From assembly GCF_001542915.1 (NCBI RefSeq), contig NZ_LNNH01000012.1, positions 124,001 through 188,000 of the forward strand: 64,000 bases of DNA. The letters are read 5' to 3'. Below are positions 1 to 64,000 of the stretch, piece by piece. Position numbers and translations under genes: made by a program. The stretch comes from Peribacillus simplex (GTDB lineage: Bacteria; Bacillota; Bacilli; Bacillales; DSM-1321). The first letter of the stretch is position 1. Every line of letters begins with the position of its first letter. The notes under the pieces were generated by a model. That model saw nothing but the letters and a program-made list of their open reading frames with translations, was not told the origin of the DNA and did no database searches.

Positions 1-839
1 ACCAATTTCGGCACTTCCTGATCATGCAAATGTAATTTCATGTAAATATCATATATATCATCTTGCAAATCGGCACTGACCAGTTGTTCCAAATCCAGCA
101 TCATCTTATATATGTAACGATTCAGCCCATACTTTATGATATGCATTTCACGATTATGGATAAAAGACATATTCGCTTTGTATTCCTTGCCGCTTTGCCT
201 TCCTCTGATGATGCCCTCACCTTTTATGACCTTTGAGTGCTTGGTGAAAATTTGCCCATTAATATGCAACATTTTCGATTTATTGGTTATTTTTTCAATT
301 TGAGACTTAATCATTACTTTAGGGGGATTATTGACATATAGAGATAAATTCCCTTTATTAGTTATCGAAAAAATCATTTGATTATCTTCAAAGGAGTAGA
401 AATTCAGATTTTCAATGTGCGTTTCCTGAAAGCGGCCTAGACGAATCGGATATTCTATATGGATCTGTTCAGATCCTTCTACATATTCAGCTTTATGCTC
501 GATATTAAGGATTGTTTTTTTACTTAGCTTCTCAACTGGAACGGAAATCTTCATATAACAGTCATAAACAGAAGGGTCGCTGCCTTCTAATTTCCGTATT
601 AAATCCGCGAGATTTATGCCAAACTCAAAATTGGCTGAACCGGCAATTTCAGCAATTTTTATTTTTTTATCTTCATGGTCTCTAGAAAATATCCATATTT
701 CTTTTGCAAAATAATGTTCTTTTGAAAATGCACCTTTTATAAACAACATATTGTCTTTTTGCCCAATGGTCAGAACTTGTTTAAGCTTAATTTTAGGAGT
801 TTTTGTTGCTTTTCTTTTTCCAAGAAGCTTCTTTATCAT
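1..839 (-). CDS. Teichoic-acid-type transferase-like protein, N-terminal part (partial)
   Basis: An open frame of 279 codons starts at ATG 837-839 and runs off the left edge, so only the N-terminal part is present. An AGGTGG ribosome binding site lies 8 bases upstream of the ATG. The start is basic (MIKKLLGKRKATKTP) with no signal peptide. It is followed by two roughly 110-residue beta-type modules. The modules end in similar motifs, YDCYMKISV and YDIYMKLHL, which suggests an internal duplication. Such N-terminal modules occur ahead of the catalytic part in some teichoic acid glycosyl- or glycerophosphotransferases, and tagD-tagB lie just upstream on the other strand. Family and function are inferred, because the catalytic domain lies outside the window. 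Confidence 0.6.
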   Translation of the reverse strand, partial: MIKKLLGKRKATKTPKIKLKQVLTIGQKDNMLFIKGAFSKEHYFAKEIWIFSRDHEDKKIKIAEIAGSANFEFGINLADLIRKLEGSDPSVYDCYMKISVPVEKLSKKTILNIEHKAEYVEGSEQIHIEYPIRLGRFQETHIENLNFYSFEDNQMIFSITNKGNLSLYVNNPPKVMIKSQIEKITNKSKMLHINGQIFTKHSKVIKGEGIIRGRQSGKEYKANMSFIHNREMHIIKYGLNRYIYKMMLDLEQLVSADLQDDIYDIYMKLHLHDQEVPKL

Positions 840-1601
840 TTTAAACCACCTATAACAAATTATTTAAATAAGATGAATCTATATTGTACGTTAAAATCAT
901 AATCTTTTTTGGTTGTAGACTCAATATCATGGAACCGATAATTGAACCGCCCATATATTACCACCCAATCCTTATTGCTCAGCAGAATGTCCGTTGACTG
1001 GCTGAAATCGGTTGGGTGGCCCATCACCCCATTCATGAATGGCCATATCGAATGATAGATGTTCGATTTCAAAGCAGGTTCCTTCCATTTAATAAAGGTG
1101 TCTTACAATGGTAACCGACAGATTTGGAGCCTATACATGATGCCCCTCTGTCCCCCTCCATTCCTAACGGGTAAGCCCTCCTGGAGTTACTCTAGTTGTT
1201 CCCTCCTAAACATGATAAAATGTGATTCATATATGATCTCTCGAGACCATAAGATAAGAGTGATTGGAGTTTGATATTATATTTGTATACTTTTTAATAT
1301 ACTTCTCTCTCCATAGGTACATTATAATTAACGTTCCCTAAAGAAGAATACAATGTAGTCGACATGTAACCTTAACTTAATAGTGTTATCTATAAGGAAC
1401 ATCGATGTAAAAAAATGTGGTTTAATTGTAAATAAATTGTTGTTTATTTGTAAAGCTATTAAGTTATAATTAGTGAGGTAAGACATTTTTGGTTTTGCCG
1501 CAGAGGCAAACATTTCATATAGTATTCTAATGGTCCAACTATATATTATTATGACTCATCATATGTAAAGAGAAATAAAGGGTCTTACAGGAGGAATAAA
1601 A
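840..1601. other. AT-rich divergent intergenic region before tagD
   Basis: This 760-base gap separates the minus-strand partial gene from tagD. It holds the phased TGTAAA array at 1406-1454 and presumably both promoters. A 70-codon minus ORF at 860-1072 starts at TTG and has no convincing ribosome binding site. It ends just before the next minus gene and could be a decayed gene end. I do not recognise it and do not call it as a gene. Confidence 0.5.
1406..1454 (+). promoter_or_regulatory. Phased TGTAAA repeats, PhoP-box-like array
   Basis: Five hexamers begin at 1406, 1416, 1427, 1438 and 1449: TGTAAA, TGTGGT, TGTAAA, TGTTGT, TGTAAA. Spacing is 10-11 bases, one DNA turn. Read on the other strand the perfect units are TTTACA, which fits the PhoP direct-repeat consensus TT(A/C/T)ACA of Bacillus. 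The array lies about 150-195 bases upstream of tagD. In B. subtilis PhoP~P binds the tagA/tagD control region under phosphate starvation. PhoP binding here is an inference. Confidence 0.45.
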
Positions 1602-2000
1602 ATGAAGAAAGTAATCACTTATGGTACCTTTGATTTGCTTCATTGGGGACATATCAATCTATTGAAACGCGCAAAAGATTTAGGAGATTATCTTATCGTT
1701 GCCATTTCCACTGATGAATTTAATGCTATAAAAGATAAAAAGGCTTATCATAGCTTTGAAAATAGAAAAATGATTCTTGAATCGATCCGCTATGTGGACG
1801 AAGTCATACCTGAAGATAAATGGGAACAAAAGAAGGAAGATATCATTCGTGAAGGCGTGGATATCTTCGTAATGGGCGATGATTGGAAAGGCAAATTCGA
1901 TGAATTATCCGAAGTTTGTGAAGTGGTCTACCTTCCAAGAACGATCGGCATTTCGACTTCCCAAATTAAAGATGACCTTTTACAAGTTACCAATGGCTAA
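1602..2000 (+). CDS. tagD: Glycerol-3-phosphate cytidylyltransferase TagD
   Basis: This 132-residue enzyme makes CDP-glycerol from CTP and glycerol-3-phosphate, the activated precursor for poly(glycerolphosphate) wall teichoic acid, in the cytoplasm. Visible signatures are the N-terminal nucleotidyltransferase start YGTFDLLHWGH with the HxGH motif (residues 14-17) and the C-terminal RTIGISTS motif (the family RTxGISTT signature with one conservative change). The length matches B. subtilis TagD (129 residues). A strong AGGAGG site lies just upstream of the ATG. The next gene, tagB, overlaps the last 8 bases, so the two are translationally coupled. Phosphate control is possible through the phased array upstream. 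Confidence 0.95.
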   Translation: MKKVITYGTFDLLHWGHINLLKRAKDLGDYLIVAISTDEFNAIKDKKAYHSFENRKMILESIRYVDEVIPEDKWEQKKEDIIREGVDIFVMGDDWKGKFDELSEVCEVVYLPRTIGISTSQIKDDLLQVTNG

Positions 2001-3156
2001 AGAATTCGCGATAGGGATTTATCTTTTATGCTTCAAGATTTTATTCTCTATCTTTAAACTCTTCCCTTTACAAGACAAAACGACCTTTGTCACATCATTC
2101 GGGGATAATTGCCAATATATTGCAGATGAAATGGACAAGCAGGACATACCTGTTCAAAAAGTGTTTCTAATGAAGCCGAGCAGTCTTATACATGTGAAGG
2201 ACGGTGGGAAATCCATCGTCCTTCCGTTTGAATCTAAAAATATCATGGCCTTATTCCAATCGATTTACCATATCGCTACTTCCAAATGGATCATCATTGA
2301 TAATTATTTTGGCTTTCTTTCTGCGATTTCATTCAAGAAGCAAGTAAAGTGTGTTCAAGTTTGGCATGCGGCAGGTGCCGTTAAACAATTCGGCGCAAAA
2401 GACCCTTCCATTCAAAACCGTTCTGCCGCTGCCCGTAAAAGGTTTTTAAAGGTCTATGATACATTCGATTATGTTACGGCAGGTTCAGACAGAATGGCAG
2501 AAATTTATCAAGAAAGTTTTCAATTGCCAGCATCACGCATCCTAAGGACCGGGATACCTCGAACCGATTTCTTTTTCGATGAAGATTCAAAAAAAACGGC
2601 ACGCCGTGCGTTTCTTGCCAAGTTTCCGGAACTGGAGCACAAAAAAATCATGCTATATGCCCCTACGTTCCGTAATGATGGATTGGATGATGGGAAGATT
2701 GCACTCGATTTGGAATTACTGTATAAAGAACTGCACGATGAAAATTATGCCATCCTGCTTAAACTGCATCCCGCTGTTAAAGCAGATCATGATCTTCAGA
2801 TTAAATTCCCTGGGTTCGTTTATTCTGTAACGAGTGAATTTCATGTCAATCAACTGCTTATAAGTACAGACCTTTTAATAACTGACTACTCTTCCATTCC
2901 GTTTGAATTCTCCTTTTTAAATAGACCGATGATTTTCTTTGCCTATGATTTAGCCGAGTATGAACAAGAGCGGGGATTTTGGGAGGATTATACAACATCC
3001 ATGCCCGGACCGGTGGTATCCACCACGAAGGAGCTGCTGAGGGAAATCCGTTTCTCCGATCGCTCATTAGTGAAGATCGCTCCCTTTAACCAAAAATGGA
3101 ACCAATACTCGGCAGGAGCCTCAAGCCGAAATGTAGTTGATTATCTTTTTAAATAA
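1993..3156 (+). CDS. tagB: TagB-like CDP-glycerol glycerophosphotransferase
   Basis: This 387-residue membrane-associated enzyme belongs to the CDP-glycerol glycerophosphotransferase family. TagB adds the first glycerol phosphate to the undecaprenyl-linked disaccharide of wall teichoic acid. The ATG at 1993 is chosen because it overlaps the tagD stop, gives a TagB-like start (MAKEFAIGIYLLCFKILFS) with an amphipathic helix, and matches the usual length near 381. A longer in-frame ORF begins at 1879 inside tagD and is not expected to be used. Family motifs include VWHAAGAVKQFG, LRTGIPRTDFFF, YAPTFRN, LKLHP and LITDYSSIPFEF. It is less likely to be a TagF polymerase because that family is much longer. 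Confidence 0.88.
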   Translation: MAKEFAIGIYLLCFKILFSIFKLFPLQDKTTFVTSFGDNCQYIADEMDKQDIPVQKVFLMKPSSLIHVKDGGKSIVLPFESKNIMALFQSIYHIATSKWIIIDNYFGFLSAISFKKQVKCVQVWHAAGAVKQFGAKDPSIQNRSAAARKRFLKVYDTFDYVTAGSDRMAEIYQESFQLPASRILRTGIPRTDFFFDEDSKKTARRAFLAKFPELEHKKIMLYAPTFRNDGLDDGKIALDLELLYKELHDENYAILLKLHPAVKADHDLQIKFPGFVYSVTSEFHVNQLLISTDLLITDYSSIPFEFSFLNRPMIFFAYDLAEYEQERGFWEDYTTSMPGPVVSTTKELLREIRFSDRSLVKIAPFNQKWNQYSAGASSRNVVDYLFK

Positions 3157-3157
3157 C

Positions 3158-3193
3158 AAAAACCCCCTTCATGAATGAAGGGGGTTTTGTTCG
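3158..3193 (+). terminator. Rho-independent terminator after tagDB
   Basis: A stem of 12 base pairs, AACCCCCTTCAT against ATGAAGGGGGTT, is followed by TTTTG just after the tagB stop. It ends the tagD-tagB transcript. Confidence 0.85.
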
Positions 3194-3359
3194 TATAACC
3201 GTCATTTTTTTTGTAAAAAAAGGGTATTTTAACAGCGTGTGACAAACTTTTTGATTTTTCAGACATATATGAAAAAAGACTCATAATATAGAAAATATTG
3301 TTGGTTTAATCACCATTTCCAAACCAATATAAACCAGTATAATACTACTATTTTCCCCT

Positions 3360-3376
3360 TGTAACAAAAATGTAAT
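3360..3376 (+). promoter_or_regulatory. WalR (YycF) binding site
   Basis: TGTAAC-AAAAA-TGTAAT matches the WalR consensus TGTWAH-N5-TGTWAH exactly. It ends just upstream of where a -35 would lie for the -10-like TAGAAT at 3400-3405. No good -35 is visible, which is usual for activator-dependent promoters. lytE is a known WalR-activated gene in B. subtilis. Confidence 0.75.
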
Positions 3377-3436
3377 ATTTTTTCGCAGGATTATTTTGTT
3401 AGAATAGGGAAAAAGACATATTAGAGGTGGAAAATC

Positions 3437-4474
3437 GTGAAAAAAAGTGTAGTCGCATTTTCGACAATAGCCATTTTATCTTCAACTTTCGTTTCTCCTG
3501 CCCTTGCCGGTACATATACAGTGAAAAGCGGCGATACGCTAAGCAAGATCGCACAGAAACATAATACGACGGTACAAGACTTAAAACAGCTAAATCATTT
3601 AAAAACCGACTTTTTGAAAATCAATCAAAAGTTATTGACATCAAACTCCAAAACAACATCAAACCATTCTTCGGTTTCCATGAAAAAAACAAAGAATACC
3701 ACATATACCATAGTCTCTGGCGATACGTTAACCCGGATAGCGAACAAGCATAACCTGACACTAGCTGAATTGATGAAAATGAACAACCTTAAATCCGACA
3801 GAATTTATGCAGGCGCCAAACTTATCGTATCCAAATCAACTACAACCACTACCGTTGAATTACCCAACAGCTCCAAGCCATCCAATGATACACAGCCCCC
3901 GGTGAATTCGGCTACATACATTGTGGTGAAAGGCGACACGCTCTCAGGGATTTCCAGAAAGACCAATGTATCAGTAGCGCAGCTTAAAGCGGCCAACTCG
4001 TTAAACTCGGACTTAATCATAGTGGGTCAAAAACTGAAATTAAGCAAAACATCCACTTCTGCCAATCCAGGGAAAAATGATGACAAGATAGAAGCACCGA
4101 ATTCAGGAAGTAAAGTAACCAAGCTCGTTTCCGAAGCGAAGAAATTGATAGGAACGCCTTATTCGTGGGCAGGCGCCTCGCCATCAGGATTCGATTGCAG
4201 CGGTTTCATTTACTATACATTTAAGAAGGCCGGATATGAGGTTTCCAGGCTTTCATCCTCCACATACTATGATATGGGCAAAAAGGTGACCTCACCTAAA
4301 AGCGGTGATCTTATCTTTTTTGCAACCGGTTCAAATAAACACGTAGTTAGCCATATGGGCATCTACTTGGGCGGAGGTCAGTTCATCCACGCCTCGTCAA
4401 GTAAGGGCGTAACAATCACTTCTACTTCAAACTCTTATTTCCAGAGCAGGATCATCGGTTATAAAAGTTTATAA
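3437..4474 (+). CDS. lytE: LysM-NlpC/P60 D,L-endopeptidase, LytE-like
   Basis: This 345-residue secreted cell-wall hydrolase should cut D-Glu-mDAP bonds in peptidoglycan stem peptides. It starts at GTG behind GAGGTGG and has a signal peptide ending ALAG near residue 25. Three LysM peptidoglycan-binding modules follow at about 26-68, 90-132 and 160-203, separated by Ser/Thr/Asn-rich linkers. A NlpC/P60 domain runs from 228 to 345 with Cys254 in FDCSGF, His306 in SHMGIY and His318 in FIHAS as the expected catalytic set. B. subtilis LytE (334 residues, three LysM) is the best match in architecture; LytF and CwlS have more LysM repeats. The WalR site upstream agrees with control by the essential wall-stress system. 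Confidence 0.88.
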   Translation: MKKSVVAFSTIAILSSTFVSPALAGTYTVKSGDTLSKIAQKHNTTVQDLKQLNHLKTDFLKINQKLLTSNSKTTSNHSSVSMKKTKNTTYTIVSGDTLTRIANKHNLTLAELMKMNNLKSDRIYAGAKLIVSKSTTTTTVELPNSSKPSNDTQPPVNSATYIVVKGDTLSGISRKTNVSVAQLKAANSLNSDLIIVGQKLKLSKTSTSANPGKNDDKIEAPNSGSKVTKLVSEAKKLIGTPYSWAGASPSGFDCSGFIYYTFKKAGYEVSRLSSSTYYDMGKKVTSPKSGDLIFFATGSNKHVVSHMGIYLGGGQFIHASSSKGVTITSTSNSYFQSRIIGYKSL

Positions 4475-4480
4475 ATTGCC

Positions 4481-4515
4481 ATGTCCAGGCTTTCACTTAT
4501 GGCCTGGACATTTTC
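4481..4515 (+). terminator. Terminator after the LytE-like gene
   Basis: The perfect 10-bp stem ATGTCCAGGC / GCCTGGACAT, followed by TTTT, lies 6 bases after the stop. Confidence 0.8.
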
Positions 4516-4562
4516 ATGTCAAAACGACACATCCTCATTCCTTAGAATAAAAAAATCGGCGG

Positions 4563-4600
4563 CGAAGGGATCAGTACAACCTGACATCCTTCGTTTTTTT
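4563..4600 (+). terminator. Second tandem terminator
   Basis: An imperfect stem built from CGAAGGGATCAG and CTGACATCCTTCG is followed by seven T. It lies 50 bases past the first terminator and insulates the next gene. Confidence 0.6.
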
Positions 4601-4734
4601 AAGTGAAAATAGGTAAAAATGCACTCTACCTACAAAAAGATACTATTCTATTTTTAACAGAAAAAAGGTATAGTTAGGGCTAGGCACTTTTTCATACCTT
4701 CCATTTTTGTTGGATGGTTCAGGGAGGAATTTAG

Positions 4735-5661
4735 ATGAGATCTGAACATAAAAAGAAAAAAAAGAAACGCAAAACGTTTAAAATAATCGGCTTTACCCTA
4801 CTTATCCTTTTCATAGGCGCAGGCGTTTATGCAGCCTCCGTTTATCAATCCCTTGCAGGCGCAATTCACACGATGCAGGGAACGGAGCATAAAACGGATA
4901 AGCGTGTAGATGATATTAAATTCAAAAGCAAAGATCCCTTTTCAATCCTTATCCTTGGTGTGGATGAAAGAAAAAATGACAAAGGCCGATCAGATACGAT
5001 GATTGTCATGACAGTCAATCCTAAAAAAGAATCCATTGAATTGTTGAGTTTGCCAAGAGACACACGCACCGAAATCATCGGTAAAGGTACGACTGATAAA
5101 ATGAACCATGCCTATGCATTCGGCGGAGTTTCCATGTCGATCAACACAGTCGAAGCGTATCTAGACATTCCAATCGATTATTACGTCAAAATGAATATGG
5201 AAGGTTTCCAAGATATCGTGAATGCGGTAGGCGGTGTCACCGTCGATAATGATATGGACCTTGCCTATAAAGGCTATACCTTCAAAAAAGGCACGATTGA
5301 CTTAAATGGTAAAGAAGCCTTGATTTATTCCCGTATCCGTAAGGAAGATCCTCGCGGTGATTATGGACGCCAAATGCGGCAACGCCAGGTTATCCAAGCT
5401 GTCATGAAAAAGGGTTCAAGCCTTTCGACACTCACCAATTATGATGATATCTTCAAAGCATTAGGGAAAAACGTTGAAACCAATTTAACCTTCAACGAAA
5501 TGCTCAGCATCCAGAATAACTATAAATCTTCACTGAAGAACATTGAACAATATACACTTCAAGGTGACAATCAAAGGGTGAATGGCATCTTTTACAACAT
5601 TGTCCCCGACGATAAAAAACTCGAAGCCCAAAACCGGATCAAAACACATTTGGGATTATAA
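4735..5661 (+). CDS. tagU: LCP-family wall teichoic acid ligase, TagU/LytR-like
   Basis: This 308-residue LytR-CpsA-Psr protein transfers undecaprenyl-linked teichoic acid or related glycopolymer to peptidoglycan outside the membrane. It has a very basic cytoplasmic start (HKKKKKKRKTFK) and one membrane helix at about 17-36. The LCP domain carries the pyrophosphate-binding arginine and aspartate motifs GRSDTM, SLPRDTR, NHAYAFGG and the C-terminal RKEDPRGDYGRQMRQRQV. Length equals B. subtilis TagU (306). A GGGAGGAA ribosome binding site precedes the ATG. It stands alone between terminators, near tagDB. B. subtilis has three overlapping LCP enzymes (TagT, TagU, TagV); assignment to TagU is by similarity of size and start. 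Confidence 0.88.
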   Translation: MRSEHKKKKKKRKTFKIIGFTLLILFIGAGVYAASVYQSLAGAIHTMQGTEHKTDKRVDDIKFKSKDPFSILILGVDERKNDKGRSDTMIVMTVNPKKESIELLSLPRDTRTEIIGKGTTDKMNHAYAFGGVSMSINTVEAYLDIPIDYYVKMNMEGFQDIVNAVGGVTVDNDMDLAYKGYTFKKGTIDLNGKEALIYSRIRKEDPRGDYGRQMRQRQVIQAVMKKGSSLSTLTNYDDIFKALGKNVETNLTFNEMLSIQNNYKSSLKNIEQYTLQGDNQRVNGIFYNIVPDDKKLEAQNRIKTHLGL

Positions 5662-5709
5662 CCGAAAGAGGATGACTTAATTGCCATCCTCTCAGACTTC
5701 AGACAAAAA

Positions 5710-5746
5710 AAGGGTTTCGGAATGATCTCATTCCGAAGCCCTTTTC
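5710..5746 (+). terminator. Terminator after the tagU-like gene
   Basis: A 16-bp near-perfect stem, AAGGGTTTCGGAATGA against TCATTCCGAAGCCCTT with a two-base loop, is followed by TT. It is preceded by A7, so it may work in both directions. Confidence 0.8.
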
Positions 5747-5940
5747 ATTTAAGCAGATACTTATCTAGATCATCATCGGCAACCAACTGTCCCTGGAACC
5801 GAATCCGTTTTCTTTCCTAAGCCTTCCTGTTGAGCAATGGGCAAGCCATCTCTGTGCTACATCTAAAGGAAACGAAACATCCAATTTACAAACCCTCCAA
5901 AACTGTGGGCTGAAGCTCCATTTCAATCCCCACGCATAGG

Positions 5941-6067
5941 GCAAGGGAACGCAAGGCAGCGAGACTCCTGCGGGAATTGCGTGTCTACGTGAGACCCCAC
6001 AGGCGGAAAGCAAAGGCTGGCTCACGGACCGCCTCTGGATAAGCGAGCGCCTGCAGGAAATGAAACG
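5941..6067. repeat. Dispersed GC-rich intergenic repeat, copy A
   Basis: The 555-base gap 5662-6217 holds this element. It contains GCGAGACTCCTGCGGGAATT, a GTGAGACCCC-CAGGCG block, GGCTCACGGACCGCC and AAGCGAGCGCCTGCAGG. The same ordered blocks recur near 16.1, 20.7 and 32.8 kb, and in part near 11.3 kb. Minus-strand ORFs at 5765-6025 and 5985-6221 lie across it and are artefacts of the repeat. Similar elements are common between Bacillus genes; no function is known to me. Confidence 0.7.
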
Positions 6068-6171
6068 GTCTACTTACAAATCCCCCCAATACTGTAGGCA
6101 ATTGATATCCTAGCTCTGTTTTCACACAGAATGCAATTAAACATATGTTGGAAATCCAGTCCCACAAAGAT

Positions 6172-6209
6172 TGTAGACAAACTCCCATTGTTACCCGAGT
6201 TTGTCTACA
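6172..6209 (-). terminator. 13-bp hairpin after the LTA-synthase-like gene
   Basis: TGTAGACAAACTC pairs perfectly with GAGTTTGTCTACA around a 12-base loop, 9 bases past the stop of the minus gene. The T-run on the minus strand is weak (ATCTTTG). The same hairpin, with almost the same loop, recurs at 33118-33154. Confidence 0.7.
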
Positions 6210-6217
6210 TCCTTTCT

Positions 6218-7984
6218 TCAATCCCCCGATTGTTTAAAATAGTCGGTAATGATCACTTGATCACTCAGATCAATTTCCCTTTGGTCTTTTGGTGAGAATT
6301 CTTCGACCTTGCCTTCTGCATTTATTTTCATTTGGGAGCCATAATCTCCTTTCAATATCAAGGCACGCCCCTCCTTCCCATTCAGCATGCTTTCGCCAAA
6401 GTATGTAGAGCTCTTAATACCAAACAAATCATAAAGGGTCGGTAAAATATCTACCTGCCCCGCTACCTTATCAATCGTTTTTCCTTCCATATCCTGCTGA
6501 TACATGATGACCGGGATGGGCATATACTTGGCCATCCACTCGTCATCGCTAATCTTACGTCCATAGTACGCTTCAACCGTGGGTTTATCTTTTAAAAAAA
6601 GCCCATCATGATCACCGTAAAGGACGATCACGCTGTCCTTCAGCTTGCCAGCATCCTCCAGCTTCTTAACGAATCCGCCGATCGCCGAATCCGTATAATG
6701 CATGGCCTCAAAATATTTAGTCAGGTAACTTTCTTCCTTTCCTGCTTCAGGTTTCAACGTTATTCTTTCCTTTGGCAGCGAAAAGGGAACATGACTGGTC
6801 AATGTCACAAAAAAAGCATAATACGGATCTTGTTTATCTTTTAAGATCTTATAGCTTTGATTGAAGAAACTGCGGTCTCCCAACCCCATTGATATGATTT
6901 CATCCTGCTGCATATCCTCTATCGAATAATATTCGGAAAACCCCAATGAAGGATACGCATGCTGACGATTCCAAAAGTCCTCCTCATCTCCATGAAAAGC
7001 AAAGCTTTGATAATCCGATTTTTTTAACTCTTTGGCAAGGCCAGGAAAGTCATTATAAGGGAACCGAAAAAATGTCGCACCTTGCTTCAAAGGATATACA
7101 CCCGTATTCGTAATCAGCTCACCATCAGACGAATTCCCGAATACTGTCTGGGGATATACATGCGGAAAATACAATCCTTCTTTGGCAAGTTCATTCATGA
7201 AGGGCGTGACTTCCTGTCCGGCACTCTTCTGAAATAGCGGAAATGCCTGTAATGACTCCACCTGGATAAGGATGAGGTTCTTCCCCTTCAGCGAGCCAGA
7301 TAAGGCATGAAACGGCTTGGTCTTTTTATTGAAGTAATCGGAAACGGCTTTTTTATCATCCGCAGACATCACATGCTTTCCTGAATCCGCAAAGTAGGCA
7401 TACGTATCCAATACATGATGTCCAATCGGACCCCAGTTCCGCAAAAACGTATTCGCCTCATAGCGCCGGGTGATATCGACTTTGTCGATGAAAATATTTT
7501 TTACCGGCTTAAGCCCCGCGACCATCAGAAATAGCAGTGCCGGTATAAGCGCCATGTGCTTGAGGGGATATTTCTTTTTCACGAACGACTCGGCGATTGG
7601 AATGCCCACCAGAAGAAAGAGGGCATCCTTGATTTCCATCATGCTGAATATACTCTCACCCAGCCCATTCAGATTACTTTTTTGCATCCACAAATAAGAA
7701 TTCATGGGTGTCGCGTAATAACGGTAAAACCAAATATCGGCAAGGAAAAAGGCCATGATCGATAGTAAGGACAGTGAAAAAAACGCTCCTTTCACGACCC
7801 TGTTCGATACCCACTCCTTCAGATAAACAATAAAGCCGGCAATGCCTACGATGATCGTGATTATTCCTATAGAGAGATGATTGCCCATCTTGGCATTCGT
7901 ATATATGAAAAGCATGGTCACGATTGAAACCGACAAAATCTCTAATAGCCTCTCCTTCAATCGCTGGTTAACGTTATCCTTCAT
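6218..7984 (-). CDS. LTA synthase family protein (LtaS-like sulfatase fold)
   Basis: This 588-residue protein has about five N-terminal membrane helices (residues 12-160) and an extracellular alkaline-phosphatase/sulfatase domain from about 234. The family polymerises glycerol phosphate from phosphatidylglycerol onto a lipid anchor to make lipoteichoic acid, or primes that polymer. Metal-site motifs visible are VESLQAFP (Glu243), FAFHGDEEDFWNR, LTSHVPF and LYGDHDG. The usual nucleophile motif GKTSDSE is replaced by GNSSDGE (283-289), putting Ser285 where the catalytic Thr normally sits. The protein is also shorter than housekeeping LtaS (about 640-650 residues). It is therefore more likely a paralogue (YfnI, YqgS or YvgJ type) than the main synthase. 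Confidence 0.85.
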   Translation of the reverse strand: MKDNVNQRLKERLLEILSVSIVTMLFIYTNAKMGNHLSIGIITIIVGIAGFIVYLKEWVSNRVVKGAFFSLSLLSIMAFFLADIWFYRYYATPMNSYLWMQKSNLNGLGESIFSMMEIKDALFLLVGIPIAESFVKKKYPLKHMALIPALLFLMVAGLKPVKNIFIDKVDITRRYEANTFLRNWGPIGHHVLDTYAYFADSGKHVMSADDKKAVSDYFNKKTKPFHALSGSLKGKNLILIQVESLQAFPLFQKSAGQEVTPFMNELAKEGLYFPHVYPQTVFGNSSDGELITNTGVYPLKQGATFFRFPYNDFPGLAKELKKSDYQSFAFHGDEEDFWNRQHAYPSLGFSEYYSIEDMQQDEIISMGLGDRSFFNQSYKILKDKQDPYYAFFVTLTSHVPFSLPKERITLKPEAGKEESYLTKYFEAMHYTDSAIGGFVKKLEDAGKLKDSVIVLYGDHDGLFLKDKPTVEAYYGRKISDDEWMAKYMPIPVIMYQQDMEGKTIDKVAGQVDILPTLYDLFGIKSSTYFGESMLNGKEGRALILKGDYGSQMKINAEGKVEEFSPKDQREIDLSDQVIITDYFKQSGD

Positions 7985-8116
7985 GCTCCTGCCACTTTCC
8001 TCTTCATGATTTCCAGGGTCAGGCCTGGTTACGGAAGATTCTTATAAATATTACTTAGCGTTGCCATTTATGAAACTTTGCAGACAGAAAACATAAAACA
8101 GGATAAATAATTGGCA

Positions 8117-8149
8117 TAAAAAAAAGCCTCCATCAATGGATGAGGGCTT
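8117..8149 (-). terminator. Terminator after secA2-slaP
   Basis: On the minus strand AAGCCCTCATCC-ATT-GATGGAGGCTT is followed by an uninterrupted T-run. It lies about 95 bases past the slaP stop. Confidence 0.75.
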
Positions 8150-8245
8150 TCCTTGTTGCTAAACTCCTTCTTCATTCTCGCATTTCACAGGCAGGCAAAA
8201 AAAGGAGAACCCCTTTGTCCAGAACATGTGCAGGTTTTCCTACGT

Positions 8246-8713
8246 TCATGTCCATTCAAACACAATCTGCCAATCATCAGGAATCAATTCCGTCAGCCTA
8301 TCATGTTCCTCGAAAAGGAATTGCCACGCTATGCTTGAACGTGCAGGCACCTCACCGAGCACCGAAAGATCAAATGCCTTTTTTGCCAATGCTCTTCCGC
8401 TCCCATCCACTAACAATATATTCACGACTTCAAACCGGATCGGTTGTTCCAATGAATTTCGTAAAAAAGCGATGGCAATGACATCTTCCTCTTCCCTTAC
8501 AAGTTTCACCCCGGATATCGAAATTTGATTGGGCTTCAACAAGGGCAGCTGCTGATGGTGAAACCTATAGACGTATTCCTCTTGCTTTGAAATGTGCCAG
8601 TCCTCATGAAATAGCAGCGCAGTTTGAACAGCGTCAGCCTCCTTGATTACGTCATCTTCATTCGAAGCTAACCAAACTTTCCTTTCATTGATTCCTTTAT
8701 TAAATAAACTCAT
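8246..8713 (-). CDS. slaP: SLAP-domain accessory Sec protein SlaP
   Basis: This 155-residue soluble protein has no signal peptide and matches the SLAP-domain accessory Sec S-layer assembly family. Features include the N-terminal KVWLASNEDDVIKEADAVQT region, the central QISISGVKLVREEEDVIAIAFLRNS strand region and a C-terminal DDWQIVFEW. In B. anthracis the SecA2 partner SlaP is needed for efficient export of S-layer proteins. Its ATG overlaps the secA2 stop by 4 bases, so the pair is translationally coupled and should act together. Which substrate is exported here is not visible; no SLH-domain protein is encoded in this window. Confidence 0.82.
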   Translation of the reverse strand: MSLFNKGINERKVWLASNEDDVIKEADAVQTALLFHEDWHISKQEEYVYRFHHQQLPLLKPNQISISGVKLVREEEDVIAIAFLRNSLEQPIRFEVVNILLVDGSGRALAKKAFDLSVLGEVPARSSIAWQFLFEEHDRLTELIPDDWQIVFEWT

Positions 8714-11076
8714 CCATCACCACTCTCCTCATGGCCGCTCTCCATATATTCCAAAAAATGAATACTGATTTCCTCCTCGATAGTTCTTAGCATCATGTTG
8801 AATCGACTAAGCGCTTCCTTCTCAAACAACATATACGGATCCTGTTGACCATATCCGCTCAAGCCAACCCCTTCCTTCAAACCATTCATTTCGTCTAAAT
8901 GATTCCTCCAATTTGCATCAATATGGTGCAGGATGAAAGTACGCAGCTGGTTTCCACAGTCTTTAGCGTCCTGAAAGATTTCCAGCCTCTGTTTCATTTC
9001 AGCTAAAGCCCCCATCGCCTTGGCTTCAACTAGATGAACATCCAATTTGCCAAAATCACTTACCTGCCAGTCCAAGGAAGGAAAAACAAAGGAAAGCTCT
9101 TCAATCAAGGCGGAAGGCCCAGGCTCATCCGTATGCTCAGGATAATATTTCACTACGAGCCTGCGAATGTATTTTTCGATATATTCAAGTAAAGCAGTAT
9201 GCAGCCGTTCCGTCTCCAAATCAAGAATTCGATCTCTCATTGCGTAAATGATTGTACTTTGTTCATTCAGGGCTTGCTCCAGCTTGAATAAATGGGTACG
9301 GCTTGCTTGATGCTGCTGCTCGATCGTTTCCTGAACCTTCCTCACGAATTTATCAGGTGCAGGGCTAACCACCAACCCTGTCTCATCCGTTTTGATTTTC
9401 TTTAAGTACCGTTCCATTTCTTCTTCATCGTAGTAATCAAACAACTCATCCTCCAAGGAAATGATGAATTGAGTGGACCCTGGTTCACCCTGCCTGCCTG
9501 CACGTCCTCTAAGCTGCATATCGATCCGATTGCTTTCGTGCCGCTCCGTACCGATGATGTGAAGACCTCCCAGATTCTTTACAGCTTCATCGAGTAATAT
9601 ATCGGTCCCTCTTCCAGCCATGTTCGTTGCCAGCATCACCTCGTTTTTTCTCCCGGCCTTGGCGATGATTTCAGCCTCATCCTTTTCCGTCTTCGCATGA
9701 AGGATCTGATGCTTAACTTCCACACGCTTTAAATGAACCGATATTTTTTCAGATTGCTCGATTGAGGTCGTCCCGATTAGGATCGGCCTTCCTTCTTCAT
9801 GAATTCGTTTTACAGCCGTGACGATTTGATTGATTTTGCCGATTTCATCCTTATAAATCAAATCCGGCTCATCCGAGCGAATCATCGGCTTATTGGTGGG
9901 GATTTCAATCACAGGAAGCTGATAGGTTTCCCAGAATTCCGCCTTGGATGGCATGGCACTGCCTGTCATCCCGGACATTGATTGATATAAACGGAAATAG
10001 TTTTGTAGCGTTATCGCAGCCTGCGTTTCATTCTCTGCGGAAATCTCGAGGTTCTCTTTTGCTTCAATGGCTTGCTGAAGACCATCGCTGAAGCTTCGTC
10101 CCTCCATCACCCTGCCCGTGAACTTATCGATCAAGGAAATCCGACGGTCGATGATGATGTAGTCTACATCCCGTTTCATGATCGCATGGGCTTTAAGCGC
10201 CTGTGATATATTGTGTAATAGCTCCCGATGTTCCAGGTCATACAGATTGTCGATGCCAAAGGCCCGCTCAATCTTGGATGCACCTTGATTGGTAAAATAG
10301 GCGGCACTTGATTCCACCGAGACCTCATAATCTTCGTCTTTTATAAAGGACTTCATGAATTGTGCCGTGATTTCGTGAAGCGCGGTCCCTTCACCGGAAT
10401 GACCCGCAATGATCAATGGTGTCCGTGCTTCATCAATCAAGATGCTGTCAATCTCATCGACAATGACAAAGTTGTGGCCTCTTTGCACCTTTTCCGCTCT
10501 CCGTAAAACCATCTGATCACGCAAATAATCGAAGCCGAATTCGGTTGCGGTTCCATACGTGATATCTGCCACATAGGCTTCACGTTTTTCAGCGGCCTCC
10601 ATGCCGGATATATTCAAACCAACGGTCAGCCCTAAAAATTCATGGATTTGACCCATCAGCTCTTTATCTCGTCTGGCCAAATATTGATTGGCCGTAATGA
10701 TATGGACACCGTTTCCCTCCAGCGCCTGCAAATAGCTAGGTAAAGTTGCTGCAAGCGTCTTTCCCTCACCCGTATTCATCTGGGCTATGCCCCCTTCGTT
10801 CAGGATGAAGCCGCCCATTAGCTGAACGTCATGGTGCCTTAGCTTCAACACCCGTTTAGAGGCCTCCCGAACGACCGCGAAAGCATCGGTCTGAATCTCG
10901 CTCATATTTTTTCCGGCATCCAATTCGCATTTGAATTTATCCTTCATTCGCTTTAACTCTTGATCTGAGCATCTTTCATATTCACCTTCAAGCCGGTTCA
11001 CAGCATCTGCCAATTTATATATTCGCTTTAGATCTTTGGAGCTTTCCTTGAAGAACTTTTTCATACCCGTTAGCAT
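8710..11076 (-). CDS. secA2: Accessory Sec translocase ATPase SecA2
   Basis: This 788-residue SecA paralogue drives export of a subset of proteins through the membrane channel. Motor motifs are MNTGEGKT (Walker A, 100-107), IVDEIDSILIDEARTPL (Walker B), SLIDKFTGRVMEGRSFSDGLQQAIEAKE, MAGRGTDILLD and GRAGRQGEPGSTQF. The protein ends in an acidic tail (MESGHEESGDG) and lacks the zinc-binding CxCxSGK tail of housekeeping SecA, as expected for SecA2. The ATG at 11076 is preferred because AGAGGGG lies 6 bases upstream; an internal MKKFFKES start is possible. It leads the secA2-slaP operon. An LTA-synthase-like gene follows, but behind a terminator. Confidence 0.93.
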   Translation of the reverse strand: MLTGMKKFFKESSKDLKRIYKLADAVNRLEGEYERCSDQELKRMKDKFKCELDAGKNMSEIQTDAFAVVREASKRVLKLRHHDVQLMGGFILNEGGIAQMNTGEGKTLAATLPSYLQALEGNGVHIITANQYLARRDKELMGQIHEFLGLTVGLNISGMEAAEKREAYVADITYGTATEFGFDYLRDQMVLRRAEKVQRGHNFVIVDEIDSILIDEARTPLIIAGHSGEGTALHEITAQFMKSFIKDEDYEVSVESSAAYFTNQGASKIERAFGIDNLYDLEHRELLHNISQALKAHAIMKRDVDYIIIDRRISLIDKFTGRVMEGRSFSDGLQQAIEAKENLEISAENETQAAITLQNYFRLYQSMSGMTGSAMPSKAEFWETYQLPVIEIPTNKPMIRSDEPDLIYKDEIGKINQIVTAVKRIHEEGRPILIGTTSIEQSEKISVHLKRVEVKHQILHAKTEKDEAEIIAKAGRKNEVMLATNMAGRGTDILLDEAVKNLGGLHIIGTERHESNRIDMQLRGRAGRQGEPGSTQFIISLEDELFDYYDEEEMERYLKKIKTDETGLVVSPAPDKFVRKVQETIEQQHQASRTHLFKLEQALNEQSTIIYAMRDRILDLETERLHTALLEYIEKYIRRLVVKYYPEHTDEPGPSALIEELSFVFPSLDWQVSDFGKLDVHLVEAKAMGALAEMKQRLEIFQDAKDCGNQLRTFILHHIDANWRNHLDEMNGLKEGVGLSGYGQQDPYMLFEKEALSRFNMMLRTIEEEISIHFLEYMESGHEESGDG

Positions 11077-11254
11077 ATGGTCCCCTCTTCTACTATTTCA
11101 ATTGAACTCTACTGAAAGTATATCAGTTATATATTTACTGTTTATTAAAAATCATCTATATATTGCAATCAATAGTAAATCTTTTTTTCCGTTTCCCCCG
11201 CTATCGGGTCCAAGATGTGCATTCTTTCTTTTTTTAGACTGATTTCGTATAGGT

Positions 11255-11305
11255 TGTTGGGGCATTCAACGGCGGGCAGGAGTCCGCTGCTCCGCTCCAA
11301 CCAAC
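11255..11305 (-). repeat. Dispersed intergenic repeat, partial copy E
   Basis: On the minus strand GGTTGGAGCGGAGCAGCGGACTCCTGCCCG-type sequence matches the first third of the repeat seen at 5941 and 32745. The 586-base gap 11077-11663 otherwise holds an operator-like dyad, a leader hairpin and AT-rich DNA. A minus ORF at 11234-11464 crosses this block and is not supported as a gene. Confidence 0.45.
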
Positions 11306-11425
11306 CTTAAATCGTCTCGTTTTAAAAACTACAACCTTAACGAAACAGCCTTTTTTCAAAATAAAAATTACTATTCGATTTTCAAAAACAGTATAATATT
11401 TCTTCCTTACTTTCGTAGAACAATA

Positions 11426-11445
11426 ATGAATGAACACCCATTCAT
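11426..11445. promoter_or_regulatory. TetR-type operator-like dyad
   Basis: ATGAATG-AACACC-CATTCAT is a perfect 7-bp inverted repeat with a 6-base spacer, about 220 bases upstream of the YhgE/Pip gene. Dyads of this type are typical TetR-family operators. In B. subtilis yhgE follows the TetR-type gene yhgD, but no TetR gene is present here. The role is inferred. Confidence 0.45.
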
Positions 11446-11601
11446 ATTGACTTTTCATTTTCACATCCGACTAAAGAAGCGTTTATTAGACAAACGAATC
11501 ATTATTCTTTGAAACTTTCTAACTAATTAGGCCGAAAAAACTTGAAAATATTTGTAAAATCGAAGGAGGATTTAGCAAATCTAGTCAGAATATACTGTGT
11601 T

Positions 11602-11635
11602 ATGAATTAGGCGGGACATTTCCCACCCCATTCAT
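11602..11635 (+). other. Leader inverted repeat before the YhgE/Pip gene
   Basis: ATGAAT-TA-GG-C-GGGA pairs with TCCC-A-CC-CC-ATTCAT, with two mismatched positions, ending about 28 bases before the start codon. It could be a second operator or a leader hairpin. There is no T-run, so it is not a standard terminator. Confidence 0.35.
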
Positions 11636-11663
11636 GACTATCAAAGCATATAGGGGGTAATGT

Positions 11664-14501
11664 ATGAAAGGTTCAGGGTTACGGTTTGGCGGCTCCACAA
11701 ATAGGGCTGGTTGGATCATTGCCATACTAGCAGTCTTATTCATTCCATTCATTTACGCAGCACTCATTCTAACTGCTAAGTGGGGTCCGTACGATCATTT
11801 GTCTAATTTGCCGGTTGCCGTAGTCAATAAGGATGCAGGTAGTACGTTGGGAGATAAACCGGTTAATGTCGGTAAAGATTTAGTAGCGGAGCTAAGGAAA
11901 AGTGATACCCTTGGCTGGGATTTTGTCGATGATAAAACGGCAAAGAAAGGCCTTCAGAATACAGACTATTACATGGTCATCGAAATTCCGGAAAACTTCT
12001 CTCAAAATGTAACGACGGTCTTAGACGAAAATCCCGTTAAACCTGAATTAACATATATTCAGAACGAAGGGCTGCATTACATGGCGGCTCAAGTCACAAA
12101 AAGCGCCACTGAACGCATTCGTGAAAATCTGTCGAATAAAGTGACGGCCAGTTATACGACGGCCCTTCTCTCGCAAATGGCCGGAATTGAAAACGGTTTC
12201 AACGACGGAGCTGGCGGCTCACAAAAAATCAATGACGGAGCTGGGAAACTAAAAAGCGGTACGGCCCAAATCCTCGAATCCTTGCAGCAAAAAGCGCCTG
12301 ATATCGACAAGCTAGCAGGGGGGGCAGCCCAATTAAAGGTCGGAACGGGAACCATGTATAACTCATTGGCAGGTAAGCAAGCGGATATCGGTAAATTGGC
12401 GGATGGGGCTAACCAAGTCGATACCGGTATGCAGCAGGTAAACGGCGGCGCCCGGAAATTAGATGCAGGCATCCAAAAATTGAATATCGGCATGACCGAA
12501 TTGAATTCCGGTGCCCAAAGGCTCAACGGCGGCCTTAATGATGCCAATACGGGAGCGCAAAAGCTTAGCGGCGGGGCCAGTCAGGTGGATGATGGCGCTC
12601 ATGCCGTTTATGCAGGGGCAAGGAAGTTAACCGGAGGCGTCAATCAAGTCAATGATGGCGCACAAAACCTAAAGGATGGGGCAGGCTCCCTTTATACCGG
12701 GGCAAAGGAATTATCCGGGGGCGCCAATCAAGTGAATGATGGCGCACAAAAGTTAAATAAAGGCGTGAAAGATTTAGCCACTGGGGCAACATCCCTGAAT
12801 GGAGGAGCAAAGCAAGTATTGGATGGCTTGGAACATGCTGAATCAGGCAGCAATGAACTGAAGACCGGTTTATCACAACTGGAAGTTGGCAGTAGCAATG
12901 CTGCCAAAGGAGCGGCTGCCGTGGATGCAGCAGTTGGCCAGTTGGCCCCGGGTTCAAAGGATGTAGTGCAAGGTATCAAAAAGCTTGGAGAACAAGTTCC
13001 AGGCCTAAAAGACAGCCCTGATTATCAGCAGTTAGTAGCTGGAAGTGAAAGGGTCGCGGGAGGTTTGAGCGATTTGGCTGGCCAAACCCCAACCTTGGCT
13101 GGGGGAACGGACCAAATTTCACAGGGACTAAAAGACGCTTTAAAGGGCTCGACTGATTTAGAGGCGGGACTGAATGGGTTGCTGGAAGGGCAAAAACGGG
13201 TATATGGAGGAACCCAAGATGTCGTCCAAGGGGCAAACCAACTATCAGATGGTGCCGAAAAGGTTGCCGATGGGACAAGCAGTGTGGCTTCAGGAAATAA
13301 GAAATTGGCTGATGGTTCAGGCGCTGTGGCAAACGGCTCGAGAGCACTTGCCGATGGCACCCGTTCAGTAGCTGAAGGAAGTGAAGCCTTGACTGCTGGC
13401 TCAGGCGCGGTTGCCGACGGTACCCGTTCGGTGGCTGATGGCAATAAAGCATTGGCTGAAGGCACGAGCACACTGGCCGAAGGCTCGGCAGCACTTTCCG
13501 ATGGGATCGGTTCGGCAGCTTCCGGAAGTAATGAACTAGCAAGTGGTTCAGGCAAATTGGCTGACGGAACAGGTGAGCTTGCAGCCGGAACCGGAGCCGT
13601 AGCTGCCGGTAACCAAACCGTAATGGCTGGCTGGAATCAGTTAACAGCGGGTGCAAACAAGCTAAATGAGGGGATGATCCAGGTAAGTGACGGTACGAAC
13701 ACCGTAAAAACTGGTTAGGGCCCTTTAGCTGATGGTGTCCATCGAGTGGATGGCGGTTTAGGTGCCATCAAAGATGGCAGCAAGGAGCTGGCGGCTGGAC
13801 TTTCAGGCGGCGCCGGTAAATTGAGTAACATCCACGCGGACCAACCGAATATCGACATGTTCGCCGCACCCGTCCAATTGAGCGGGAAGGCCATCCATGC
13901 ATTCCCTAAATATCGCTATGCTAATGCGCCATATATCCTTTCATTAGCGCTATTTGTAGGTGTTTTGGTCATGGCATGTCTTTTCGACTTACAAAAGCCG
14001 GCCATTACAGAAATCTCGGCCTTCAGATGGTATGCCAATAAGCTAGGAACGATGGCGGCGTTTGCCGCGGCACAGGCGCTAATCGCCTCCATTTTCGCGT
14101 CTTTTTATTTGAAATCAACGTTTACAAATGGCCTCATGCTGGTTTTATTCTCGATATTCGTCAGCTTAACCTTCCTGGCGATCGTGTTTTTCCTAGTCGT
14201 ACTGGCAGGCAATATAGGCAGATTCATTGCTTTTGTATTCCTGGTTTTACAACTATCCACAACTGGTTCAAGCTTGCCTGTGCAAATGCTTCCTGAAAAC
14301 CTGGAAAGAATGAGTCATTTTCTTCCGCTTACGCATTCAATCAATGGCTTTAAATCAATCATATCCTTAAACAATCATGATTTATTTTGGTCAAGTGTAA
14401 GCGTTCTTGGCGCTTTCCTTCTCGTGTTTACGCTTCTTTCGCTAACAGCGATCTGGTTCAAGGCAAGGCGCACTTCGCAACAAGCACATATGGAAGCATA
14501 A
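11664..14501 (+). pseudogene. yhgE: YhgE/Pip-family membrane protein, split by in-frame TAG
   Basis: The reading frame from ATG 11664 (RBS GGGGG) to TAA 14501 would encode 945 residues but is cut by TAG at 13716-13718. Both parts are in the same frame: 684 codons before the stop, and a downstream frame whose first ATG is 13746 (251 residues). Part one has the N-terminal membrane helix (ILAVLFIPFIYAALIL), the Pip extracellular start AVVNKDAGS, and a long Gly-rich heptad array. Part two has the rest of the array and the five-helix ABC-2-type membrane domain. YhgE/Pip proteins include phage-infection protein and type VII-like secretion partners. The stop removes all C-terminal membrane segments, so the gene is probably inactive unless TAG is read through or is a sequencing error. 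Confidence 0.85.
12192..13803 (+). repeat. 21-nt/heptad tandem repeat array in YhgE/Pip gene
   Basis: The protein repeats a seven-residue unit of the form G-A-x-x-L-x-(D/G/N), for example GARKLDA, GAQKLSG, GTRSVAD and GSKELAA. There are about 23 units in a first block and about 25 in a second, separated by a less regular stretch around 12950-13200. Such arrays form extended coiled structures outside the cell. The units differ at the DNA level, so the array is old rather than a recent slippage expansion. Confidence 0.8.
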
Positions 14502-14506
14502 CGCCC

Positions 14507-14538
14507 ATCCCCTCCTGAATATCAGGAGGGGATTTTTT
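14507..14538 (+). terminator. Terminator after the YhgE/Pip gene
   Basis: The perfect 12-bp stem ATCCCCTCCTGA / TCAGGAGGGGAT, with an ATAT loop and T-run, lies 5 bases after the stop. Confidence 0.9.
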
Positions 14539-14591
14539 ATGGACTTTTACAAATAATAGGGAGACACCTATCGAACGGAGGGTTACAGATA

Positions 14592-16025
14592 ATGGAAATA
14601 TCTAAAAAATCAGTACTTCAAAAACTTTTCCAGCCCGAGCGCATTGGGTTACTCATTCTTTCCTGCTTAATCGGCATCTCCCACCCCATTCAGGCTGAAA
14701 CGAAAAACACACCGAAAAATGTCATCTTGCTAATCGGCGATGGCATGGGGTTGGGTGCAATCGAAATTGCCCGGCAATTGGAGTACGGGAAAACAGGTGC
14801 ATTACATTTGGAAAAACTGGAGCACGTAGCCTTGATGCGCACTTATTCCGCCAATAATCACGTGACCGACTCCGCTGCAGGCGGGTCCGCGATTGCGACT
14901 GGCGTTAAAACCAACAATGAGTCAATCGGCGTCGATGTGAATGGCAATGAGGTGGATAGTGTATTGGATGCATTTCAGAACGATGGCAAAAAAGTCGGGA
15001 TCATTTCGACCAATATGGTCGTCGATGCGACCCCAGCGGCCTTTGGTGCAAGTGTACCGAACCGTTGGACAGGCGGCGCCCATATCGCGAGGCAGCTCTT
15101 CGACAACCGAATTGATGTCATTCTCGGCGGAGGTGCCAGCTATTTTGGCGAAGATAAGCAGAACGGCGAGGACTTAATCAAGAAATTCAAAAATGCGGGC
15201 TATGGGATTGCGACGACTAAAGACGAACTCAGTTCCATGGATAAAACAAAAAAACTATTAGGGCTATTTCACCCCACTTATATGAATTTCAAGCTTGATA
15301 AGGAAGTATTGAATTCCCAAGAACCATCACTGCCCGAAATGACCGCCAAAGCGATCCAAATTTTATCACAAGGTGATAAGGGCTTCTTCTTGATGTCAGA
15401 GGGCGCACGGATCGACTCGATGGAGCATGCAGCCGATTTCACAGGAATATGGAAGGAAACGATCGAATTCGATCAAACCGTGAAAGAGGTTGTGAATTGG
15501 GCCAAAAACAGAAATGATACATTGATCGTTGTGCTGGCTGACCATGAAACCATGGGAATTTCCGCTTCGGAAACGATGGATATCGCGGCATTGAAAAAGA
15601 TCAGGGTATCGACTGAATATATGTCCAAACAGCTTACATTCAATGGAAATAACGAAATCAATCCGGAAAGTGTCGCTTCCGCATTCAAGAAATATGCCCA
15701 TATATCCCTTACAGACCAGGAAGTGGTTCAATTCATCGACAATGTTAGAAAGAACCGGACGCTCGTCTACCCGCAGCATCGGATCGATTGGGAAATCGGC
15801 AGCACCATCGCCAGGCACCATAAAGCCGGTGTCGCTGAAAGGAGCATCCGGGCTGCCAGTTCGACGGGAGGCCATACGGCCAATATGATTCCCGTGTTTG
15901 CGGCAGGCCCAGGCAGTGAAGCCATTGACGGCGTCCTTGAAAATACCGATATTTCAAAAATCATCACAAAAGCTGCCGGTGTCCCCTTCACACCCGGATT
16001 GCATAAAGAAAAAAACGAGGAATGA
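14592..16025 (+). CDS. Alkaline phosphatase, secreted
   Basis: This 477-residue PhoA-type phosphomonoesterase releases phosphate from organic phosphates outside the cell. It has a signal peptide ending near IQAE (residues 34-36). The catalytic set is Asp50 in GDGMG, nucleophile Ser94 in VTDSAAGGSA, the metal ligands in SEGARIDSMEHAAD, the ADHETMG motif and GGHTA near the C terminus. A CGGAGGG ribosome binding site precedes the ATG. It is monocistronic, between the previous terminator and a dispersed repeat. Bacillus homologues (PhoA, PhoB) are PhoP-regulated; only a single TTTACA is visible upstream, which is not enough to claim that here. Confidence 0.92.
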   Translation: MEISKKSVLQKLFQPERIGLLILSCLIGISHPIQAETKNTPKNVILLIGDGMGLGAIEIARQLEYGKTGALHLEKLEHVALMRTYSANNHVTDSAAGGSAIATGVKTNNESIGVDVNGNEVDSVLDAFQNDGKKVGIISTNMVVDATPAAFGASVPNRWTGGAHIARQLFDNRIDVILGGGASYFGEDKQNGEDLIKKFKNAGYGIATTKDELSSMDKTKKLLGLFHPTYMNFKLDKEVLNSQEPSLPEMTAKAIQILSQGDKGFFLMSEGARIDSMEHAADFTGIWKETIEFDQTVKEVVNWAKNRNDTLIVVLADHETMGISASETMDIAALKKIRVSTEYMSKQLTFNGNNEINPESVASAFKKYAHISLTDQEVVQFIDNVRKNRTLVYPQHRIDWEIGSTIARHHKAGVAERSIRAASSTGGHTANMIPVFAAGPGSEAIDGVLENTDISKIITKAAGVPFTPGLHKEKNEE

Positions 16026-16095
16026 ATACATCCCTCGCTTATGATGGCCGCCAAAATGCAGGCATGGGCAGCTATATCGGCGTTTTTACGCAGAG

Positions 16096-16207
16096 TGAAA
16101 TGTAACGGAAGGTGCGAGACTTCTGCGGGAATTGCGGTAAAGACAGGCGCAAGCGCCGAGGAGGCTCCCCAACCGCTTCCGGAAGGCAAAGCGCCTGCAT
16201 CTACTCC
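16096..16207. repeat. Dispersed GC-rich intergenic repeat, copy B
   Basis: GGTGCGAGACTTCTGCGGGA, the block AGACAGGCGCAAGCGCCGAGG, AGGCTCCCC and AAGCGCCTGCA follow the same order as in the copies at 5941 and 32745. It fills the gap between the convergent phosphatase and SpoIID-type genes. Confidence 0.65.
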
Positions 16208-16243
16208 ATTCATGGATGACACCAAAGGCAGTACCTTTCCTAT

Positions 16244-18307
16244 TCATTTCTTTACATGTTTTTTGGGCACAAACCCGACTTGGCTTCCCTTTTTCACCTT
16301 ATACCACTTCCCTTGTTGAGCCAATATCGTTAGTGCCTGATCCTCATAAAGCGTCCCGATGGTGTTAGCAGCTGAATTTGCCTTTTCTTTTATACGTAAT
16401 TCTCTTGCTGTCACGATGCCCGTCGTCTTCCTGATCTGGACTTGTGCAGAGACGGTTTTCCGGTTGCCTCCCCCATCCTTGGCGGATATCGACACCGTGA
16501 ACAATCCGTTGGATATATTGCCAAAATCCCAATTAACTGATTGGCTCCCTTGGGTGAACTGCCTTTCGGCAAGGACCCCCACCATTTTGCCTTGGCTGTT
16601 CTTGATTTCCACTGCCACTTTCGAGTCTTCATTTATCGTAAATGCTATATTCACTTTTTCTGTACTGTAGTCTCCCATTGTTTCGATATCGGTAATCATG
16701 GGTGCTGACCCCTTACTTATGTTGATTCCCAGTGTTCCCCTTGCTTCATTCCCGCTTCGGTCCCTTGCAGAAACTACCGCTGCATACGTACCAGTGCGCA
16801 CATCATTCGCCTTCCAGACCGCCGTGTGACTTCCCTTTTTCAATGATTGGTCACTGATTGGCGTAGCCACCGTTTTGCCTTCACCATCTTTAATCAGGAG
16901 TGATACCGCTGCATCTTCTTTAAGTGAGTAGGTGATCGTGACTTTATCATTCACATAATCAAGATCCGCTTTCATATCAATGGATGCCGCATTATTGATG
17001 TGAACCTCTTCTATTATCCCTGATGCTTCGCCATATTCCCTGGCGATAGTCGTGTTAGGATAATAAAATGCCAAGATCTCCTGATATGTTTGACCTGCCT
17101 CCGCTCTTGTCTTCGCGCCAAACTGACTTAAACCGACTCCATGTCCGTAACCTGACCCTTCAACATCAATTCTGGAAGAATCGGAAGCCGAATCGTCCAC
17201 CAAATAGCTTTTCATCACATCGCTACCGACCATGCCCCTGATTTTCGAAGCCGGTACATCAGTAAGCTCGATTTGTTGCTCGGAAAGTTTTCCGCTTTTA
17301 TCAACAAGACCCCTTACAAAGAAATTCAGTTTAATGGACCCCTTCGTAGCTCGTCCGCCCGTTTTTTTACCAGCAAAGCTTAAAACGGGAACCTTCGTTA
17401 TTTTAATATCCCTGTTCGCATAGCCATTCCTCTTCAGCCAAGCCTTAAGATGAGGTACAACCGTTTTATCTTTTTCCTGCACACTCGTCCACCACTCATC
17501 CGGCTTGGATAAGTCTTTGTTTGACAGGTCGATTTGTTGCTTATCAAGCTTGATCGCCCATTTGGTTTTCGGATCATAGGAATCTTGTTGGATAGATAAA
17601 TAGCCTAGAGGATTTCCGACTGACCAAACATTGGAATTCAATTCGGTCACACCCCCGTTGCTTGAGGAAAAGAACGCCTCGATTATTTCACCATCATGCT
17701 TGAGAACCAAGCCTGCTGTCTGTTCGATGGCTGAATCCGTACGGCTGTCCCCTTCCGCTCCTCCATACACTTGATAGGAAATCGTATCATCGATCAATTT
17801 CGATTGATGGTGAGCAGCATATGTACGGGCGGCGACTGCTTGAGCTTTCAATGCTTCAGGATGCCAAAGGGCAGGCATTTCCTTCGGGACCACACCCTTT
17901 ACATAATCATCGATATGCACATGATTGATGGGTCGAATGTAACCTCCCGCCACCGTAAATAAGAATGAGCCATGATACGGCCGGCCATTTAGGGATAACA
18001 GGGCATCACCCTTAACCGGAGTGATTGTTAATGAAGCCCATGTTCCTACTTTATCCGAATCTTTATACACGGCAAGTTTTCCTGATTCCACGTTCAATTT
18101 CATCTCTTCTCCTGCCTTGATGAATATCTCTCCTCCGGAAGTCTGATAGTCCCCTGTTGCCGTAATTTTGACACTCGTTCGATTTCCCAAGTAATTCTTC
18201 AATTTCACTTCCATCGTTGCATTTTCTTTAGCTGCGTTTGCCTCTAGAGAGGGAAATATAGCGAAAATGATAAAGAAAGCCAGAAATAAACCCTTTAAAT
18301 TTCCCAT
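16244..18307 (-). CDS. SpoIID/LytB-domain protein with Ig-like and SH3 domains
   Basis: This secreted protein of 687 residues starts at ATG 18307, where GAAAGAGG sits 9 bases upstream; an in-frame TTG at 18316 overlaps that site and is rejected. A signal peptide ends at ANAA. A SpoIID/LytB (amidase enhancer) region spans about 120-425, with the GVVPKEMP motif whose Glu is the lytic transglycosylase residue in SpoIID, KAQAVAARTYA, and GYGHGVGLSQFGA. Two FlgD-type Ig repeats follow (about 435-620), then a bacterial SH3 domain ending VPKKHVKK. Likely roles are peptidoglycan strand cleavage or activation of an amidase. B. subtilis LytB lacks this exact C-terminal arrangement, so the symbol is left empty. 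Confidence 0.82.
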   Translation of the reverse strand: MGNLKGLFLAFFIIFAIFPSLEANAAKENATMEVKLKNYLGNRTSVKITATGDYQTSGGEIFIKAGEEMKLNVESGKLAVYKDSDKVGTWASLTITPVKGDALLSLNGRPYHGSFLFTVAGGYIRPINHVHIDDYVKGVVPKEMPALWHPEALKAQAVAARTYAAHHQSKLIDDTISYQVYGGAEGDSRTDSAIEQTAGLVLKHDGEIIEAFFSSSNGGVTELNSNVWSVGNPLGYLSIQQDSYDPKTKWAIKLDKQQIDLSNKDLSKPDEWWTSVQEKDKTVVPHLKAWLKRNGYANRDIKITKVPVLSFAGKKTGGRATKGSIKLNFFVRGLVDKSGKLSEQQIELTDVPASKIRGMVGSDVMKSYLVDDSASDSSRIDVEGSGYGHGVGLSQFGAKTRAEAGQTYQEILAFYYPNTTIAREYGEASGIIEEVHINNAASIDMKADLDYVNDKVTITYSLKEDAAVSLLIKDGEGKTVATPISDQSLKKGSHTAVWKANDVRTGTYAAVVSARDRSGNEARGTLGINISKGSAPMITDIETMGDYSTEKVNIAFTINEDSKVAVEIKNSQGKMVGVLAERQFTQGSQSVNWDFGNISNGLFTVSISAKDGGGNRKTVSAQVQIRKTTGIVTARELRIKEKANSAANTIGTLYEDQALTILAQQGKWYKVKKGSQVGFVPKKHVKK

Positions 18308-18472
18308 CCCTTTCAACCTCTTTCCTATCCTATATCTTTTAAAGAATTTTCAATAGCTTCCATGATTGAATCCTTATTTTTCCTCATTATAAATAAACCT
18401 CGTTTATACATTCTGGATATCTTCCTTATAATCCTTCATTCACGATCACAACTTCCAAGCCGTACTCGCATG

Positions 18473-18512
18473 AAAAAAACTGGACATGGAAAAAACCACG
18501 TCCAGCTTTTTT
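18473..18512 (-). terminator. Bidirectional terminator after the PBP3-like gene
   Basis: CTGGACATGG pairs with CCACGTCCAG (one mismatch) and is flanked by A7 and T7. It lies just past the stop of the minus gene at 18538. Confidence 0.75.
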
Positions 18513-18537
18513 ATGATGATGATTAGGCTTATACCGT

Positions 18538-20544
18538 TCACTTCAAATACTTCTTCAAAACGGGCTTCATATGATCGACAACCAAATGGCTGCCGCCCCT
18601 TCCCTTAACATCTTCTATCATCCAGGCCATAAGAAGCTCCGGATCTTCCGTGTCCATGGCTACAAACCAGCCATTTTCCGTTCCATCAGAATTTTTGGAT
18701 GCCTTGATTTCAGCCGTTCCCGTCTTGGCTGCGATTTTGATGCCAAGATCATTTATTCCATGGCCGCTCCCCTTAGGGTGTTCCACCACCTGTGTCAGCA
18801 TTTTGGTGATCGCATTCGCCTGCTCGGCAGAAACGGCATTTTTCTTCCATATTTCCGTTTCATTTTTCTCTCTTGTCAGCAAGGTCGGCTTCATGATGTT
18901 TCCTTCATTCAAGAAGGCTGAATAGGCCATGGCCAAGTGAAGCGTGCTCATTTGGACCTGCGCCTGGCCGTAACCGGCATCAGCCAAACGACCTTCACTG
19001 TCGATTTTACCGATGCTGGATGCTTTAATCGGATAATCGTAGTTCAATGGTTCATCGAAACCAAATGCTTTGAGTCCGCTTGTGAATTTTTCCTTACCAA
19101 GCCCCAATGCTCTCTGGGCAAAATAAATATTATCCGAATAAATTAATGCTTTCTCCATATCGATGGGGACACCCGGGTCAGAGACCCTTGTGATGGAATG
19201 GTCTTTCCATGTCGATTTAGCCCACGTTTTCCCTTGGATCTTGATCGCCTCGTTCGGATCGACTCCATTTTTCAAGGCGATTGCCGCCGTGAGGGCCTTT
19301 ATCGTCGAGCCCGGTGCGAAGGTCGAACTGAAGCGATTAAGCAATGGCTTCCGGGAATCTTCCTCCAGCGCTTTCTGCTCCTCCTTTGTTATCCCAAAAA
19401 TATATTTATTGGGGTCAAAGGAGGGACTTGATACAAGTGCAAGCGTTTCGCCCGTTACCGGATCAAGAGCCGTTGCTGATCCAGCTTCGTTCTTATATTG
19501 CTTGAAGATATCCTTTTGAAGCTCCGCATCGATGGTTAATGTAATCGTTTCTCCCTCTTCAGCAGGCTTTTCAGCAATCACTTTTTCTTCGCCAGCTTCT
19601 GTTCTAATATAGATCTTGCCTCCTGGCTTTCCTTTCAAGCGACCTTCCAACACTTCCTCAAGACCGCGCTTGCCTATATCATCGCTTGCGGTATACCCTT
19701 TACCTTGCAATTTCTCCAAATCTTCGGCAGATGCCGCACCGACATATCCGATGAGATGGGCCGTAGCTTCTTTGTATGGATAGATCCGGGCTTCCGTATT
19801 ATTGACCGATACCCCAGGAACGGCCAATAGCTTTTCCAATGCTGCCGTATCATCACTGGACATTTTCTTGATGGGCACGAAATAACCTGGCTTCACCCAA
19901 GATTGCGTTAACTTCTTATCTATCTCGTCAGTGGACATATTAAGCATCCCAGCGACCTTTTTGACCGTTTCGGTTTCGTTGGTCATTTTCTCTGGCACGA
20001 TCCCCACTTCGGAGACTGCTCCATTCATGGCAAGTCCGCGCTCATTCCGGTCGACAATTTCACCGCGAATGGCTGGATAGGTTTGAACCGATATCTTTTC
20101 ACCAGCTTTTAGCTGGGGGAATATATAGCTTTCATCCCACTTAATGTACCAATTCTCCTGGTCACCCTCCCCTCCCTTGATAAGGGTCGCCTGATGATCG
20201 GAATTGACCGCCCCTGCCAGCGTTGACATATCAACGGTATAAGCAAGATTTACTTCTTCTCCATCTTTATGCTTTTTTTCTTCTTTGGGCTGTTTATAAT
20301 TCACCTTTAACTGGTCGACTTCTATGCCCTTATAGATTTTTTCATAACGCTCCGCAAATTCATCCGCGCTGATTTCTTTCTTTGTTTCAGGTGACAGGTA
20401 GTCATACATCTTCGTAAAATCCTGTTTATTCCAAAGTTTGGTGTATGCCGCAAAGCGCTCTTCCGGACTTGGCTCATCCGAGCAGCCGGCCAGGAACAGT
20501 ACGCTCATCAACAATAAGCTGGAAACTAAAGCCAGTTTCTTCAT
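18538..20544 (-). CDS. pbpC: Class B penicillin-binding protein 3 (PBP2a-type)
   Basis: This 668-residue membrane-anchored D,D-transpeptidase cross-links peptidoglycan. It is a lipoprotein (LAGC, Cys21) with a MecA_N (NTF2-like) module at about 25-145, a PBP dimerisation domain at about 155-320 and a transpeptidase domain from about 350. Active-site motifs are STIK (Ser413-Lys416), SDN (470-472) and KTG (607-609). Length equals B. subtilis PBP3 (PbpC, 668), whose family includes low-affinity PBP2a of staphylococci. An AGGAGG site precedes the ATG. It appears monocistronic between terminators. Reduced beta-lactam affinity is a family trait, not shown by this sequence. Confidence 0.9.
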   Translation of the reverse strand: MKKLALVSSLLLMSVLFLAGCSDEPSPEERFAAYTKLWNKQDFTKMYDYLSPETKKEISADEFAERYEKIYKGIEVDQLKVNYKQPKEEKKHKDGEEVNLAYTVDMSTLAGAVNSDHQATLIKGGEGDQENWYIKWDESYIFPQLKAGEKISVQTYPAIRGEIVDRNERGLAMNGAVSEVGIVPEKMTNETETVKKVAGMLNMSTDEIDKKLTQSWVKPGYFVPIKKMSSDDTAALEKLLAVPGVSVNNTEARIYPYKEATAHLIGYVGAASAEDLEKLQGKGYTASDDIGKRGLEEVLEGRLKGKPGGKIYIRTEAGEEKVIAEKPAEEGETITLTIDAELQKDIFKQYKNEAGSATALDPVTGETLALVSSPSFDPNKYIFGITKEEQKALEEDSRKPLLNRFSSTFAPGSTIKALTAAIALKNGVDPNEAIKIQGKTWAKSTWKDHSITRVSDPGVPIDMEKALIYSDNIYFAQRALGLGKEKFTSGLKAFGFDEPLNYDYPIKASSIGKIDSEGRLADAGYGQAQVQMSTLHLAMAYSAFLNEGNIMKPTLLTREKNETEIWKKNAVSAEQANAITKMLTQVVEHPKGSGHGINDLGIKIAAKTGTAEIKASKNSDGTENGWFVAMDTEDPELLMAWMIEDVKGRGGSHLVVDHMKPVLKKYLK

Positions 20545-20702
20545 GATTTCCTCCTAATGAATAGTTAGAATGATATACGTATAGTTTATCAAAATATTAG
20601 GGGAATGGGGGAATTTGTATGACCAATTTCTTCTTTTTGCTACTTTATCATAGTTTTACTAAAGCATAAGTCCTGGATACAGGAACCAGATTGTAGAAAA
20701 AA

Positions 20703-20766
20703 ACGGGGCTATCCACATGTCCACCGCCCGCGGAAAGCTAAGCCCCTGCCGTGAAACCGAACTGAT
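20703..20766. repeat. Dispersed intergenic repeat, partial copy C
   Basis: CCACCGCCCGCGGAAAGC and AAGCCCCTGC match the last third of the repeat at 5941-6067. It lies in the 370-base gap 20545-20915, which otherwise holds the pbpC promoter region and a terminator. Confidence 0.5.
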
Positions 20767-20854
20767 AAAGCGCAAATCCAAAACATGGTAAACAACAACC
20801 ATCATATTTGTATCACGCTAAGTGGAATGATACGAAACAGCCGGATCTTACAAA

Positions 20855-20908
20855 CAAAAAAACCGCAGACAGCTCCATTATCGAGCTGCCTACGGCCTAA
20901 TTTTTTGA
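20855..20908 (-). terminator. Bidirectional terminator after the CorA-like gene
   Basis: CCGCAGACAGCTC pairs with GAGCTGCCTACGG (two mismatches), with A8 on one side and T6 on the other. Confidence 0.75.
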
Positions 20909-20915
20909 ATATGGA

Positions 20916-22355
20916 CTATAGCATTCTTTTTTTTCGGCTTTTTTTCTCATGCAGCCATTTCTTCAAGAAGAAGAAGCCTAAGATGGATGAAATGATAAGA
21001 CCGCTTGTCGTAACGAATACAGCTACCCATTCATATAAGGTATAATCCATATACGCCTTCCAAGGCAATCTCTTTTTCCAATCTTCAATGTAAAGATTCA
21101 TCCCGAATATTCCTGAGACGACCGTATAAATCGTCAGGATCTGTAAGAGATAATTACTGCTCTTACCAGAGAGTTTATCCTGATTCTGATAGAGGTAAGA
21201 AAGCGTTTCTTTTACCTCCTTATAGAGCGGCGCAATCCTGAAGGTTTCATCCGTTATTTTGAATAGCTCTTTGCCTGACGCCGTGCTATTAACTTCAGTA
21301 AATAAATACTTCGTAGTAAACTCCGTGATCATGAAGATCAGTTGCTCCGTATTGGATTGATCTTTTTCGATATCTATCTGGGAATGCTCATGAACCAGCT
21401 TTAGCAGCACAATTTTATAGTAGAAGAAAAGCAATATCGAATAGAAGTTTTGGCCGTACATTTCATTTGCCAATTGCAACTGCAGCTTCCCTTTCGCTTT
21501 CGTGACACAAGCAAAATGGTACATGCTCGTAACATAGAAAGTTTCTTCCCCCCACCTGTCATACACCCGCTCCTTGTAATACTTATCAATATAAGCGGGG
21601 TTCAATGCGCCGATGTATGGCTCCCCATCACTGTCGTATCCATTCAGCTCACTTGCCCGAAATAAATCATTTTTACTGATGACATGATCCTCAGGCAATT
21701 CAATATAACTGACGACATACATTCGTTCATCGATAAAGAAGGGCAAACTTCCGAAATAAGTGGGATCTGTCTGCTCCTCATCGATAAATTCCTCCATTGG
21801 CGGCATTAGTTCGTTGAAGATGAAATCCTTTACTTGTTCATACTCGTTTTTCCTGCAGCCGACTTTTGTCTTCTGTTCATCTTCAGCAATCGGTTCGAGA
21901 ATTCGAAAAGTATCGGCAAAATATAGCACGTCATCGTACGAAAGCCCTTCAGGTAATGTAACACGCAGGTTCATCATGCCAATATGAAATGGGCATATGA
22001 AGATATCAACAGAATTAATGATGAATGAGGTAGTTAAAAAGGGGGATTCGAAGGTACAATCAATATCGAGCTTTTTCGTAAAACGCCGCAATCCTTCTTT
22101 TTCTTTCAAATTCGCTGGAAATAGGATCGGTTCGATATAGGGCATGAAATACTTTTCCAAATTGCGGTGTGAAATCTTATGCTCACCGTAAAATTGGCCT
22201 TGCTGTTCCATATCTCTCAAGTTCAAGAAAACGAAATGGTCTTCCAGCAACGTTTGCACAAATGTTTCAATTTTATTCCCTTCGAGCGTGAACGGAAATA
22301 GATACTGTTGGAAACTTCGCTTCGTTGAATCATTTTTTTCTAGCTTCACTTCCAT
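20916..22355 (-). CDS. CorA-like two-helix membrane protein with GMN motif
   Basis: This 479-residue protein has a large N-terminal cytoplasmic region and two C-terminal membrane helices (about 400-416 and 439-463) joined by a short loop that follows FGMN (GMN 418-420). The helix-GMN-loop-helix arrangement and basic tail (KKWLHEKKSRKKRML) are those of CorA/ZntB/Alr1-type divalent cation channels. The cytoplasmic part is unlike classical CorA in sequence and is Asp/Glu/Tyr rich. The likely role is a divalent cation channel or a CorA-fold relative of unknown substrate. GGAGGAA lies before the ATG. It stands alone. Confidence 0.65.
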   Translation of the reverse strand: MEVKLEKNDSTKRSFQQYLFPFTLEGNKIETFVQTLLEDHFVFLNLRDMEQQGQFYGEHKISHRNLEKYFMPYIEPILFPANLKEKEGLRRFTKKLDIDCTFESPFLTTSFIINSVDIFICPFHIGMMNLRVTLPEGLSYDDVLYFADTFRILEPIAEDEQKTKVGCRKNEYEQVKDFIFNELMPPMEEFIDEEQTDPTYFGSLPFFIDERMYVVSYIELPEDHVISKNDLFRASELNGYDSDGEPYIGALNPAYIDKYYKERVYDRWGEETFYVTSMYHFACVTKAKGKLQLQLANEMYGQNFYSILLFFYYKIVLLKLVHEHSQIDIEKDQSNTEQLIFMITEFTTKYLFTEVNSTASGKELFKITDETFRIAPLYKEVKETLSYLYQNQDKLSGKSSNYLLQILTIYTVVSGIFGMNLYIEDWKKRLPWKAYMDYTLYEWVAVFVTTSGLIISSILGFFFLKKWLHEKKSRKKRML

Positions 22356-22479
22356 AATTATATTCCTCCGATTAAACTGCGGTGTTCAAGTTACGAACCA
22401 TCTTGTTCCTTATCTTTACCCAAGTATACGTAAACAAAACGGAACATATTATAGAAATAAAATGGACAATTGAAAACAG

Positions 22480-22590
22480 AAAAAAAAAGATCCCCCGAGC
22501 TTTTGCTCGGGGGCCATCGAAAAGGGTTCTTCAACCCTCTTCACTTTAGGGTACTAGAAACTGATGTTTCTAATGAAAAATCCGATATTC
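22480..22590 (-). ncRNA. Candidate structured small RNA
   Basis: On the minus strand an extended -10 (TGC-TAAAAT, 22596-22601) is followed by three hairpins in a row. These are TAGAAAC/GTTTCTA (22555-22572), AGGGTT/AACCCT (22523-22538), and a perfect 9-bp CCCCCGAGC/GCTCGGGGG stem followed by nine T. The last is a classic minus-direction terminator, yet no minus gene lies upstream of it; the next minus gene starts beyond it at 22355. The rest of the 450-base gap 22356-22808 holds no ORF I can support. No known RNA family is recognised. Confidence 0.35.
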
Positions 22591-22808
22591 GGACCATTTT
22601 AGCATGTAATGCGAAGATGATAAAACACCGAATTCCTTCATATTCGGCCTTCACACCGTATTAACGGCCAATAAATCCTCATAGACAGAGACTGGCAAAT
22701 GAATTTATAACTGTAGGAATAATGAAAAGCGTCTGCTCAGTCACTTTAGGAACCATGTTTTATAAGGGCGGGAAAGGGTAAATAAAAAAAAGAAAAGGAG
22801 AGAACATC

Positions 22809-22955
22809 ATGAAATCCGATAGCAATAAACAACCCTTGAAGTTTTTCCAAAAAGCAAATCATTCAAAACCTACCGAGAGGAAACAAATGAGTGAATTCAT
22901 CAAAAAAATGAAGATGAACGGGCGGAACTCCCATTTAAATGGCAAAAACTCATGA
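22809..22955 (+). CDS. Small basic protein, 48 residues, unknown
   Basis: An ATG with a strong AAAAGGAGAG site 7 bases upstream opens a 48-codon frame ending in TGA, directly followed by a terminator hairpin. The product is Lys/Asn/Ser rich with no membrane segment (starts MKSDSNKQPLKFFQKAN, ends NGRNSHLNGKNS). Good start signals and a dedicated terminator support a real gene. I do not recognise the family; a small spore or regulatory protein is possible. Confidence 0.55.
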   Translation: MKSDSNKQPLKFFQKANHSKPTERKQMSEFIKKMKMNGRNSHLNGKNS

Positions 22956-22981
22956 CACAATAGAAGGTCATGAGTTTTTGC
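22943..22981. terminator. Bidirectional terminator between convergent small genes
   Basis: CAAAAACTCATGAC pairs perfectly with GTCATGAGTTTTTG (14 bp). It overlaps the end of the 48-residue gene and faces the end of the minus gene at 22984. Confidence 0.85.
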
Positions 22982-22983
22982 GA

Positions 22984-23301
22984 TTAAAATTTGATTTCAT
23001 TTCCCTGCAGATTGTACTTTACACATTTTTTGATACCGATTACATTCAAAAAATGTTTAATTTTCTTCATGGAGGTTGCCTGATATTCATCAACAATCGA
23101 GAACTCTTTAATATAAGCGATTTTTTCCTGGACATTTGTATCTATATGATCTTGATCGCATTCTTTTTCATTTGATTTTTCGCATGTGTACACCACAGCT
23201 TCACCGATTTTCCTGGTCGCCCTATCAAAATAAAAAGAAAACACAATGGCACATTCATCATCGTAAAAAGAGGGTTGAACTTTCATATTAATATCAATCA
23301 T
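22984..23301 (-). CDS. Hypothetical protein, 105 residues
   Basis: This frame starts with ATG behind GGGAGAGAGGTG and ends at the shared terminator. The soluble product has four Cys residues (FDDECAIV region, TCEKS, KECDQ, KKCVK) and no signal peptide. No family is recognised. It lies downstream of the PapR-like peptide gene on the same strand, but a terminator at 23478-23505 separates them, so it should have its own promoter. Confidence 0.6.
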   Translation of the reverse strand: MIDINMKVQPSFYDDECAIVFSFYFDRATRKIGEAVVYTCEKSNEKECDQDHIDTNVQEKIAYIKEFSIVDEYQATSMKKIKHFLNVIGIKKCVKYNLQGNEIKF

Positions 23302-23477
23302 TAACCTTACACCTCTCTCCCTTTTGTTAAATACACTATAACAAAATTCAGAAAGGGAAATAGGTGTTCCAAACTACACTCCCATTTCTTCCACACCTTC
23401 TAAATGGACCTTATATCCCCCATGCATGGATAATTATAACTAGAGGAATATGCGCAAAAGAATAATCGTCAACGGAA

Positions 23478-23505
23478 TAAAAAAAACATCTTCATAAGAA
23501 GATGC
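23478..23505 (-). terminator. Terminator after the PapR-like peptide gene
   Basis: On the minus strand CATCTTC-TTAT-GAAGATG is followed by eight T, about 30 bases after the peptide stop. It makes the peptide gene a monocistronic unit. Confidence 0.8.
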
Positions 23506-23536
23506 TCAAAGGTCTGAATGAAAGCTTCAATTCTTA

Positions 23537-23650
23537 TTATTTATATAAACCTGGAAGTTCTGCGTAAAGGCCTGGCAATTCAGTAGGAACGATTACGATC
23601 GCAGCGATGAGAAGAAAAGATACGACTAATGCTTTAGTACTTTTTTTCAT
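23537..23650 (-). CDS. PapR-like secreted signalling peptide precursor (37 codons)
   Basis: ATG 23648-23650 lies 9 bases after AAAGGAGG and opens a 37-codon frame closed by two TAA codons. The product has a Lys-rich start (MKKSTK), a hydrophobic core (ALVVSFLLIAAIVIV) and a short tail carrying two copies of a heptapeptide, TELPGLY and AELPGLY, then a final Lys. The repeats use different codons throughout, so the peptide sequence rather than the DNA is conserved. The tail resembles the mature PapR heptapeptide ADLPFEF of B. cereus (A, acidic, L, P, x, x, aromatic). It is divergent from a PlcR-type regulator at 23847. The inferred job is export, maturation to a 5-8 residue signal, re-import and activation of that regulator. 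Confidence 0.72.
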   Translation of the reverse strand: MKKSTKALVVSFLLIAAIVIVPTELPGLYAELPGLYK

Positions 23651-23682
23651 AGGTCAAACCTCCTTTTCTTATTAAAAAATAT

Positions 23683-23722
23683 TGGTTAAAATAGAAATTA
23701 ATTCTATAGTTATATTTAACCA
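23683..23722. promoter_or_regulatory. Dyad between peptide and regulator genes
   Basis: TGGTTAAA (23683-23690) and TTTAACCA (23715-23722) form an 8-bp inverted repeat enclosing a second dyad, ATAGAA/TTCTAT (23691-23707). It lies 33 bases upstream of the peptide ATG and 125 bases upstream of the regulator start, and is a candidate operator for the regulator. It is not the B. cereus PlcR box. The role is inferred. Confidence 0.45.
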
Positions 23723-23846
23723 CACTTCATAAAACTGGATATTCCGACTAAATAATCTATTTAAACCGCTAAGGGCATGTACATACAGTTTTCACCGATT
23801 TTTCATGATAAAATATAACTCTAGGCATATTTTAAGGAGAATCATA

Positions 23847-24740
23847 ATGGATTTTTTTGCAGTTGGACAAAAGATCAAAGAGCTACGTAAGCAAATCGGA
23901 CTTTCCCAAGAAGAGTTAGCATCCGGTATATGTACACAAGCACAGATCAGCAAGATCGAAAAAGGCGATGTCTATCCATATGCCTCCACCCTTTACTTGA
24001 TTTCCCAACGGTTAGGTGTTGATGTAAACTATTTTTTCGATATCGGAATGACACCTAGGCTGGATTACGTGGAAGAAGTGATTTATCAATTAAAGATAGC
24101 CAGACGGACACGAAATTATGAGGAAATGCAGCAAATAGTCAAGGCGGAGGAAAACAATCCCCTTTTTCTTCAGAATAAAAAGAACCATCAGCTGATTCTT
24201 TGGCACAAAGGGATCTACGAATACGAAAAAAATAAAGACTTGGAAAAAGCCATTGAATTTATTTCCAAGGCCATCGCCATTACTCATACTACGGATAAAA
24301 TCTATTCGGAACGCGAGCTTGAAATTTTAAGCAGCCTTGGTGTCATGTATGTGGCCGAGGAACGATACGAAAATGCTTATGCCCTGCTAAAGAAAGCTTT
24401 GGATCACTTGAAGGCAATCCCCTTCATGACGGATAAGACGTTAAAGACCCGCCTGTCCTACAATTTTTGCAGGGTTTTAACACGCCTTGGCCGCTTTGAA
24501 GAGTCGATTGCCTGCTGTCAGGATTCCATCAAATGGTGCCTTGAACATGATCAATTATATGCTTTGGCCGATCTACATTATCATTTAGGCTACAATTACG
24601 AACTGGTGGGCAATTTTAAAGAAGGTAAAGACTACTTGGAGAAGTCAGCCTTCCTCTTCTCGTTGCAAAAAAATCATGCCTTTGTTACCTTCATCAACAA
24701 AAAGTTGGAAAGCTGGAAAAATGAAATGAAAATAAACTGA
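23847..24740 (+). CDS. PlcR-type RRNPP transcriptional regulator (HTH + TPR)
   Basis: This 297-residue regulator has an N-terminal XRE-type helix-turn-helix (residues 5-62, KIKELRKQIGLSQEELASGICTQAQISKIEKG) followed by tetratricopeptide-like helices to the end. That is the layout of PlcR, NprR and other RRNPP receptors, which bind short imported peptides in the TPR groove. ATG 23847 is chosen because AAGGAG lies 8 bases upstream; an in-frame ATG at 23805 has no such site. Length is near PlcR (285). A PapR-like peptide gene is divergent on the other side of a shared control region. Targets other than these two genes cannot be read from the window. Confidence 0.82.
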   Translation: MDFFAVGQKIKELRKQIGLSQEELASGICTQAQISKIEKGDVYPYASTLYLISQRLGVDVNYFFDIGMTPRLDYVEEVIYQLKIARRTRNYEEMQQIVKAEENNPLFLQNKKNHQLILWHKGIYEYEKNKDLEKAIEFISKAIAITHTTDKIYSERELEILSSLGVMYVAEERYENAYALLKKALDHLKAIPFMTDKTLKTRLSYNFCRVLTRLGRFEESIACCQDSIKWCLEHDQLYALADLHYHLGYNYELVGNFKEGKDYLEKSAFLFSLQKNHAFVTFINKKLESWKNEMKIN

Positions 24741-24753
24741 TTCTTCATTTCAA

Positions 24754-24780
24754 AGCCATTCCCGCGGGAATGGCTCTTTC
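24754..24780 (+). terminator. Terminator after the PlcR-like gene
   Basis: AGCCATTCCC-GC-GGGAATGGCT is followed by CTTTCCCTT, 14 bases past the stop. Confidence 0.75.
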
Positions 24781-24923
24781 CCTTCACTTCACAATTGGCT
24801 CTCGCCCTTCAGCTTCAAAACCTGTATCTACATTTCAAATTTCACGTCAAAATGAAGTATAATAAAGAGATGCTTCAAAAATCATCTTATAAAAAAGGGC
24901 CCCAGCACCCGCCGCTTTAGTTT

Positions 24924-25136
24924 TTATGGCATGGGGAAAATGGATCCGGGGCATTCCCGGCCGAAGTCCATATATCGAGACCACTTATATTCAAGGGCTT
25001 TTTTGACGATATTGACTTTTACGGGAGTTAAACGAAAGTACGGCTTGCCGATGTGAATGATTCGTTCATCCTTAAGGAATAATCCGGTAAGGGAATGGTC
25101 ATGAAAAAGGCAGCCTAAATGAGGCCAAGATGCCAA
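24924..25136 (-). pseudogene. Remnant of IS200-like (REP-associated) tyrosine transposase
   Basis: A minus frame of about 70 codons has no ribosome binding site. It contains LTPVKVNIVKKALEYKWSRY, which resembles the conserved C-terminal motif of Y1 transposases (NPVKAxxVxxPExYxWSSY). The catalytic HUH and Tyr parts are absent. It lies in the 500-base gap 24741-25241 that holds no other gene. Probably a decayed transposase end; the call rests on motif recall only. Confidence 0.45.
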
Positions 25137-25241
25137 ACCCTCGATTCAACGAGGCATAATACGATTGTTAACGCACTGATCATCATGATCAGCAAAAATA
25201 TAATATTGGCAAACAGGGATGGACCCTAAAAGGAGGAGAGT

Positions 25242-26867
25242 ATGGAGCGGGAGTTGTTGTTAGTTGGGGAGCGGCTGGCGGAATTGTTGGAGGCCGGGAA
25301 TCCAGAAGATTCGGACGTGGTGAATCAAGGACTCCAGTTATACCGTCAGGGGCTTGTTGTAATTAAAGAAGAAGCGGCAGATACGGTAGCGGCCGAGGTA
25401 CAGGACGAAACGCGCCATAAGGCCAGGTTGAATCTCCTCTTCCCTCAAGAGGGCAGCTGTACATGTGATTCAAGATTCATTTGCAGGCATCAAATGGCCG
25501 TTTTCTTTGCAGTGTACTCCGAACACGCTAGCGTTTCCGACTGGCTTAACGAATGGAAAGCACCAAAGATCGAATCAGCCGCCCAGGCTCTGCAGCAAGT
25601 AAAACGGGCAAGTGAATTACTGAAACAAGCGGAGGAAACTCCCATCATTCTGGATAAAAGCTATCCATCTTGGAAGCAGTTCGTGGACGTCACCTTCTCG
25701 GAACATGTCGAGCCCCATATTGGCGAGCCAAACTATATGATTGAAAACCATATACAAACATACTTTAAACGCCTTAGTTCCAAAGCTCCGATGGAAAGGG
25801 AATGGAAACTGCTCTACCAATTCGTTACGCAATTTTGCACGATGCAGCTGACACTGAGAATGATTCAGCTACATAAAAGCCAGACCCAGACGATCAGGGT
25901 CTTTTATGCACTTGCTGTCGACCTTGCGGAAGAACTGCATGAAACCGTGCAGCCGCTTAGCCGGCAAGCGCGGCCATTTGCCTTTGACCCCTTCGTTTTC
26001 AGCATCAAGGAGGATGTAGCTAAGCTGCTGGACGGCGGATTCGGTCTTGAATATGAAAAAATCGATCTCTACCGGGAAATATGGAGCTACTTATTCTCCA
26101 ACTCCTCGTGGCGCAAAGAGGAGCTTGAACGAATCAAGGAAGAACTTCCAGACAAGTATACGGGCACGACGGAGAGGACGTCCTACTCCCTCGCAGCCAT
26201 TCACCTGTCCCTTCTGGAGAATCAAGATAAACAGGCCATTGAGCTTCTTCATGAACTGAAGAAGGATGCCTGTCCGTACATTTTCTATTGGCTGAATCTC
26301 CTGTCTGAATCAGACAACCGGTCACGCGGCATCCCATTCATTGAATTCATCATCGCGAATGTCCAGGAGTTCCTCGCAGATTTATCCGATTATTATCAGC
26401 GGGTGGATTTCGTAAGGACGTTTACGACTTTAATCAGCAGTTGCTGCTATAAATTGAAGCGAACGGATTTACTCGAGAAGTTTTACAGAGCCACCCTTCC
26501 GCACAGCTATTGGAACTATGCAAATTTCCTTTTTGAACAAGGACATTACAAAAAATGGGTGGAGATGCATATATACTCTGAAATCAGCATTGACTTAATC
26601 AGCAGTGAGTCCATCAAAGAAGTGGTCTCTAAAGAGCCAGAGCTAATCCTGCCCCTGTACTATCATGCGGTACAGGAAAAGGTGTCGTTAAAAAACAGGC
26701 CTGCCTATAAGCAAGCCGTCCGTTATTTAAAAAAGATGCGCACCATCTATAAAAAGACGAAAAAGGAAGACACCTTCGAACGCTATATTTTATATGTAGC
26801 CGATTCAACTAAACGGCTTCGCGCTTTCCAAGAAGAATTAAAAAGGGGTAAGCTTATCGATGTTTAA
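25242..26867 (+). CDS. ywqB: SWIM zinc-finger protein YwqB-like
   Basis: This 541-residue cytoplasmic protein has a SWIM zinc finger near residues 72-90 (CTCDSRFICRH, pattern CxC...CxH). A long helical region without known domains follows. SWIM proteins bind DNA or protein partners, and here the partner is very likely the SNF2 ATPase encoded next, whose ATG overlaps the end of this gene by 8 bases. An AAAGGAGGAG site precedes the ATG. The ywqB-ywqA pair is conserved in Bacillus; its precise role is not established. Confidence 0.85.
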   Translation: MERELLLVGERLAELLEAGNPEDSDVVNQGLQLYRQGLVVIKEEAADTVAAEVQDETRHKARLNLLFPQEGSCTCDSRFICRHQMAVFFAVYSEHASVSDWLNEWKAPKIESAAQALQQVKRASELLKQAEETPIILDKSYPSWKQFVDVTFSEHVEPHIGEPNYMIENHIQTYFKRLSSKAPMEREWKLLYQFVTQFCTMQLTLRMIQLHKSQTQTIRVFYALAVDLAEELHETVQPLSRQARPFAFDPFVFSIKEDVAKLLDGGFGLEYEKIDLYREIWSYLFSNSSWRKEELERIKEELPDKYTGTTERTSYSLAAIHLSLLENQDKQAIELLHELKKDACPYIFYWLNLLSESDNRSRGIPFIEFIIANVQEFLADLSDYYQRVDFVRTFTTLISSCCYKLKRTDLLEKFYRATLPHSYWNYANFLFEQGHYKKWVEMHIYSEISIDLISSESIKEVVSKEPELILPLYYHAVQEKVSLKNRPAYKQAVRYLKKMRTIYKKTKKEDTFERYILYVADSTKRLRAFQEELKRGKLIDV

Positions 26868-29832
26868 TCCAGGGAAATTAAAAATCAAAATAGCGGCTCT
26901 CGAAAACGGATCCTACGCCCTTGGTGCCGTCAATGAGGACAATGCCTTCCTCAACACGAATCATATACGCAGGCTGCTCTTCAATTGGGATGACGCAAGC
27001 TTTTATGGCACGAAAATGGCTACCGATACCATGGATGGAAATCCTGTATTCATTCTTGATGCGTGGGGACTTCTCAATTTTTTTGCGAAGGAGAGCTTCA
27101 ACTCCTTCATCGAATGGGAATGGTCCGAGATATCATCGCTTTGCCTGGCAGCGGCTCCCGTCCTTCATGAATCCATCGAGGCGGGCATCCCAGTGCCCGA
27201 TTTCACCAATCTGCAGCTGGACTCCATCGGCTGGAAGCTGCCGGAAGAAGTCGAGGAGGAATTCGTCCCTTCCTTTTGGGAAGAAAGCATTGCATTGGAT
27301 CTACCTTCTCCAGAAGCGGAAACGAATCGGACATTCATCGAGAAGTGGTATAACGGTGCCGCTAACATGTATTTAAAGAACTATTCACCCATGCACCATA
27401 AATGGAGCGAAGCCGTCGGCGCATTAAAGGATTCAAGACTATCTCCGGAAGAATTGCAGGCCTTTTTTGACAAAGAGAGCTGGCAGGAATGGCTAGGGAC
27501 AAAGCCGGATCCGAAGCCTTTCACTATTGGACTCCGGTTAACGGAGCCACCTGACGGCAATGGGCCCTGGGTGCTCGACGTAACCCTCCGTTCCAAAAGG
27601 GATGAAAATATCGTTGAAACCTATACCGGAAAAAAACTGCCGCGCGGCTGGAACAAATATGCTAGCGAAGTGGTGCGGGCCACGAAACGCTGGCAGCTCG
27701 TCGTGCCTTGGCTTGGAGAAAACGGAAGGTTGAAAAGGGAGATTTCGGAAACGGACGCCTGGGAGTTCTTGACCGATGCAAGTGAAAAACTTCTTTTCCT
27801 TGGCGTTGAAATCCTCCTTCCCTCCTGGTGGTTAGCCTTGAAGGAGTCCTCCTTGAAGGTGAAGGCCAAAGTAAAGAGCCAATCCAACCGCGGTCCTTCT
27901 TACGTAGGGCTGAAGGCTTTAATGGATTTTGATTGGCGTTTCTCATTGAATGGCAAGGAGCTCACCGAGGCGGAGTTCGAGGAGCTCGTCGACCAAAAAA
28001 GGCGGCTCGTCTTCATTCGCGGTCAATGGGTCAAGCTTGATCCGGCTTTCATTAAACAAATTCAGGTACTGATGGAAACAGCCAACGAAAAAGGAATACA
28101 GCTGTCAGACCTGCTGCAGCAGGAATTATTGAATGGAGAAGATGAAGGTGGAGATATCGATGCGGAAAATGAAGATATGCTCCGAATTCAATTTGAATTG
28201 AATCAGGAGCTCCGTAAGATGATCGGAAGGCTCAGGGAAGCCAAAAACATATCCCTCCTTCCCGTCCCTACCGAACTTCAAGGCGACCTGCGCCCCTATC
28301 AAAAGCTGGGCATGAGCTGGCTGCTTTTTTTAAGGGAGCATGGCTTTGGCGCTTGCCTAGCCGACGATATGGGGCTGGGGAAAACGGTCCAGATGATTGC
28401 CTACCTGCTTCATGTCAAAAACAAAGAAGGAGCCGGTAAAGAGCTGCCCGTCACATCAAGTGACGAACAAAAGAGTGAAACGATCATCGTCGAAGAGGAA
28501 GTCGGCCCAGGGGTCAGTGATGCAGAAGATCCCCTTGTCCCCACTCCTGAACCTATATCCGTACAATCTGCGCTCATCGTCTGCCCTACGTCGGTCCTTG
28601 GCAACTGGCAGAAGGAATTGGAAAAATTCGCGCCGACACTTAAAGTCCACCTTCATTACGGATCGAATCGTTCAAAAGGCGAGGCCTTCGCCAAAAATGC
28701 GGCACAGCACGATATTGTGTTAACCTCATATGGCCTGACGCACCAAGATGTCGCCGAGCTCTCCTCCATCCAATGGAGCAGCGTCATCCTCGATGAAGCA
28801 CAGAACATCAAGAATGCCCAAACCAAGCAATCCAAGGCAGTCCGTAAGCTCAATGGCCAGCATCATATCGCTTTATCGGGTACCCCCATGGAAAACCGCT
28901 TAAGTGAGCTATGGGCGATTTTCGATTTCATTAACAAAGGATATCTTGGAACGCTGGGCCAATTCCAGGAAAAATATGTGGCCACCATCGAACGGGATGA
29001 ACAAAAAGATAAAATCAAGGAATTGCAGCGTTTAATACAGCCGTTCTTGCTCCGTCGTACAAAAAGGGATAAAGATGTCGCACTCAACCTTCCCGATAAG
29101 CAGGAGCAGAAGGAGTTCGTCCCGCTTACTACCGAACAAGCATCGTTGTATGAACAGCTGATCAAGGATACCTTCACAGATATCGAACAACTATCAGCCT
29201 TTGAACGAAAAGGCATCATCCTGCAGATGCTGAACAAGCTGAAGCAGCTTTGCAATCACCCAGCTCTTTATTTAAAAGAAATGGATAAGGAAAACATCCT
29301 GAAGGCGGCTAACCGATCTGGCAAACTCGAGAAGCTTACCGAGCTTGTTGATGCCGTCCGCGAACAAGATGAAAGCTGTCTCATTTTCACCCAATATATC
29401 GGGATGGGCAACATGATGAAAGAATTGCTGGAAAAACGGTATAACATCGAAGTTCCATTCCTGAACGGGAGTGCAAACAAGAAGCAGCGCGATGATATGA
29501 TTACACGCTTCCAAGATGGCGAATTCCCCATCTTCATTCTTTCATTAAAGGCTGGCGGCACCGGTCTTAACCTAACGGAAGCAAACCACGTGATCCATTA
29601 TGATCGCTGGTGGAACCCGGCTGTCGAGAATCAAGCCACGGATCGTGCCTACCGAATTGGACAGCAGCGATTCGTTCATGTTCATAAGCTAATCTGTACA
29701 GGGACACTGGAAGAAAAGATTGATCAAATGCTCGATAAAAAACAAGCATTGAACGACGAAATCATCAGCAGTGACAACTGGATCACCGAACTTTCCACAG
29801 AGGAAATCAAGGACCTGGTCGCTCTTCAATAA
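26860..29832 (+). CDS. ywqA: SNF2-family DNA-dependent ATPase YwqA
   Basis: This 990-residue SNF2/RapA-type ATPase has an N-terminal bacterial SNF2-associated region (about 1-450) and a two-lobe motor. Motor motifs are ADDMGLGKTVQM (Walker A, about 502), DEAQNIKN (Walker B, about 645), LSGTPMENRLSELW, FTQYIGMG, GGTGLNLTEANHVIHYDRWWNPAVENQATDRAYR and IGQ. It should translocate on DNA and remodel bound protein. An AAAGGGG site lies inside the end of ywqB, so the genes are coupled. An acidic insertion of about 50 residues (around 526-570) sits after the Walker A motif. Confidence 0.92.
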   Translation: MFNPGKLKIKIAALENGSYALGAVNEDNAFLNTNHIRRLLFNWDDASFYGTKMATDTMDGNPVFILDAWGLLNFFAKESFNSFIEWEWSEISSLCLAAAPVLHESIEAGIPVPDFTNLQLDSIGWKLPEEVEEEFVPSFWEESIALDLPSPEAETNRTFIEKWYNGAANMYLKNYSPMHHKWSEAVGALKDSRLSPEELQAFFDKESWQEWLGTKPDPKPFTIGLRLTEPPDGNGPWVLDVTLRSKRDENIVETYTGKKLPRGWNKYASEVVRATKRWQLVVPWLGENGRLKREISETDAWEFLTDASEKLLFLGVEILLPSWWLALKESSLKVKAKVKSQSNRGPSYVGLKALMDFDWRFSLNGKELTEAEFEELVDQKRRLVFIRGQWVKLDPAFIKQIQVLMETANEKGIQLSDLLQQELLNGEDEGGDIDAENEDMLRIQFELNQELRKMIGRLREAKNISLLPVPTELQGDLRPYQKLGMSWLLFLREHGFGACLADDMGLGKTVQMIAYLLHVKNKEGAGKELPVTSSDEQKSETIIVEEEVGPGVSDAEDPLVPTPEPISVQSALIVCPTSVLGNWQKELEKFAPTLKVHLHYGSNRSKGEAFAKNAAQHDIVLTSYGLTHQDVAELSSIQWSSVILDEAQNIKNAQTKQSKAVRKLNGQHHIALSGTPMENRLSELWAIFDFINKGYLGTLGQFQEKYVATIERDEQKDKIKELQRLIQPFLLRRTKRDKDVALNLPDKQEQKEFVPLTTEQASLYEQLIKDTFTDIEQLSAFERKGIILQMLNKLKQLCNHPALYLKEMDKENILKAANRSGKLEKLTELVDAVREQDESCLIFTQYIGMGNMMKELLEKRYNIEVPFLNGSANKKQRDDMITRFQDGEFPIFILSLKAGGTGLNLTEANHVIHYDRWWNPAVENQATDRAYRIGQQRFVHVHKLICTGTLEEKIDQMLDKKQALNDEIISSDNWITELSTEEIKDLVALQ

Positions 29833-29837
29833 GGAAC

Positions 29838-29875
29838 AAAAGGAGAATGCCTATCGAATCGGCATTCTCCTTTTT
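29838..29875 (+). terminator. Terminator after ywqBA
   Basis: AAGGAGAATGCC pairs with GGCATTCTCCTT around a short loop, followed by T5, directly after the ywqA stop. Confidence 0.9.
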
Positions 29876-29900
29876 CCGTTTGATGGAGTGAAAATCGATT

Positions 29901-30509
29901 CTAAAAAATCGAACTCAATAAATAAAGAGCCGTAATCCAGATGATGATGGCCGATACTTTATTTAACATACCAAGGAACTTACCAGTAGTATCAACCTTT
30001 TTCAGCAATCGTCCCGCCAAACATAGTCCATGGAACCAGCACCATGACACTGCGATGCACGTAACCGTGAAAATCACTTTATCCGTTCCTGAATATACAA
30101 GCGAGCTCGATCCGATTACACCGATCGTATCCAAGATTGCATGTGGATTGAGCAATGATACCGATAAAGCAAAAATTATCTGTTTTTTTGCTGACATTTG
30201 CTTAGTTTCCGCATCTGCTTGTGGAGTGGCACCGGAAGACCAAATCTGAAAACCCATATACAATAAAAATGTGATTCCCATAATGATCAATGCCAGATGC
30301 AGCCAATCATATTGCATGACAATCAACGAAACGCCGAAGATGGCCAACAGAATGAGTGCCGAATCACAAATGGCAGCAGTGATCGTTGCAGGCAAAGCCC
30401 TTTTTATGGTCGGCTGGATTGCTCCCTGATTGAAAATAAATACATTCTGCACGCCTAATGGCAGGATCAGGCCTAATGCCAATAGCAATCCATGAAAAAA
30501 TGGTCCCAT
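29901..30509 (-). CDS. LysE/ArgO-family amino acid exporter
   Basis: This 202-residue integral membrane protein with about six helices belongs to the LysE superfamily (MGPFFHGLLLALGLILPLGVQNVFIFNQG start, SLLNPHAILDTIGVIG motif with conserved NPHA). It likely exports basic or other amino acids. The ORF extends to 30590, but GGAGGAAGG lies just before ATG 30509 and the family start is MGPF-like, so 30509 is chosen. It is divergent from a MocR regulator, a common arrangement in which the regulator controls the exporter. Substrate is not determined. Confidence 0.85.
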   Translation of the reverse strand: MGPFFHGLLLALGLILPLGVQNVFIFNQGAIQPTIKRALPATITAAICDSALILLAIFGVSLIVMQYDWLHLALIIMGITFLLYMGFQIWSSGATPQADAETKQMSAKKQIIFALSVSLLNPHAILDTIGVIGSSSLVYSGTDKVIFTVTCIAVSWCWFHGLCLAGRLLKKVDTTGKFLGMLNKVSAIIIWITALYLLSSIF

Positions 30510-30688
30510 ACGAATACCTTCCTCCTTCACTTTCAGTATAATGAAAAAGGCAAAGGAATTGACCATCCATTCGGGAGTGCTTTCACCCAACCAATCAATA
30601 ATGAATCGTATATGAAAGGAGTGTTTTCCTTATCGTTATCGAATGGAGACCAAACCGGAACTCAAGCCTATCCCTTCACCAGCAAATA

Positions 30689-32077
30689 GTGGATTGGATG
30701 AAACAGCAAATAACAAGCGGGGAATGGCCAGTGGCCACCAAGCTTCCATCGCAGCGCTCATTGGCGGATTCTTTTGGAGTAAACCGAAGTACGATCATTA
30801 CAGCTATCGATGAGCTGATTGCAGACGGACTATTGGAAACGAAGGTGGGATCCGGTACATTCGTTTCCAATAACACTTGGAACGTGCTAGCCGCAAGTAA
30901 GCAGCCCGACTGGAGAAAATATGTCCGGAACGGACTGCATGAACCCAATATACAGACGATTCAAGACATTAACCTTCATGAAGCGGACACTGCCATGATC
31001 CGATTGGGAACCGGCGAGCTTTCCCCCTCGCTTTTGCCTGTTAAAAAAATCGAGCAGACGCTGCAATCCACCGCTTTTGATGCATATTCATTAGGCTATT
31101 CCGAACCGAAGGGCGATAAAAGACTGCGGCAAAGCATAAGTGATCATTTAAAGGAAAAAGGAGTAAACGTAAGTCCCGGCTCGCTCATGATCGTCTCCGG
31201 AGGGCTTCAGGCACTCCAATTGATCGCAGTTGGCTTGCTTCCAAAAGGATCGTTGATCTTACATGAATCACCTTCTTACTTGAATTCGGTTCACCCCTTT
31301 CAATCTGCGGGCATGCATTTGGCCGGCCTATCCAAACAAGGCCGGGGAACTATCCCGAATCAAATAAAGCGGATCAACAGGAAGCGGAAAGCGTCTCTAT
31401 TGTATACGGTCCCAACGTTTAACAACCCAACCAATGCGACTTGGACAAAAGAAGAAAGGTTGGATCTTCTATCCATATGCAAAAAGGAGCAAATCCCCAT
31501 TATTGAAGATGACGTTTATAGTGATTTATGGTTGGAAAAAGAACCACCGCCACCCTTAAAATCCTTTGATGCCGATGGCCTGGTCTTGCACATCGGCAGT
31601 ATGTCGAAAACATTGAGCCCAGGGTTGCGCATCGGGTGGATTGCTGGTCCGATGCCTGTTATTGAACGTCTGGCAGATATAAAAATGCAAATGGACTACG
31701 GCTCGAGTGCACTTTCGCAGCACCTTGTAGCCACATGGTTATCACAGGGCCTTTATTCGAAACATTTAGATTGGCTGCGCCGTGAATTGCTGGCACGCAG
31801 GGACTTCACACTGGCTCTACTCAATCAATATTTTGAAGGGATTGCCAAATGGCAAACACCTCAAGGCGGATTTTATATATGGGTAGAATTAGGCAAACCA
31901 ATTGTGAACCCGACCCTTTTCAAGCTAGCGATAAAAGAGCACCTGCTCATCAATCCTGGGTACATATATGAACCAAATAACCATACACATCTTCGGCTCT
32001 CGTACTCATATGCCTCCGAGGATCAACTGGCTTATGGGATTCAAACCCTCTCGAACATCATCCGGCGATTGATTTGA
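30689..32077 (+). CDS. MocR-type GntR/aminotransferase regulator
   Basis: This 462-residue regulator joins an N-terminal GntR winged helix (LPSQRSLADSFGVNRSTIITAIDELIADGLL) to a class I aminotransferase-like domain with the PLP lysine in SMSKTLSPGLRIGW. The called start is GTG 30689, without a ribosome binding site. The same frame stays open upstream to 30605 and encodes a good MocR N terminus (IVIEWRPNRNSSLSLHQQ) behind a strong GAAAGGAG at 30613-30621, but with no ATG, GTG or TTG. The true start is therefore uncertain. It probably senses an amino acid or PLP adduct and controls the divergent LysE exporter. Confidence 0.85.
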   Translation: MDWMKQQITSGEWPVATKLPSQRSLADSFGVNRSTIITAIDELIADGLLETKVGSGTFVSNNTWNVLAASKQPDWRKYVRNGLHEPNIQTIQDINLHEADTAMIRLGTGELSPSLLPVKKIEQTLQSTAFDAYSLGYSEPKGDKRLRQSISDHLKEKGVNVSPGSLMIVSGGLQALQLIAVGLLPKGSLILHESPSYLNSVHPFQSAGMHLAGLSKQGRGTIPNQIKRINRKRKASLLYTVPTFNNPTNATWTKEERLDLLSICKKEQIPIIEDDVYSDLWLEKEPPPPLKSFDADGLVLHIGSMSKTLSPGLRIGWIAGPMPVIERLADIKMQMDYGSSALSQHLVATWLSQGLYSKHLDWLRRELLARRDFTLALLNQYFEGIAKWQTPQGGFYIWVELGKPIVNPTLFKLAIKEHLLINPGYIYEPNNHTHLRLSYSYASEDQLAYGIQTLSNIIRRLI

Positions 32078-32108
32078 GCCCAGGAAAATCTGCTTAGACA
32101 TGACTTAG

Positions 32109-32126
32109 GGGCTGCCATGGCAGCCC
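32109..32126. other. Perfect 18-nt palindrome after the MocR gene
   Basis: GGGCTGCCATGGCAGCCC is fully self-complementary and lies 32 bases past the MocR stop. There is no T-run. It may act as a weak transcript end or a protein-binding site. Confidence 0.5.
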
Positions 32127-32166
32127 TCTCCTAATTAAACTAAAGATGACCCTACGGAGAAGCTGC

Positions 32167-32568
32167 TCACCTTTTTATGATTTTCTCACTCAAATTGGTG
32201 ATGAAAAAGGAATGGTGTTTTCCATGATCGATCATGATATGCTCCAGAATTGCAGTTAGCGCGCTGCCTTTATTCACCTGATATTCTTCCGGAATCTCTT
32301 CAATCGTGATCATTTCTTTATGTGGGTCATATTTAATGGATGTCTTGGCGCCCTTTTCGAAGAAAGAAAGAGTTACTAATTGACATAGTGGAAAATTTTG
32401 ATAAGTTGAATCCGAGAGGGGCTTTCTTTCAAATGGAGAACTGACATGTTGAAGCGCATCAAAAAAACTCGGTTTTGCCAGGGAAGCCGGGGCCCTGTTC
32501 CTTCTTTCAATTTTCACTGTAATTCCACGAACACCCTCCTTATTGCTCGAGTCCTTCTTATAATTCAT
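32167..32568 (-). CDS. Hypothetical protein, 133 residues
   Basis: ATG lies behind a strong AAAGGAGGGAG site. The soluble, basic product has a charged N terminus (MNYKKDSSNKEG) and a C-terminal helical region (ALTAILEHIMIDHGKHHSFFITNLSEKIIKR). No domain is recognised. It is monocistronic and convergent with the MocR gene. Confidence 0.6.
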   Translation of the reverse strand: MNYKKDSSNKEGVRGITVKIERRNRAPASLAKPSFFDALQHVSSPFERKPLSDSTYQNFPLCQLVTLSFFEKGAKTSIKYDPHKEMITIEEIPEEYQVNKGSALTAILEHIMIDHGKHHSFFITNLSEKIIKR

Positions 32569-32744
32569 AAACTCCCTCCTTTCATTGGTTCTTTATACCT
32601 AATTCTTTTCTCTCGTTCCATTTACCTGCTAAATTATAAAAATATTTTCATATAACCCAATAAACGGTTTTAAAAACTGCTCCAAACAAAAAAGTTTGTC
32701 AGCAATTGAATCCTCTCTCCGATTTATGCACGAATCGTTACCTG

Positions 32745-32860
32745 ATTGGAACGAAGGGTGCGAAACTCCTGCTGGAATTCGTGTCCAGGGAAGACACCGC
32801 AGTCGCCTATCAAGATGGCTCAAGGACCGCCACGATAAGCCGAGTTCCAGCAGTGTAATG
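32745..32860. repeat. Dispersed GC-rich intergenic repeat, copy D
   Basis: GGTGCGAAACTCCTGCTGGAATTCGTGTC, GGCTCAAGGACCGCC and the trailing GTTCCAGCAG match the ordered blocks of copy A with drift. It lies in the 595-base gap 32569-33163 together with the shared 13-bp hairpin; no gene is supported there. Confidence 0.65.
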
Positions 32861-33107
32861 AGAGGGTCTAAGGAAAGTAACTCGCGAATTTAACGACTTT
32901 ACTCGTGATTTTCGAGCTTTTACTAGCGAGTTCAGTCTTTGCATCGAATTTGAGGCAGGTTTTCCACTTTTACATGCTTTTTGTACCGTTTCCCGCCAGC
33001 TACAAATAGGATCATCGGGATTCCCTCCAGGGTAGGACATTCCCGGAGCGCCGGCAGGGCAATGGAACGCTCATAGGGATCATTCCTCCAACTTTCACGT
33101 ATCAAAA

Positions 33108-33155
33108 CCAAAAAAACTGTAGACAAACTCCATTAATACCCGAGTTTGTCTACAG
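33108..33155 (-). terminator. Terminator after the S8 protease gene (shared hairpin)
   Basis: CTGTAGACAAACTC pairs perfectly with GAGTTTGTCTACAG (14 bp) and, on the minus strand, is followed by TTTTTT. Its stem and loop are almost identical to the hairpin at 6172-6209. Confidence 0.85.
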
Positions 33156-33163
33156 TATGGGAT

Positions 33164-36100
33164 TTATTTCTTTGCTTTGACTATGTTGTATTCCTTCTTC
33201 GATTCATTGCCGGCAAGATCGGTCACTTTAAACACGATCTTGTTGTTGCCCGATTTGAGCGGCAGTTCCAATTTCTTTATCTCTTTCTTAAAAGCCCTCA
33301 TTTTGTATGGTTCCTTGAACTCATTATAGAAAACTTCACTTCCGTTCAAGTAAAGGCGGATTTCATCGAAATTATCCTCCACCGTCACGTCCACCTTCGG
33401 ATTTTTCGCTTTTGCTCCCACAGTTGCCGGCACGCCTTTAACCTTCAAGCCTGGTTTTGTCGTATCGACCATGAACACCTTTTTAAACGATACCGTGTTA
33501 TCCCAATTGTCTGTCGCTTTGACCGTCATGCTTTGGACGCCATCTGCATATTTCTTTTCATAAGAGAATTCATATTTCTTATTCGTTTTGTTATACGTTA
33601 CAGGGACCGTTTGGTTATCGATTTTAAATTCCTTGATTTTCGATGCTTCCTCGATTTCCCCCGTTATTTTGATTTTACTTTTATTGTTCATGCTTAAGGT
33701 TTCAGGACTTTTAATTTTCACAGCCGGTGCATAGTTATCGATTGGCGCCGAATCCTTGGCTAATTCCGTTTCGGCCGCTTTTTCATTGCCTGCATTGTCA
33801 ATCGCCACCACCTGTACCTTTTCCCCTCGTAGATCAGGCAGGGTGAATTGTTTCGAAGTCGCCGGAAGCGGCTTTTCCACGATTGATTTTCCGTCGACCT
33901 GTACATCATAATAAGCTATTCCCGAACCATTCAGATTATCTTTACCTTGGATCGTCAACACATTACCCTTTTTCGAAATCCTGACAGTTGGCTTTACCGT
34001 ATCGATTCTGATCGGCATTTTATATGTCTGCCATTTTGCACCCTCGTAATCTATCATCGCTTTAATTTCAAAATAATAGACACCATCTTTGGCCAATGCA
34101 TTATTGACCTTCCCATCCCATTTCCGGGCTGGATCAAGTGTATAAGCAGTTCCTTCCCCGCTATCATAATAGTTCTTGCTCACATTATTCTCGGTGCGAA
34201 GTTTCCTTACTTGTTTGTTTTCACCATTCAGGATGCTGTACTCTACCTTTTTTGCGTTCCTCAAGAATGATAGAAGCGGCACGAAGTCATCTTGTGCGCC
34301 ATCACCATTCGGGGAAATCGCAATGCGTTTGCTGTCGAATGAATCTGCTACACGGTCACGGCCAAGGTAATCGAAATCTTTACCTGTTGTCGTTACTGCG
34401 CCCGCCGCGCCATAGAAAGACTTTTTATCATATACCGTCCCATCAAGGATCGGTGCCTTATCCCACTCTCCCTTGAACCCTACATACGGTACATGCAGCT
34501 CCGGGTTGGTGTCTGCTGGATCCTTCAAAGTAACGAACCCCTCCACAAAATATCCATTCGGGAAAACCTTGTCAATGTCGACAAGCGTCTGAAGATCATC
34601 GCCAAGCACTTTTGCTTTGGATATGTCGACTTTCACTTCAAAGGTTACCGACTTTTTCGCCGGTACGGTTATTTTGTTTGTATCTTTATTATTGATTTTG
34701 ATTGAAGCGTCCTTAATTTCCTGGGCTTCCAACTGATGAGCGGAATAGCCGAGTTGACCTTGGATGGCGTAGTCCGTTTGAATATTTCCTTTTACATCAT
34801 ATTTGACTGCTTTGTTGCTGAAATTCTCGACCTTCAAGCTAAAAGCAAACGTATTGCCAACCTCTTTCATGGCTACCTTCGCTTCTTTCGTGAATGCCTC
34901 CGTCACGACGGCTGGCGTGGACAATGCTGAATGAAGCTGCATGACTCCAGCTCCCTGCCTGCGTGGCGAATAAGGATTTTCCCAACCAAGTGCCTTGTTG
35001 ACGACCCCTTGATCCTTCACTGGTCTTGACGTGTTCATCATCAGGTTTTTAGCCAAATTGGTTCGTGCATGTCCTGTTAATTTAAAGTCTTTATCCACTC
35101 TTTCCAGAACAAGGGCAGAGCCGCCGGAAACATGTGGTGCCGCCATCGAGGTACCACTCATCATCCCATATTCATCATTGTTCAACGTCGAGTATATCTG
35201 CCCGCCTGGAGCAGTGATTTCTGGTTTGAAGTCCAAATTCGGCGCAACGCCCCACGAACTGAAGGCACTCATTTTTCCCGCTTCCGGGTTTGCCGATTTT
35301 GTTTTATCGCCATTGAAGCTGACCTTAACCTCTTCTCCAGCAGTTATGGCCGTTTTCAGCTTAGCTCCATCTGATTTCAGCATGAACAGCTGGGGAATCG
35401 TTATGCTTGCATCCGTCTGCATCGAAATGTACCCATCGGCATTATTAAAAATAATTACGCCGGCAGCCCCTGCTGCCTGGGCATTCTTAGCCTTATCGAT
35501 AAAAGAAAGCGTGCCGCGCTCTATGAGGGCAAACTTGCCTTTCACATCAACTTTCGCAAGCTCCTCTGGCGACCCGATTCCTGCAGCAACCAAGTCATAC
35601 GTTTTTTCCTTTAACGCATTCGGATGTACGCTTGATGCCGACATGAACGGAGCCTTGCCTTCTTGTCCGTTAATATTAAAGGTCACCGCATCCAAATCCA
35701 TAAAGTTATTCTCGACGGATGCCACTTGGACCGAGTCATAAGCAACACCAGGTGAACCTGATACGCCAATATCGGGGTTGGAGGCTGATGGATTGGCAAA
35801 TCCATTACCGAAGTGAGCCGAGTTTCCTGCCGAGATCGACATGAGAATCCCGTTATCTACAGCTCTCGATACCGCCTGCTGCTCGGGATCGTCCTCTGAT
35901 ACAAAGCCTGCAGTCGAGCCAAGGCTCATATTCAGTACATCCGCCCCTAAAATGATGGCATCGTCGATTGCCTTGATATAAATATCGCCCCATGTCGTCT
36001 TCATGGCAGGATCATTTCCGAATACCTTCAAAGCAAGCAGCTGGGCTTCTGGAGCAACCCCTTTAATTCCGCCGTGCTCTTCATCTCCATTGGCGCCAGC

Positions 36101-36898
36101 CGTTCCTGCGACATGCATCCCATGCATCGAGGCACCTTCACCAAGATCAAGGATTTCTTCATTTTCATCCATGTAGTTATATCCATATGGAACTTTAGGA
36201 GTAAAGTAGTTGCCTAATAGATGGCTTGTCTTTTTCATCCCCTTTACTTCACTTTCACTCAGCTCTGCCTTATTATCATCGTTCAGGACCATATCGCGGT
36301 GTGATGGATCAATTCCCGTATCGATGATCCCGATGACCATTCCTTCTCCTTTATAACCATATTCCCGCCAAGCTTCCTGGGCTTGGACAAGTTCTTTACT
36401 ATAAATCATATCGGGCTTTTCCATCGGCCGCTCATATTCGTTCGCAATATGTACTTCAGCAACTTCTGGCATGGCCTCGACCTTTTTGATTTCACCATAT
36501 TGAATTTCACCGCTGAACCCGTTGACTACTGTCGTAAAGCTCTCAAGTTCCTTGAACGCGATTTTCTTCTCTTTCACCTTGTTTTTCAATTTCTTCTGGT
36601 TAGCCAGCTTTTCGGATTTTAATTGTTGTTTCTTGCTTTTCGATAACTGTTTAAACAGCTTGCCTTCCTTGGAAGCTATCTCAATCGCGGGCGCTTCCTT
36701 CATCTCTACGATGACCCTGACCTTCTCGTCACTTTTATAATTCTTTCCGATATCATCTTTCTTCAACTTCAGGATACTTTGCTGATTCTTCTTCCCTTCA
36801 CCAGAGCCGCTCGGTGAGTTCGGAAGCTTGGCTGCGGAAACGCTTGCAGTAAATACTAATAGAAAGATTGCTAGAATGGACAAGCTGCGTTTAATCAA
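33164..36898 (-). CDS. Large secreted S8 subtilisin-like serine protease
   Basis: This 1244-residue exported protease starts at TTG behind GAGGAGGAAAA. It has a signal peptide (to about 23), an I9 inhibitor-type propeptide (about 55-155) and an S8 catalytic domain. The triad is Asp193 (IIDTG), His259 (HGMHVAGT) and Ser584 (GTSMAAPH). A PA domain is inserted at about 425-530 (VDVKGKFALIERGTLSF). The roughly 600-residue C-terminal part carries Fn3/Ig-like repeats. The PA insertion is like B. subtilis Vpr, but Vpr is only about 806 residues. Likely role is extracellular protein degradation; the released peptides could be taken up by the adjacent Dpp-type importer. Confidence 0.92.
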   Translation of the reverse strand: MIKRSLSILAIFLLVFTASVSAAKLPNSPSGSGEGKKNQQSILKLKKDDIGKNYKSDEKVRVIVEMKEAPAIEIASKEGKLFKQLSKSKKQQLKSEKLANQKKLKNKVKEKKIAFKELESFTTVVNGFSGEIQYGEIKKVEAMPEVAEVHIANEYERPMEKPDMIYSKELVQAQEAWREYGYKGEGMVIGIIDTGIDPSHRDMVLNDDNKAELSESEVKGMKKTSHLLGNYFTPKVPYGYNYMDENEEILDLGEGASMHGMHVAGTAGANGDEEHGGIKGVAPEAQLLALKVFGNDPAMKTTWGDIYIKAIDDAIILGADVLNMSLGSTAGFVSEDDPEQQAVSRAVDNGILMSISAGNSAHFGNGFANPSASNPDIGVSGSPGVAYDSVQVASVENNFMDLDAVTFNINGQEGKAPFMSASSVHPNALKEKTYDLVAAGIGSPEELAKVDVKGKFALIERGTLSFIDKAKNAQAAGAAGVIIFNNADGYISMQTDASITIPQLFMLKSDGAKLKTAITAGEEVKVSFNGDKTKSANPEAGKMSAFSSWGVAPNLDFKPEITAPGGQIYSTLNNDEYGMMSGTSMAAPHVSGGSALVLERVDKDFKLTGHARTNLAKNLMMNTSRPVKDQGVVNKALGWENPYSPRRQGAGVMQLHSALSTPAVVTEAFTKEAKVAMKEVGNTFAFSLKVENFSNKAVKYDVKGNIQTDYAIQGQLGYSAHQLEAQEIKDASIKINNKDTNKITVPAKKSVTFEVKVDISKAKVLGDDLQTLVDIDKVFPNGYFVEGFVTLKDPADTNPELHVPYVGFKGEWDKAPILDGTVYDKKSFYGAAGAVTTTGKDFDYLGRDRVADSFDSKRIAISPNGDGAQDDFVPLLSFLRNAKKVEYSILNGENKQVRKLRTENNVSKNYYDSGEGTAYTLDPARKWDGKVNNALAKDGVYYFEIKAMIDYEGAKWQTYKMPIRIDTVKPTVRISKKGNVLTIQGKDNLNGSGIAYYDVQVDGKSIVEKPLPATSKQFTLPDLRGEKVQVVAIDNAGNEKAAETELAKDSAPIDNYAPAVKIKSPETLSMNNKSKIKITGEIEEASKIKEFKIDNQTVPVTYNKTNKKYEFSYEKKYADGVQSMTVKATDNWDNTVSFKKVFMVDTTKPGLKVKGVPATVGAKAKNPKVDVTVEDNFDEIRLYLNGSEVFYNEFKEPYKMRAFKKEIKKLELPLKSGNNKIVFKVTDLAGNESKKEYNIVKAKK

Positions 36899-37066
36899 TG
36901 AACTTTTCCTCCTCTAAAATCATCAATATTTGGAATTTTCTTACTGTATATAAAAATATCACAACTTTTGGGGTGATTTTAAGAGATAATAGTCACTATT
37001 TTCCTATTTGAAACTAGTATATTGTCATTAATTTTTCATATTTTAATAGATTTACACTATGAACGA

Positions 37067-37101
37067 CAAAAAGATGGTGATGTTGGAACTAACATCACCC
37101 T
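37067..37101 (-). terminator. Terminator after the dpp-type operon
   Basis: GGTGATGTT pairs with AACATCACC (9 bp), followed on the minus strand by ATCTTTTTG, 8 bases after the dppC stop. Confidence 0.85.
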
Positions 37102-37108
37102 TTCATCG

Positions 37109-38011
37109 CTAATTTTTCATTCGTGGATCCAAAGCATCGCGAAGGCCATCGCCCATTAGATTGAAGCCGAGGACCGTAAGCATGATCGCCAATCCGGGAA
37201 AAAGGACCGTCCACGGGGCCTGAATGATGAAGGATCTAGAATCGGCCAGCATTTTCCCCCACTCTGGCGCTGGCGGCTGTGCCCCTAGACCGAGGAAGCC
37301 GAGTGCTGCACACTCAATGATGGCCGTGGCAATCGCCAAGGTCCCTTGCACGATGATCGGCGCAAGGCTATTCGGTAGGACATGATGAAGGAGAATCCGG
37401 CCATCCCCCATCCCAATGGCCTTTGCAGCCGTAACGTACTCTTCTTCTTTCACCGTTAACACCCGTGAACGTAAAAGCCGCCCGAATATCGGGACATTGA
37501 CGATGGCAATGGCAATTAAGGCATTACGAAGGGAAGGTCCCAAAACCGCTACTACGGCAATGGCAAGCAAGATACTGGGAAACGCCAATATGATATCAAA
37601 GATCCTTGAAATGATCGTATCCAGCCATTTTCCATAATAGCCGGCGATGATTCCAAGGAAGGATCCGACCACGACGGATCCGGCTACAGATAAAAAGCCG
37701 ACTCCGATTGATATCCGGGAGCCATAAATGACCCTGCTTAAAATATCACGCCCGAATTCATCCGTTCCAAACCAATGTTCTGCAGATGGCGCCAAATGCT
37801 TATCACTTAGCTTTTGCCCCTCAAATGAATATGGTGCAATGAGGGGAGCGAAGATGGCGATCAAGATGAAAAATAAAACGATACCCAAACCGACCAGGGC
37901 CACCTTGTTCTTCTTAAAGCTCTTCCACCCTTCCTTCCAGGGAGAGATGACTTTATCCTCTACCTCTTTATGAGGAAGGATTGGCGATGTATTCGTTGCT
38001 ATTTCAGGCAT
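37109..38011 (-). CDS. dppC: Peptide ABC transporter permease, DppC/OppC type
   Basis: This 300-residue inner-membrane permease has an OppC_N helix near 35-60 followed by five membrane helices. The conserved EAA loop AAKAIGMGDGRILLHHVLPNSLAPIIV contacts the ATPase. The C terminus GFNLMGDGLRDALDPRMKN is typical of DppC. It is the last gene of the operon, 12 bases after dppB. It pairs with DppB to form the channel for di- or oligopeptides. Confidence 0.92.
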   Translation of the reverse strand: MPEIATNTSPILPHKEVEDKVISPWKEGWKSFKKNKVALVGLGIVLFFILIAIFAPLIAPYSFEGQKLSDKHLAPSAEHWFGTDEFGRDILSRVIYGSRISIGVGFLSVAGSVVVGSFLGIIAGYYGKWLDTIISRIFDIILAFPSILLAIAVVAVLGPSLRNALIAIAIVNVPIFGRLLRSRVLTVKEEEYVTAAKAIGMGDGRILLHHVLPNSLAPIIVQGTLAIATAIIECAALGFLGLGAQPPAPEWGKMLADSRSFIIQAPWTVLFPGLAIMLTVLGFNLMGDGLRDALDPRMKN

Positions 38012-38023
38012 GAGTTTCCCTCC

Positions 38024-39028
38024 CTATTTATACTTGATCCTAGGATCGATCGCTGCATACAACAAGTCCACAATTAGATTGATCATGACAAACAAAAAGG
38101 CGATGACAAGAATCCCGGACTGGATGACCGGATAATCCCGGGATAGGATTGCATCATAAATATATGTACCGATACCTGGCCAGCCAAAAATATTTTCCGT
38201 TAAAATGGCTCCGCCCAACAGCAATCCTGTCTGCAGCCCGATGACCGTCACTACAGGAATCAAGGCATTTTTCAAGGAGTGCTTGTAAACGACCCAAAAC
38301 ATCCTCATTCCCTTGGCACGGGCGGTACGGATGAAATCCGACCTCATGACTTCAAGCATGGATGAACGTGTCATCCTTGCAATGATCGCCATTGGAATCG
38401 TTGCAAGCGCCAATCCCGGCAAAATAAGATGCCTGATCACTTCAAAAAACTGATCAATCCTGCCATTCATGAGTGTATCAATCAAGTAAAGGCCGGTTAT
38501 GGCCTCGACGGGATCCCTGATATTATCCCGCCCTGTCGTCGGAAGCAAGTCCCATTGAATGGAAATGATGTATTGCTCCATCAATCCAAGCCAGAAGATC
38601 GGCATGGACAAGCCAACCAACGCAATCACCATTGCCACATAGTCAAACCATGAATTTTGGAACCAAGCCGAGATGATTCCGGCATTCACCCCAATGACGA
38701 CAGCGATGATCATCGCAATCAATGCCAACTCTATCGTAGCCATTAAATAGGGCCCAATTTCCTCGGAAACGGGACTATTCGTTTTTAGCGATATACCGAG
38801 ATCCCCCTGGACCAACCCCGATAAATAATCCCAAAATTGAACGAACCAAGGTTTATCCAGTCCAAGTTGCTTGGTCATGGCCGTAACAGCCTCTTCTGTT
38901 GCTTGCTGCCCAAGAATCACTTGTGCCGGATTACCTGGAATCGCCCGAATCATCATGAATACAATAAATGCCATTCCGAGCAGTACTGGAATGAGAGATC
39001 CTAAACGTCGTACGGTATAGGAAAACAT
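38024..39028 (-). CDS. dppB: Peptide ABC transporter permease, DppB type
   Basis: This 334-residue permease with six predicted helices starts with the typical MFSYTVRRLGSLIPVLLGMAFIVF and ends AAIDPRIKYK. The EAA motif is ARAKGMRMFWVVYKHSLKNALIPVVT. AAAGGAGGGAG precedes the ATG. A hairpin in the 114-base gap upstream separates it from dppE. An extra loop of about 25 residues (LLPTTGRDNIRDPVEAITGLYL region) makes it longer than many DppB proteins. Confidence 0.92.
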   Translation of the reverse strand: MFSYTVRRLGSLIPVLLGMAFIVFMMIRAIPGNPAQVILGQQATEEAVTAMTKQLGLDKPWFVQFWDYLSGLVQGDLGISLKTNSPVSEEIGPYLMATIELALIAMIIAVVIGVNAGIISAWFQNSWFDYVAMVIALVGLSMPIFWLGLMEQYIISIQWDLLPTTGRDNIRDPVEAITGLYLIDTLMNGRIDQFFEVIRHLILPGLALATIPMAIIARMTRSSMLEVMRSDFIRTARAKGMRMFWVVYKHSLKNALIPVVTVIGLQTGLLLGGAILTENIFGWPGIGTYIYDAILSRDYPVIQSGILVIAFLFVMINLIVDLLYAAIDPRIKYK

Positions 39029-39099
39029 GACAATCTCCCTCCTTTAGCATAAGGGTCCTTTGAGCACCCTCAATTCTTTTGAAATGCATTCCATAACAA

Positions 39100-39135
39100 A
39101 ACCGGGAAGCATGCAAAACTACATACTACCCGGTT
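39100..39135 (-). promoter_or_regulatory. Intra-operon hairpin between dppE and dppB
   Basis: AACCGGG (39100-39106) pairs with CCCGGTT (39129-39135), and inner bases AG-ATG/CAT-CT extend the stem. On the minus strand it is followed by only TTTTG. It lies 8 bases after the dppE stop. It looks like an attenuating terminator or mRNA stabiliser that lets the binding protein be made in excess over the permeases. Confidence 0.6.
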
Positions 39136-39142
39136 CTTACGG

Positions 39143-40753
39143 TTAATTTTCTAAAGAAACGTTAATAAGGGATTGAGAACCAGTTGGATGTGGAACAAAC
39201 CCTTTGACTGTTTTCGATCCGGCTAGCTGCGGTAATGAGTGGACTAGCGGAACCCACGGGGCATCATCATGGATGATTTCCTGGGCTTTGCCATATAACT
39301 CATTTCGCTTGGCTTCATCTGCCGTGGACTGTGCCTCGATCAATAGATCATGCACTTCATCATTTGCATAACGGGAATAATTGTTCGAGCCGATATTATC
39401 TTTATCCAATAAGGCATAAAGGAAGTTATCTGCATCGCCATTATCGCCTGTCCAGCCTAGCATGAAGGATTGAGCCTCACCAGCCTGCACTTTCTCTAAA
39501 TAGGCAGCCCATTCGTATGAAACGATATTTGCTTCGATGCCAACCTGCTTTAAGCTCGCTTGAATGGCCTCGGCCACTTTTTGGCCATCTGGCATATACG
39601 GGCGTGGTACTGGCATTGCCCATAGATCCATTTTGAATCCTTTTTCATAACCGGCCTTTTTCAGAAGTTCTTTCGCTTTTTCGACATTGTAATCATAGTC
39701 TTCAATGTTGTCATTATACCCAGAAACGGATGGCGGCATTGGATTCTTTGCAGGCTCCGCTGTGCCTTCGAAAAAGTTATCGATGATTTCCTTTTTGTTG
39801 ATCAAATGAGAGATGGCCTGACGTACTTCTTTCTTGTCGAAAGGCTTTTTCTCTACATTGAATCCAAAGTAACCGACATTCATGGATGGGCGTTCGAATA
39901 ACTGCAGTTTGTCATCTCCTGTAACTTTGCTGATATCGCTTGGGTTCAAGCCGTCCATTAGATCGATTTCACCTTTGATTACAGCATTTAAACGCGCAGA
40001 GTTATCTTTAATGACCTTAAACGTGATTCCATCAAGCTTTGGCAGACCTTTTTGCCAATAGTCATCGTTTTTCACCACTTCGATCGTATCGCCTGGCTTC
40101 CAAGACTTAAATTTGAAAGGACCTGTTCCAGAAGGGTTCTTCGTGAAGCTGTCGCCCTCTTTTTCCAATCCAGCCGGACTGGCAATGGCAAATGTAGGCA
40201 TCGCCAGGTTTTTCAGGAAAGGCGCCTGTGGGCGGTTCAATGTGAATTCCACCGTATTGGCATCGACGGCCTTCACTTCCTTGATGACATGACCTTCATC
40301 ACCTTCAAATCCTCCGAACATGGAGGCATAGTAAGCAAATTTCCCTTCATCCTTGCTTTGTGACCAACGTTGAAAGTTTTTCACGACCGCATCTGCATTG
40401 AAATCCGTACCATCATGAAACTTGATGCCGGTTTTCAATTTGAATGTATAGGTCTTTGCGTCATCAGACACCTCCCAAGATTCGGCAAGACCAGGTTTTA
40501 TCTCTGTATTGTCTTCCCCGTATTTTACGAGCGTTTCAAAGATTTGCTGAGTGACGATGAATGACTCGCCATCGGTTACGATAGCTGGGTCAAGACCGAC
40601 CGCATCCCCGCCTTTACCATAAATCAATGTACCGCCTTTCGCTTCATCCGATCCCCCTTTGCCGTCCTCTTTTGATGTGGACGAGGAGCATCCAGCAAGC
40701 GCCAGTGAAAGGGCCAGGATACAAGTCAACAATAAAGCTAATGTTCTCTTCAT
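39143..40753 (-). CDS. dppE: Peptide-binding lipoprotein, DppE/OppA type
   Basis: This 536-residue extracellular solute-binding protein (SBP family 5) is anchored by a lipobox LAGCSSS (Cys at about 22). The domain start GGTLIYGKGGDAVGLDPA and the signature GLAESWEVSDDAKTYTFKLKTGIKFHDG are typical. It captures peptides and delivers them to the DppBC channel. A family member could also import short signalling peptides; Opp does so for PlcR/PapR and Phr peptides in other Bacillus. The gene is third in the operon, 44 bases after dppF. Confidence 0.92.
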   Translation of the reverse strand: MKRTLALLLTCILALSLALAGCSSSTSKEDGKGGSDEAKGGTLIYGKGGDAVGLDPAIVTDGESFIVTQQIFETLVKYGEDNTEIKPGLAESWEVSDDAKTYTFKLKTGIKFHDGTDFNADAVVKNFQRWSQSKDEGKFAYYASMFGGFEGDEGHVIKEVKAVDANTVEFTLNRPQAPFLKNLAMPTFAIASPAGLEKEGDSFTKNPSGTGPFKFKSWKPGDTIEVVKNDDYWQKGLPKLDGITFKVIKDNSARLNAVIKGEIDLMDGLNPSDISKVTGDDKLQLFERPSMNVGYFGFNVEKKPFDKKEVRQAISHLINKKEIIDNFFEGTAEPAKNPMPPSVSGYNDNIEDYDYNVEKAKELLKKAGYEKGFKMDLWAMPVPRPYMPDGQKVAEAIQASLKQVGIEANIVSYEWAAYLEKVQAGEAQSFMLGWTGDNGDADNFLYALLDKDNIGSNNYSRYANDEVHDLLIEAQSTADEAKRNELYGKAQEIIHDDAPWVPLVHSLPQLAGSKTVKGFVPHPTGSQSLINVSLEN

Positions 40754-40797
40754 TTTCTTCCCCCTTATTTTCGAGAATTTATGTATACGCCGTCATG

Positions 40798-41766
40798 TCA
40801 GTTATATAAATGACAAGCAACGTAGTGACCAGGTTTATGTTCATGCAAGATTGGCTTTTCCGATTTGCATTCCAGCATCGCTTTGGGGCACCTCGTATGG
40901 AACGGACAGCCGCTTGGAGGGTTAGAAGGACTTGGAACATCGCCCTGCAGGATCACCCTATCTCCCTTGTACTCCACATCGGGAATCGGCACCGCCGATA
41001 ATAAAGCCTGTGTATACGGGTGAAGAGGATCCTCATACAATTCCTCGCTCTCCGTCAATTCGACTATATGTCCCAGATACATGACACCGACACGGTCAGA
41101 GATATGCCTCACGACGCCAAGATCATGGGCAATGAAAAGATACGTCAAATCAAAATCTTCCTGCAAATCCTGCAGGAGGTTCAAGACCTGCGCCTGAATG
41201 GACACGTCCAGTGCGGATACCGGCTCATCGGCGATGATCAGCTTTGGGTTAACGGCAAGTGCCCTGGCAATCCCGATGCGCTGCCGCTGGCCCCCACTGA
41301 ATTGGTGCGGGTACCTTTTCGCATGGTAACCGCTTAAGCCGACAACCTTGAGCAGCTCCTGAACACGCGCCTTACGGACCTTTTTATCTTTTACGCCATG
41401 AACGATAAGCGGTTCTTCCAAGATCTTTTCAACGGTGTGTCTAGGATTGAGGGAAGCGAATGGATCCTGGAACACCATCTGCATTTCACGGCGCATTTTT
41501 CTCATTTCCCGTGAGGATAAGGAAGTCAGGTCCTTCCCTTCGAAGTAGACATTCCCCTCACTCGGCTCGAGCAATCGAAGCAATAGCCTTCCCGTCGTCG
41601 ACTTCCCGCAACCGCTTTCACCTACAAGTCCCAAGGTTTCCCCTTTATAAATGGAAAACGACAGGCCATCGACTGCCTTGACCTCGCCAACCGTCTTTCC
41701 TAAAACACCGCCTTTAATCGGAAAATGCTTCTTAAGGTTTTCCACCTTAACCAATGTTTGATTCAT
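40798..41766 (-). CDS. dppF: Peptide ABC transporter ATPase, DppF type
   Basis: This 322-residue ATP-binding subunit carries Walker [10 protein letters not shown], signature [15 protein letters not shown], Walker [13 protein letters not shown] and the C-terminal oligopeptide-ABC tail with [14 protein letters not shown], a likely iron-sulfur Cys motif. The ORF runs further up to 41850, but ATG 41766 ([15 protein letters not shown]) is chosen. It has AAGGAG upstream, matches the family start and overlaps dppD by 20 bases. Confidence 0.92.
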
Positions 41767-42754
41767 GCATGGCTGCTCCTTTCCCATCTTCATACAACCA
41801 GCAACGGACTTGCTGACCATCGCCAAAATCCAATAGAGACGGGGTCTCATTCACACATTGCTCCATGGCATGGGAGCAGCGCGGCGCAAACTGGCATCCA
41901 AGATTGCTTGTCCCAGGTTTTGGGACATTGCCGGGAATCGAGTAAAGGCGCTCTTTCTTTATTCGCATGTCCGGTATCGACTGAAGCAGTCCGACGGTAT
42001 AAGGGTGCTTTGGATTTTGGAAAATCGTTTGCACATTCCCTTCCTCTATGACCTTGCCGGCATACATGACAATGACACGTTCACACATCTGCGCCACAAC
42101 CCCAAGGTCATGGGTGATCATCATGATGGCCGTATCGGTTTCTTTATTCAAGTTCTTCATTAACTCAAGGATTTGTGCTTGAATCGTCACGTCCAAGGCC
42201 GTTGTCGGCTCATCCGCGATAAGGAGTTTCGGCTCACAGATCATGGCCATGGCGATCATGACCCTCTGTCTCATCCCGCCCGAAAGCTGATGGGGATATT
42301 CATTGATCAATTCTTCGGCACGGCCAAGCCCAACCAGCTTCAGCATGTCAACAGCCCTAAGCCTGGCCTGTTTTTTGCTCCACTTTTTATGTATCCGGAG
42401 CGTCTCCACCAGCTGGTCGCCAATCGTGAACACAGGATTCAGGCTTGTCATCGGTTCCTGGAATATCATCGCTATGTCATTCCCGCGAATCTTCCTCATT
42501 TTCGCTTCAGAGGCATTCGCGATATTCTCCCCTTTAAACAGGATTTCTCCTTCGACCTTGCCAGTCGGCGAAGAAACCAGTCCCATGATGGACAAAGAAG
42601 TTACGCTTTTCCCGCATCCCGATTCCCCTACAATCCCTAACACCTCACCGGGATTGACGTGAAAATCGATTGAATTCACAACAGGAATGACACCATCGTC
42701 CGTACGAAAACTGGTTCGCAGCCCATTCACCTTTATAATCGGTTCGACCATCAT
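41747..42754 (-). CDS. dppD: Peptide ABC transporter ATPase, DppD type
   Basis: This 335-residue ATP-binding subunit has Walker A GESGCGKS, signature [15 protein letters not shown], Walker [13 protein letters not shown] and the Cys-containing tail [16 protein letters not shown]. Start ATG 42754 (or the next codon, 42751) is preferred over the ORF start at 42784, because AGGAAG lies directly upstream and the length then equals B. subtilis DppD (335). It is the first gene of the operon dppD-dppF-dppE-dppB-dppC. Confidence 0.92.
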
Positions 42755-42830
42755 ATCACTTCCTATATATAACTTTTTTACCATTATATTATTTGGTTTA
42801 TTATTGCATCAAAATTAAAATTTTACAACA

Positions 42831-42845
42831 TGTTTTCTAAAAATT
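42831..42845 (-). promoter_or_regulatory. CodY-box-like site upstream of dppD
   Basis: On the minus strand AATTTTTAGAAAACA matches the CodY motif AATTTTCWGAAAATT at 12 of 15 positions. It lies about 80 bases upstream of the dppD start. B. subtilis dpp is CodY-repressed. Binding is inferred. Confidence 0.45.
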
Positions 42846-42898
42846 CTAATTTAACAGAATAATATTTTTATTTTCGTGAAAAATGCGTATTTTGGCAT

Positions 42899-42923
42899 AA
42901 AAAAAAGACTGCTTTTCGCAGTC
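42899..42923 (-). terminator. Terminator after the ssbB mini-operon
   Basis: On the minus strand GACTGC-GAAAA-GCAGTC is followed by eight T. It lies about 120 bases after the last small ORF. A second dyad, GGAATCAA/TTGATTCC, lies between them. Confidence 0.8.
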
Positions 42924-43042
42924 ACTAAAAGAGGGGGAATCAACTAACTTGATTCCAGGATGAGGTAAAACGGAGTATCAAGCGGGGAAACTGTATTAGC
43001 TATAGGGGGATCATCATGGGGGGAGAGAGCTTGCCATCACCC

Positions 43043-43189
43043 TCAAGCGTTGCGAAGTTTCTTTCTGTCACCTAAAAATCCTTCACCTTTTTCGAGGGCC
43101 GAAATCCTTTCCGCTAATTTTTCATTATGGTCATATAAATACTTGTTTTGTAATTCATTCCAGTAAGCGACACTTTGACCTTTCGTCAT
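43043..43189 (-). CDS. Small protein, 48 residues, downstream of ssbB
   Basis: Its ATG overlaps the TGA of the preceding tiny ORF (43186-43335), so it is translationally coupled. The product is helical and charged (MTKGQSVAYWNELQNKYLYD start, LGDRKKLRNA end) with no membrane segment. No family is recognised. The coupling, the terminator downstream and the absence of other genes support reality. Confidence 0.5.
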   Translation of the reverse strand: MTKGQSVAYWNELQNKYLYDHNEKLAERISALEKGEGFLGDRKKLRNA

Positions 43190-43335
43190 TCATTTTCATT
43201 ATCCCAGTTTCTCACCTGCGCCCTTGCCACATGGCCAATTAAAATGCTAACGCGTTCTTCCAACCGCTTATTGTTCTGCACAATTTTATATAATGAAGCT
43301 TTTTTTCCATGGCACACCTTGCACTCTTCGCTCAA
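43186..43335 (-). CDS. Small CxxC protein, 49 residues, downstream of ssbB
   Basis: TTG 43335 lies 8 bases after GGAGG, 18 bases past the ssbB stop. The product starts MSEECKVCHGKK with a CxxC-H motif and continues as one predicted amphipathic helix. Its stop overlaps the start of the next small ORF. The family is unknown. It could bind zinc through additional partners. Confidence 0.5.
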   Translation of the reverse strand: MSEECKVCHGKKASLYKIVQNNKRLEERVSILIGHVARAQVRNWDNENE

Positions 43336-43352
43336 TTGCTCAACCTCCAAGT

Positions 43353-43715
43353 CTATAAGCCAATATGCTCGAAATCTTTTAGCTTCACTTCTTGCTGTTT
43401 AGGCCCTAGGAATTGAACCATCTCTGCAACCACTTCCGTTACGTATATGTTCTTGCCATCCTTGTTTTCGTATCTCCTCGTTTGTATCCTGCCCGTGATG
43501 CCGATCAGTGTCCCCTTTTTACAATACTGGGCAGTATTTTCAGCCGACTTTTTCCATATGATACATTGTACGAAGTCCGCTTCGTAATCACCAACCGTAT
43601 TACGGAAGTTACGGTTGATCGCTAAAGTGACGTTGGAAACAGCCTTGCCGTCGGGGGTATACCTTAACACGGGATCCTTCGTAAGCCTGCCGACAAGGGT
43701 TACTTGGTTAATCAT
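43353..43715 (-). CDS. ssbB: Single-stranded DNA-binding protein SsbB
   Basis: This 120-residue OB-fold protein ([44 protein letters not shown]) binds single-stranded DNA. It lacks the acidic DDDIPF-type tail of the essential SsbA, as does the competence protein SsbB (113 residues) of B. subtilis. In B. subtilis ssbB also lies in the ywp region near ywpF and fabZ (ywpB), as here. GGGAGGGAG precedes the ATG at some distance. It leads a mini-operon with two tiny ORFs. Confidence 0.9.
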
Positions 43716-44087
43716 CTTGTCTTTTTCTCTCCCTCCCTTTAAGATGCTTTAATCATACTCGTTCTTCATTCAATAAAAAAATGGCGGAAACGGTCTAATT
43801 TCAGCCTTAACCTTCTTGAAAAGGATGTAAATCGATTAAAAATCTAATTATCCTGCTTAAAATAAGTTAATAACCAAATAGTTAACAAAATTAAATATTT
43901 TGCAAATTTTTATCCTATCCTTCATAATTTAGACAATTGCTGGGTTTTCATTTCATTAAGGGGCCGTCTTTTAGTATGATATAATTACCTTTATAAGGAT
44001 TAATCGACAAAGGTCATTTTGGATAGATTAAAAATCACGTATGAGAGGGGTATATTCCGCTCTTTTGGCAAGAAACGGAGGAATTAG
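43716..44087. other. Divergent control region ssbB / ywpF
   Basis: This 372-base AT-rich stretch contains a good -10 (TATAAT, 43980-43985) facing ywpF but no clear -35. A-tracts and T-tracts are abundant around 43860-43910, but none has the exact AAAA-N5-TTTT spacing of a ComK half-site, so competence control of ssbB is not shown. Confidence 0.4.
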
Positions 44088-44522
44088 ATGAAATCGTTTA
44101 AATTGATCTCGCTGCAAATTGTTACGGAGAATTTACACTTGATTGATATTGCATTAACAGACGGGCTGATAATAAATAAGGAAAACGATGCCAGGACCTG
44201 GCTGCTGGAAGCCTTTGTGGATGAAAATCACTTCAAGGAGCTTGAGCCATCGCTTCCAAATATAGACGGTGAGGTCTATATCCAGGCCGTCATTACAAAA
44301 AAAGATAATGAACCGGCTTTATTTCACACCGCCTTGCGTACGATTAGAAAGGTAGGTAACCATTATAGCCTCTTATTCGTCGGTCATATCCAGAAGACGC
44401 GCAGCAAATATGCAGAACTCCTGCTTGAAGATTTGGTCGAAAAAGGTCTTGTCGGTGATGAATTGATAAATGAATTCAAACAAAAAATCCGCTCGAAGCC
44501 TAAATTGGCAACGAATAAATAA
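44088..44522 (+). CDS. ywpF: YwpF-like protein
   Basis: This 144-residue cytoplasmic protein matches YwpF (136 residues) in the start MKSFKLISLQIVTENLHLIDIALTDGLIINKEND and the middle VITKKDNEPALFHTALRTI. Its function is unknown; in B. subtilis it lies beside ssbB. CGGAGGAA lies before the ATG. A bidirectional terminator follows. Confidence 0.85.
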   Translation: MKSFKLISLQIVTENLHLIDIALTDGLIINKENDARTWLLEAFVDENHFKELEPSLPNIDGEVYIQAVITKKDNEPALFHTALRTIRKVGNHYSLLFVGHIQKTRSKYAELLLEDLVEKGLVGDELINEFKQKIRSKPKLATNK

Positions 44523-44560
44523 AGAATTTGCCCCTTAACCCCCTAACCGAATATACACAT

Positions 44561-44616
44561 AAAAAAGACTGACATAGATGAAAGGATATACATCCTTCTT
44601 CACTAGCCAGTCTTTT
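44561..44616. terminator. Bidirectional terminator, ywpF / lipoprotein
   Basis: AAAAGACTG pairs with CAGTCTTTT. An inner stem built from GATGAAAGGAT and ATCCTTC lies between convergent genes. Confidence 0.75.
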
Positions 44617-44630
44617 ATCATTTTTTGCTA

Positions 44631-44933
44631 TTACTTATTGTTATCTTTTTTATCATCTTTAATTAAGTCATCGTCGTCGTTATTCATGTCGGTATCATCG
44701 TTTTCCATCATACCGTCATCATCTTTATCCAGATCGTTCACATCATTATCATTCATGTCGGTATCATCTGTGCCGCCGTCATTATCATTTACGCCATTGT
44801 TATCATCTTCCATGATGTTGTTGTCATCTTCTGGCGCGGGATTGTTATCATTATCATTCGTTCCACATCCGGCAAGGAACATTATGGATAATAAAGATCC
44901 CCCAATTAGTGCTAAAATTCTGCTCTTCATCAT
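44631..44933 (-). CDS. Asp/Asn-rich small lipoprotein
   Basis: This 100-residue exported lipoprotein has a signal ending FLAGCGT, and almost all of the rest is Asp, Asn, Met and Glu (for example DDTDMNDNDVNDLDKDDD). The ORF begins at 44963, but GGGAGG lies 9 bases before ATG 44933, which is chosen. An identical 18-base block (ATTCATGTCGGTATCATC on the plus strand) occurs twice, near 44682 and 44750, so the tail grew by short duplications. The acidic tail may bind cations at the wall; function is unknown. Confidence 0.75.
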   Translation of the reverse strand: MMKSRILALIGGSLLSIMFLAGCGTNDNDNNPAPEDDNNIMEDDNNGVNDNDGGTDDTDMNDNDVNDLDKDDDGMMENDDTDMNNDDDDLIKDDKKDNNK

Positions 44934-45044
44934 TTTTGGCAACCTCCCTTCTTTCTTAATCATTAGCTATTTTGCCCGAATGTGAAAATAACTTGCGTCC
45001 TATTTAAAATTTAAAAAGAAAATGTGCCACATCCGAAATCGATC

Positions 45045-45076
45045 AAAAAAAAGCCGGACATAAAATGTCCAGCCTT
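45045..45076 (-). terminator. Terminator after fabZ
   Basis: On the minus strand AAGGCTGGACAT-TTT-ATGTCCGGCTT (with wobble pairs) is followed by a T-run, 120 bases past the fabZ stop. Confidence 0.7.
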
Positions 45077-45196
45077 CAAAGGGAGAATAAAAAAAGGGTC
45101 TGAAATTCAGTTTGCGTTCAAAAGCAAGCAGTGCTCTTTATTATATACACCGCCTAGTGGCCGCTTAAACCATCTTTTTAAAAAACGGTGGATGAT

Positions 45197-45625
45197 TTAT
45201 TTGTCACCAAAGGCAAACATGATTTCGGCTTCACATGCTACTTCGCCATCTACAGTTGCGACCGCTTTCCCCTTGCCCATCGATCCTCTCATCCGCACTA
45301 TTTCAACTTCAAGACGCAGTTGATCGCCCGGTTTCACTTGCTTTTTAAAGCGACAGCTATCGATTCCGGCAAAAAATGCAAGCCGTCCTTTATATTCTTC
45401 TTGTTTCAAAACGGCTACAGCACCGACCTGTGCCAAAGCTTCAACGATTAAAACCCCAGGCATAACTGGATAATCAGGAAAATGGCCATTGAAGAATTCT
45501 TCATTGGCAGAGACATTCTTCAATCCTACCGCCCGTTTCCCTTCATCTATTTCGATAATCCGATCCACCAATAAAAATGGATAGCGATGCGGAATGATTT
45601 CTTTAATTTGTGTGATATCAAGCAT
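45197..45625 (-). CDS. fabZ: 3-hydroxyacyl-ACP dehydratase FabZ
   Basis: This 142-residue hot-dog-fold enzyme removes water from 3-hydroxyacyl-ACP in fatty acid synthesis. Catalytic His48 ([11 protein letters not shown]) and Glu62 (VEALAQ) are present, and length is normal. GCAGGAGGAAC precedes the ATG. In B. subtilis fabZ (ywpB) sits beside flhOP as here. Confidence 0.95.
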
Positions 45626-45748
45626 ATTCGTTCCTCCTGCGAATTCATTTTATAAACATGACAAGGCTCGCCCATGCCCTTGAAGGCGGTGCAGTGACCC
45701 AGTAATTAAATCGGTTAACGCGTAATTCCCACCCCAAGAAAGGGAAAA

Positions 45749-46003
45749 TTACGCGTCCTTGTTCACTATGTCAATAATATGGGTCCATGTCGATTTTTGG
45801 AAAACATCCAGGGCATGCCCTCCCCCAATGACACTATAGCCTAAAAGCGCCCCTGATAATACAGCAATGAATATCAATCCAATAACAATTAGTAAACGAA
45901 GCCAAATTGGCAAAAGACGGACCTTGATCCTGCGATGCGGTTTCGTCTCGACTTCATTTATCTCTTCTTCAATTTGTTGTCTCATTACACGATTTTGTTC
46001 CAT
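45749..46003 (-). CDS. EpuA-like small membrane protein
   Basis: This 84-residue protein has a charged N-terminal region (MEQNRVMRQQIEEEINEVETKPHRRIKVRLLPIWLR) and one membrane helix (LLIVIGLIFIAVLSGALLGYSVIGGG). It matches the small family annotated as DNA-directed RNA polymerase subunit beta/EpuA, a name that does not describe a proven function. The ORF opens at 46075, but the family start is ATG 46003; AAAGGAG lies about 14 bases upstream, further than usual. It lies between flhP and fabZ. Confidence 0.7.
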   Translation of the reverse strand: MEQNRVMRQQIEEEINEVETKPHRRIKVRLLPIWLRLLIVIGLIFIAVLSGALLGYSVIGGGHALDVFQKSTWTHIIDIVNKDA

Positions 46004-46174
46004 ATAGAATGTGAAAGCTCCTTTACCTAAGAAAACTCGCCGATTTATTTTCCCTTTACTCCAGGAATTCGGCAACTATGCAAAATGATAGCCCCAAACG
46101 ATTCTCATTGTCATGAATCCATTATAACCGATTTGCTGTAAATCCGCAGGAAGGCATTTTAATTTCCAGATATC

Positions 46175-47023
46175 TTAACGGATACCATTGATCAATCCGT
46201 TCATTTGATCTGCCATCGTGATGGACCGGGATTGAAATTGATAAGATCGCTGAACATTGATCAAATCCGACATTTCCTTTGATAAATCGACATTGGAGGA
46301 CTCGAGGGCACCTTGGCGGACGGCTATTTGATTTCGGGAATCACCTGTCAGTGCAGTCATGATATCGTCGACGGTTACATCAAGGCCATCGATGTTTTCG
46401 GGCAGGCCAAGTAAATTTCCGCCTAGACGGTCAAGGAATTGCGGTTTCGTGACCGAGACGACGCCAAGTCCGAAGCTTTCCCTTCCATATTCTTCAGTAT
46501 TCACCGTCAGAACTCCATCTTCCGAAATCTTAATGTCTGTAATATTCCCGTCAATCTGGATGGGATCACCATTTTCATCAAGCACTTGATGCCCCGCAGA
46601 TGTAACAAGCATCATTTGGTCCGGATCATTCGCGTTAGGAGATAAGTAAAATGCCCCATCCCGTGTTAGCCTTGTATTGACCCCCTTACCGTCCTGAACG
46701 CTCACAGTGAAGAATTGGTCTTCCTTGGTCAATGCGGCATCAAGGTTACGGTCTGTCGTCTTTATCGCTCCCTGTGAAAGCACCAATTGGGATTGGCTCA
46801 GCATAGCGCCTGTTCCCTGCCGAAGGCCCGGTGTCGTCAGCCTGCCTTTTTCCTTGGACTCATTCGGTTGATTATTGAAACTCTGTATCAATAAGTCATT
46901 GAAGCTTGTTTGGGTCTTTTTGTAGGCAGTCGTATCAACATTGGCGATATTATTGCTTATTTGATCGATTTTGCTTTGAAGTTGGTTCAGCGTATTTGCC
47001 GCTGTCATCATGGTCCGATTCAT
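46175..47023 (-). CDS. flhP: Flagellar hook-basal body protein FlhP
   Basis: This 282-residue rod/hook-type protein has the N-terminal flagellar rod motif (MNRTMMTAANTLNQLQSKIDQISNNIANVDTTAYKK) and C-terminal motif (SSNVDLSKEMSDLINVQRSYQFQSRSITMADQMNGLI), which form coiled axial structures. It follows flhO by 55 bases and is probably read from the sigma-D promoter ahead of flhO. Confidence 0.92.
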   Translation of the reverse strand: MNRTMMTAANTLNQLQSKIDQISNNIANVDTTAYKKTQTSFNDLLIQSFNNQPNESKEKGRLTTPGLRQGTGAMLSQSQLVLSQGAIKTTDRNLDAALTKEDQFFTVSVQDGKGVNTRLTRDGAFYLSPNANDPDQMMLVTSAGHQVLDENGDPIQIDGNITDIKISEDGVLTVNTEEYGRESFGLGVVSVTKPQFLDRLGGNLLGLPENIDGLDVTVDDIMTALTGDSRNQIAVRQGALESSNVDLSKEMSDLINVQRSYQFQSRSITMADQMNGLINGIR

Positions 47024-47078
47024 GACTATTCCCCTTACATGGTCAATTTTCCAGTGACGTTTTTCTTCTTATGTTCAC

Positions 47079-47915
47079 TTAAAGCCGGCCAACTTCATTG
47101 ACCGCTTTATCCAAGCTTTTATCATAGGCTTGAAGGATCTTCTGACTGGATTCAAATGAGCGATATGCGGACATCATTTCCGTCATCGTCCTCGATTGAT
47201 CGACATTCGAGCCCTCCAGGAAGCCTTGCTTGGTAGAAAAACCGCCATCTACGGCCGCATATGCGCTAGGTAATTCCTCATTATCCACAGCCTTATACAG
47301 GCCTTCCCCATCCTTCATCAGCTGTGAAGATGGATCATTTGAATAACCGATGCCCAGTCGTGCGGTTTGAACATTCCCCTCTAAAATGACACCGTCATCC
47401 GTAACGCTGAAACGGTCGCTCTCAAGCTTGATCCGTTCCTTATTTTCATTCAGGACATATTGACCTGAAGGAGTGGTTAAATAGCCTTGCCCATCCAGGG
47501 TAAAACTGCCGTTACGCGTATAACGGAGCCCGCCATCCTCATTCTGGACAGTAAAAAGCACGGAACCTTTCCGTCGATCTGCATTGATCGGCAGGTTCTC
47601 ATCAGCCAGGGCCATATCGGTATGGAGTCCCGTTTCCTCCAATGTACCCTGGGTGAATAACGGGTTAGCCTCCTGTACGTAAACGCCGGTGCTAAGCCCC
47701 CCGACCTTGGAGAATCCAGGGATGGCCAATTTATTTTCAGTAGGAACCGTCTTGCTCCCCATATTGCTGATGAGCAATTCTGGAAAAGACCTTACACTCG
47801 TTTGATCGGCTTTATACCCTGTTGTATTGGCATTGGACATATTGTTTGTGAGTAATTCAGTGCGCCTTTGCTGGGCAATCATCCCGGAAGCAGCTGTATA
47901 AAATCCTCTTAGCAT
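47079..47915 (-). CDS. flhO: Flagellar hook-basal body protein FlhO
   Basis: This 278-residue flagellar rod-family protein has the N-terminal LRGFYTAASGMIAQQRRTELLTNNMSNANTTGYK motif and a C-terminal SNVDQSRTMTEMMSAYRSFESSQKILQAYD motif. ATG 47915 is chosen because GAGGAG lies 8 bases upstream; the GTG at 47924 overlaps that site. A sigma-D promoter lies about 55 bases upstream. FlhO and FlhP are distal rod proteins in Bacillus. Confidence 0.92.
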   Translation of the reverse strand: MLRGFYTAASGMIAQQRRTELLTNNMSNANTTGYKADQTSVRSFPELLISNMGSKTVPTENKLAIPGFSKVGGLSTGVYVQEANPLFTQGTLEETGLHTDMALADENLPINADRRKGSVLFTVQNEDGGLRYTRNGSFTLDGQGYLTTPSGQYVLNENKERIKLESDRFSVTDDGVILEGNVQTARLGIGYSNDPSSQLMKDGEGLYKAVDNEELPSAYAAVDGGFSTKQGFLEGSNVDQSRTMTEMMSAYRSFESSQKILQAYDKSLDKAVNEVGRL

Positions 47916-47970
47916 CTTCTTCACTCCTCATTCTTTAAAGACTCCTGCCGTTCATTTCCTCATATCTTTC

Positions 47971-47997
47971 TTATCGGACATGAACATCGGTATCTTA
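47971..47997 (-). promoter_or_regulatory. Sigma-D promoter of flhOP
   Basis: On the minus strand TAAG (47994-47997), a 15-base spacer and TCCGATAA (47971-47978) match the sigma-D consensus TAAA-N15-GCCGATAA at 10 of 12 positions. It lies 56 bases before the flhO start, as expected for a motility operon. Confidence 0.8.
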
Positions 47998-48186
47998 AGG
48001 AAAATGAAAAGCTTTAGGCAGAAATAATATTGGTTAGGTCAGATTTAAAGGAATGGTGTTAAATACCCGATATAAAAGAAGAGGGCCTATTGCTCATCAG
48101 TACTAGAACCGCACGCACTTTCACTATGCCCCATGTTTGTCTGAACCTTAGACCCTTATCTTATGATGCAGATTTCCATCCGCTTT

Positions 48187-49188
48187 TTAGTTGAATTTGT
48201 GCCTTGGCAACTTGTCCATATTATCGAGCATGATCCCAGTTCCTATTGCTACACAATCCATTGGATGCTCTGCAACCAGTACAGGGACTTTAAGTTCTTC
48301 GGCAAGCAGTAAATCGATGCCATGAAGCAAGGCTCCCCCGCCCGTTAAGATGACGCCGCGGTCGATGATGTCAGCCGAAAGTTCAGGCGGTGTCCGCTCA
48401 AGCACGCTTTTGGCAGCTTGTACAATGACGGAAACCTGCTCGCGAAGAGCTTCCTCGATTTCTTCGGAGTTGACAGATATGGTCCTAGGCAGGCCCGACA
48501 CCATATCACGGCCACGAATGTCGATGACTTCATTGCGTGAACCTGGGAATACCGTCGCAACCTGGATCTTGATGTTTTCCGCTGTACGCTCACCAATCAG
48601 AAGCTTGTACTTCCGCTTGATATAATGCAGGATTTCGTTGTCGAATTTGTCACCGGCCATTTTAATGGAAGAAGATGTAACGATGTCACCCATTGACAGT
48701 ACGGCAATATCCGTCGTACCTCCGCCTATGTCCACGACCATATTGCCGCTCGGTTGAAAAATATCCATGCCGGCGCCGATTGCAGCCACTTTCGGTTCTT
48801 CTTCAAGAAATACTTTTTTCCCGCCGCTTTTTTCAGCAGCTTCTTTGATTGCCTTTTGTTCGACACTCGTTATGTTTGTCGGGCAGCAAATCAGAATCCT
48901 CGGCTTGGAAAGGAAGCCCTTGACATTCAATGTATTGATAAAATGCTTAAGCATCGATTCTGTTACATCAAAATCGGCAATGACTCCATCTTTCAAAGGG
49001 CGAATGGCGATGATGTTTCCCGGGGTCCGGCCTACCATTTTACGAGCTTCTTCCCCGACTGCAAGAACACGGTTCGTATTCTTATCAATCGCCACTACCG
49101 AAGGCTCATTTAACACAATTCCTTTACCTTTGACATGTATAAGAACATTGGCTGTTCCAAGATCTATCCCAATATCTCTAGCAAACAT
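48187..49188 (-). CDS. mbl: Cell-shape actin homologue Mbl
   Basis: This 333-residue MreB-family ATPase forms membrane filaments that direct lateral wall synthesis. Motifs include IGIDLGTANVLIHVKGKGIVLNEPSVVA, DIGGGTTDIAVLSMG and LTGGGALLHGID. Length equals B. subtilis Mbl (333), and the spoIIID-mbl order is the Bacillus one, which separates it from MreB and MreBH. It is downstream of spoIIID, separated by a terminator-like hairpin. Confidence 0.95.
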   Translation of the reverse strand: MFARDIGIDLGTANVLIHVKGKGIVLNEPSVVAIDKNTNRVLAVGEEARKMVGRTPGNIIAIRPLKDGVIADFDVTESMLKHFINTLNVKGFLSKPRILICCPTNITSVEQKAIKEAAEKSGGKKVFLEEEPKVAAIGAGMDIFQPSGNMVVDIGGGTTDIAVLSMGDIVTSSSIKMAGDKFDNEILHYIKRKYKLLIGERTAENIKIQVATVFPGSRNEVIDIRGRDMVSGLPRTISVNSEEIEEALREQVSVIVQAAKSVLERTPPELSADIIDRGVILTGGGALLHGIDLLLAEELKVPVLVAEHPMDCVAIGTGIMLDNMDKLPRHKFN

Positions 49189-49371
49189 TTCTTAAATCCT
49201 CCTTGAATATCCTCACATATAACCTACTTCTGTCCTAATTGTTTATTTTACCATATTGCATTGACACAAGTAAGTATGAATTATAAATAAACGTTAATGA
49301 ATACTTTTATTTCCTATTTTACCAAAATGTAAGTAATTTCAATACCATATGTACTATCCTTGTTTTTGCCA

Positions 49372-49456
49372 AAAAAAAACCCGGCAGTGAATGGCCGTCA
49401 AGGTTCGGATTTCATCCTGTCCCTGATGGCTCGACTCACATCCAAATGCCGGAATG
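49372..49456 (-). terminator. Terminator after spoIIID
   Basis: On the minus strand CCGGCA and TGCCGG enclose a branched hairpin region of about 60 bases that ends in nine T. It lies 10 bases after the spoIIID stop. Confidence 0.6.
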
Positions 49457-49465
49457 GTCCCCTGT

Positions 49466-49738
49466 TTATTTGACGATTTCTTCTTCTCTTTCAGAGCGTT
49501 TATATTTTAATTTCGTTGCTTCCCCGCCCCTAAGGTGACGGATGGATTTATGATAATCCAATATATCCTTTACTTCGTTAGCCAAATCAGGATTAATTTC
49601 TGGCAGCCTCTCCGTTAAGTCTTTATGGACTGTACTTTTAGAGACTCCGAACTCTTTTGCAATGACGCGGACCGTTTTTCTAGTTTCCACGATATACTTT
49701 CCTATCTTGATGGTTCTTTCTTTGATGTAATCGTGCAC
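49466..49738 (-). CDS. spoIIID: Sporulation transcription factor SpoIIID
   Basis: This 90-residue helix-turn-helix regulator turns sigma-E mother-cell genes on or off and promotes sigK expression. The sequence VHDYIKERTIKIGKYIVETRKTVRVIAKEFGVSKSTVHKDLTERLPEINPDLA is nearly identical to B. subtilis. GTG 49738 is chosen because GGGGAGG lies 9 bases upstream; the ORF start at 49756 has no such signal. A GATTCG/CGAATC dyad (49782-49800) lies in its leader. Confidence 0.95.
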   Translation of the reverse strand: MHDYIKERTIKIGKYIVETRKTVRVIAKEFGVSKSTVHKDLTERLPEINPDLANEVKDILDYHKSIRHLRGGEATKLKYKRSEREEEIVK

Positions 49739-50169
49739 ACCACTCGACCTCCCCAAATTGGATGTGAGAAGTGTGAAATGAGATTCGTATTTTTCGAATC
49801 GAATACCGCTGCCCTATAAACAATGAAAGATAGAATTATTCACCTATTAGATAATTTGTAATAAACGATTCCTCACCTCAAACACTCTCTTTGCATGGTT
49901 TATAACATCTTATTAGCTTGGTTAAGAATATATGCCTAATGGGACAGGAGGTTTGGATATATTTCTAAGTATGACCTGTTTTATTTTGTAAGGAGAAAAT
50001 TATTTCCCAAGAAATTTGTCGGAAATTCAAAAGTTTCAGCAAAAGTGAACGTATTTCCCCGAAAAAAAAGAAAGCCGTCCAGAGTGAACGGCTTTCTTTT
50101 ACCAAATTTTCAGTTGTTGTCATTCGTAACGCCCAAGGTTTTCGTTTTGATTTATGAAAAATCTTTTTA
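49739..50169. other. Gap between spoIIID and spoIIQ with spoIIQ terminator
   Basis: This 430-base gap contains the spoIIQ terminator at 50060-50102: minus strand AAGAAAGCCGT / ACGGCTTTCTT followed by T8, a good 11-bp stem. The part nearer 49739 should hold the spoIIID promoter, but no clear sigma-E match was found. No other gene is supported. Confidence 0.7.
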
Positions 50170-51069
50170 TTAATTAGATTGATTTAACGAATCTTTTAAA
50201 GAACCGCTTTCTTCCGTTGTATCTTCAGCTTGAGTTGAGCCTTCCTTATCCGTGCCATTCTCTAACTCGGTGCCTTCGTCAGTTTCGTCAACGGCAGGAG
50301 TCTCTTCCTTGCCAGTTTCAGATTCTTCGACTGCAGGTGTTTCTTCTTTTTTGGCTGAGTCGTCAAGTTCGCTTCCTTCCGCTTCAGTTGCAGCTTGAAT
50401 GGCAGAAGCTTGTTTATCAAAAAACTCGATTGGGTTCAACGCGATGTTATCTTTTCTGATTTCGAAGTGAACATGTACGCCCGCTTCTTCATTGATTTGG
50501 CTTTTTCCGGCTGCAGCAAGCGATTGTCCTTGCTTTACCTTATCGCCAACTGCAACTTTAATGTCTTTAACAGATTGATAACGAGTAACGACACCATCTT
50601 CATGCGCTACTTCGATTAGATTTCCAAGTAAGGCATCATTTTGAACTTTCGTTACATTCCCGCTTAATGAAGCCTTAACATCGAAAGACTTTCCGTCTTC
50701 CATTGCAATGTCGATCCCTTTGTTTTGCTCATATCTATTGTTGTAGAAAACCAAAGCATCTTCTTGTGCCTTTTCATCTGCATTCACATCATAAAATTGT
50801 TTCTTGATTACCGTCTTATCTGCATTGGCCACAGGCATCTTGGTTGTTTCAAGATTACTATTGACCTCTACTGACGGCTCGCCATAGTTTTTACCTGTTT
50901 CAGCTGATTCCTCTTTGCTATCATTAGCTGAATCATTAAAACTATTTTGTAATAAGAAGGCCGCGGCTAAGATTATGGCTGCACTTGCGATATAGATTGT
51001 TGCTAACGCCCAACGCTGTTTTAGTATACGTCGGATTGTGGAAGTTGATTTCTTTTCTTCCTCTCTCAT
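50170..51069 (-). CDS. spoIIQ: Engulfment protein SpoIIQ (degenerate M23 fold)
   Basis: This 299-residue forespore membrane protein forms the intercellular channel with SpoIIIAH during engulfment. It has one membrane helix (about 20-41) and an extracellular LytM/M23 domain at about 105-215. HVHFE is kept, but the first zinc ligand His is replaced by Asn116 (NKGID), as peptidase activity is also lost in B. subtilis SpoIIQ. The acidic C-terminal tail of about 80 residues contains a duplicated KEETPAV unit. ATG 51069 has GAGGTGA directly upstream and is preferred over the ORF start at 51123. A sigma-F-type promoter lies just upstream. Confidence 0.92.
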   Translation of the reverse strand: MREEEKKSTSTIRRILKQRWALATIYIASAAIILAAAFLLQNSFNDSANDSKEESAETGKNYGEPSVEVNSNLETTKMPVANADKTVIKKQFYDVNADEKAQEDALVFYNNRYEQNKGIDIAMEDGKSFDVKASLSGNVTKVQNDALLGNLIEVAHEDGVVTRYQSVKDIKVAVGDKVKQGQSLAAAGKSQINEEAGVHVHFEIRKDNIALNPIEFFDKQASAIQAATEAEGSELDDSAKKEETPAVEESETGKEETPAVDETDEGTELENGTDKEGSTQAEDTTEESGSLKDSLNQSN

Positions 51070-51088
51070 ATTAATCACCTCAGCAATC

Positions 51089-51117
51089 ATTCTGAACATT
51101 TTGTTAAGATTATATAC
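51089..51117 (-). promoter_or_regulatory. Sigma-F-like promoter of spoIIQ
   Basis: On the minus strand GTATA (51113-51117), a 15-base spacer and GTTCAGAAT (51089-51097) match the sigma-F/G consensus GTATA-N15-GGnnAnAnT with one mismatch. It lies 19 bases before the ATG, giving a very short leader. spoIIQ is a sigma-F gene in B. subtilis. Confidence 0.6.
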
Positions 51118-51221
51118 ACGCATGAAAAAAATTTTTTAGATTTATTTTGTGGAAATGAAACCGATTTTATTCGCGGAATGGTAAAATGTTTGGTATCTTA
51201 CTGCCGAAGGATGTTTAATTT

Positions 51222-51647
51222 ATGAAAAAAGCCCTTAAACTCGTGTTAACCTTACTGCCTTTTCTATATATGATTGCGATCTGGATCATGTCAGGCAACC
51301 CCGATGACATGATTCTTGACCTCCCATCATCGTCGATTGACCGATTTATAAAAGAGGCGCTTCATCTTGTGGAATTCGCCCTTTTGTTCATATTATTCGT
51401 ATCGGCCCTTGCCGCAAACCAAAAACTGAAACCAGGCCTAAGCTTGCTGGCTGCCCTTGTAGCATGCCTCTACGGAGTCTTGGATGAATACCATCAATCC
51501 TTCATTCCGTACCGCTCAGCAACCTTAATAGATATAATAAAAGATATCATTGGAGTGGCTGCTGTCTATTTCCATGTCCAATATCATTATTTCAAGCATG
51601 GACGGGGCTTTTTGACCATCATCGAAAAAGCGACCGCAAAAAAATGA
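51222..51647 (+). CDS. VanZ-family membrane protein
   Basis: This 141-residue protein with about four membrane helices carries the VanZ core DEYHQSFIPYRSATLIDIIKDIIG. VanZ of enterococci raises teicoplanin resistance, but most Bacillus members have no known role. It is divergent from spoIIQ and convergent with spoIID. Its last four codons (TAKK-like end) and stop lie inside the terminator palindrome at 51632-51683. Confidence 0.85.
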   Translation: MKKALKLVLTLLPFLYMIAIWIMSGNPDDMILDLPSSSIDRFIKEALHLVEFALLFILFVSALAANQKLKPGLSLLAALVACLYGVLDEYHQSFIPYRSATLIDIIKDIIGVAAVYFHVQYHYFKHGRGFLTIIEKATAKK

Positions 51648-51683
51648 GAGACGGGATATCCCGTCTCTCATTTTTTTGCGGTC
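51632..51683. terminator. 52-nt perfect palindrome shared by vanZ and spoIID ends
   Basis: From GACCGCAAAAAAATGAGAG to its exact mirror the sequence is fully self-complementary over 52 bases (26 bp per arm, centre ATAT). A and T tracts flank a GAGACGGGAT core stem, so it ends transcription both ways. Both convergent genes end inside it, so both encode a C terminus of TAKK. Confidence 0.9.
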
Positions 51684-52705
51684 ATCGTATTCAGCCACTT
51701 ATTGGAGGACTGTACTTTGACTCCTTTATAATAATACTTTACGATATCTTCATAGTTTTTTCCTTCCCTGGCCATTCCATTTGCACCGTATTGGCTCATC
51801 CCTACGCCGTGCCCTGAGCCCCTTGTCGTAATGACGATCTGGTTGCCTTGGCGCTCCCAGTTAAAATCCGATGATGTCAGCCCGAGCTTTTCACGAATCT
51901 GTTTTCCTGTCAATTTCTTGCCCCCGATTTCCACTATACCGACGCGATTACCTGAAGTCCTTTCAACGACAGTCCCTATCGTTGTGCCTGATGAAAGACT
52001 TACTCCAAGTTTGTTTTCAAAATCGGCAGTGTTCACGACAACTTTATTATAAAACTTTGGTGACTCCTCTTTATCCCACGGACTCGATACACTTCTTAAA
52101 TAAGGGAAATCCGCTTGCCAATAGTCCTCCGAATTCTCCGTATAGCCATTGCTTGTGGAAAAAAATGTGGCTGTGATCGGCTTTCCATCATAGGTTAGGA
52201 TTTGCCCCTCCGTTTCCTTGATGGCCTTGCTGATTTTTTTCATCTTCGATTTATAATCAGAGCCCCATTGTTTTTTGAGCTCATCGTTATTTTTATAAAC
52301 TTGATGCATGACCGTATCACTCACATCGGCACCGTCAGGTAAACCTAAGCGACTCTCGCCAATAAGCTGATTGACAATGTACGTCCTGGCCGTCAACGCT
52401 TGTGCCTTCAGTGCTTCTTCCTCGAATTCCGCTGGCATCTCAGCTGCAACGACGCCAGTCAAATACGTTTCCAACGGCACCTTTTCAATCTTTTTTGCAT
52501 GGGTACGGTAAACGGCAACTTCAACGGAACTCATTTCATTGGCACTCACTTCATTACTGCTGTTCTTCACTTTCTTCTCTAATTGTTCTGCTAACTCACC
52601 ACTTGTCTTATCATTTGAAAACGGAAGCACAAGCACTGCTGGAATCATGATAATTACGAATGCTACTGCTATGAATAGTACGATCATCGGTTTGATTGCT
52701 TTCAA
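51668..52705 (-). CDS. spoIID: Stage II sporulation protein D (lytic transglycosylase)
   Basis: This 345-residue mother-cell membrane protein, with an N-terminal helix (about 8-28), degrades septal and peripheral peptidoglycan during engulfment with SpoIIM and SpoIIP. The catalytic Glu is at about 89 (VVAAEMPAEF), followed by EALKAQALTARTYIVNQ, and the C-terminal TTRGSGHGVGMSQYGANGMA motif is present. The start is TTG with GGGAGG nine bases upstream. A sigma-E-type promoter lies 68 bases upstream. murAA follows upstream behind a terminator, the usual Bacillus order. Confidence 0.95.
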   Translation of the reverse strand: MKAIKPMIVLFIAVAFVIIMIPAVLVLPFSNDKTSGELAEQLEKKVKNSSNEVSANEMSSVEVAVYRTHAKKIEKVPLETYLTGVVAAEMPAEFEEEALKAQALTARTYIVNQLIGESRLGLPDGADVSDTVMHQVYKNNDELKKQWGSDYKSKMKKISKAIKETEGQILTYDGKPITATFFSTSNGYTENSEDYWQADFPYLRSVSSPWDKEESPKFYNKVVVNTADFENKLGVSLSSGTTIGTVVERTSGNRVGIVEIGGKKLTGKQIREKLGLTSSDFNWERQGNQIVITTRGSGHGVGMSQYGANGMAREGKNYEDIVKYYYKGVKVQSSNKWLNTMTAKK

Positions 52706-52772
52706 ACTCCTGAGCCTCCCTACACTTGTTTTCTCTGCCGCGCTTAACTATCGGCAGGATCTTTATATAACA

Positions 52773-52802
52773 AATGTATGTCGAAGGACAAGCATTTATG
52801 AA
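52773..52802 (-). promoter_or_regulatory. Sigma-E-like promoter of spoIID
   Basis: On the minus strand TTCATAAA (52795-52802), a 14-base spacer and CATACATT (52773-52780) resemble the sigma-E consensus GTCATATT-N12-14-CATACAMT; the -10 is near perfect. It lies 68 bases before the start codon. Confidence 0.6.
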
Positions 52803-52850
52803 TAGAAAAACGGGAACTCCCTGCAAGTGCCATACATGTACCAACAACAA

Positions 52851-52891
52851 AAAACCATTCACGTTTCAATGACTCAAACGTAAATGGTTTT
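52851..52891 (-). terminator. Terminator after murAA
   Basis: AAAACCATTCACGTTT pairs with AAACGTAAATGGTTTT (one mismatch), 10 bases past the murAA stop, with a T-run on the minus strand. Confidence 0.85.
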
Positions 52892-52901
52892 ACAAGCTAT
52901 C

Positions 52902-54203
52902 TTATGCGTTTAGATCGGCAATTTTTTTCGTTTCTGCCGGTACATCTTCATTAATGCGTTCCACATCGGCGCCTAAAGCTGCCAATTTACCGTGGAAGTT
53001 CACGTAACCTCTGTCAAGATGCTTCAATTCCGTAACGCGAGTGATGCCATCCGCAACCAATCCAGTCAGGATAAGCGCTGCTGCGGCACGTAAATCCGTT
53101 GCAGCTACCTCAGCACCTTGAATGTTCGTCGGTCCATTAACGATAACGGAGCGGCCCTCGATTTTGATATTGGCATTCATACGGCGGAATTCCTCAACAT
53201 GCATGAAACGGTTTTCGAAAACGGTCTCCGTAATCATACTTGTTCCTTCGGCACGCAACAATAATGCCATCATTTGGGACTGCATATCAGTCGGGAAACC
53301 AGGATGCGGCATTGTTTTGATATCAATCGCCTTCAAGGTTTTTGGCCCGATGACGCGCAAGCCATCTTCTTCTTCAAGGATCTTGACTCCCATTTCCTCC
53401 ATTTTGGCAATAAGGGAAGTAAGGTGTTCAGGTACAGCTCCTTGAACAAGAACGTTGCCGCCAGTAAGGGCTGCCGCTGTCATGAAGGTACCAGCTTCGA
53501 TACGATCAGGTATAATATGATGTTCAACGCCATATAATTTATCGACGCCTTCGATTCTCATCGTACCCGTACCGGCACCTCTTACTTTGGCACCCATTTT
53601 ATTAAGGAAGTTCGCAAGATCTACAATTTCAGGCTCTTTGGCCACATTTTCCAGAACAGTAATACCTTCGGCAAGTGTTGCTGCCATCATGATGTTTTCG
53701 GTGGCACCCACACTCGGGAAGTCTAGATACACACGTGCACCCTTAAGCCTTCCTTCGACTTCGGCATCAATGAAACCATTGCCGACCTTTACTTTTGCTC
53801 CCATCGCTTCAAAGCCCTTTAAATGCTGATCGATAGGACGTGAGCCGATGGCACAGCCGCCTGGAAGAGCCACGCGGGCCCGGCCATTCCTTGCTAATAA
53901 GGAGCCCATCACTAAAACGGAAGCTCTCATTTTACGCACATATTCAAATGGTGCTTCTTCTAATAACTCTCTTGATGCATCTACAGTTACTTGATTATCA
54001 TGAAAGGCAACATCTGCATTTAAGTTGCGCAATACTTCATTGATTGTATATACATCGGAGAGCGTAGGAACATCTTTAATGATACTTTTCCCATCACTTG
54101 CTAATAATGTTGCAGCGATAACTGGCAAAACGGCGTTTTTAGCACCTTCTACTTTAACTGTCCCGCTAAGCCTTTTTCCGCCGCGGACGATGATTTTTTC
54201 CAA
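52902..54203 (-). CDS. murAA: UDP-GlcNAc 1-carboxyvinyltransferase MurAA
   Basis: This 433-residue cytoplasmic enzyme adds enolpyruvate to UDP-GlcNAc, the first step of peptidoglycan synthesis and the target of fosfomycin. Catalytic Cys117 ([11 protein letters not shown]) and the KN pair at 22-23 are present. The start is TTG behind GGAGGGG. The position between ywmB and spoIID identifies it as MurAA (MurA1) rather than MurAB. Confidence 0.95.
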
Positions 54204-54235
54204 AAGTATTCCCCTCCGCGTCCATTTTCTCTATA

Positions 54236-54985
54236 TTAATATTCAAACGTTATGATTGGTGTGCCAACTACAAAGTTCGTTCGTTCACCCAATCCTTCTG
54301 TCCGTAGCCCAAACTGCAAATTTAATTTTTCTTTTGTCAAAGGTTGTTTAAACAATGTTGAATGTGCAGATATTGATGTAAAGTTTGTTTCATGCACACT
54401 CTCAATTTCCCTTGCTTGGAACATATCTAACAGGTCTTCAGTTTTAGAGTTTAAAACCGAATCCATATTATCATTGATAGACCCTTTAATACAAGAAAAA
54501 ATTGAAGGAGCCCCTATAAATAGGTCATTTACCCTGTTCTGGAATGTGGTTGTAAAAAAGGCTGGATTGCCTTTTTTCCATTTCTGTCCCTTCACTTCAT
54601 AAATGACATAGGTAACTGTATCAAGTTCCTCTTTCGTTGTCATTATTTTGATAGACTCGGTTAGACCTGAATCGATATTGTACGTTAACGCCTCAGCCTT
54701 CCAGCCGGAAGCATCATCTTTCCGGTGCCATTGAAATTGAGGGTATTTTTGTTTCAAAGCGTAAACTTCGCTTTCGAACTCTTGTTTAGTTGCAATCTCT
54801 TTATTTATCTCTCTAGCGAGTACAGACCAATCACCTATGTCCAAATCCTTATCTTCTTGTAACAGTTTAACCATTTTGACTATATCTGGTTTAGTTTCTG
54901 CCACAATCGTACTATTCCCAATTAAAATCACCATCAAACCAAGAAATACTATGTATATTAACATTTTTTTGTTTACATTATACAT
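54236..54985 (-). CDS. ywmB: YwmB-like secreted protein (TATA-box-binding-like fold)
   Basis: This 249-residue protein has an N-terminal signal or anchor (MLIYIVFLGLMVILIGNSTIVAE) and a YwmB domain, named for similarity to the TATA-binding fold, ending VVGTPIITFEY. Function is unknown. It is conserved upstream of murAA in Bacillus, with 32 bases between them here, so the two may be co-transcribed. Confidence 0.85.
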   Translation of the reverse strand: MYNVNKKMLIYIVFLGLMVILIGNSTIVAETKPDIVKMVKLLQEDKDLDIGDWSVLAREINKEIATKQEFESEVYALKQKYPQFQWHRKDDASGWKAEALTYNIDSGLTESIKIMTTKEELDTVTYVIYEVKGQKWKKGNPAFFTTTFQNRVNDLFIGAPSIFSCIKGSINDNMDSVLNSKTEDLLDMFQAREIESVHETNFTSISAHSTLFKQPLTKEKLNLQFGLRTEGLGERTNFVVGTPIITFEY

Positions 54986-55147
54986 GTTAAATCCCTCCCC
55001 TTTTATGCATTATTACCATAAGGAGAGAAATCATACTTCAAGTTTTCCGACAATTGATGATACCTTCCAGCTGGCATGTTGCTTGGGAAGGCATGGCGAA
55101 TAAAAGAGTAGGATCTTATTTTGCTATAAACAGAGTCTTACAGCCTA

Positions 55148-55390
55148 TCAGTCATCACTGAACATATACGGGAGTTGGTTGGCAAATCCCAGGTAATCAA
55201 GGAAGAAATTACTCACAACTGAACCGATGGCAACCGTCAATAAAATATATAAAACCCTGGCCTTGATGACCGAATTCGATCTTAACATTTTATCGAAATG
55301 TAATGCCTGTAGGGCCCACCAGGTAACTGCGATGAAAAACAAATGTGCAATTATCCCTGTTAAAGCCTGCTGTCCCATTGCTGAAAACAT
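55148..55390 (-). CDS. DUF1146 membrane protein, YwzB-like
   Basis: This 80-residue protein with two membrane helices (IIAHLFFIAVTWWALQAL and VLYILLTVAIGSVVSNFFLDYL) belongs to DUF1146. The ORF reaches 55642, but AGGAGG lies 7 bases before ATG 55390, which gives the family length. It sits between the nuo operon and ywmB. Function is unknown. Confidence 0.8.
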   Translation of the reverse strand: MFSAMGQQALTGIIAHLFFIAVTWWALQALHFDKMLRSNSVIKARVLYILLTVAIGSVVSNFFLDYLGFANQLPYMFSDD

Positions 55391-55541
55391 GTACATACCT
55401 CCTAAAAGACACCCGTCTTCTATTCTAACACAAAACGCCCTCATATTTGGAATATAAAAGGAAGAATTGCAAAATATCTTTTTATAAATCGTAAATAGAG
55501 GCTTGATCCCATGGAACAAGCCCCTATTTATAGGCATTATA

Positions 55542-57068
55542 TCATTTACCCGAAATAAAGTCTGTAAAATCACCAAATTGTTCATGAATAAAATCGAAGG
55601 CGATATTTGGAACCACCCCCAAAAGTACGGTGCCGATTGCACAAATGATCAGAACGGCAGAAACACCCGAGCGAACCTTTATGACCTTATCTGAATGGAT
55701 CGGCCGGAAAAAGACCTGGACCAATAATCCAAAGTAATACACATAGGAGACGATGGTTCCTGCAATCATGATTCCGGCAAGGACGAAATGGCCAGGCTCG
55801 GTAATGAATGTCCCGAGGAAGATATTCAGTTTGCCAATGAAACCGCTCGTCCCTGGAATTCCGGCCAGCGAAAGGATATAGATGGTGAATGCAAGTGCCA
55901 GATAAGGAGATTTCCTTCCCAGTCCCGCAAAAATGCTGATATCCTCTGTACCGCTTTGGCTGGACAGCAGCTGAATGACTGCAAATGCGCCGATGTTCAT
56001 CAATACGTATGCCAGTAAATAATACCAGATCGTATCCAGCAGGAAATACCCTCCGCCCAATGTAGCCACAGCTACAAGGAGATACCCTGCATGGGCAATG
56101 CTTGAGTAGGCAAATAATCGTTTTACATTTTGCTGCCTTAACGCAACCACATTTCCAATGATGATTGTCAGACCAGCCATGAATGCTATATAGCCATCAT
56201 TTTTTTCCAAAAAGTCGAGTGCCCCGAAGGCATCACCTGGAGCTGTCAGGAACAAGGAAAGAAAAATGCGCAGCAGGATGACAAAACCTGCCATTTTCGA
56301 AATGACGCTTAAGAAGGCCGCCACAGGTATCGGTGCACCCTCATAAGCATCCGGTGCCCACATATGAAAGGGAGCGGCAGCTATCTTGAAGGATAACCCG
56401 ACAAAAACCATGAAGAAGGCGAGGCCCATGATATATTGCAGCTGGCTGTCCGTCATCCCGGCCATCGTCCGGCTCATTTCCCCTAGATTGACTGAACCCG
56501 TAACCCCATATAAATAACTCATCCCGAATAAGGTGATGGCCGTGGAAATCCCGCCGTTTATCACATACTTCATCGATGCTTCATTAGAGGAACGGTCGCG
56601 TTTGCGTATTCCGACTAATATATAGGATGAAAGGGAAAGCAGCTCCAGCCCGACAAACAGTGTTATCAAATCCCCGCTTGAGGTCATGATCATCGCACCA
56701 AGCAAAGCGGTCAGGAACAGATAATAAAATTCCCCACGGTGTTCACGCAATCCCTCTTTTGGCTCATAGCCTTCAGCGAGAAGGATGATAAGCCCCGCTC
56801 CGACCAATAACAGGAGCTTAAAGGCTTTTGCAAATGAATCCAAACGAAATGTATCGGACAAAATACTGACTGTCTCAAAGGATAGTAGGCTGACAAGCGA
56901 CAAACCTGCCAAAATGATGCCGGTTAGCGCGAGCCACGCCAATTTCCTTCGATTAAAGTGCACCGGCCAGAACAAATCCAATATCGACAGAGCCATGGTC
57001 GTGCCAAGGATGATGAATTCAGGCATCATCGCTCCCCAATTATAAGAAAGCATCGTGTTCCAATCCAT
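55542..57068 (-). CDS. nuoN: NADH-quinone oxidoreductase subunit N
   Basis: This 508-residue membrane subunit has about 14 helices and is one of three antiporter-like proton-pumping subunits of complex I. The proton-channel motifs of Nuo L/M/N are visible (LELLSLSSYILVG, FKIAAAPFHMWAPDAYEGAPIPVAAF). It is the last nuo gene, 3 bases after nuoM. Confidence 0.95.
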   Translation of the reverse strand: MDWNTMLSYNWGAMMPEFIILGTTMALSILDLFWPVHFNRRKLAWLALTGIILAGLSLVSLLSFETVSILSDTFRLDSFAKAFKLLLLVGAGLIILLAEGYEPKEGLREHRGEFYYLFLTALLGAMIMTSSGDLITLFVGLELLSLSSYILVGIRKRDRSSNEASMKYVINGGISTAITLFGMSYLYGVTGSVNLGEMSRTMAGMTDSQLQYIMGLAFFMVFVGLSFKIAAAPFHMWAPDAYEGAPIPVAAFLSVISKMAGFVILLRIFLSLFLTAPGDAFGALDFLEKNDGYIAFMAGLTIIIGNVVALRQQNVKRLFAYSSIAHAGYLLVAVATLGGGYFLLDTIWYYLLAYVLMNIGAFAVIQLLSSQSGTEDISIFAGLGRKSPYLALAFTIYILSLAGIPGTSGFIGKLNIFLGTFITEPGHFVLAGIMIAGTIVSYVYYFGLLVQVFFRPIHSDKVIKVRSGVSAVLIICAIGTVLLGVVPNIAFDFIHEQFGDFTDFISGK

Positions 57069-57071
57069 CTA

Positions 57072-58595
57072 TCATCGCCCCCCTAGAGCTAGCATCACGG
57101 CTTCTATCGTACCTTGAAGAGGCCCGCCTAACATATTTGGATACACGCCGATCGCAATGATCAGGCCGAGAAGCGCCAATGCCGGTACAAACTCCCAGCT
57201 TTCAAGATCCCGCTTCTCTTTCTCTACCAAGCTATCATTCTTGCCAAACGTCATCCGCATGACTGCCCTCAGTATATAGACGGCTGTCAAAACAAGTCCG
57301 ATCACCCCGATTGCAGCAAGCAAAGGCTGACTTTTGAATAAGCCGAGAAACACCATGAATTCACTGATGAAGCCGGACATGCCCGGCAGACCGAGCGAAG
57401 CCAGACCGCATGCCAGTAAAAACCCGGAAAATACAGGCATCGACTTCGCCAATCCCCCAAGCGCAGGGAGCATCGTGGTCCCTGTCCTTTCGTTCAATGC
57501 ACCCACCAGGAAAAACAGAAGTGCAGCTATTAAGCCGTGTGAGATGACTTGAAAGATCGCCCCCTGCAGCCCCGCATCGTTCAAGGCCCCCAGCCCCATC
57601 ATGACGATCCCCATATGCGAGATCGATGAGTAAGCTAAAACAAGCTTGAAGTCCGTTTGCAGCATCGCTAGCAAGGCTCCATATAAAAAGCTGATGACTC
57701 CCATCAGTACAATCGCAAATGCCAAGCTTTTATATTGTTCAGGGAATATCCCCATTCCAAACCTGATGATCCCGTAAGCCCCTATTTTCAATAGAACACC
57801 AGCATGAATCATGACAATGGAGGGAGGCGCCTCTGCATGAACCCGCACCATCCAGCTGTGAAATGGAAATACGGGCAGCTTTATCGCAAATGCAATCAGA
57901 AAGGCCAGGCATAATCCATATTTCATCGAACTCGAAATCGGAGCAAACAGCGATACACCGCCCATTGTCATCATTTGGGTCAAAGCCGCAATGTTGGTCG
58001 TACCTGTCCTGGCAAACAAAATCAAAATGGCCACCAATAGTACGGCCGAACCGATCCCGTTATAAATCAGAAAATGATACGACGCCTTTTCCCTCTCAAG
58101 GAAGCCCCACTTGCCAATTAAGAAGAAGGCGGGAATCAACGTCATTTCAAAGAAGATGAAGAAAAGAATCAGATTTTCTGCCGTAAAGACACCGAGCATC
58201 CCGATCTCCAGGATCAAAAATAACAAGTAATAGCCTTTCCATCCGCGCTTTATATATATCGAGGCGATTGCCGCCATTGAAGAAATGATGGTCGTCAGTA
58301 ATAGGAAAATGAGACTCAACCCATCCAGCCCCAACTCAAAATTCACGGTAAAAAGCTTGGGATCATACATCTCCAAATTTCCGAACCTGATCCAATCGAC
58401 CTTAATGTTAAAGCTGGAAAGAGCCACTCCCGAATAATATTGGCTGCATAAAAAGAACGAGAGGAATAGGGGGGGAAGCGTTCCGAAAAAGCCAAATTGC
58501 TTGATGGTCCTTCCCTCATTTTTTGGCATCAGGGCGACCATCAAGATTCCAAGCAAAGGTGAAAACACCAAAAGCGAGAGCAAATAGGCATTCAT
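57072..58595 (-). CDS. nuoM: NADH-quinone oxidoreductase subunit M
   Basis: This 507-residue antiporter-like proton-pumping subunit of complex I has motifs FFEMTLIPAFFLIGKWG, KLPVFPFHSWMVRVHAEAPPS and AYSSISHMGIVM. Its ATG overlaps the nuoL stop by 4 bases. Confidence 0.95.
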   Translation of the reverse strand: MNAYLLSLLVFSPLLGILMVALMPKNEGRTIKQFGFFGTLPPLFLSFFLCSQYYSGVALSSFNIKVDWIRFGNLEMYDPKLFTVNFELGLDGLSLIFLLLTTIISSMAAIASIYIKRGWKGYYLLFLILEIGMLGVFTAENLILFFIFFEMTLIPAFFLIGKWGFLEREKASYHFLIYNGIGSAVLLVAILILFARTGTTNIAALTQMMTMGGVSLFAPISSSMKYGLCLAFLIAFAIKLPVFPFHSWMVRVHAEAPPSIVMIHAGVLLKIGAYGIIRFGMGIFPEQYKSLAFAIVLMGVISFLYGALLAMLQTDFKLVLAYSSISHMGIVMMGLGALNDAGLQGAIFQVISHGLIAALLFFLVGALNERTGTTMLPALGGLAKSMPVFSGFLLACGLASLGLPGMSGFISEFMVFLGLFKSQPLLAAIGVIGLVLTAVYILRAVMRMTFGKNDSLVEKEKRDLESWEFVPALALLGLIIAIGVYPNMLGGPLQGTIEAVMLALGGR

Positions 58596-60463
58596 CTTAA
58601 ATACCCCCCAGTTAAACCAAATATGACCAGCAATACCGCAAGACCCAGAAACGCGATCATCCCATATTGCTGTACCTGCCCTGATTGCAGTTTAGATCCT
58701 ATTTTCCCCAACCCTTCTATTGAACCGGTTACCGTCGATATCAAGCCACCGATGATGAACCTCTCAATATAAGATAGAAATAAGCCAAGCCCTTTCGTTG
58801 CATGAACTATAGTAAAATAATAAATTTCATCAATATAATATTTATTTTCCAAAACTCGATATAATGTGGAGTTTTCTTTGACGAGCCAGCCCCGGGGCAG
58901 CTTCGCTTTAGCGTACATCATATAGGCAAGGACGATCCCGGCAAGCGCCACAAGCACGGCAAGGACCATGATCCAAACAGGTCCCTCACTATGTCCGGCA
59001 CCAAGCACAGCTTCATTCCCCTCTACAAGCCACTCACCAAGGAAGGTCCCGAACCACGGGGTTTGGATATATCCAGCGACCACAGCCAGTACCCCTAAAA
59101 CAAGCATGGGAAGCAGCATGACCCCAGGAGATTCCTTGACCTGATTTGCTTGATTGCGAGACTTTCCGGCAAAAATCATGAAAAATAGCCGGAACATGTA
59201 AAAGGCAGTTAAAAAAGAGGTGATCACCGCGAGTGAAAACAAGAAATAGTTACCATTCACCCATGCCGCCATCAAAATTTCATCTTTACTGAAAAAGCCC
59301 GAGAGCAAGGGAAACCCTGATATCGCCAGAGTTCCAGTCAAGAACAGCGGTCCTGTCCAATTCAGCCTCGCCCATAATCCGCCCATCCTTTCAATATCCT
59401 GTGTATGTATGGCATGAATGACACTGCCAGCAGCCAAAAACAACAGTGCTTTAAAAAAGGCATGGGTCACTAAATGAAACACACCGGCCACATATCCCGC
59501 AGTACCTAAAGCAAGCATCATGAAGCCAAGCTGAGAGATGGTCGAATAAGCCAATACCCGCTTGACATCCTTTTGGACAGAAGCGATACTTGCGGCGAAA
59601 ATGGCTGTGAACCCGCCTGTTACGGCGACAGCCTGCATGGCCGCTTCACTAGCGAGGAATAACGGGAACATGGTCGCTACAAGATATACGCCTGCGGCCA
59701 CCATGGTTGCGGCGTGAATGAGTGCGGAAACCGGCGTTGGGCCCTCCATTGCATCAGGAAGCCATGTGTGAAGCGGAAATTGCCCCGACTTCCCAACGGC
59801 ACCAATAAAAATGAGGATGGCGATCAACGTCAAGCTCCCATCCGATATCACACCCGAGTGAACGGCTTGAAAAATCTCCCCATATTCGAAGCTGCCCGTT
59901 TCCCAGAATAAGAGGATAATCCCGATCAATAGCCCTACATCCCCGATCCTGGTCATGATGAATGCCTTTTTCGCTGCATTCTTGGCTTCCTGTTTATAAA
60001 AGTAAAACCCAATCAACAGGAAGGAGCCTACCCCGACCAATTCCCAGAAGAAATAAAGCTGCAGTAAATTCGGCGCCATGACCAGTCCAAGCATGGCAAA
60101 GGTGAAAAAGCCCAGATAAGCATAAAAAGTGGAGAATCGCTCTTCACCCTTCATGTACCCCAACGAATAGATTTGGACCAGCAGGCTGACAAAGGAAACG
60201 ATCACAAGCATCAAGGCATTAAGCTGATTGATTTCGAATCCGGCCGTAAGCTGCGTGCCCCCTATCGCAAGCCAATCCATCGTTGTTTTATAAGTAGGTG
60301 CTGTGAACCTTTCCATCAAGGTAAGCATCGATAAAACAAAAGAAGCCAACGTAAAGATTATTCCTATATATGCCCCCCGCTCCCGTAGCCGGCCACCTGA
60401 TAGAAGCAGAACCATAAACGTGACGAGTGGAAAAATCGGTATGAGCCAAGCGTTCTCCATCAT
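58592..60463 (-). CDS. nuoL: NADH-quinone oxidoreductase subunit L
   Basis: This 623-residue proton-pumping subunit of complex I has antiporter motifs FFWELVGVGSFLLIGFYFYK, KSGQFPLHTWLPDAMEGPTPVSALIHAATMVAAGVYL and AYSTISQLGFMM, with the long C-terminal lateral helix region at the end. The start is one of two adjacent ATG codons behind AAGGGGA. It follows nuoK by 34 bases. Confidence 0.95.
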   Translation of the reverse strand: MMENAWLIPIFPLVTFMVLLLSGGRLRERGAYIGIIFTLASFVLSMLTLMERFTAPTYKTTMDWLAIGGTQLTAGFEINQLNALMLVIVSFVSLLVQIYSLGYMKGEERFSTFYAYLGFFTFAMLGLVMAPNLLQLYFFWELVGVGSFLLIGFYFYKQEAKNAAKKAFIMTRIGDVGLLIGIILLFWETGSFEYGEIFQAVHSGVISDGSLTLIAILIFIGAVGKSGQFPLHTWLPDAMEGPTPVSALIHAATMVAAGVYLVATMFPLFLASEAAMQAVAVTGGFTAIFAASIASVQKDVKRVLAYSTISQLGFMMLALGTAGYVAGVFHLVTHAFFKALLFLAAGSVIHAIHTQDIERMGGLWARLNWTGPLFLTGTLAISGFPLLSGFFSKDEILMAAWVNGNYFLFSLAVITSFLTAFYMFRLFFMIFAGKSRNQANQVKESPGVMLLPMLVLGVLAVVAGYIQTPWFGTFLGEWLVEGNEAVLGAGHSEGPVWIMVLAVLVALAGIVLAYMMYAKAKLPRGWLVKENSTLYRVLENKYYIDEIYYFTIVHATKGLGLFLSYIERFIIGGLISTVTGSIEGLGKIGSKLQSGQVQQYGMIAFLGLAVLLVIFGLTGGYLR

Positions 60464-60497
60464 CGTATCAAATCCCCTTCTTCATTCATATGAACCC

Positions 60498-60812
60498 TCA
60501 ATGCTTCATGATATCCATTTCATCGACATTGACCGTCTTCCGCTTGCGGTAAAGGGACATTAATATTGCCAGCCCTACAGCCGCCTCGGCTGCAGCGATT
60601 GTAATCGTGAATAAAGAAAACACCTGGCCCGTAATCGATGGTGTTACCCCGAATTTACTGAAGGCAACTAAATTGATATTGGCGGCGTTCAGCATCAGCT
60701 CGATCGAAATCAAAACGATCACAGCATTTCTTTTCGTCAAGGCCCCATACAGCCCTATACAAAAAAGAACGAGCGCCAATACGAGATAAGCAGACAAGGG
60801 AACTCCCGTCAT
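60498..60812 (-). CDS. nuoK: NADH-quinone oxidoreductase subunit K
   Basis: This 104-residue three-helix subunit of complex I ([42 protein letters not shown]) has the buried Glu of the SIELMLN motif and Glu in [11 protein letters not shown]. Its ATG overlaps the nuoJ stop by 4 bases. Confidence 0.95.
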
Positions 60813-61327
60813 GATCGATCTCCCTCCTCATCATCTTTTTTAGCTAATACGATGGCTCCGACTAAAGCCACCAGCAGGAGTACCGACATTACTTCAAACG
60901 GAATCACATATTTAGAGAACAGTGCGATTCCTATTTGTTTTGTATTTTCCTCATGCAAGGCAGTCGGCTGTACCGGTATATCCAAATCATAGATTCCCAG
61001 ATAGACGGCTACAGCGAATCCTGCAATCGCTAACAGCAGAGGTAATTTCCCCCGCCCCCCTTTTGCCGGTTCATCGTGTTCCCGATGGTTCGTCAACATG
61101 ATTCCGAATAACATCACGATCGTAATCGCCCCGGAATAAATCAGGATTTGGACGATGGCGACAAACTCCGCCGAAAGCAGCAGATAAATGCCCGCAATGC
61201 TTAAAAAGGTAAAAACGAGTGCAATGACCATGTGCACCACTTTCGTTAATGTAATTAGCAGCACCCCGCCCAATATGGCGACGAGTGCCAAGCCAAAAAA
61301 GGCAATCAGTTCGCCGGATACACTCAT
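60809..61327 (-). CDS. nuoJ: NADH-quinone oxidoreductase subunit J
   Basis: This 172-residue five-helix subunit of complex I has the conserved [20 protein letters not shown] helix carrying the pi-bulge region. It overlaps nuoI and nuoK by 4 bases each, so translation is coupled. Confidence 0.95.
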
Positions 61328-61743
61328 ACTTTATTCACCTTCCGGATATTCTCATCATTTTCATCAAGCCACTCCAAATTTTTGAATAAATGATCACGGC
61401 TATACTCCGCCAGCTCAAACTGGTTCGTCATGACGATCGCTTCTGTGGGGCAAACCTCCGTGCATAAATCACACAAGATGCAAATTTCGAAATTAATGTC
61501 ATACGTGTCAATGATCTTCCCCTTTTTGGAAGGGTCCGGATGTTTTGTTCCCGTTAATTGTATGCAGTCCGTTGGGCAAATCGTCACACATTGATTGCAT
61601 ACGATGCACTTTTCAGGGTAGAATTTTTGGATTCCGCGGAAGCGGTCAGGAAGCGGCATCGGTTCATTCGGGTAGTCATACGTCACTTTTTTCCGGGTCA
61701 AGTTCTTTAATGTATAGCTTAAACCTTTAGCTAAACCAAGCAT
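61324..61743 (-). CDS. nuoI: NADH-quinone oxidoreductase subunit I
   Basis: This 139-residue iron-sulfur subunit of complex I carries two CxxCxxCxxxCP motifs, CIVCNQCVTICP and CILCDLCTEVCP, which hold clusters N6a and N6b. The ORF runs further up to 61995 inside nuoH in another frame; ATG 61743 (MLGLAKGLSYTLKN) gives the family start and length, with 61749 as an alternative. It passes electrons from the peripheral arm to the quinone site. Confidence 0.93.
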   Translation of the reverse strand: MLGLAKGLSYTLKNLTRKKVTYDYPNEPMPLPDRFRGIQKFYPEKCIVCNQCVTICPTDCIQLTGTKHPDPSKKGKIIDTYDINFEICILCDLCTEVCPTEAIVMTNQFELAEYSRDHLFKNLEWLDENDENIRKVNKV

Positions 61744-61778
61744 GTTCATCACTCTCTTTCCGATCAGCTTTAAGTTTT

Positions 61779-62786
61779 TTAAATAAGGTGAACGATTTCT
61801 TTTATGATGGCCGTCAAGAATATATTGGCTAACGCAACCGGGAGCAGCACCTTCCAACCGAACTCCATTAATTGATCGGCCCTTATCCGAGGAAAGGTCA
61901 CCCTGATCCAAACCAATACATAGAACACCGCACTGAACTTGAGGCCGAACCAAATGGCTGCCGGAATAAAATCCAAAAACGGAATAGAATTCCATCCTCC
62001 TAAAAATAATACAGTGGTTAATGTGGCCATTGCAAACATATAAACATATTCCGATAACATAAAGAAGGCCCAGCGAAATCCGGAATATTCTACATGATAC
62101 CCTGCTACAAGCTCCGATTCCGCTTCAGGAAGGTCAAAAGGGACCCGGTTCAGCTCAGCCACAGATGCAATCATGAAGACGATGAAGGCAATCGGCTGAA
62201 GGAAAATGAACCAAACCTTCTCTTGGGCAGCCACGATGTCGTTCAGGTTCAAGCTGCCTGTCAAAAGGACGATTCCCACTAACGACATCACCAAGGGAAT
62301 TTCATAAGAGATCATTTGCGCGGCTGCGCGCATGCCACCGATCAACGAATATTTATTATTGGACGCCCAGCCCGCCGTGACGATGCCGATCGTCGAAATG
62401 CCGGATATCGCCACATAATACAGCAAACCTACCCCAATATCGGCAAATTGGAACGCATCGGTGAACGGCAAAGTGGCAAGGACCATGAAAGCGGGGGCAA
62501 AGGCGATCACCGGCGCCAATATATAAAGCGGCCTGTCGGCTTTTTTCGGTATCGTATCTTCCTTGATCAGAAGTTTCAAAACATCGGCAACGGTCTGCAA
62601 GAGACCCCATTTCCCGCCAATTTGGTTCGGACCGATCCGCAGCTGCATAAACCCCATGATTTTTCGTTCCGAGAGGATTCCATAAGTGACAAACCCCAGG
62701 ACGACGAATAACAGCAGGACCGCCAAACCAAAATAAATGCCAAAGTTCAGCAGGCTTGGAGCGGAGTGGAGTAAATCCTTGATCAT
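61779..62786 (-). CDS. nuoH: NADH-quinone oxidoreductase subunit H
   Basis: This 335-residue membrane subunit has about eight helices and shapes the quinone chamber of complex I. Signatures are ERKIMGFMQLRIGPNQIGGKWGLLQTVADVLKLL and FDLPEAESELVAGYHVEYSG, with conserved acidic residues. It starts one base after the nuoD stop. Confidence 0.95.
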   Translation of the reverse strand: MIKDLLHSAPSLLNFGIYFGLAVLLLFVVLGFVTYGILSERKIMGFMQLRIGPNQIGGKWGLLQTVADVLKLLIKEDTIPKKADRPLYILAPVIAFAPAFMVLATLPFTDAFQFADIGVGLLYYVAISGISTIGIVTAGWASNNKYSLIGGMRAAAQMISYEIPLVMSLVGIVLLTGSLNLNDIVAAQEKVWFIFLQPIAFIVFMIASVAELNRVPFDLPEAESELVAGYHVEYSGFRWAFFMLSEYVYMFAMATLTTVLFLGGWNSIPFLDFIPAAIWFGLKFSAVFYVLVWIRVTFPRIRADQLMEFGWKVLLPVALANIFLTAIIKEIVHLI

Positions 62787-63884
62787 TTATCCATCCACCT
62801 CCCCTAGAACGATATCGATGGCTCCTAATATCGTTATCAAGTTCGCCATATTTTCCCCTTCCAATAATTTGGGGAGAATTTGCAGATTATAAAAAGAAGG
62901 CCGGCGAAACTTCAAACGATATGGCTCCTTTTTCCCTTCACTCGCAATATAACAGCCGATTTCCCCTCTTGGTGATTCAATTCGTACGAAGGCTTCACCC
63001 TTTGGCACCTTTATGATTTTGGGAACCTTGGCAAGGACCGGTCCTTCTGGAAATTGCTCAACCGCCTGCTCAAGGATTTTCAATGATTCTTCGATTTCTT
63101 CCATCCTGCAGTGATACCGTGAAAAGGCATCTCCCTCCTCCCGGGTGGGAACATCAAAGGTGAACCGGTCATAAATCGAATATGGTTCATTTTTCCGCAA
63201 ATCCCATTTGACACCCGTGCATCTTAAGTTGGCACCGCTAAGCGAATACTGCAGCGCTTCCTCCTTCGTATAGATGCCAACCCCTTTAACCCGGTTCACA
63301 AAGATTCCATTCCCTGTCACCAGCTCATGGTAACCGGCAAGCTGCTCCCTCATATAAGGCACGAACTCGGCGATTTTTGCAATCCAGCCTTCGGGGGCAT
63401 CCCATTTCACGCCGCCCACTCGCATATAATTGAATGTAAGCCGTGCCCCAGACAATTCGGTCAATAAGTTGACGATCATTTCACGCTCGCGAAACGCGTA
63501 TAAAAAAGGGCTCGTCGCTCCTATATCAAGCAAGTATGTCCCCCACCAAACAAGATGGCTCGCCACTCTGCCCAACTCCATGGCGATCACCCGCAAATAT
63601 TCAGCCCTATCAGGGACCTCCAATCCCATCATTGTTTCGACAGCATGACATAACACATAATTATTTGTCATCGCCGCCAGATAATCGAGCCGATCGGTAT
63701 ATGGAATGATTTGCGTATATTGCAGGTTCTCCGCCAGCTTTTCCGTACCACGATGCAAATACCCGATAACGGGGGTGGCCTCTTTTATAATTTCGCCATC
63801 AATCTTGATGACGAGCCGAAAAACGCCATGCGTGCTCGGATGCTGCGGTCCGACATTGAGAAGCATTTCTTCCGTCCTTAACAT
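62787..63884 (-). CDS. nuoD: NADH-quinone oxidoreductase subunit D
   Basis: This 365-residue 49-kDa-type subunit of the peripheral arm lines the quinone site. It has NVGPQHPSTHGVFRLVIKIDGE with the conserved quinone-site His, GYLHRGTEKLAE, and the C-terminal GAIDIVLGEVDG. It follows the nuoC end by 5 bases. The next gene is nuoH, so nuoE, nuoF and nuoG are absent from the place where they lie in E. coli. Confidence 0.95.
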   Translation of the reverse strand: MLRTEEMLLNVGPQHPSTHGVFRLVIKIDGEIIKEATPVIGYLHRGTEKLAENLQYTQIIPYTDRLDYLAAMTNNYVLCHAVETMMGLEVPDRAEYLRVIAMELGRVASHLVWWGTYLLDIGATSPFLYAFREREMIVNLLTELSGARLTFNYMRVGGVKWDAPEGWIAKIAEFVPYMREQLAGYHELVTGNGIFVNRVKGVGIYTKEEALQYSLSGANLRCTGVKWDLRKNEPYSIYDRFTFDVPTREEGDAFSRYHCRMEEIEESLKILEQAVEQFPEGPVLAKVPKIIKVPKGEAFVRIESPRGEIGCYIASEGKKEPYRLKFRRPSFYNLQILPKLLEGENMANLITILGAIDIVLGEVDG

Positions 63885-63889
63885 TGGGG

Positions 63890-64000
63890 TTACACCTCCA
63901 CATCATAAGGCTGATAATCTTTCCTAAGGGGATACCCTTTCCAATCATCACCAAGTAAAATCCGCTTTAAGTCAGGGTGCTCACGAAAATTGATACCTAA
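63890..64000 (-). CDS. nuoC: NADH-quinone oxidoreductase subunit C, C-terminal end (partial)
   Basis: The last 36 codons of a minus gene run off the right edge and end at TAA 63890. The visible end, [27 protein letters not shown] then QPYDVEV, is the conserved 30-kDa subunit tail (DDWxGxPLRKDY). NuoC pairs with NuoD in the quinone-binding module of complex I. Confidence 0.9.

Follow-up and report, generated by a model that had tools for sequence, protein, structure and literature searches.

The window, a 64,000-nucleotide stretch of Peribacillus simplex DNA, very probably encodes a PlcR/PapR-like, autoinducing quorum-sensing cassette with a cytoplasmic receptor, in which a short propeptide gene and a regulator gene are divergent, their start codons 196 nt apart (Table 1). 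Both genes are spanned by the range, 23537..24740, that a first-pass annotation of the sequence had singled out. The structure of the genes, purifying selection on the propeptide, conservation of the pair, a 16-bp box that co-occurs with the pair, and the kinship of the regulator to PlcR were all observed. The closest named relatives that share the locus are Peribacillus sp. SI8-4, P. frigoritolerans, P. simplex and P. butanolivorans.

Table 1. Features of the cassette and its surroundings (positions in the window)
Feature	Position	Strand	Evidence
37-codon propeptide gene with two ELPGLY copies	23537..23650	-	translation; genus conservation; pN/pS 0.08
Leader (residues 1-22), basic N-terminus and hydrophobic core, presumed Sec export	23585..23650	-	hydropathy and inspection by eye
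ELPGLY copy 1, preceded by T	23564..23581	-	
ELPGLY copy 2, preceded by A and followed by the final K	23543..23560	-	
Ribosome binding site AAAAGGAGG ahead of the propeptide ATG	23659..23667	-	block also visible in intergenic alignment
Terminator-like hairpin of the propeptide gene, GAGCATCTTCTTATGAAGATGTTT and T-run	23484..23507	-	hairpin scan
Degenerate box TATAACTATAGAATTA ahead of the propeptide gene	23699..23714	-	
Box before the regulator, TATAACTCTAGGCATA	23814..23829	+	
Box TATAACTAGAGGAATA, upstream of the 105-aa gene by about 134 nt	23435..23450	+	
Box TATAACTGTAGGAATA, upstream of the 48-aa ORF (about 87 nt) and of the opposite-strand 479-aa gene (about 350 nt)	22706..22721	+	
PlcR-type regulator, 297 aa, HTH and TPR/RNPP_C	23847..24740	+	Pfam, profile search, AlphaFold, Foldseek
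Terminator-like hairpin after the regulator	24754..24775	+	hairpin scan
105-aa conserved protein, putative target, no family above cut-off	22984..23301	-	
48-aa ORF, present in some relatives, putative target	22809..22955	+	
479-aa conserved protein, putative target	20916..22355	-	

The propeptide gene and its repeated signal

Translation of 23537-23650 (minus strand) gives MKKSTKALVVSFLLIAAIVIVPTELPGLYAELPGLYK followed by a stop. This 37-codon frame, which had been annotated as a gene with a ribosome binding site and a terminator-like hairpin, is real. A regulator match at E <= 1e-20 was found in 34 of the 36 genus genomes and a close orthologue (at least 57% identity) in 32, and in 31 of these 32 the divergent propeptide, 195-199 nt upstream, was intact and had its ELP tail. 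Divergent order is the rule in this clade. The one exception (L015, the same genome as L002) has a propeptide frameshifted in the leader; loss of the frame or its tail where the regulator is kept, which had been named in advance as the contrary outcome, was confined to that genome. The propeptide frame is under purifying selection, with pN/pS = 0.08 in the 17 ELPGLY-group genomes compared (nine codons silent, three with an amino-acid change), a set that omits L013, the second genome of the species to which the window belongs, and the frameshifted L015. The hairpin scan of 22300-24900 returned 7 terminator-like sites, compared with 2.1 in shuffles.

The two copies of the signal differ at 6 of 18 nucleotides, every difference being synonymous, and in a simulation the peptide was retained in only 8.5e-5 of six-difference variants of an ELPGLY copy, which upholds the earlier argument that codon differences between the copies reflect selection on the peptide. 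The doubled tail itself also stands, but the unit had been described as a heptapeptide. In the ELPGLY group the preceding residue varies (T, S or N at copy 1 and A at copy 2) while ELPGLY is constant, so the conserved unit is better called a hexapeptide. Direct hexapeptide repeats without a spacer in two relatives (ELPGVH in L032 and ELPSVY in L034) led us to reject a heptapeptide unit. Since the hexapeptide is invariant and the residue ahead of it variable, we favour ELPxx(aromatic/His/Leu) as the core signal.

Among the 31 genus propeptides, 18 contain ELPGLY twice, eight have a different core in duplicate (ELPSVF, ELPSVY, ELPPML, ELPTQF or ELPTLF), one contains four spacer-free ELPGV[YH] hexapeptides, and four have a single copy (ELPSLF or ELPSEY). 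Within the genus a Lys after the core is restricted to the ELPGLY group; two species (L031 and L033) have a TKA end, and the remaining propeptides stop at the last core residue. Second PlcR-like regulators also occur in Peribacillus (L045, L049, L051, L052 and L055; L044, L050 and L053) with other peptides, either divergent (DLPNQH or ELPYEH) or downstream (DLPDQH, KLPVQH x2 and GLPPQH x2).

The regulator and its kinship to PlcR

The product of 23847-24740 had been annotated as an HTH-TPR regulator of the RRNPP type, and HTH_3 and RNPP_C both scored above their Pfam cut-offs (RNPP_C at 43.2 bits, cut-off 26.5), as did TPR_12. A 297-aa protein with TPR lies within the size criterion for RRNPP(A) receptors of about 250-500 aa. 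The proposed relationship to PlcR is supported over the whole length of the protein by sequence profile and structural model. By single sequence PlcR was the best solved relative (1.9e-13), and in a profile search of solved structures PlcR (2qfc, residues 1-289, E 2e-35) was the only full-length match, the other 10 being partial matches to the HTH or TPR region. Ten close sequences went into the AlphaFold model, which is all-helical with a mean pLDDT of 82 and a low-confidence HTH. When it was submitted to Foldseek the top five hits were PlcR chains, with a loose overlay (TM 0.59-0.65, rmsd 7.8-9.2) and approximately 20-22% identity in those alignments, so we place moderate confidence in a predicted PlcR-like fold. 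Only one close regulator was found in the own genome; the next match had an E value of 9.7e-5 over query residues 5-92.

PlcR residues K87, N201, K204 and Y275 align with R87, N206, R209 and F279 of the regulator, and K89 with R89, so that most of the differences are conservative, while Q237 aligns with D242 and is changed. We take N201 and K204 to be peptide-groove residues of PlcR; among the 72 regulators with a divergent peptide, 62 retain N at the N201 position and 70 have R or K at that of K204. On our reading, N205 and K208 of PlcRa (PMC3519770) match the same two residues. The reported peptide-groove residues of PlcR include K87, K89, Q237 and Y275, and Glu6 of PapR contacts K89, Q237 and Y275 (PMC6568020). 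In the peptide described here the Glu6 position is Leu and the receptor has Asp242, so peptide recognition must differ from that of PlcR/PapR. Close pairs with different signals showed too many receptor differences for specificity residues to be named.

The 16-bp box

Alignment of 32 divergent intergenic regions revealed two conserved blocks, both with TATAACTNTAG. The box consensus is TATAACTNTAGGMATA, 16 bp with the dyad TATnnCTnnAGnnATA; 10 of 16 positions are symmetric at each site in the window, and the preferred sequence is strongly asymmetric. A first motif search for copies in the own genome gave no match. That genome has only three exact sites, a pair at this locus and a single one ahead of an ABC operon; those at 23435 and 23699 each deviate from a looser pattern at one position. 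The 36 genus genomes together hold 79 exact sites, compared with 9 for the reversed control (these totals, and the order control below, are sums over the scan tables). An exact site was absent from five of the 36: two have no regulator at E <= 1e-20, two have a distant one only, and the fifth (G009) has an orthologue and one-mismatch sites.

Across the order, 86 sites were found in 60 of 397 genomes, compared with 23 control sites. Just over half (44 of 86) lay at most 70 nt ahead of a regulator start, 70 such starts having been compared, and 19 more within 3 kb upstream. The other 23 sites were elsewhere: four at opp4, one at another regulator and 18 at other places. The box sites at the locus are far above chance. 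Single distal sites outside Peribacillus are not, since the 23 sites found elsewhere, 18 of them at neither opp4 nor a regulator, equal the 23 of the control. Secreted-enzyme-like ORFs, identified by reading, adjoin the box in L233, L235 and L241; such distal boxes were not accepted as evidence for a secreted-enzyme regulon outside Peribacillus, their count being at chance level. At L234 the box lies between a propeptide-like ORF with DLPPQH and a 533-aa ORF, and no PlcR-type regulator was among the nearby ORFs listed. In L231 and L232 (genus g3) the box is ahead of the same MFS-transporter-like ORF, again identified by reading.

The TATAAC within the regulator box fits a -10 hexamer (TTCACC, 17 nt, TATAAC) and may double as one. 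This fit was made by reading and is not listed by the consensus promoter scan, which was uninformative, giving 8 hits compared with 7.9 in shuffles.

Association of the box with the gene pair

At E <= 1e-40 a regulator match was present in 161 of the 397 genomes of the order, and 131 distinct regulator proteins were sampled, with further regulator places in the order outside the sample. The order sample consisted of 40 regions, two of them with the same regulator, and further loci; L012, L077-L105, L125 and L248 were left out of the one-by-one reading. A box regulator was defined as one with a box of at most one mismatch 25-60 nt before its start. By this definition 69 of the 72 distinct box regulators sampled had a divergent exported-type propeptide; of the other three, one has a frameshifted propeptide (L002) and two have none (L199 and L222). 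Among the 59 regulators without a box, an LP peptide was divergent in 7, downstream in 8 and, by the criteria used, absent in 44. One of the downstream calls, at L195, looks spurious. Thirteen proteins in this count were keyed by box-scan loci; without those entries (118 proteins) the numbers were 52 with box and divergent peptide, 7 with box only, 7 with divergent peptide only, 8 with a downstream peptide and 44 with neither.

A FastTree phylogeny placed 71 of the 72 box regulators in one clade of 100 (support 0.905), which also holds 29 regulators without a box. Seven of the eight regulators with a downstream peptide fell outside this clade, and the spurious one fell inside. The sampled regulators are related, and shared ancestry inflates the counts of box and pair together. 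The tree also contained a 13-member sister group in genus g31 (including L197, L198, L200, L201, L205, L228 and L229), whose regulators have neither box nor detected peptide; it is possible that these are receivers of signals from other cells.

Signals and copy number across the order

A counting script yielded 60 distinct divergent propeptides, 18 with at least two real copies of the signal. Two of 16 'two-copy' calls (DLPAIN and SLPTLQ) were dropped as spurious. The script required 'LP' after residue 18, while the underlying propeptide searches did not, and four loci with long or weak-RBS precursors (L191, L192, L196 and L204) were added by eye after the limits of the finder had been relaxed. 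The most extreme of these, L191 (G141:C1, a one-contig genome), encodes at 166-739 of the locus a divergent precursor of 230 aa with 14 copies of AELPTMY, whose core occurs in six synonymous DNA versions. DLPFPPWVF occurs twice in L192, AIPFPPRML five times in L196 and AELPPVY once in L204. L192 and L196, which share the genus label g27 with L191, have the same box and the same divergent place with a different code. The number of copies per precursor was 1, 2, 4, 5 and, once, 14.

Putative targets and a peptide importer

The 479-aa protein had no Pfam or NCBIfam match. A box with at most two mismatches lay 301-516 nt upstream of its gene in 15 of 16 loci read. The distal box of the own genome is approximately 128 nt before an operon that encodes OppD-like and OppF-like ATPases (ABC_tran and oligo_HPY) and a permease scoring 508 bits against the NCBIfam Opp4B cut-off of 450. 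OppD orthologues were present in 29 of the 36 genus genomes, and the box before them was exact in 17 and had one mismatch in three. It was absent in the other nine, all of them more distant, and seven of these nine genomes have the regulator. The link to an importer is a prediction limited to one clade.

Proposed mechanism and alternative explanations

For the steps of signalling, namely export, processing, import, peptide binding and box binding, we infer a course like that of the PlcR family. The propeptide would be exported by means of its hydrophobic leader, and proteases would then free signals of the type ELPxx(aromatic/His); in this case each precursor would give ELPGLY twice, and the last Lys would be removed. 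Uptake would depend on oligopeptide permease activity, to which the Opp4-type importer, encoded in the box-bearing operon, would probably contribute. Once inside, the peptide would bind the TPR groove of the regulator, and the loaded regulator would bind TATAACTNTAGGMATA at the divergent promoters, at the two neighbouring sites and at opp4. In our favoured reading the peptide gene would be autoinduced, as in PlcR, and the regulator would repress itself, the latter suggested by the position of its box over a -10-like hexamer.

That same hexamer could be read differently: the pair would be real, and the box would serve as a core-promoter element or bind some other factor instead of being the operator of the regulator, in which case the regulon would be unknown. 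The symmetry of the box at only 10 of 16 positions and its strong preference for one asymmetric sequence agree with such a role, and the box before the regulator could have been inherited with that gene for any promoter reason. Against this stand the additional boxes close to the cassette and ahead of opp4. None of the four genus genomes that lack a close orthologue has an exact site, and the sampled regulators with downstream peptides are without the box; we consider this explanation unlikely, and an operator of the regulator remains our preferred reading of the box.

The peptide invites two other explanations. The small ORF is short, its conserved 37-aa product has a basic start and a very hydrophobic first half (as judged by hydropathy and by eye), and by the same means no clear signal-peptidase site was seen in the leaders of the ELPGLY group, all of which might suit a membrane microprotein or an export-related peptide that is not a signal. 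Yet it is the tail that recurs, as ELP, two residues and an aromatic residue or His, with spacing and with copy number (1 to 14) that vary; the ORF is moreover coupled to a TPR receptor, and its tail resembles the ADLPFEF of PapR (PMC6568020). We regard a non-signalling peptide as very improbable. If the tail is a signal, TELPGLY and AELPGLY might be two signals for two receptors and not two doses of one, as the differing residue before each copy would allow and as precursors with dissimilar peptides on record (PMC9765709) illustrate. The single close regulator in the own genome argues against this, as do the spacer-free hexapeptide repeats of L032 and L034, which indicate that the preceding residue is merely the end of the previous copy, and two signals seem to us quite unlikely.

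Comparison with known systems

Like PlcR/PapR of the Bacillus cereus group, the cassette has an HTH and TPR receptor, a short and presumably exported precursor with an x-acidic-L-P-x-x-aromatic tail, a predicted link to Opp, and a predicted 16-bp operator of the form TAT...ATA. The PlcR box is TATGnAnnnnTnCATA (PMC2464732), whereas the box at this locus, TATAACTNTAGGMATA, has a different core with CTnnAG inside. In the B. cereus group papR follows plcR (PMC6753895), whereas the peptide gene at this locus is divergent and not downstream and co-directional; it encodes two copies, and the peptide has Leu where PapR has Glu6. Closer in arrangement is the PlcR paralogue PlcRa of B. cereus, also of 297 aa, with papRa upstream of plcRa and abrB2 as a reported target (PMC3519770). 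In both systems the signal may stop short of the extreme C-terminus, but PapRa has 93 aa with a single proposed signal, CSIPYEY (PMC3519770), and the present propeptide has 37 codons and two copies.

The first-pass annotation had regarded both the divergent order and the doubled signal as unusual. The former prevails in this clade, and an upstream position is also described for papRa; as for the latter, RRNPPA propeptides with up to six signal copies have been reported, including in the PlcR subfamily (PMC9765709). The introduction of that paper places pheromone genes upstream or downstream of the receptor, as does PMC11343458, while its discussion places those of Bacillales downstream, a statement that this clade qualifies. 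The RRNPP_detector catalogue assembles many receptor-propeptide pairs, with a PlcR cluster, and one of its figures has a column showing genomic orientation (PMC10075063); neither Peribacillus nor simplex appears in its main text. A search of the open-licence literature, supplements being outside that scope, turned up no publication on this clade or on the box and peptides described here.

It is tempting to speculate, as one possible account and a tentative one, that the cassette belongs to a deep divergent PlcR-type clade spread over several Bacillales families, in which a near-constant operator is combined with diversifying signals in 1 to 14 copies, so that receptors would be interchangeable at the DNA and private at the signal, and in which the Peribacillus regulon would include the Opp4 importer as a second feedback loop. 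Predicted operator, geometry and receptor scaffold are near constant in this natural series while the peptide code and the dose set by copy number vary, and the series allows direct tests, in soil bacteria that are harmless, of signal specificity and of the purpose of repeated pheromone copies; a link to the import of the signalling peptide is predicted as well. Such peptide-receptor pairs, precursors with repeated signals, a papR gene placed upstream and several orientations of the propeptide gene are already in print. What is new in comparison is the divergent order across a whole clade with a near-constant predicted operator, a relative with 14 copies of the signal as against the six reported for RRNPPA propeptides, and the predicted importer link.
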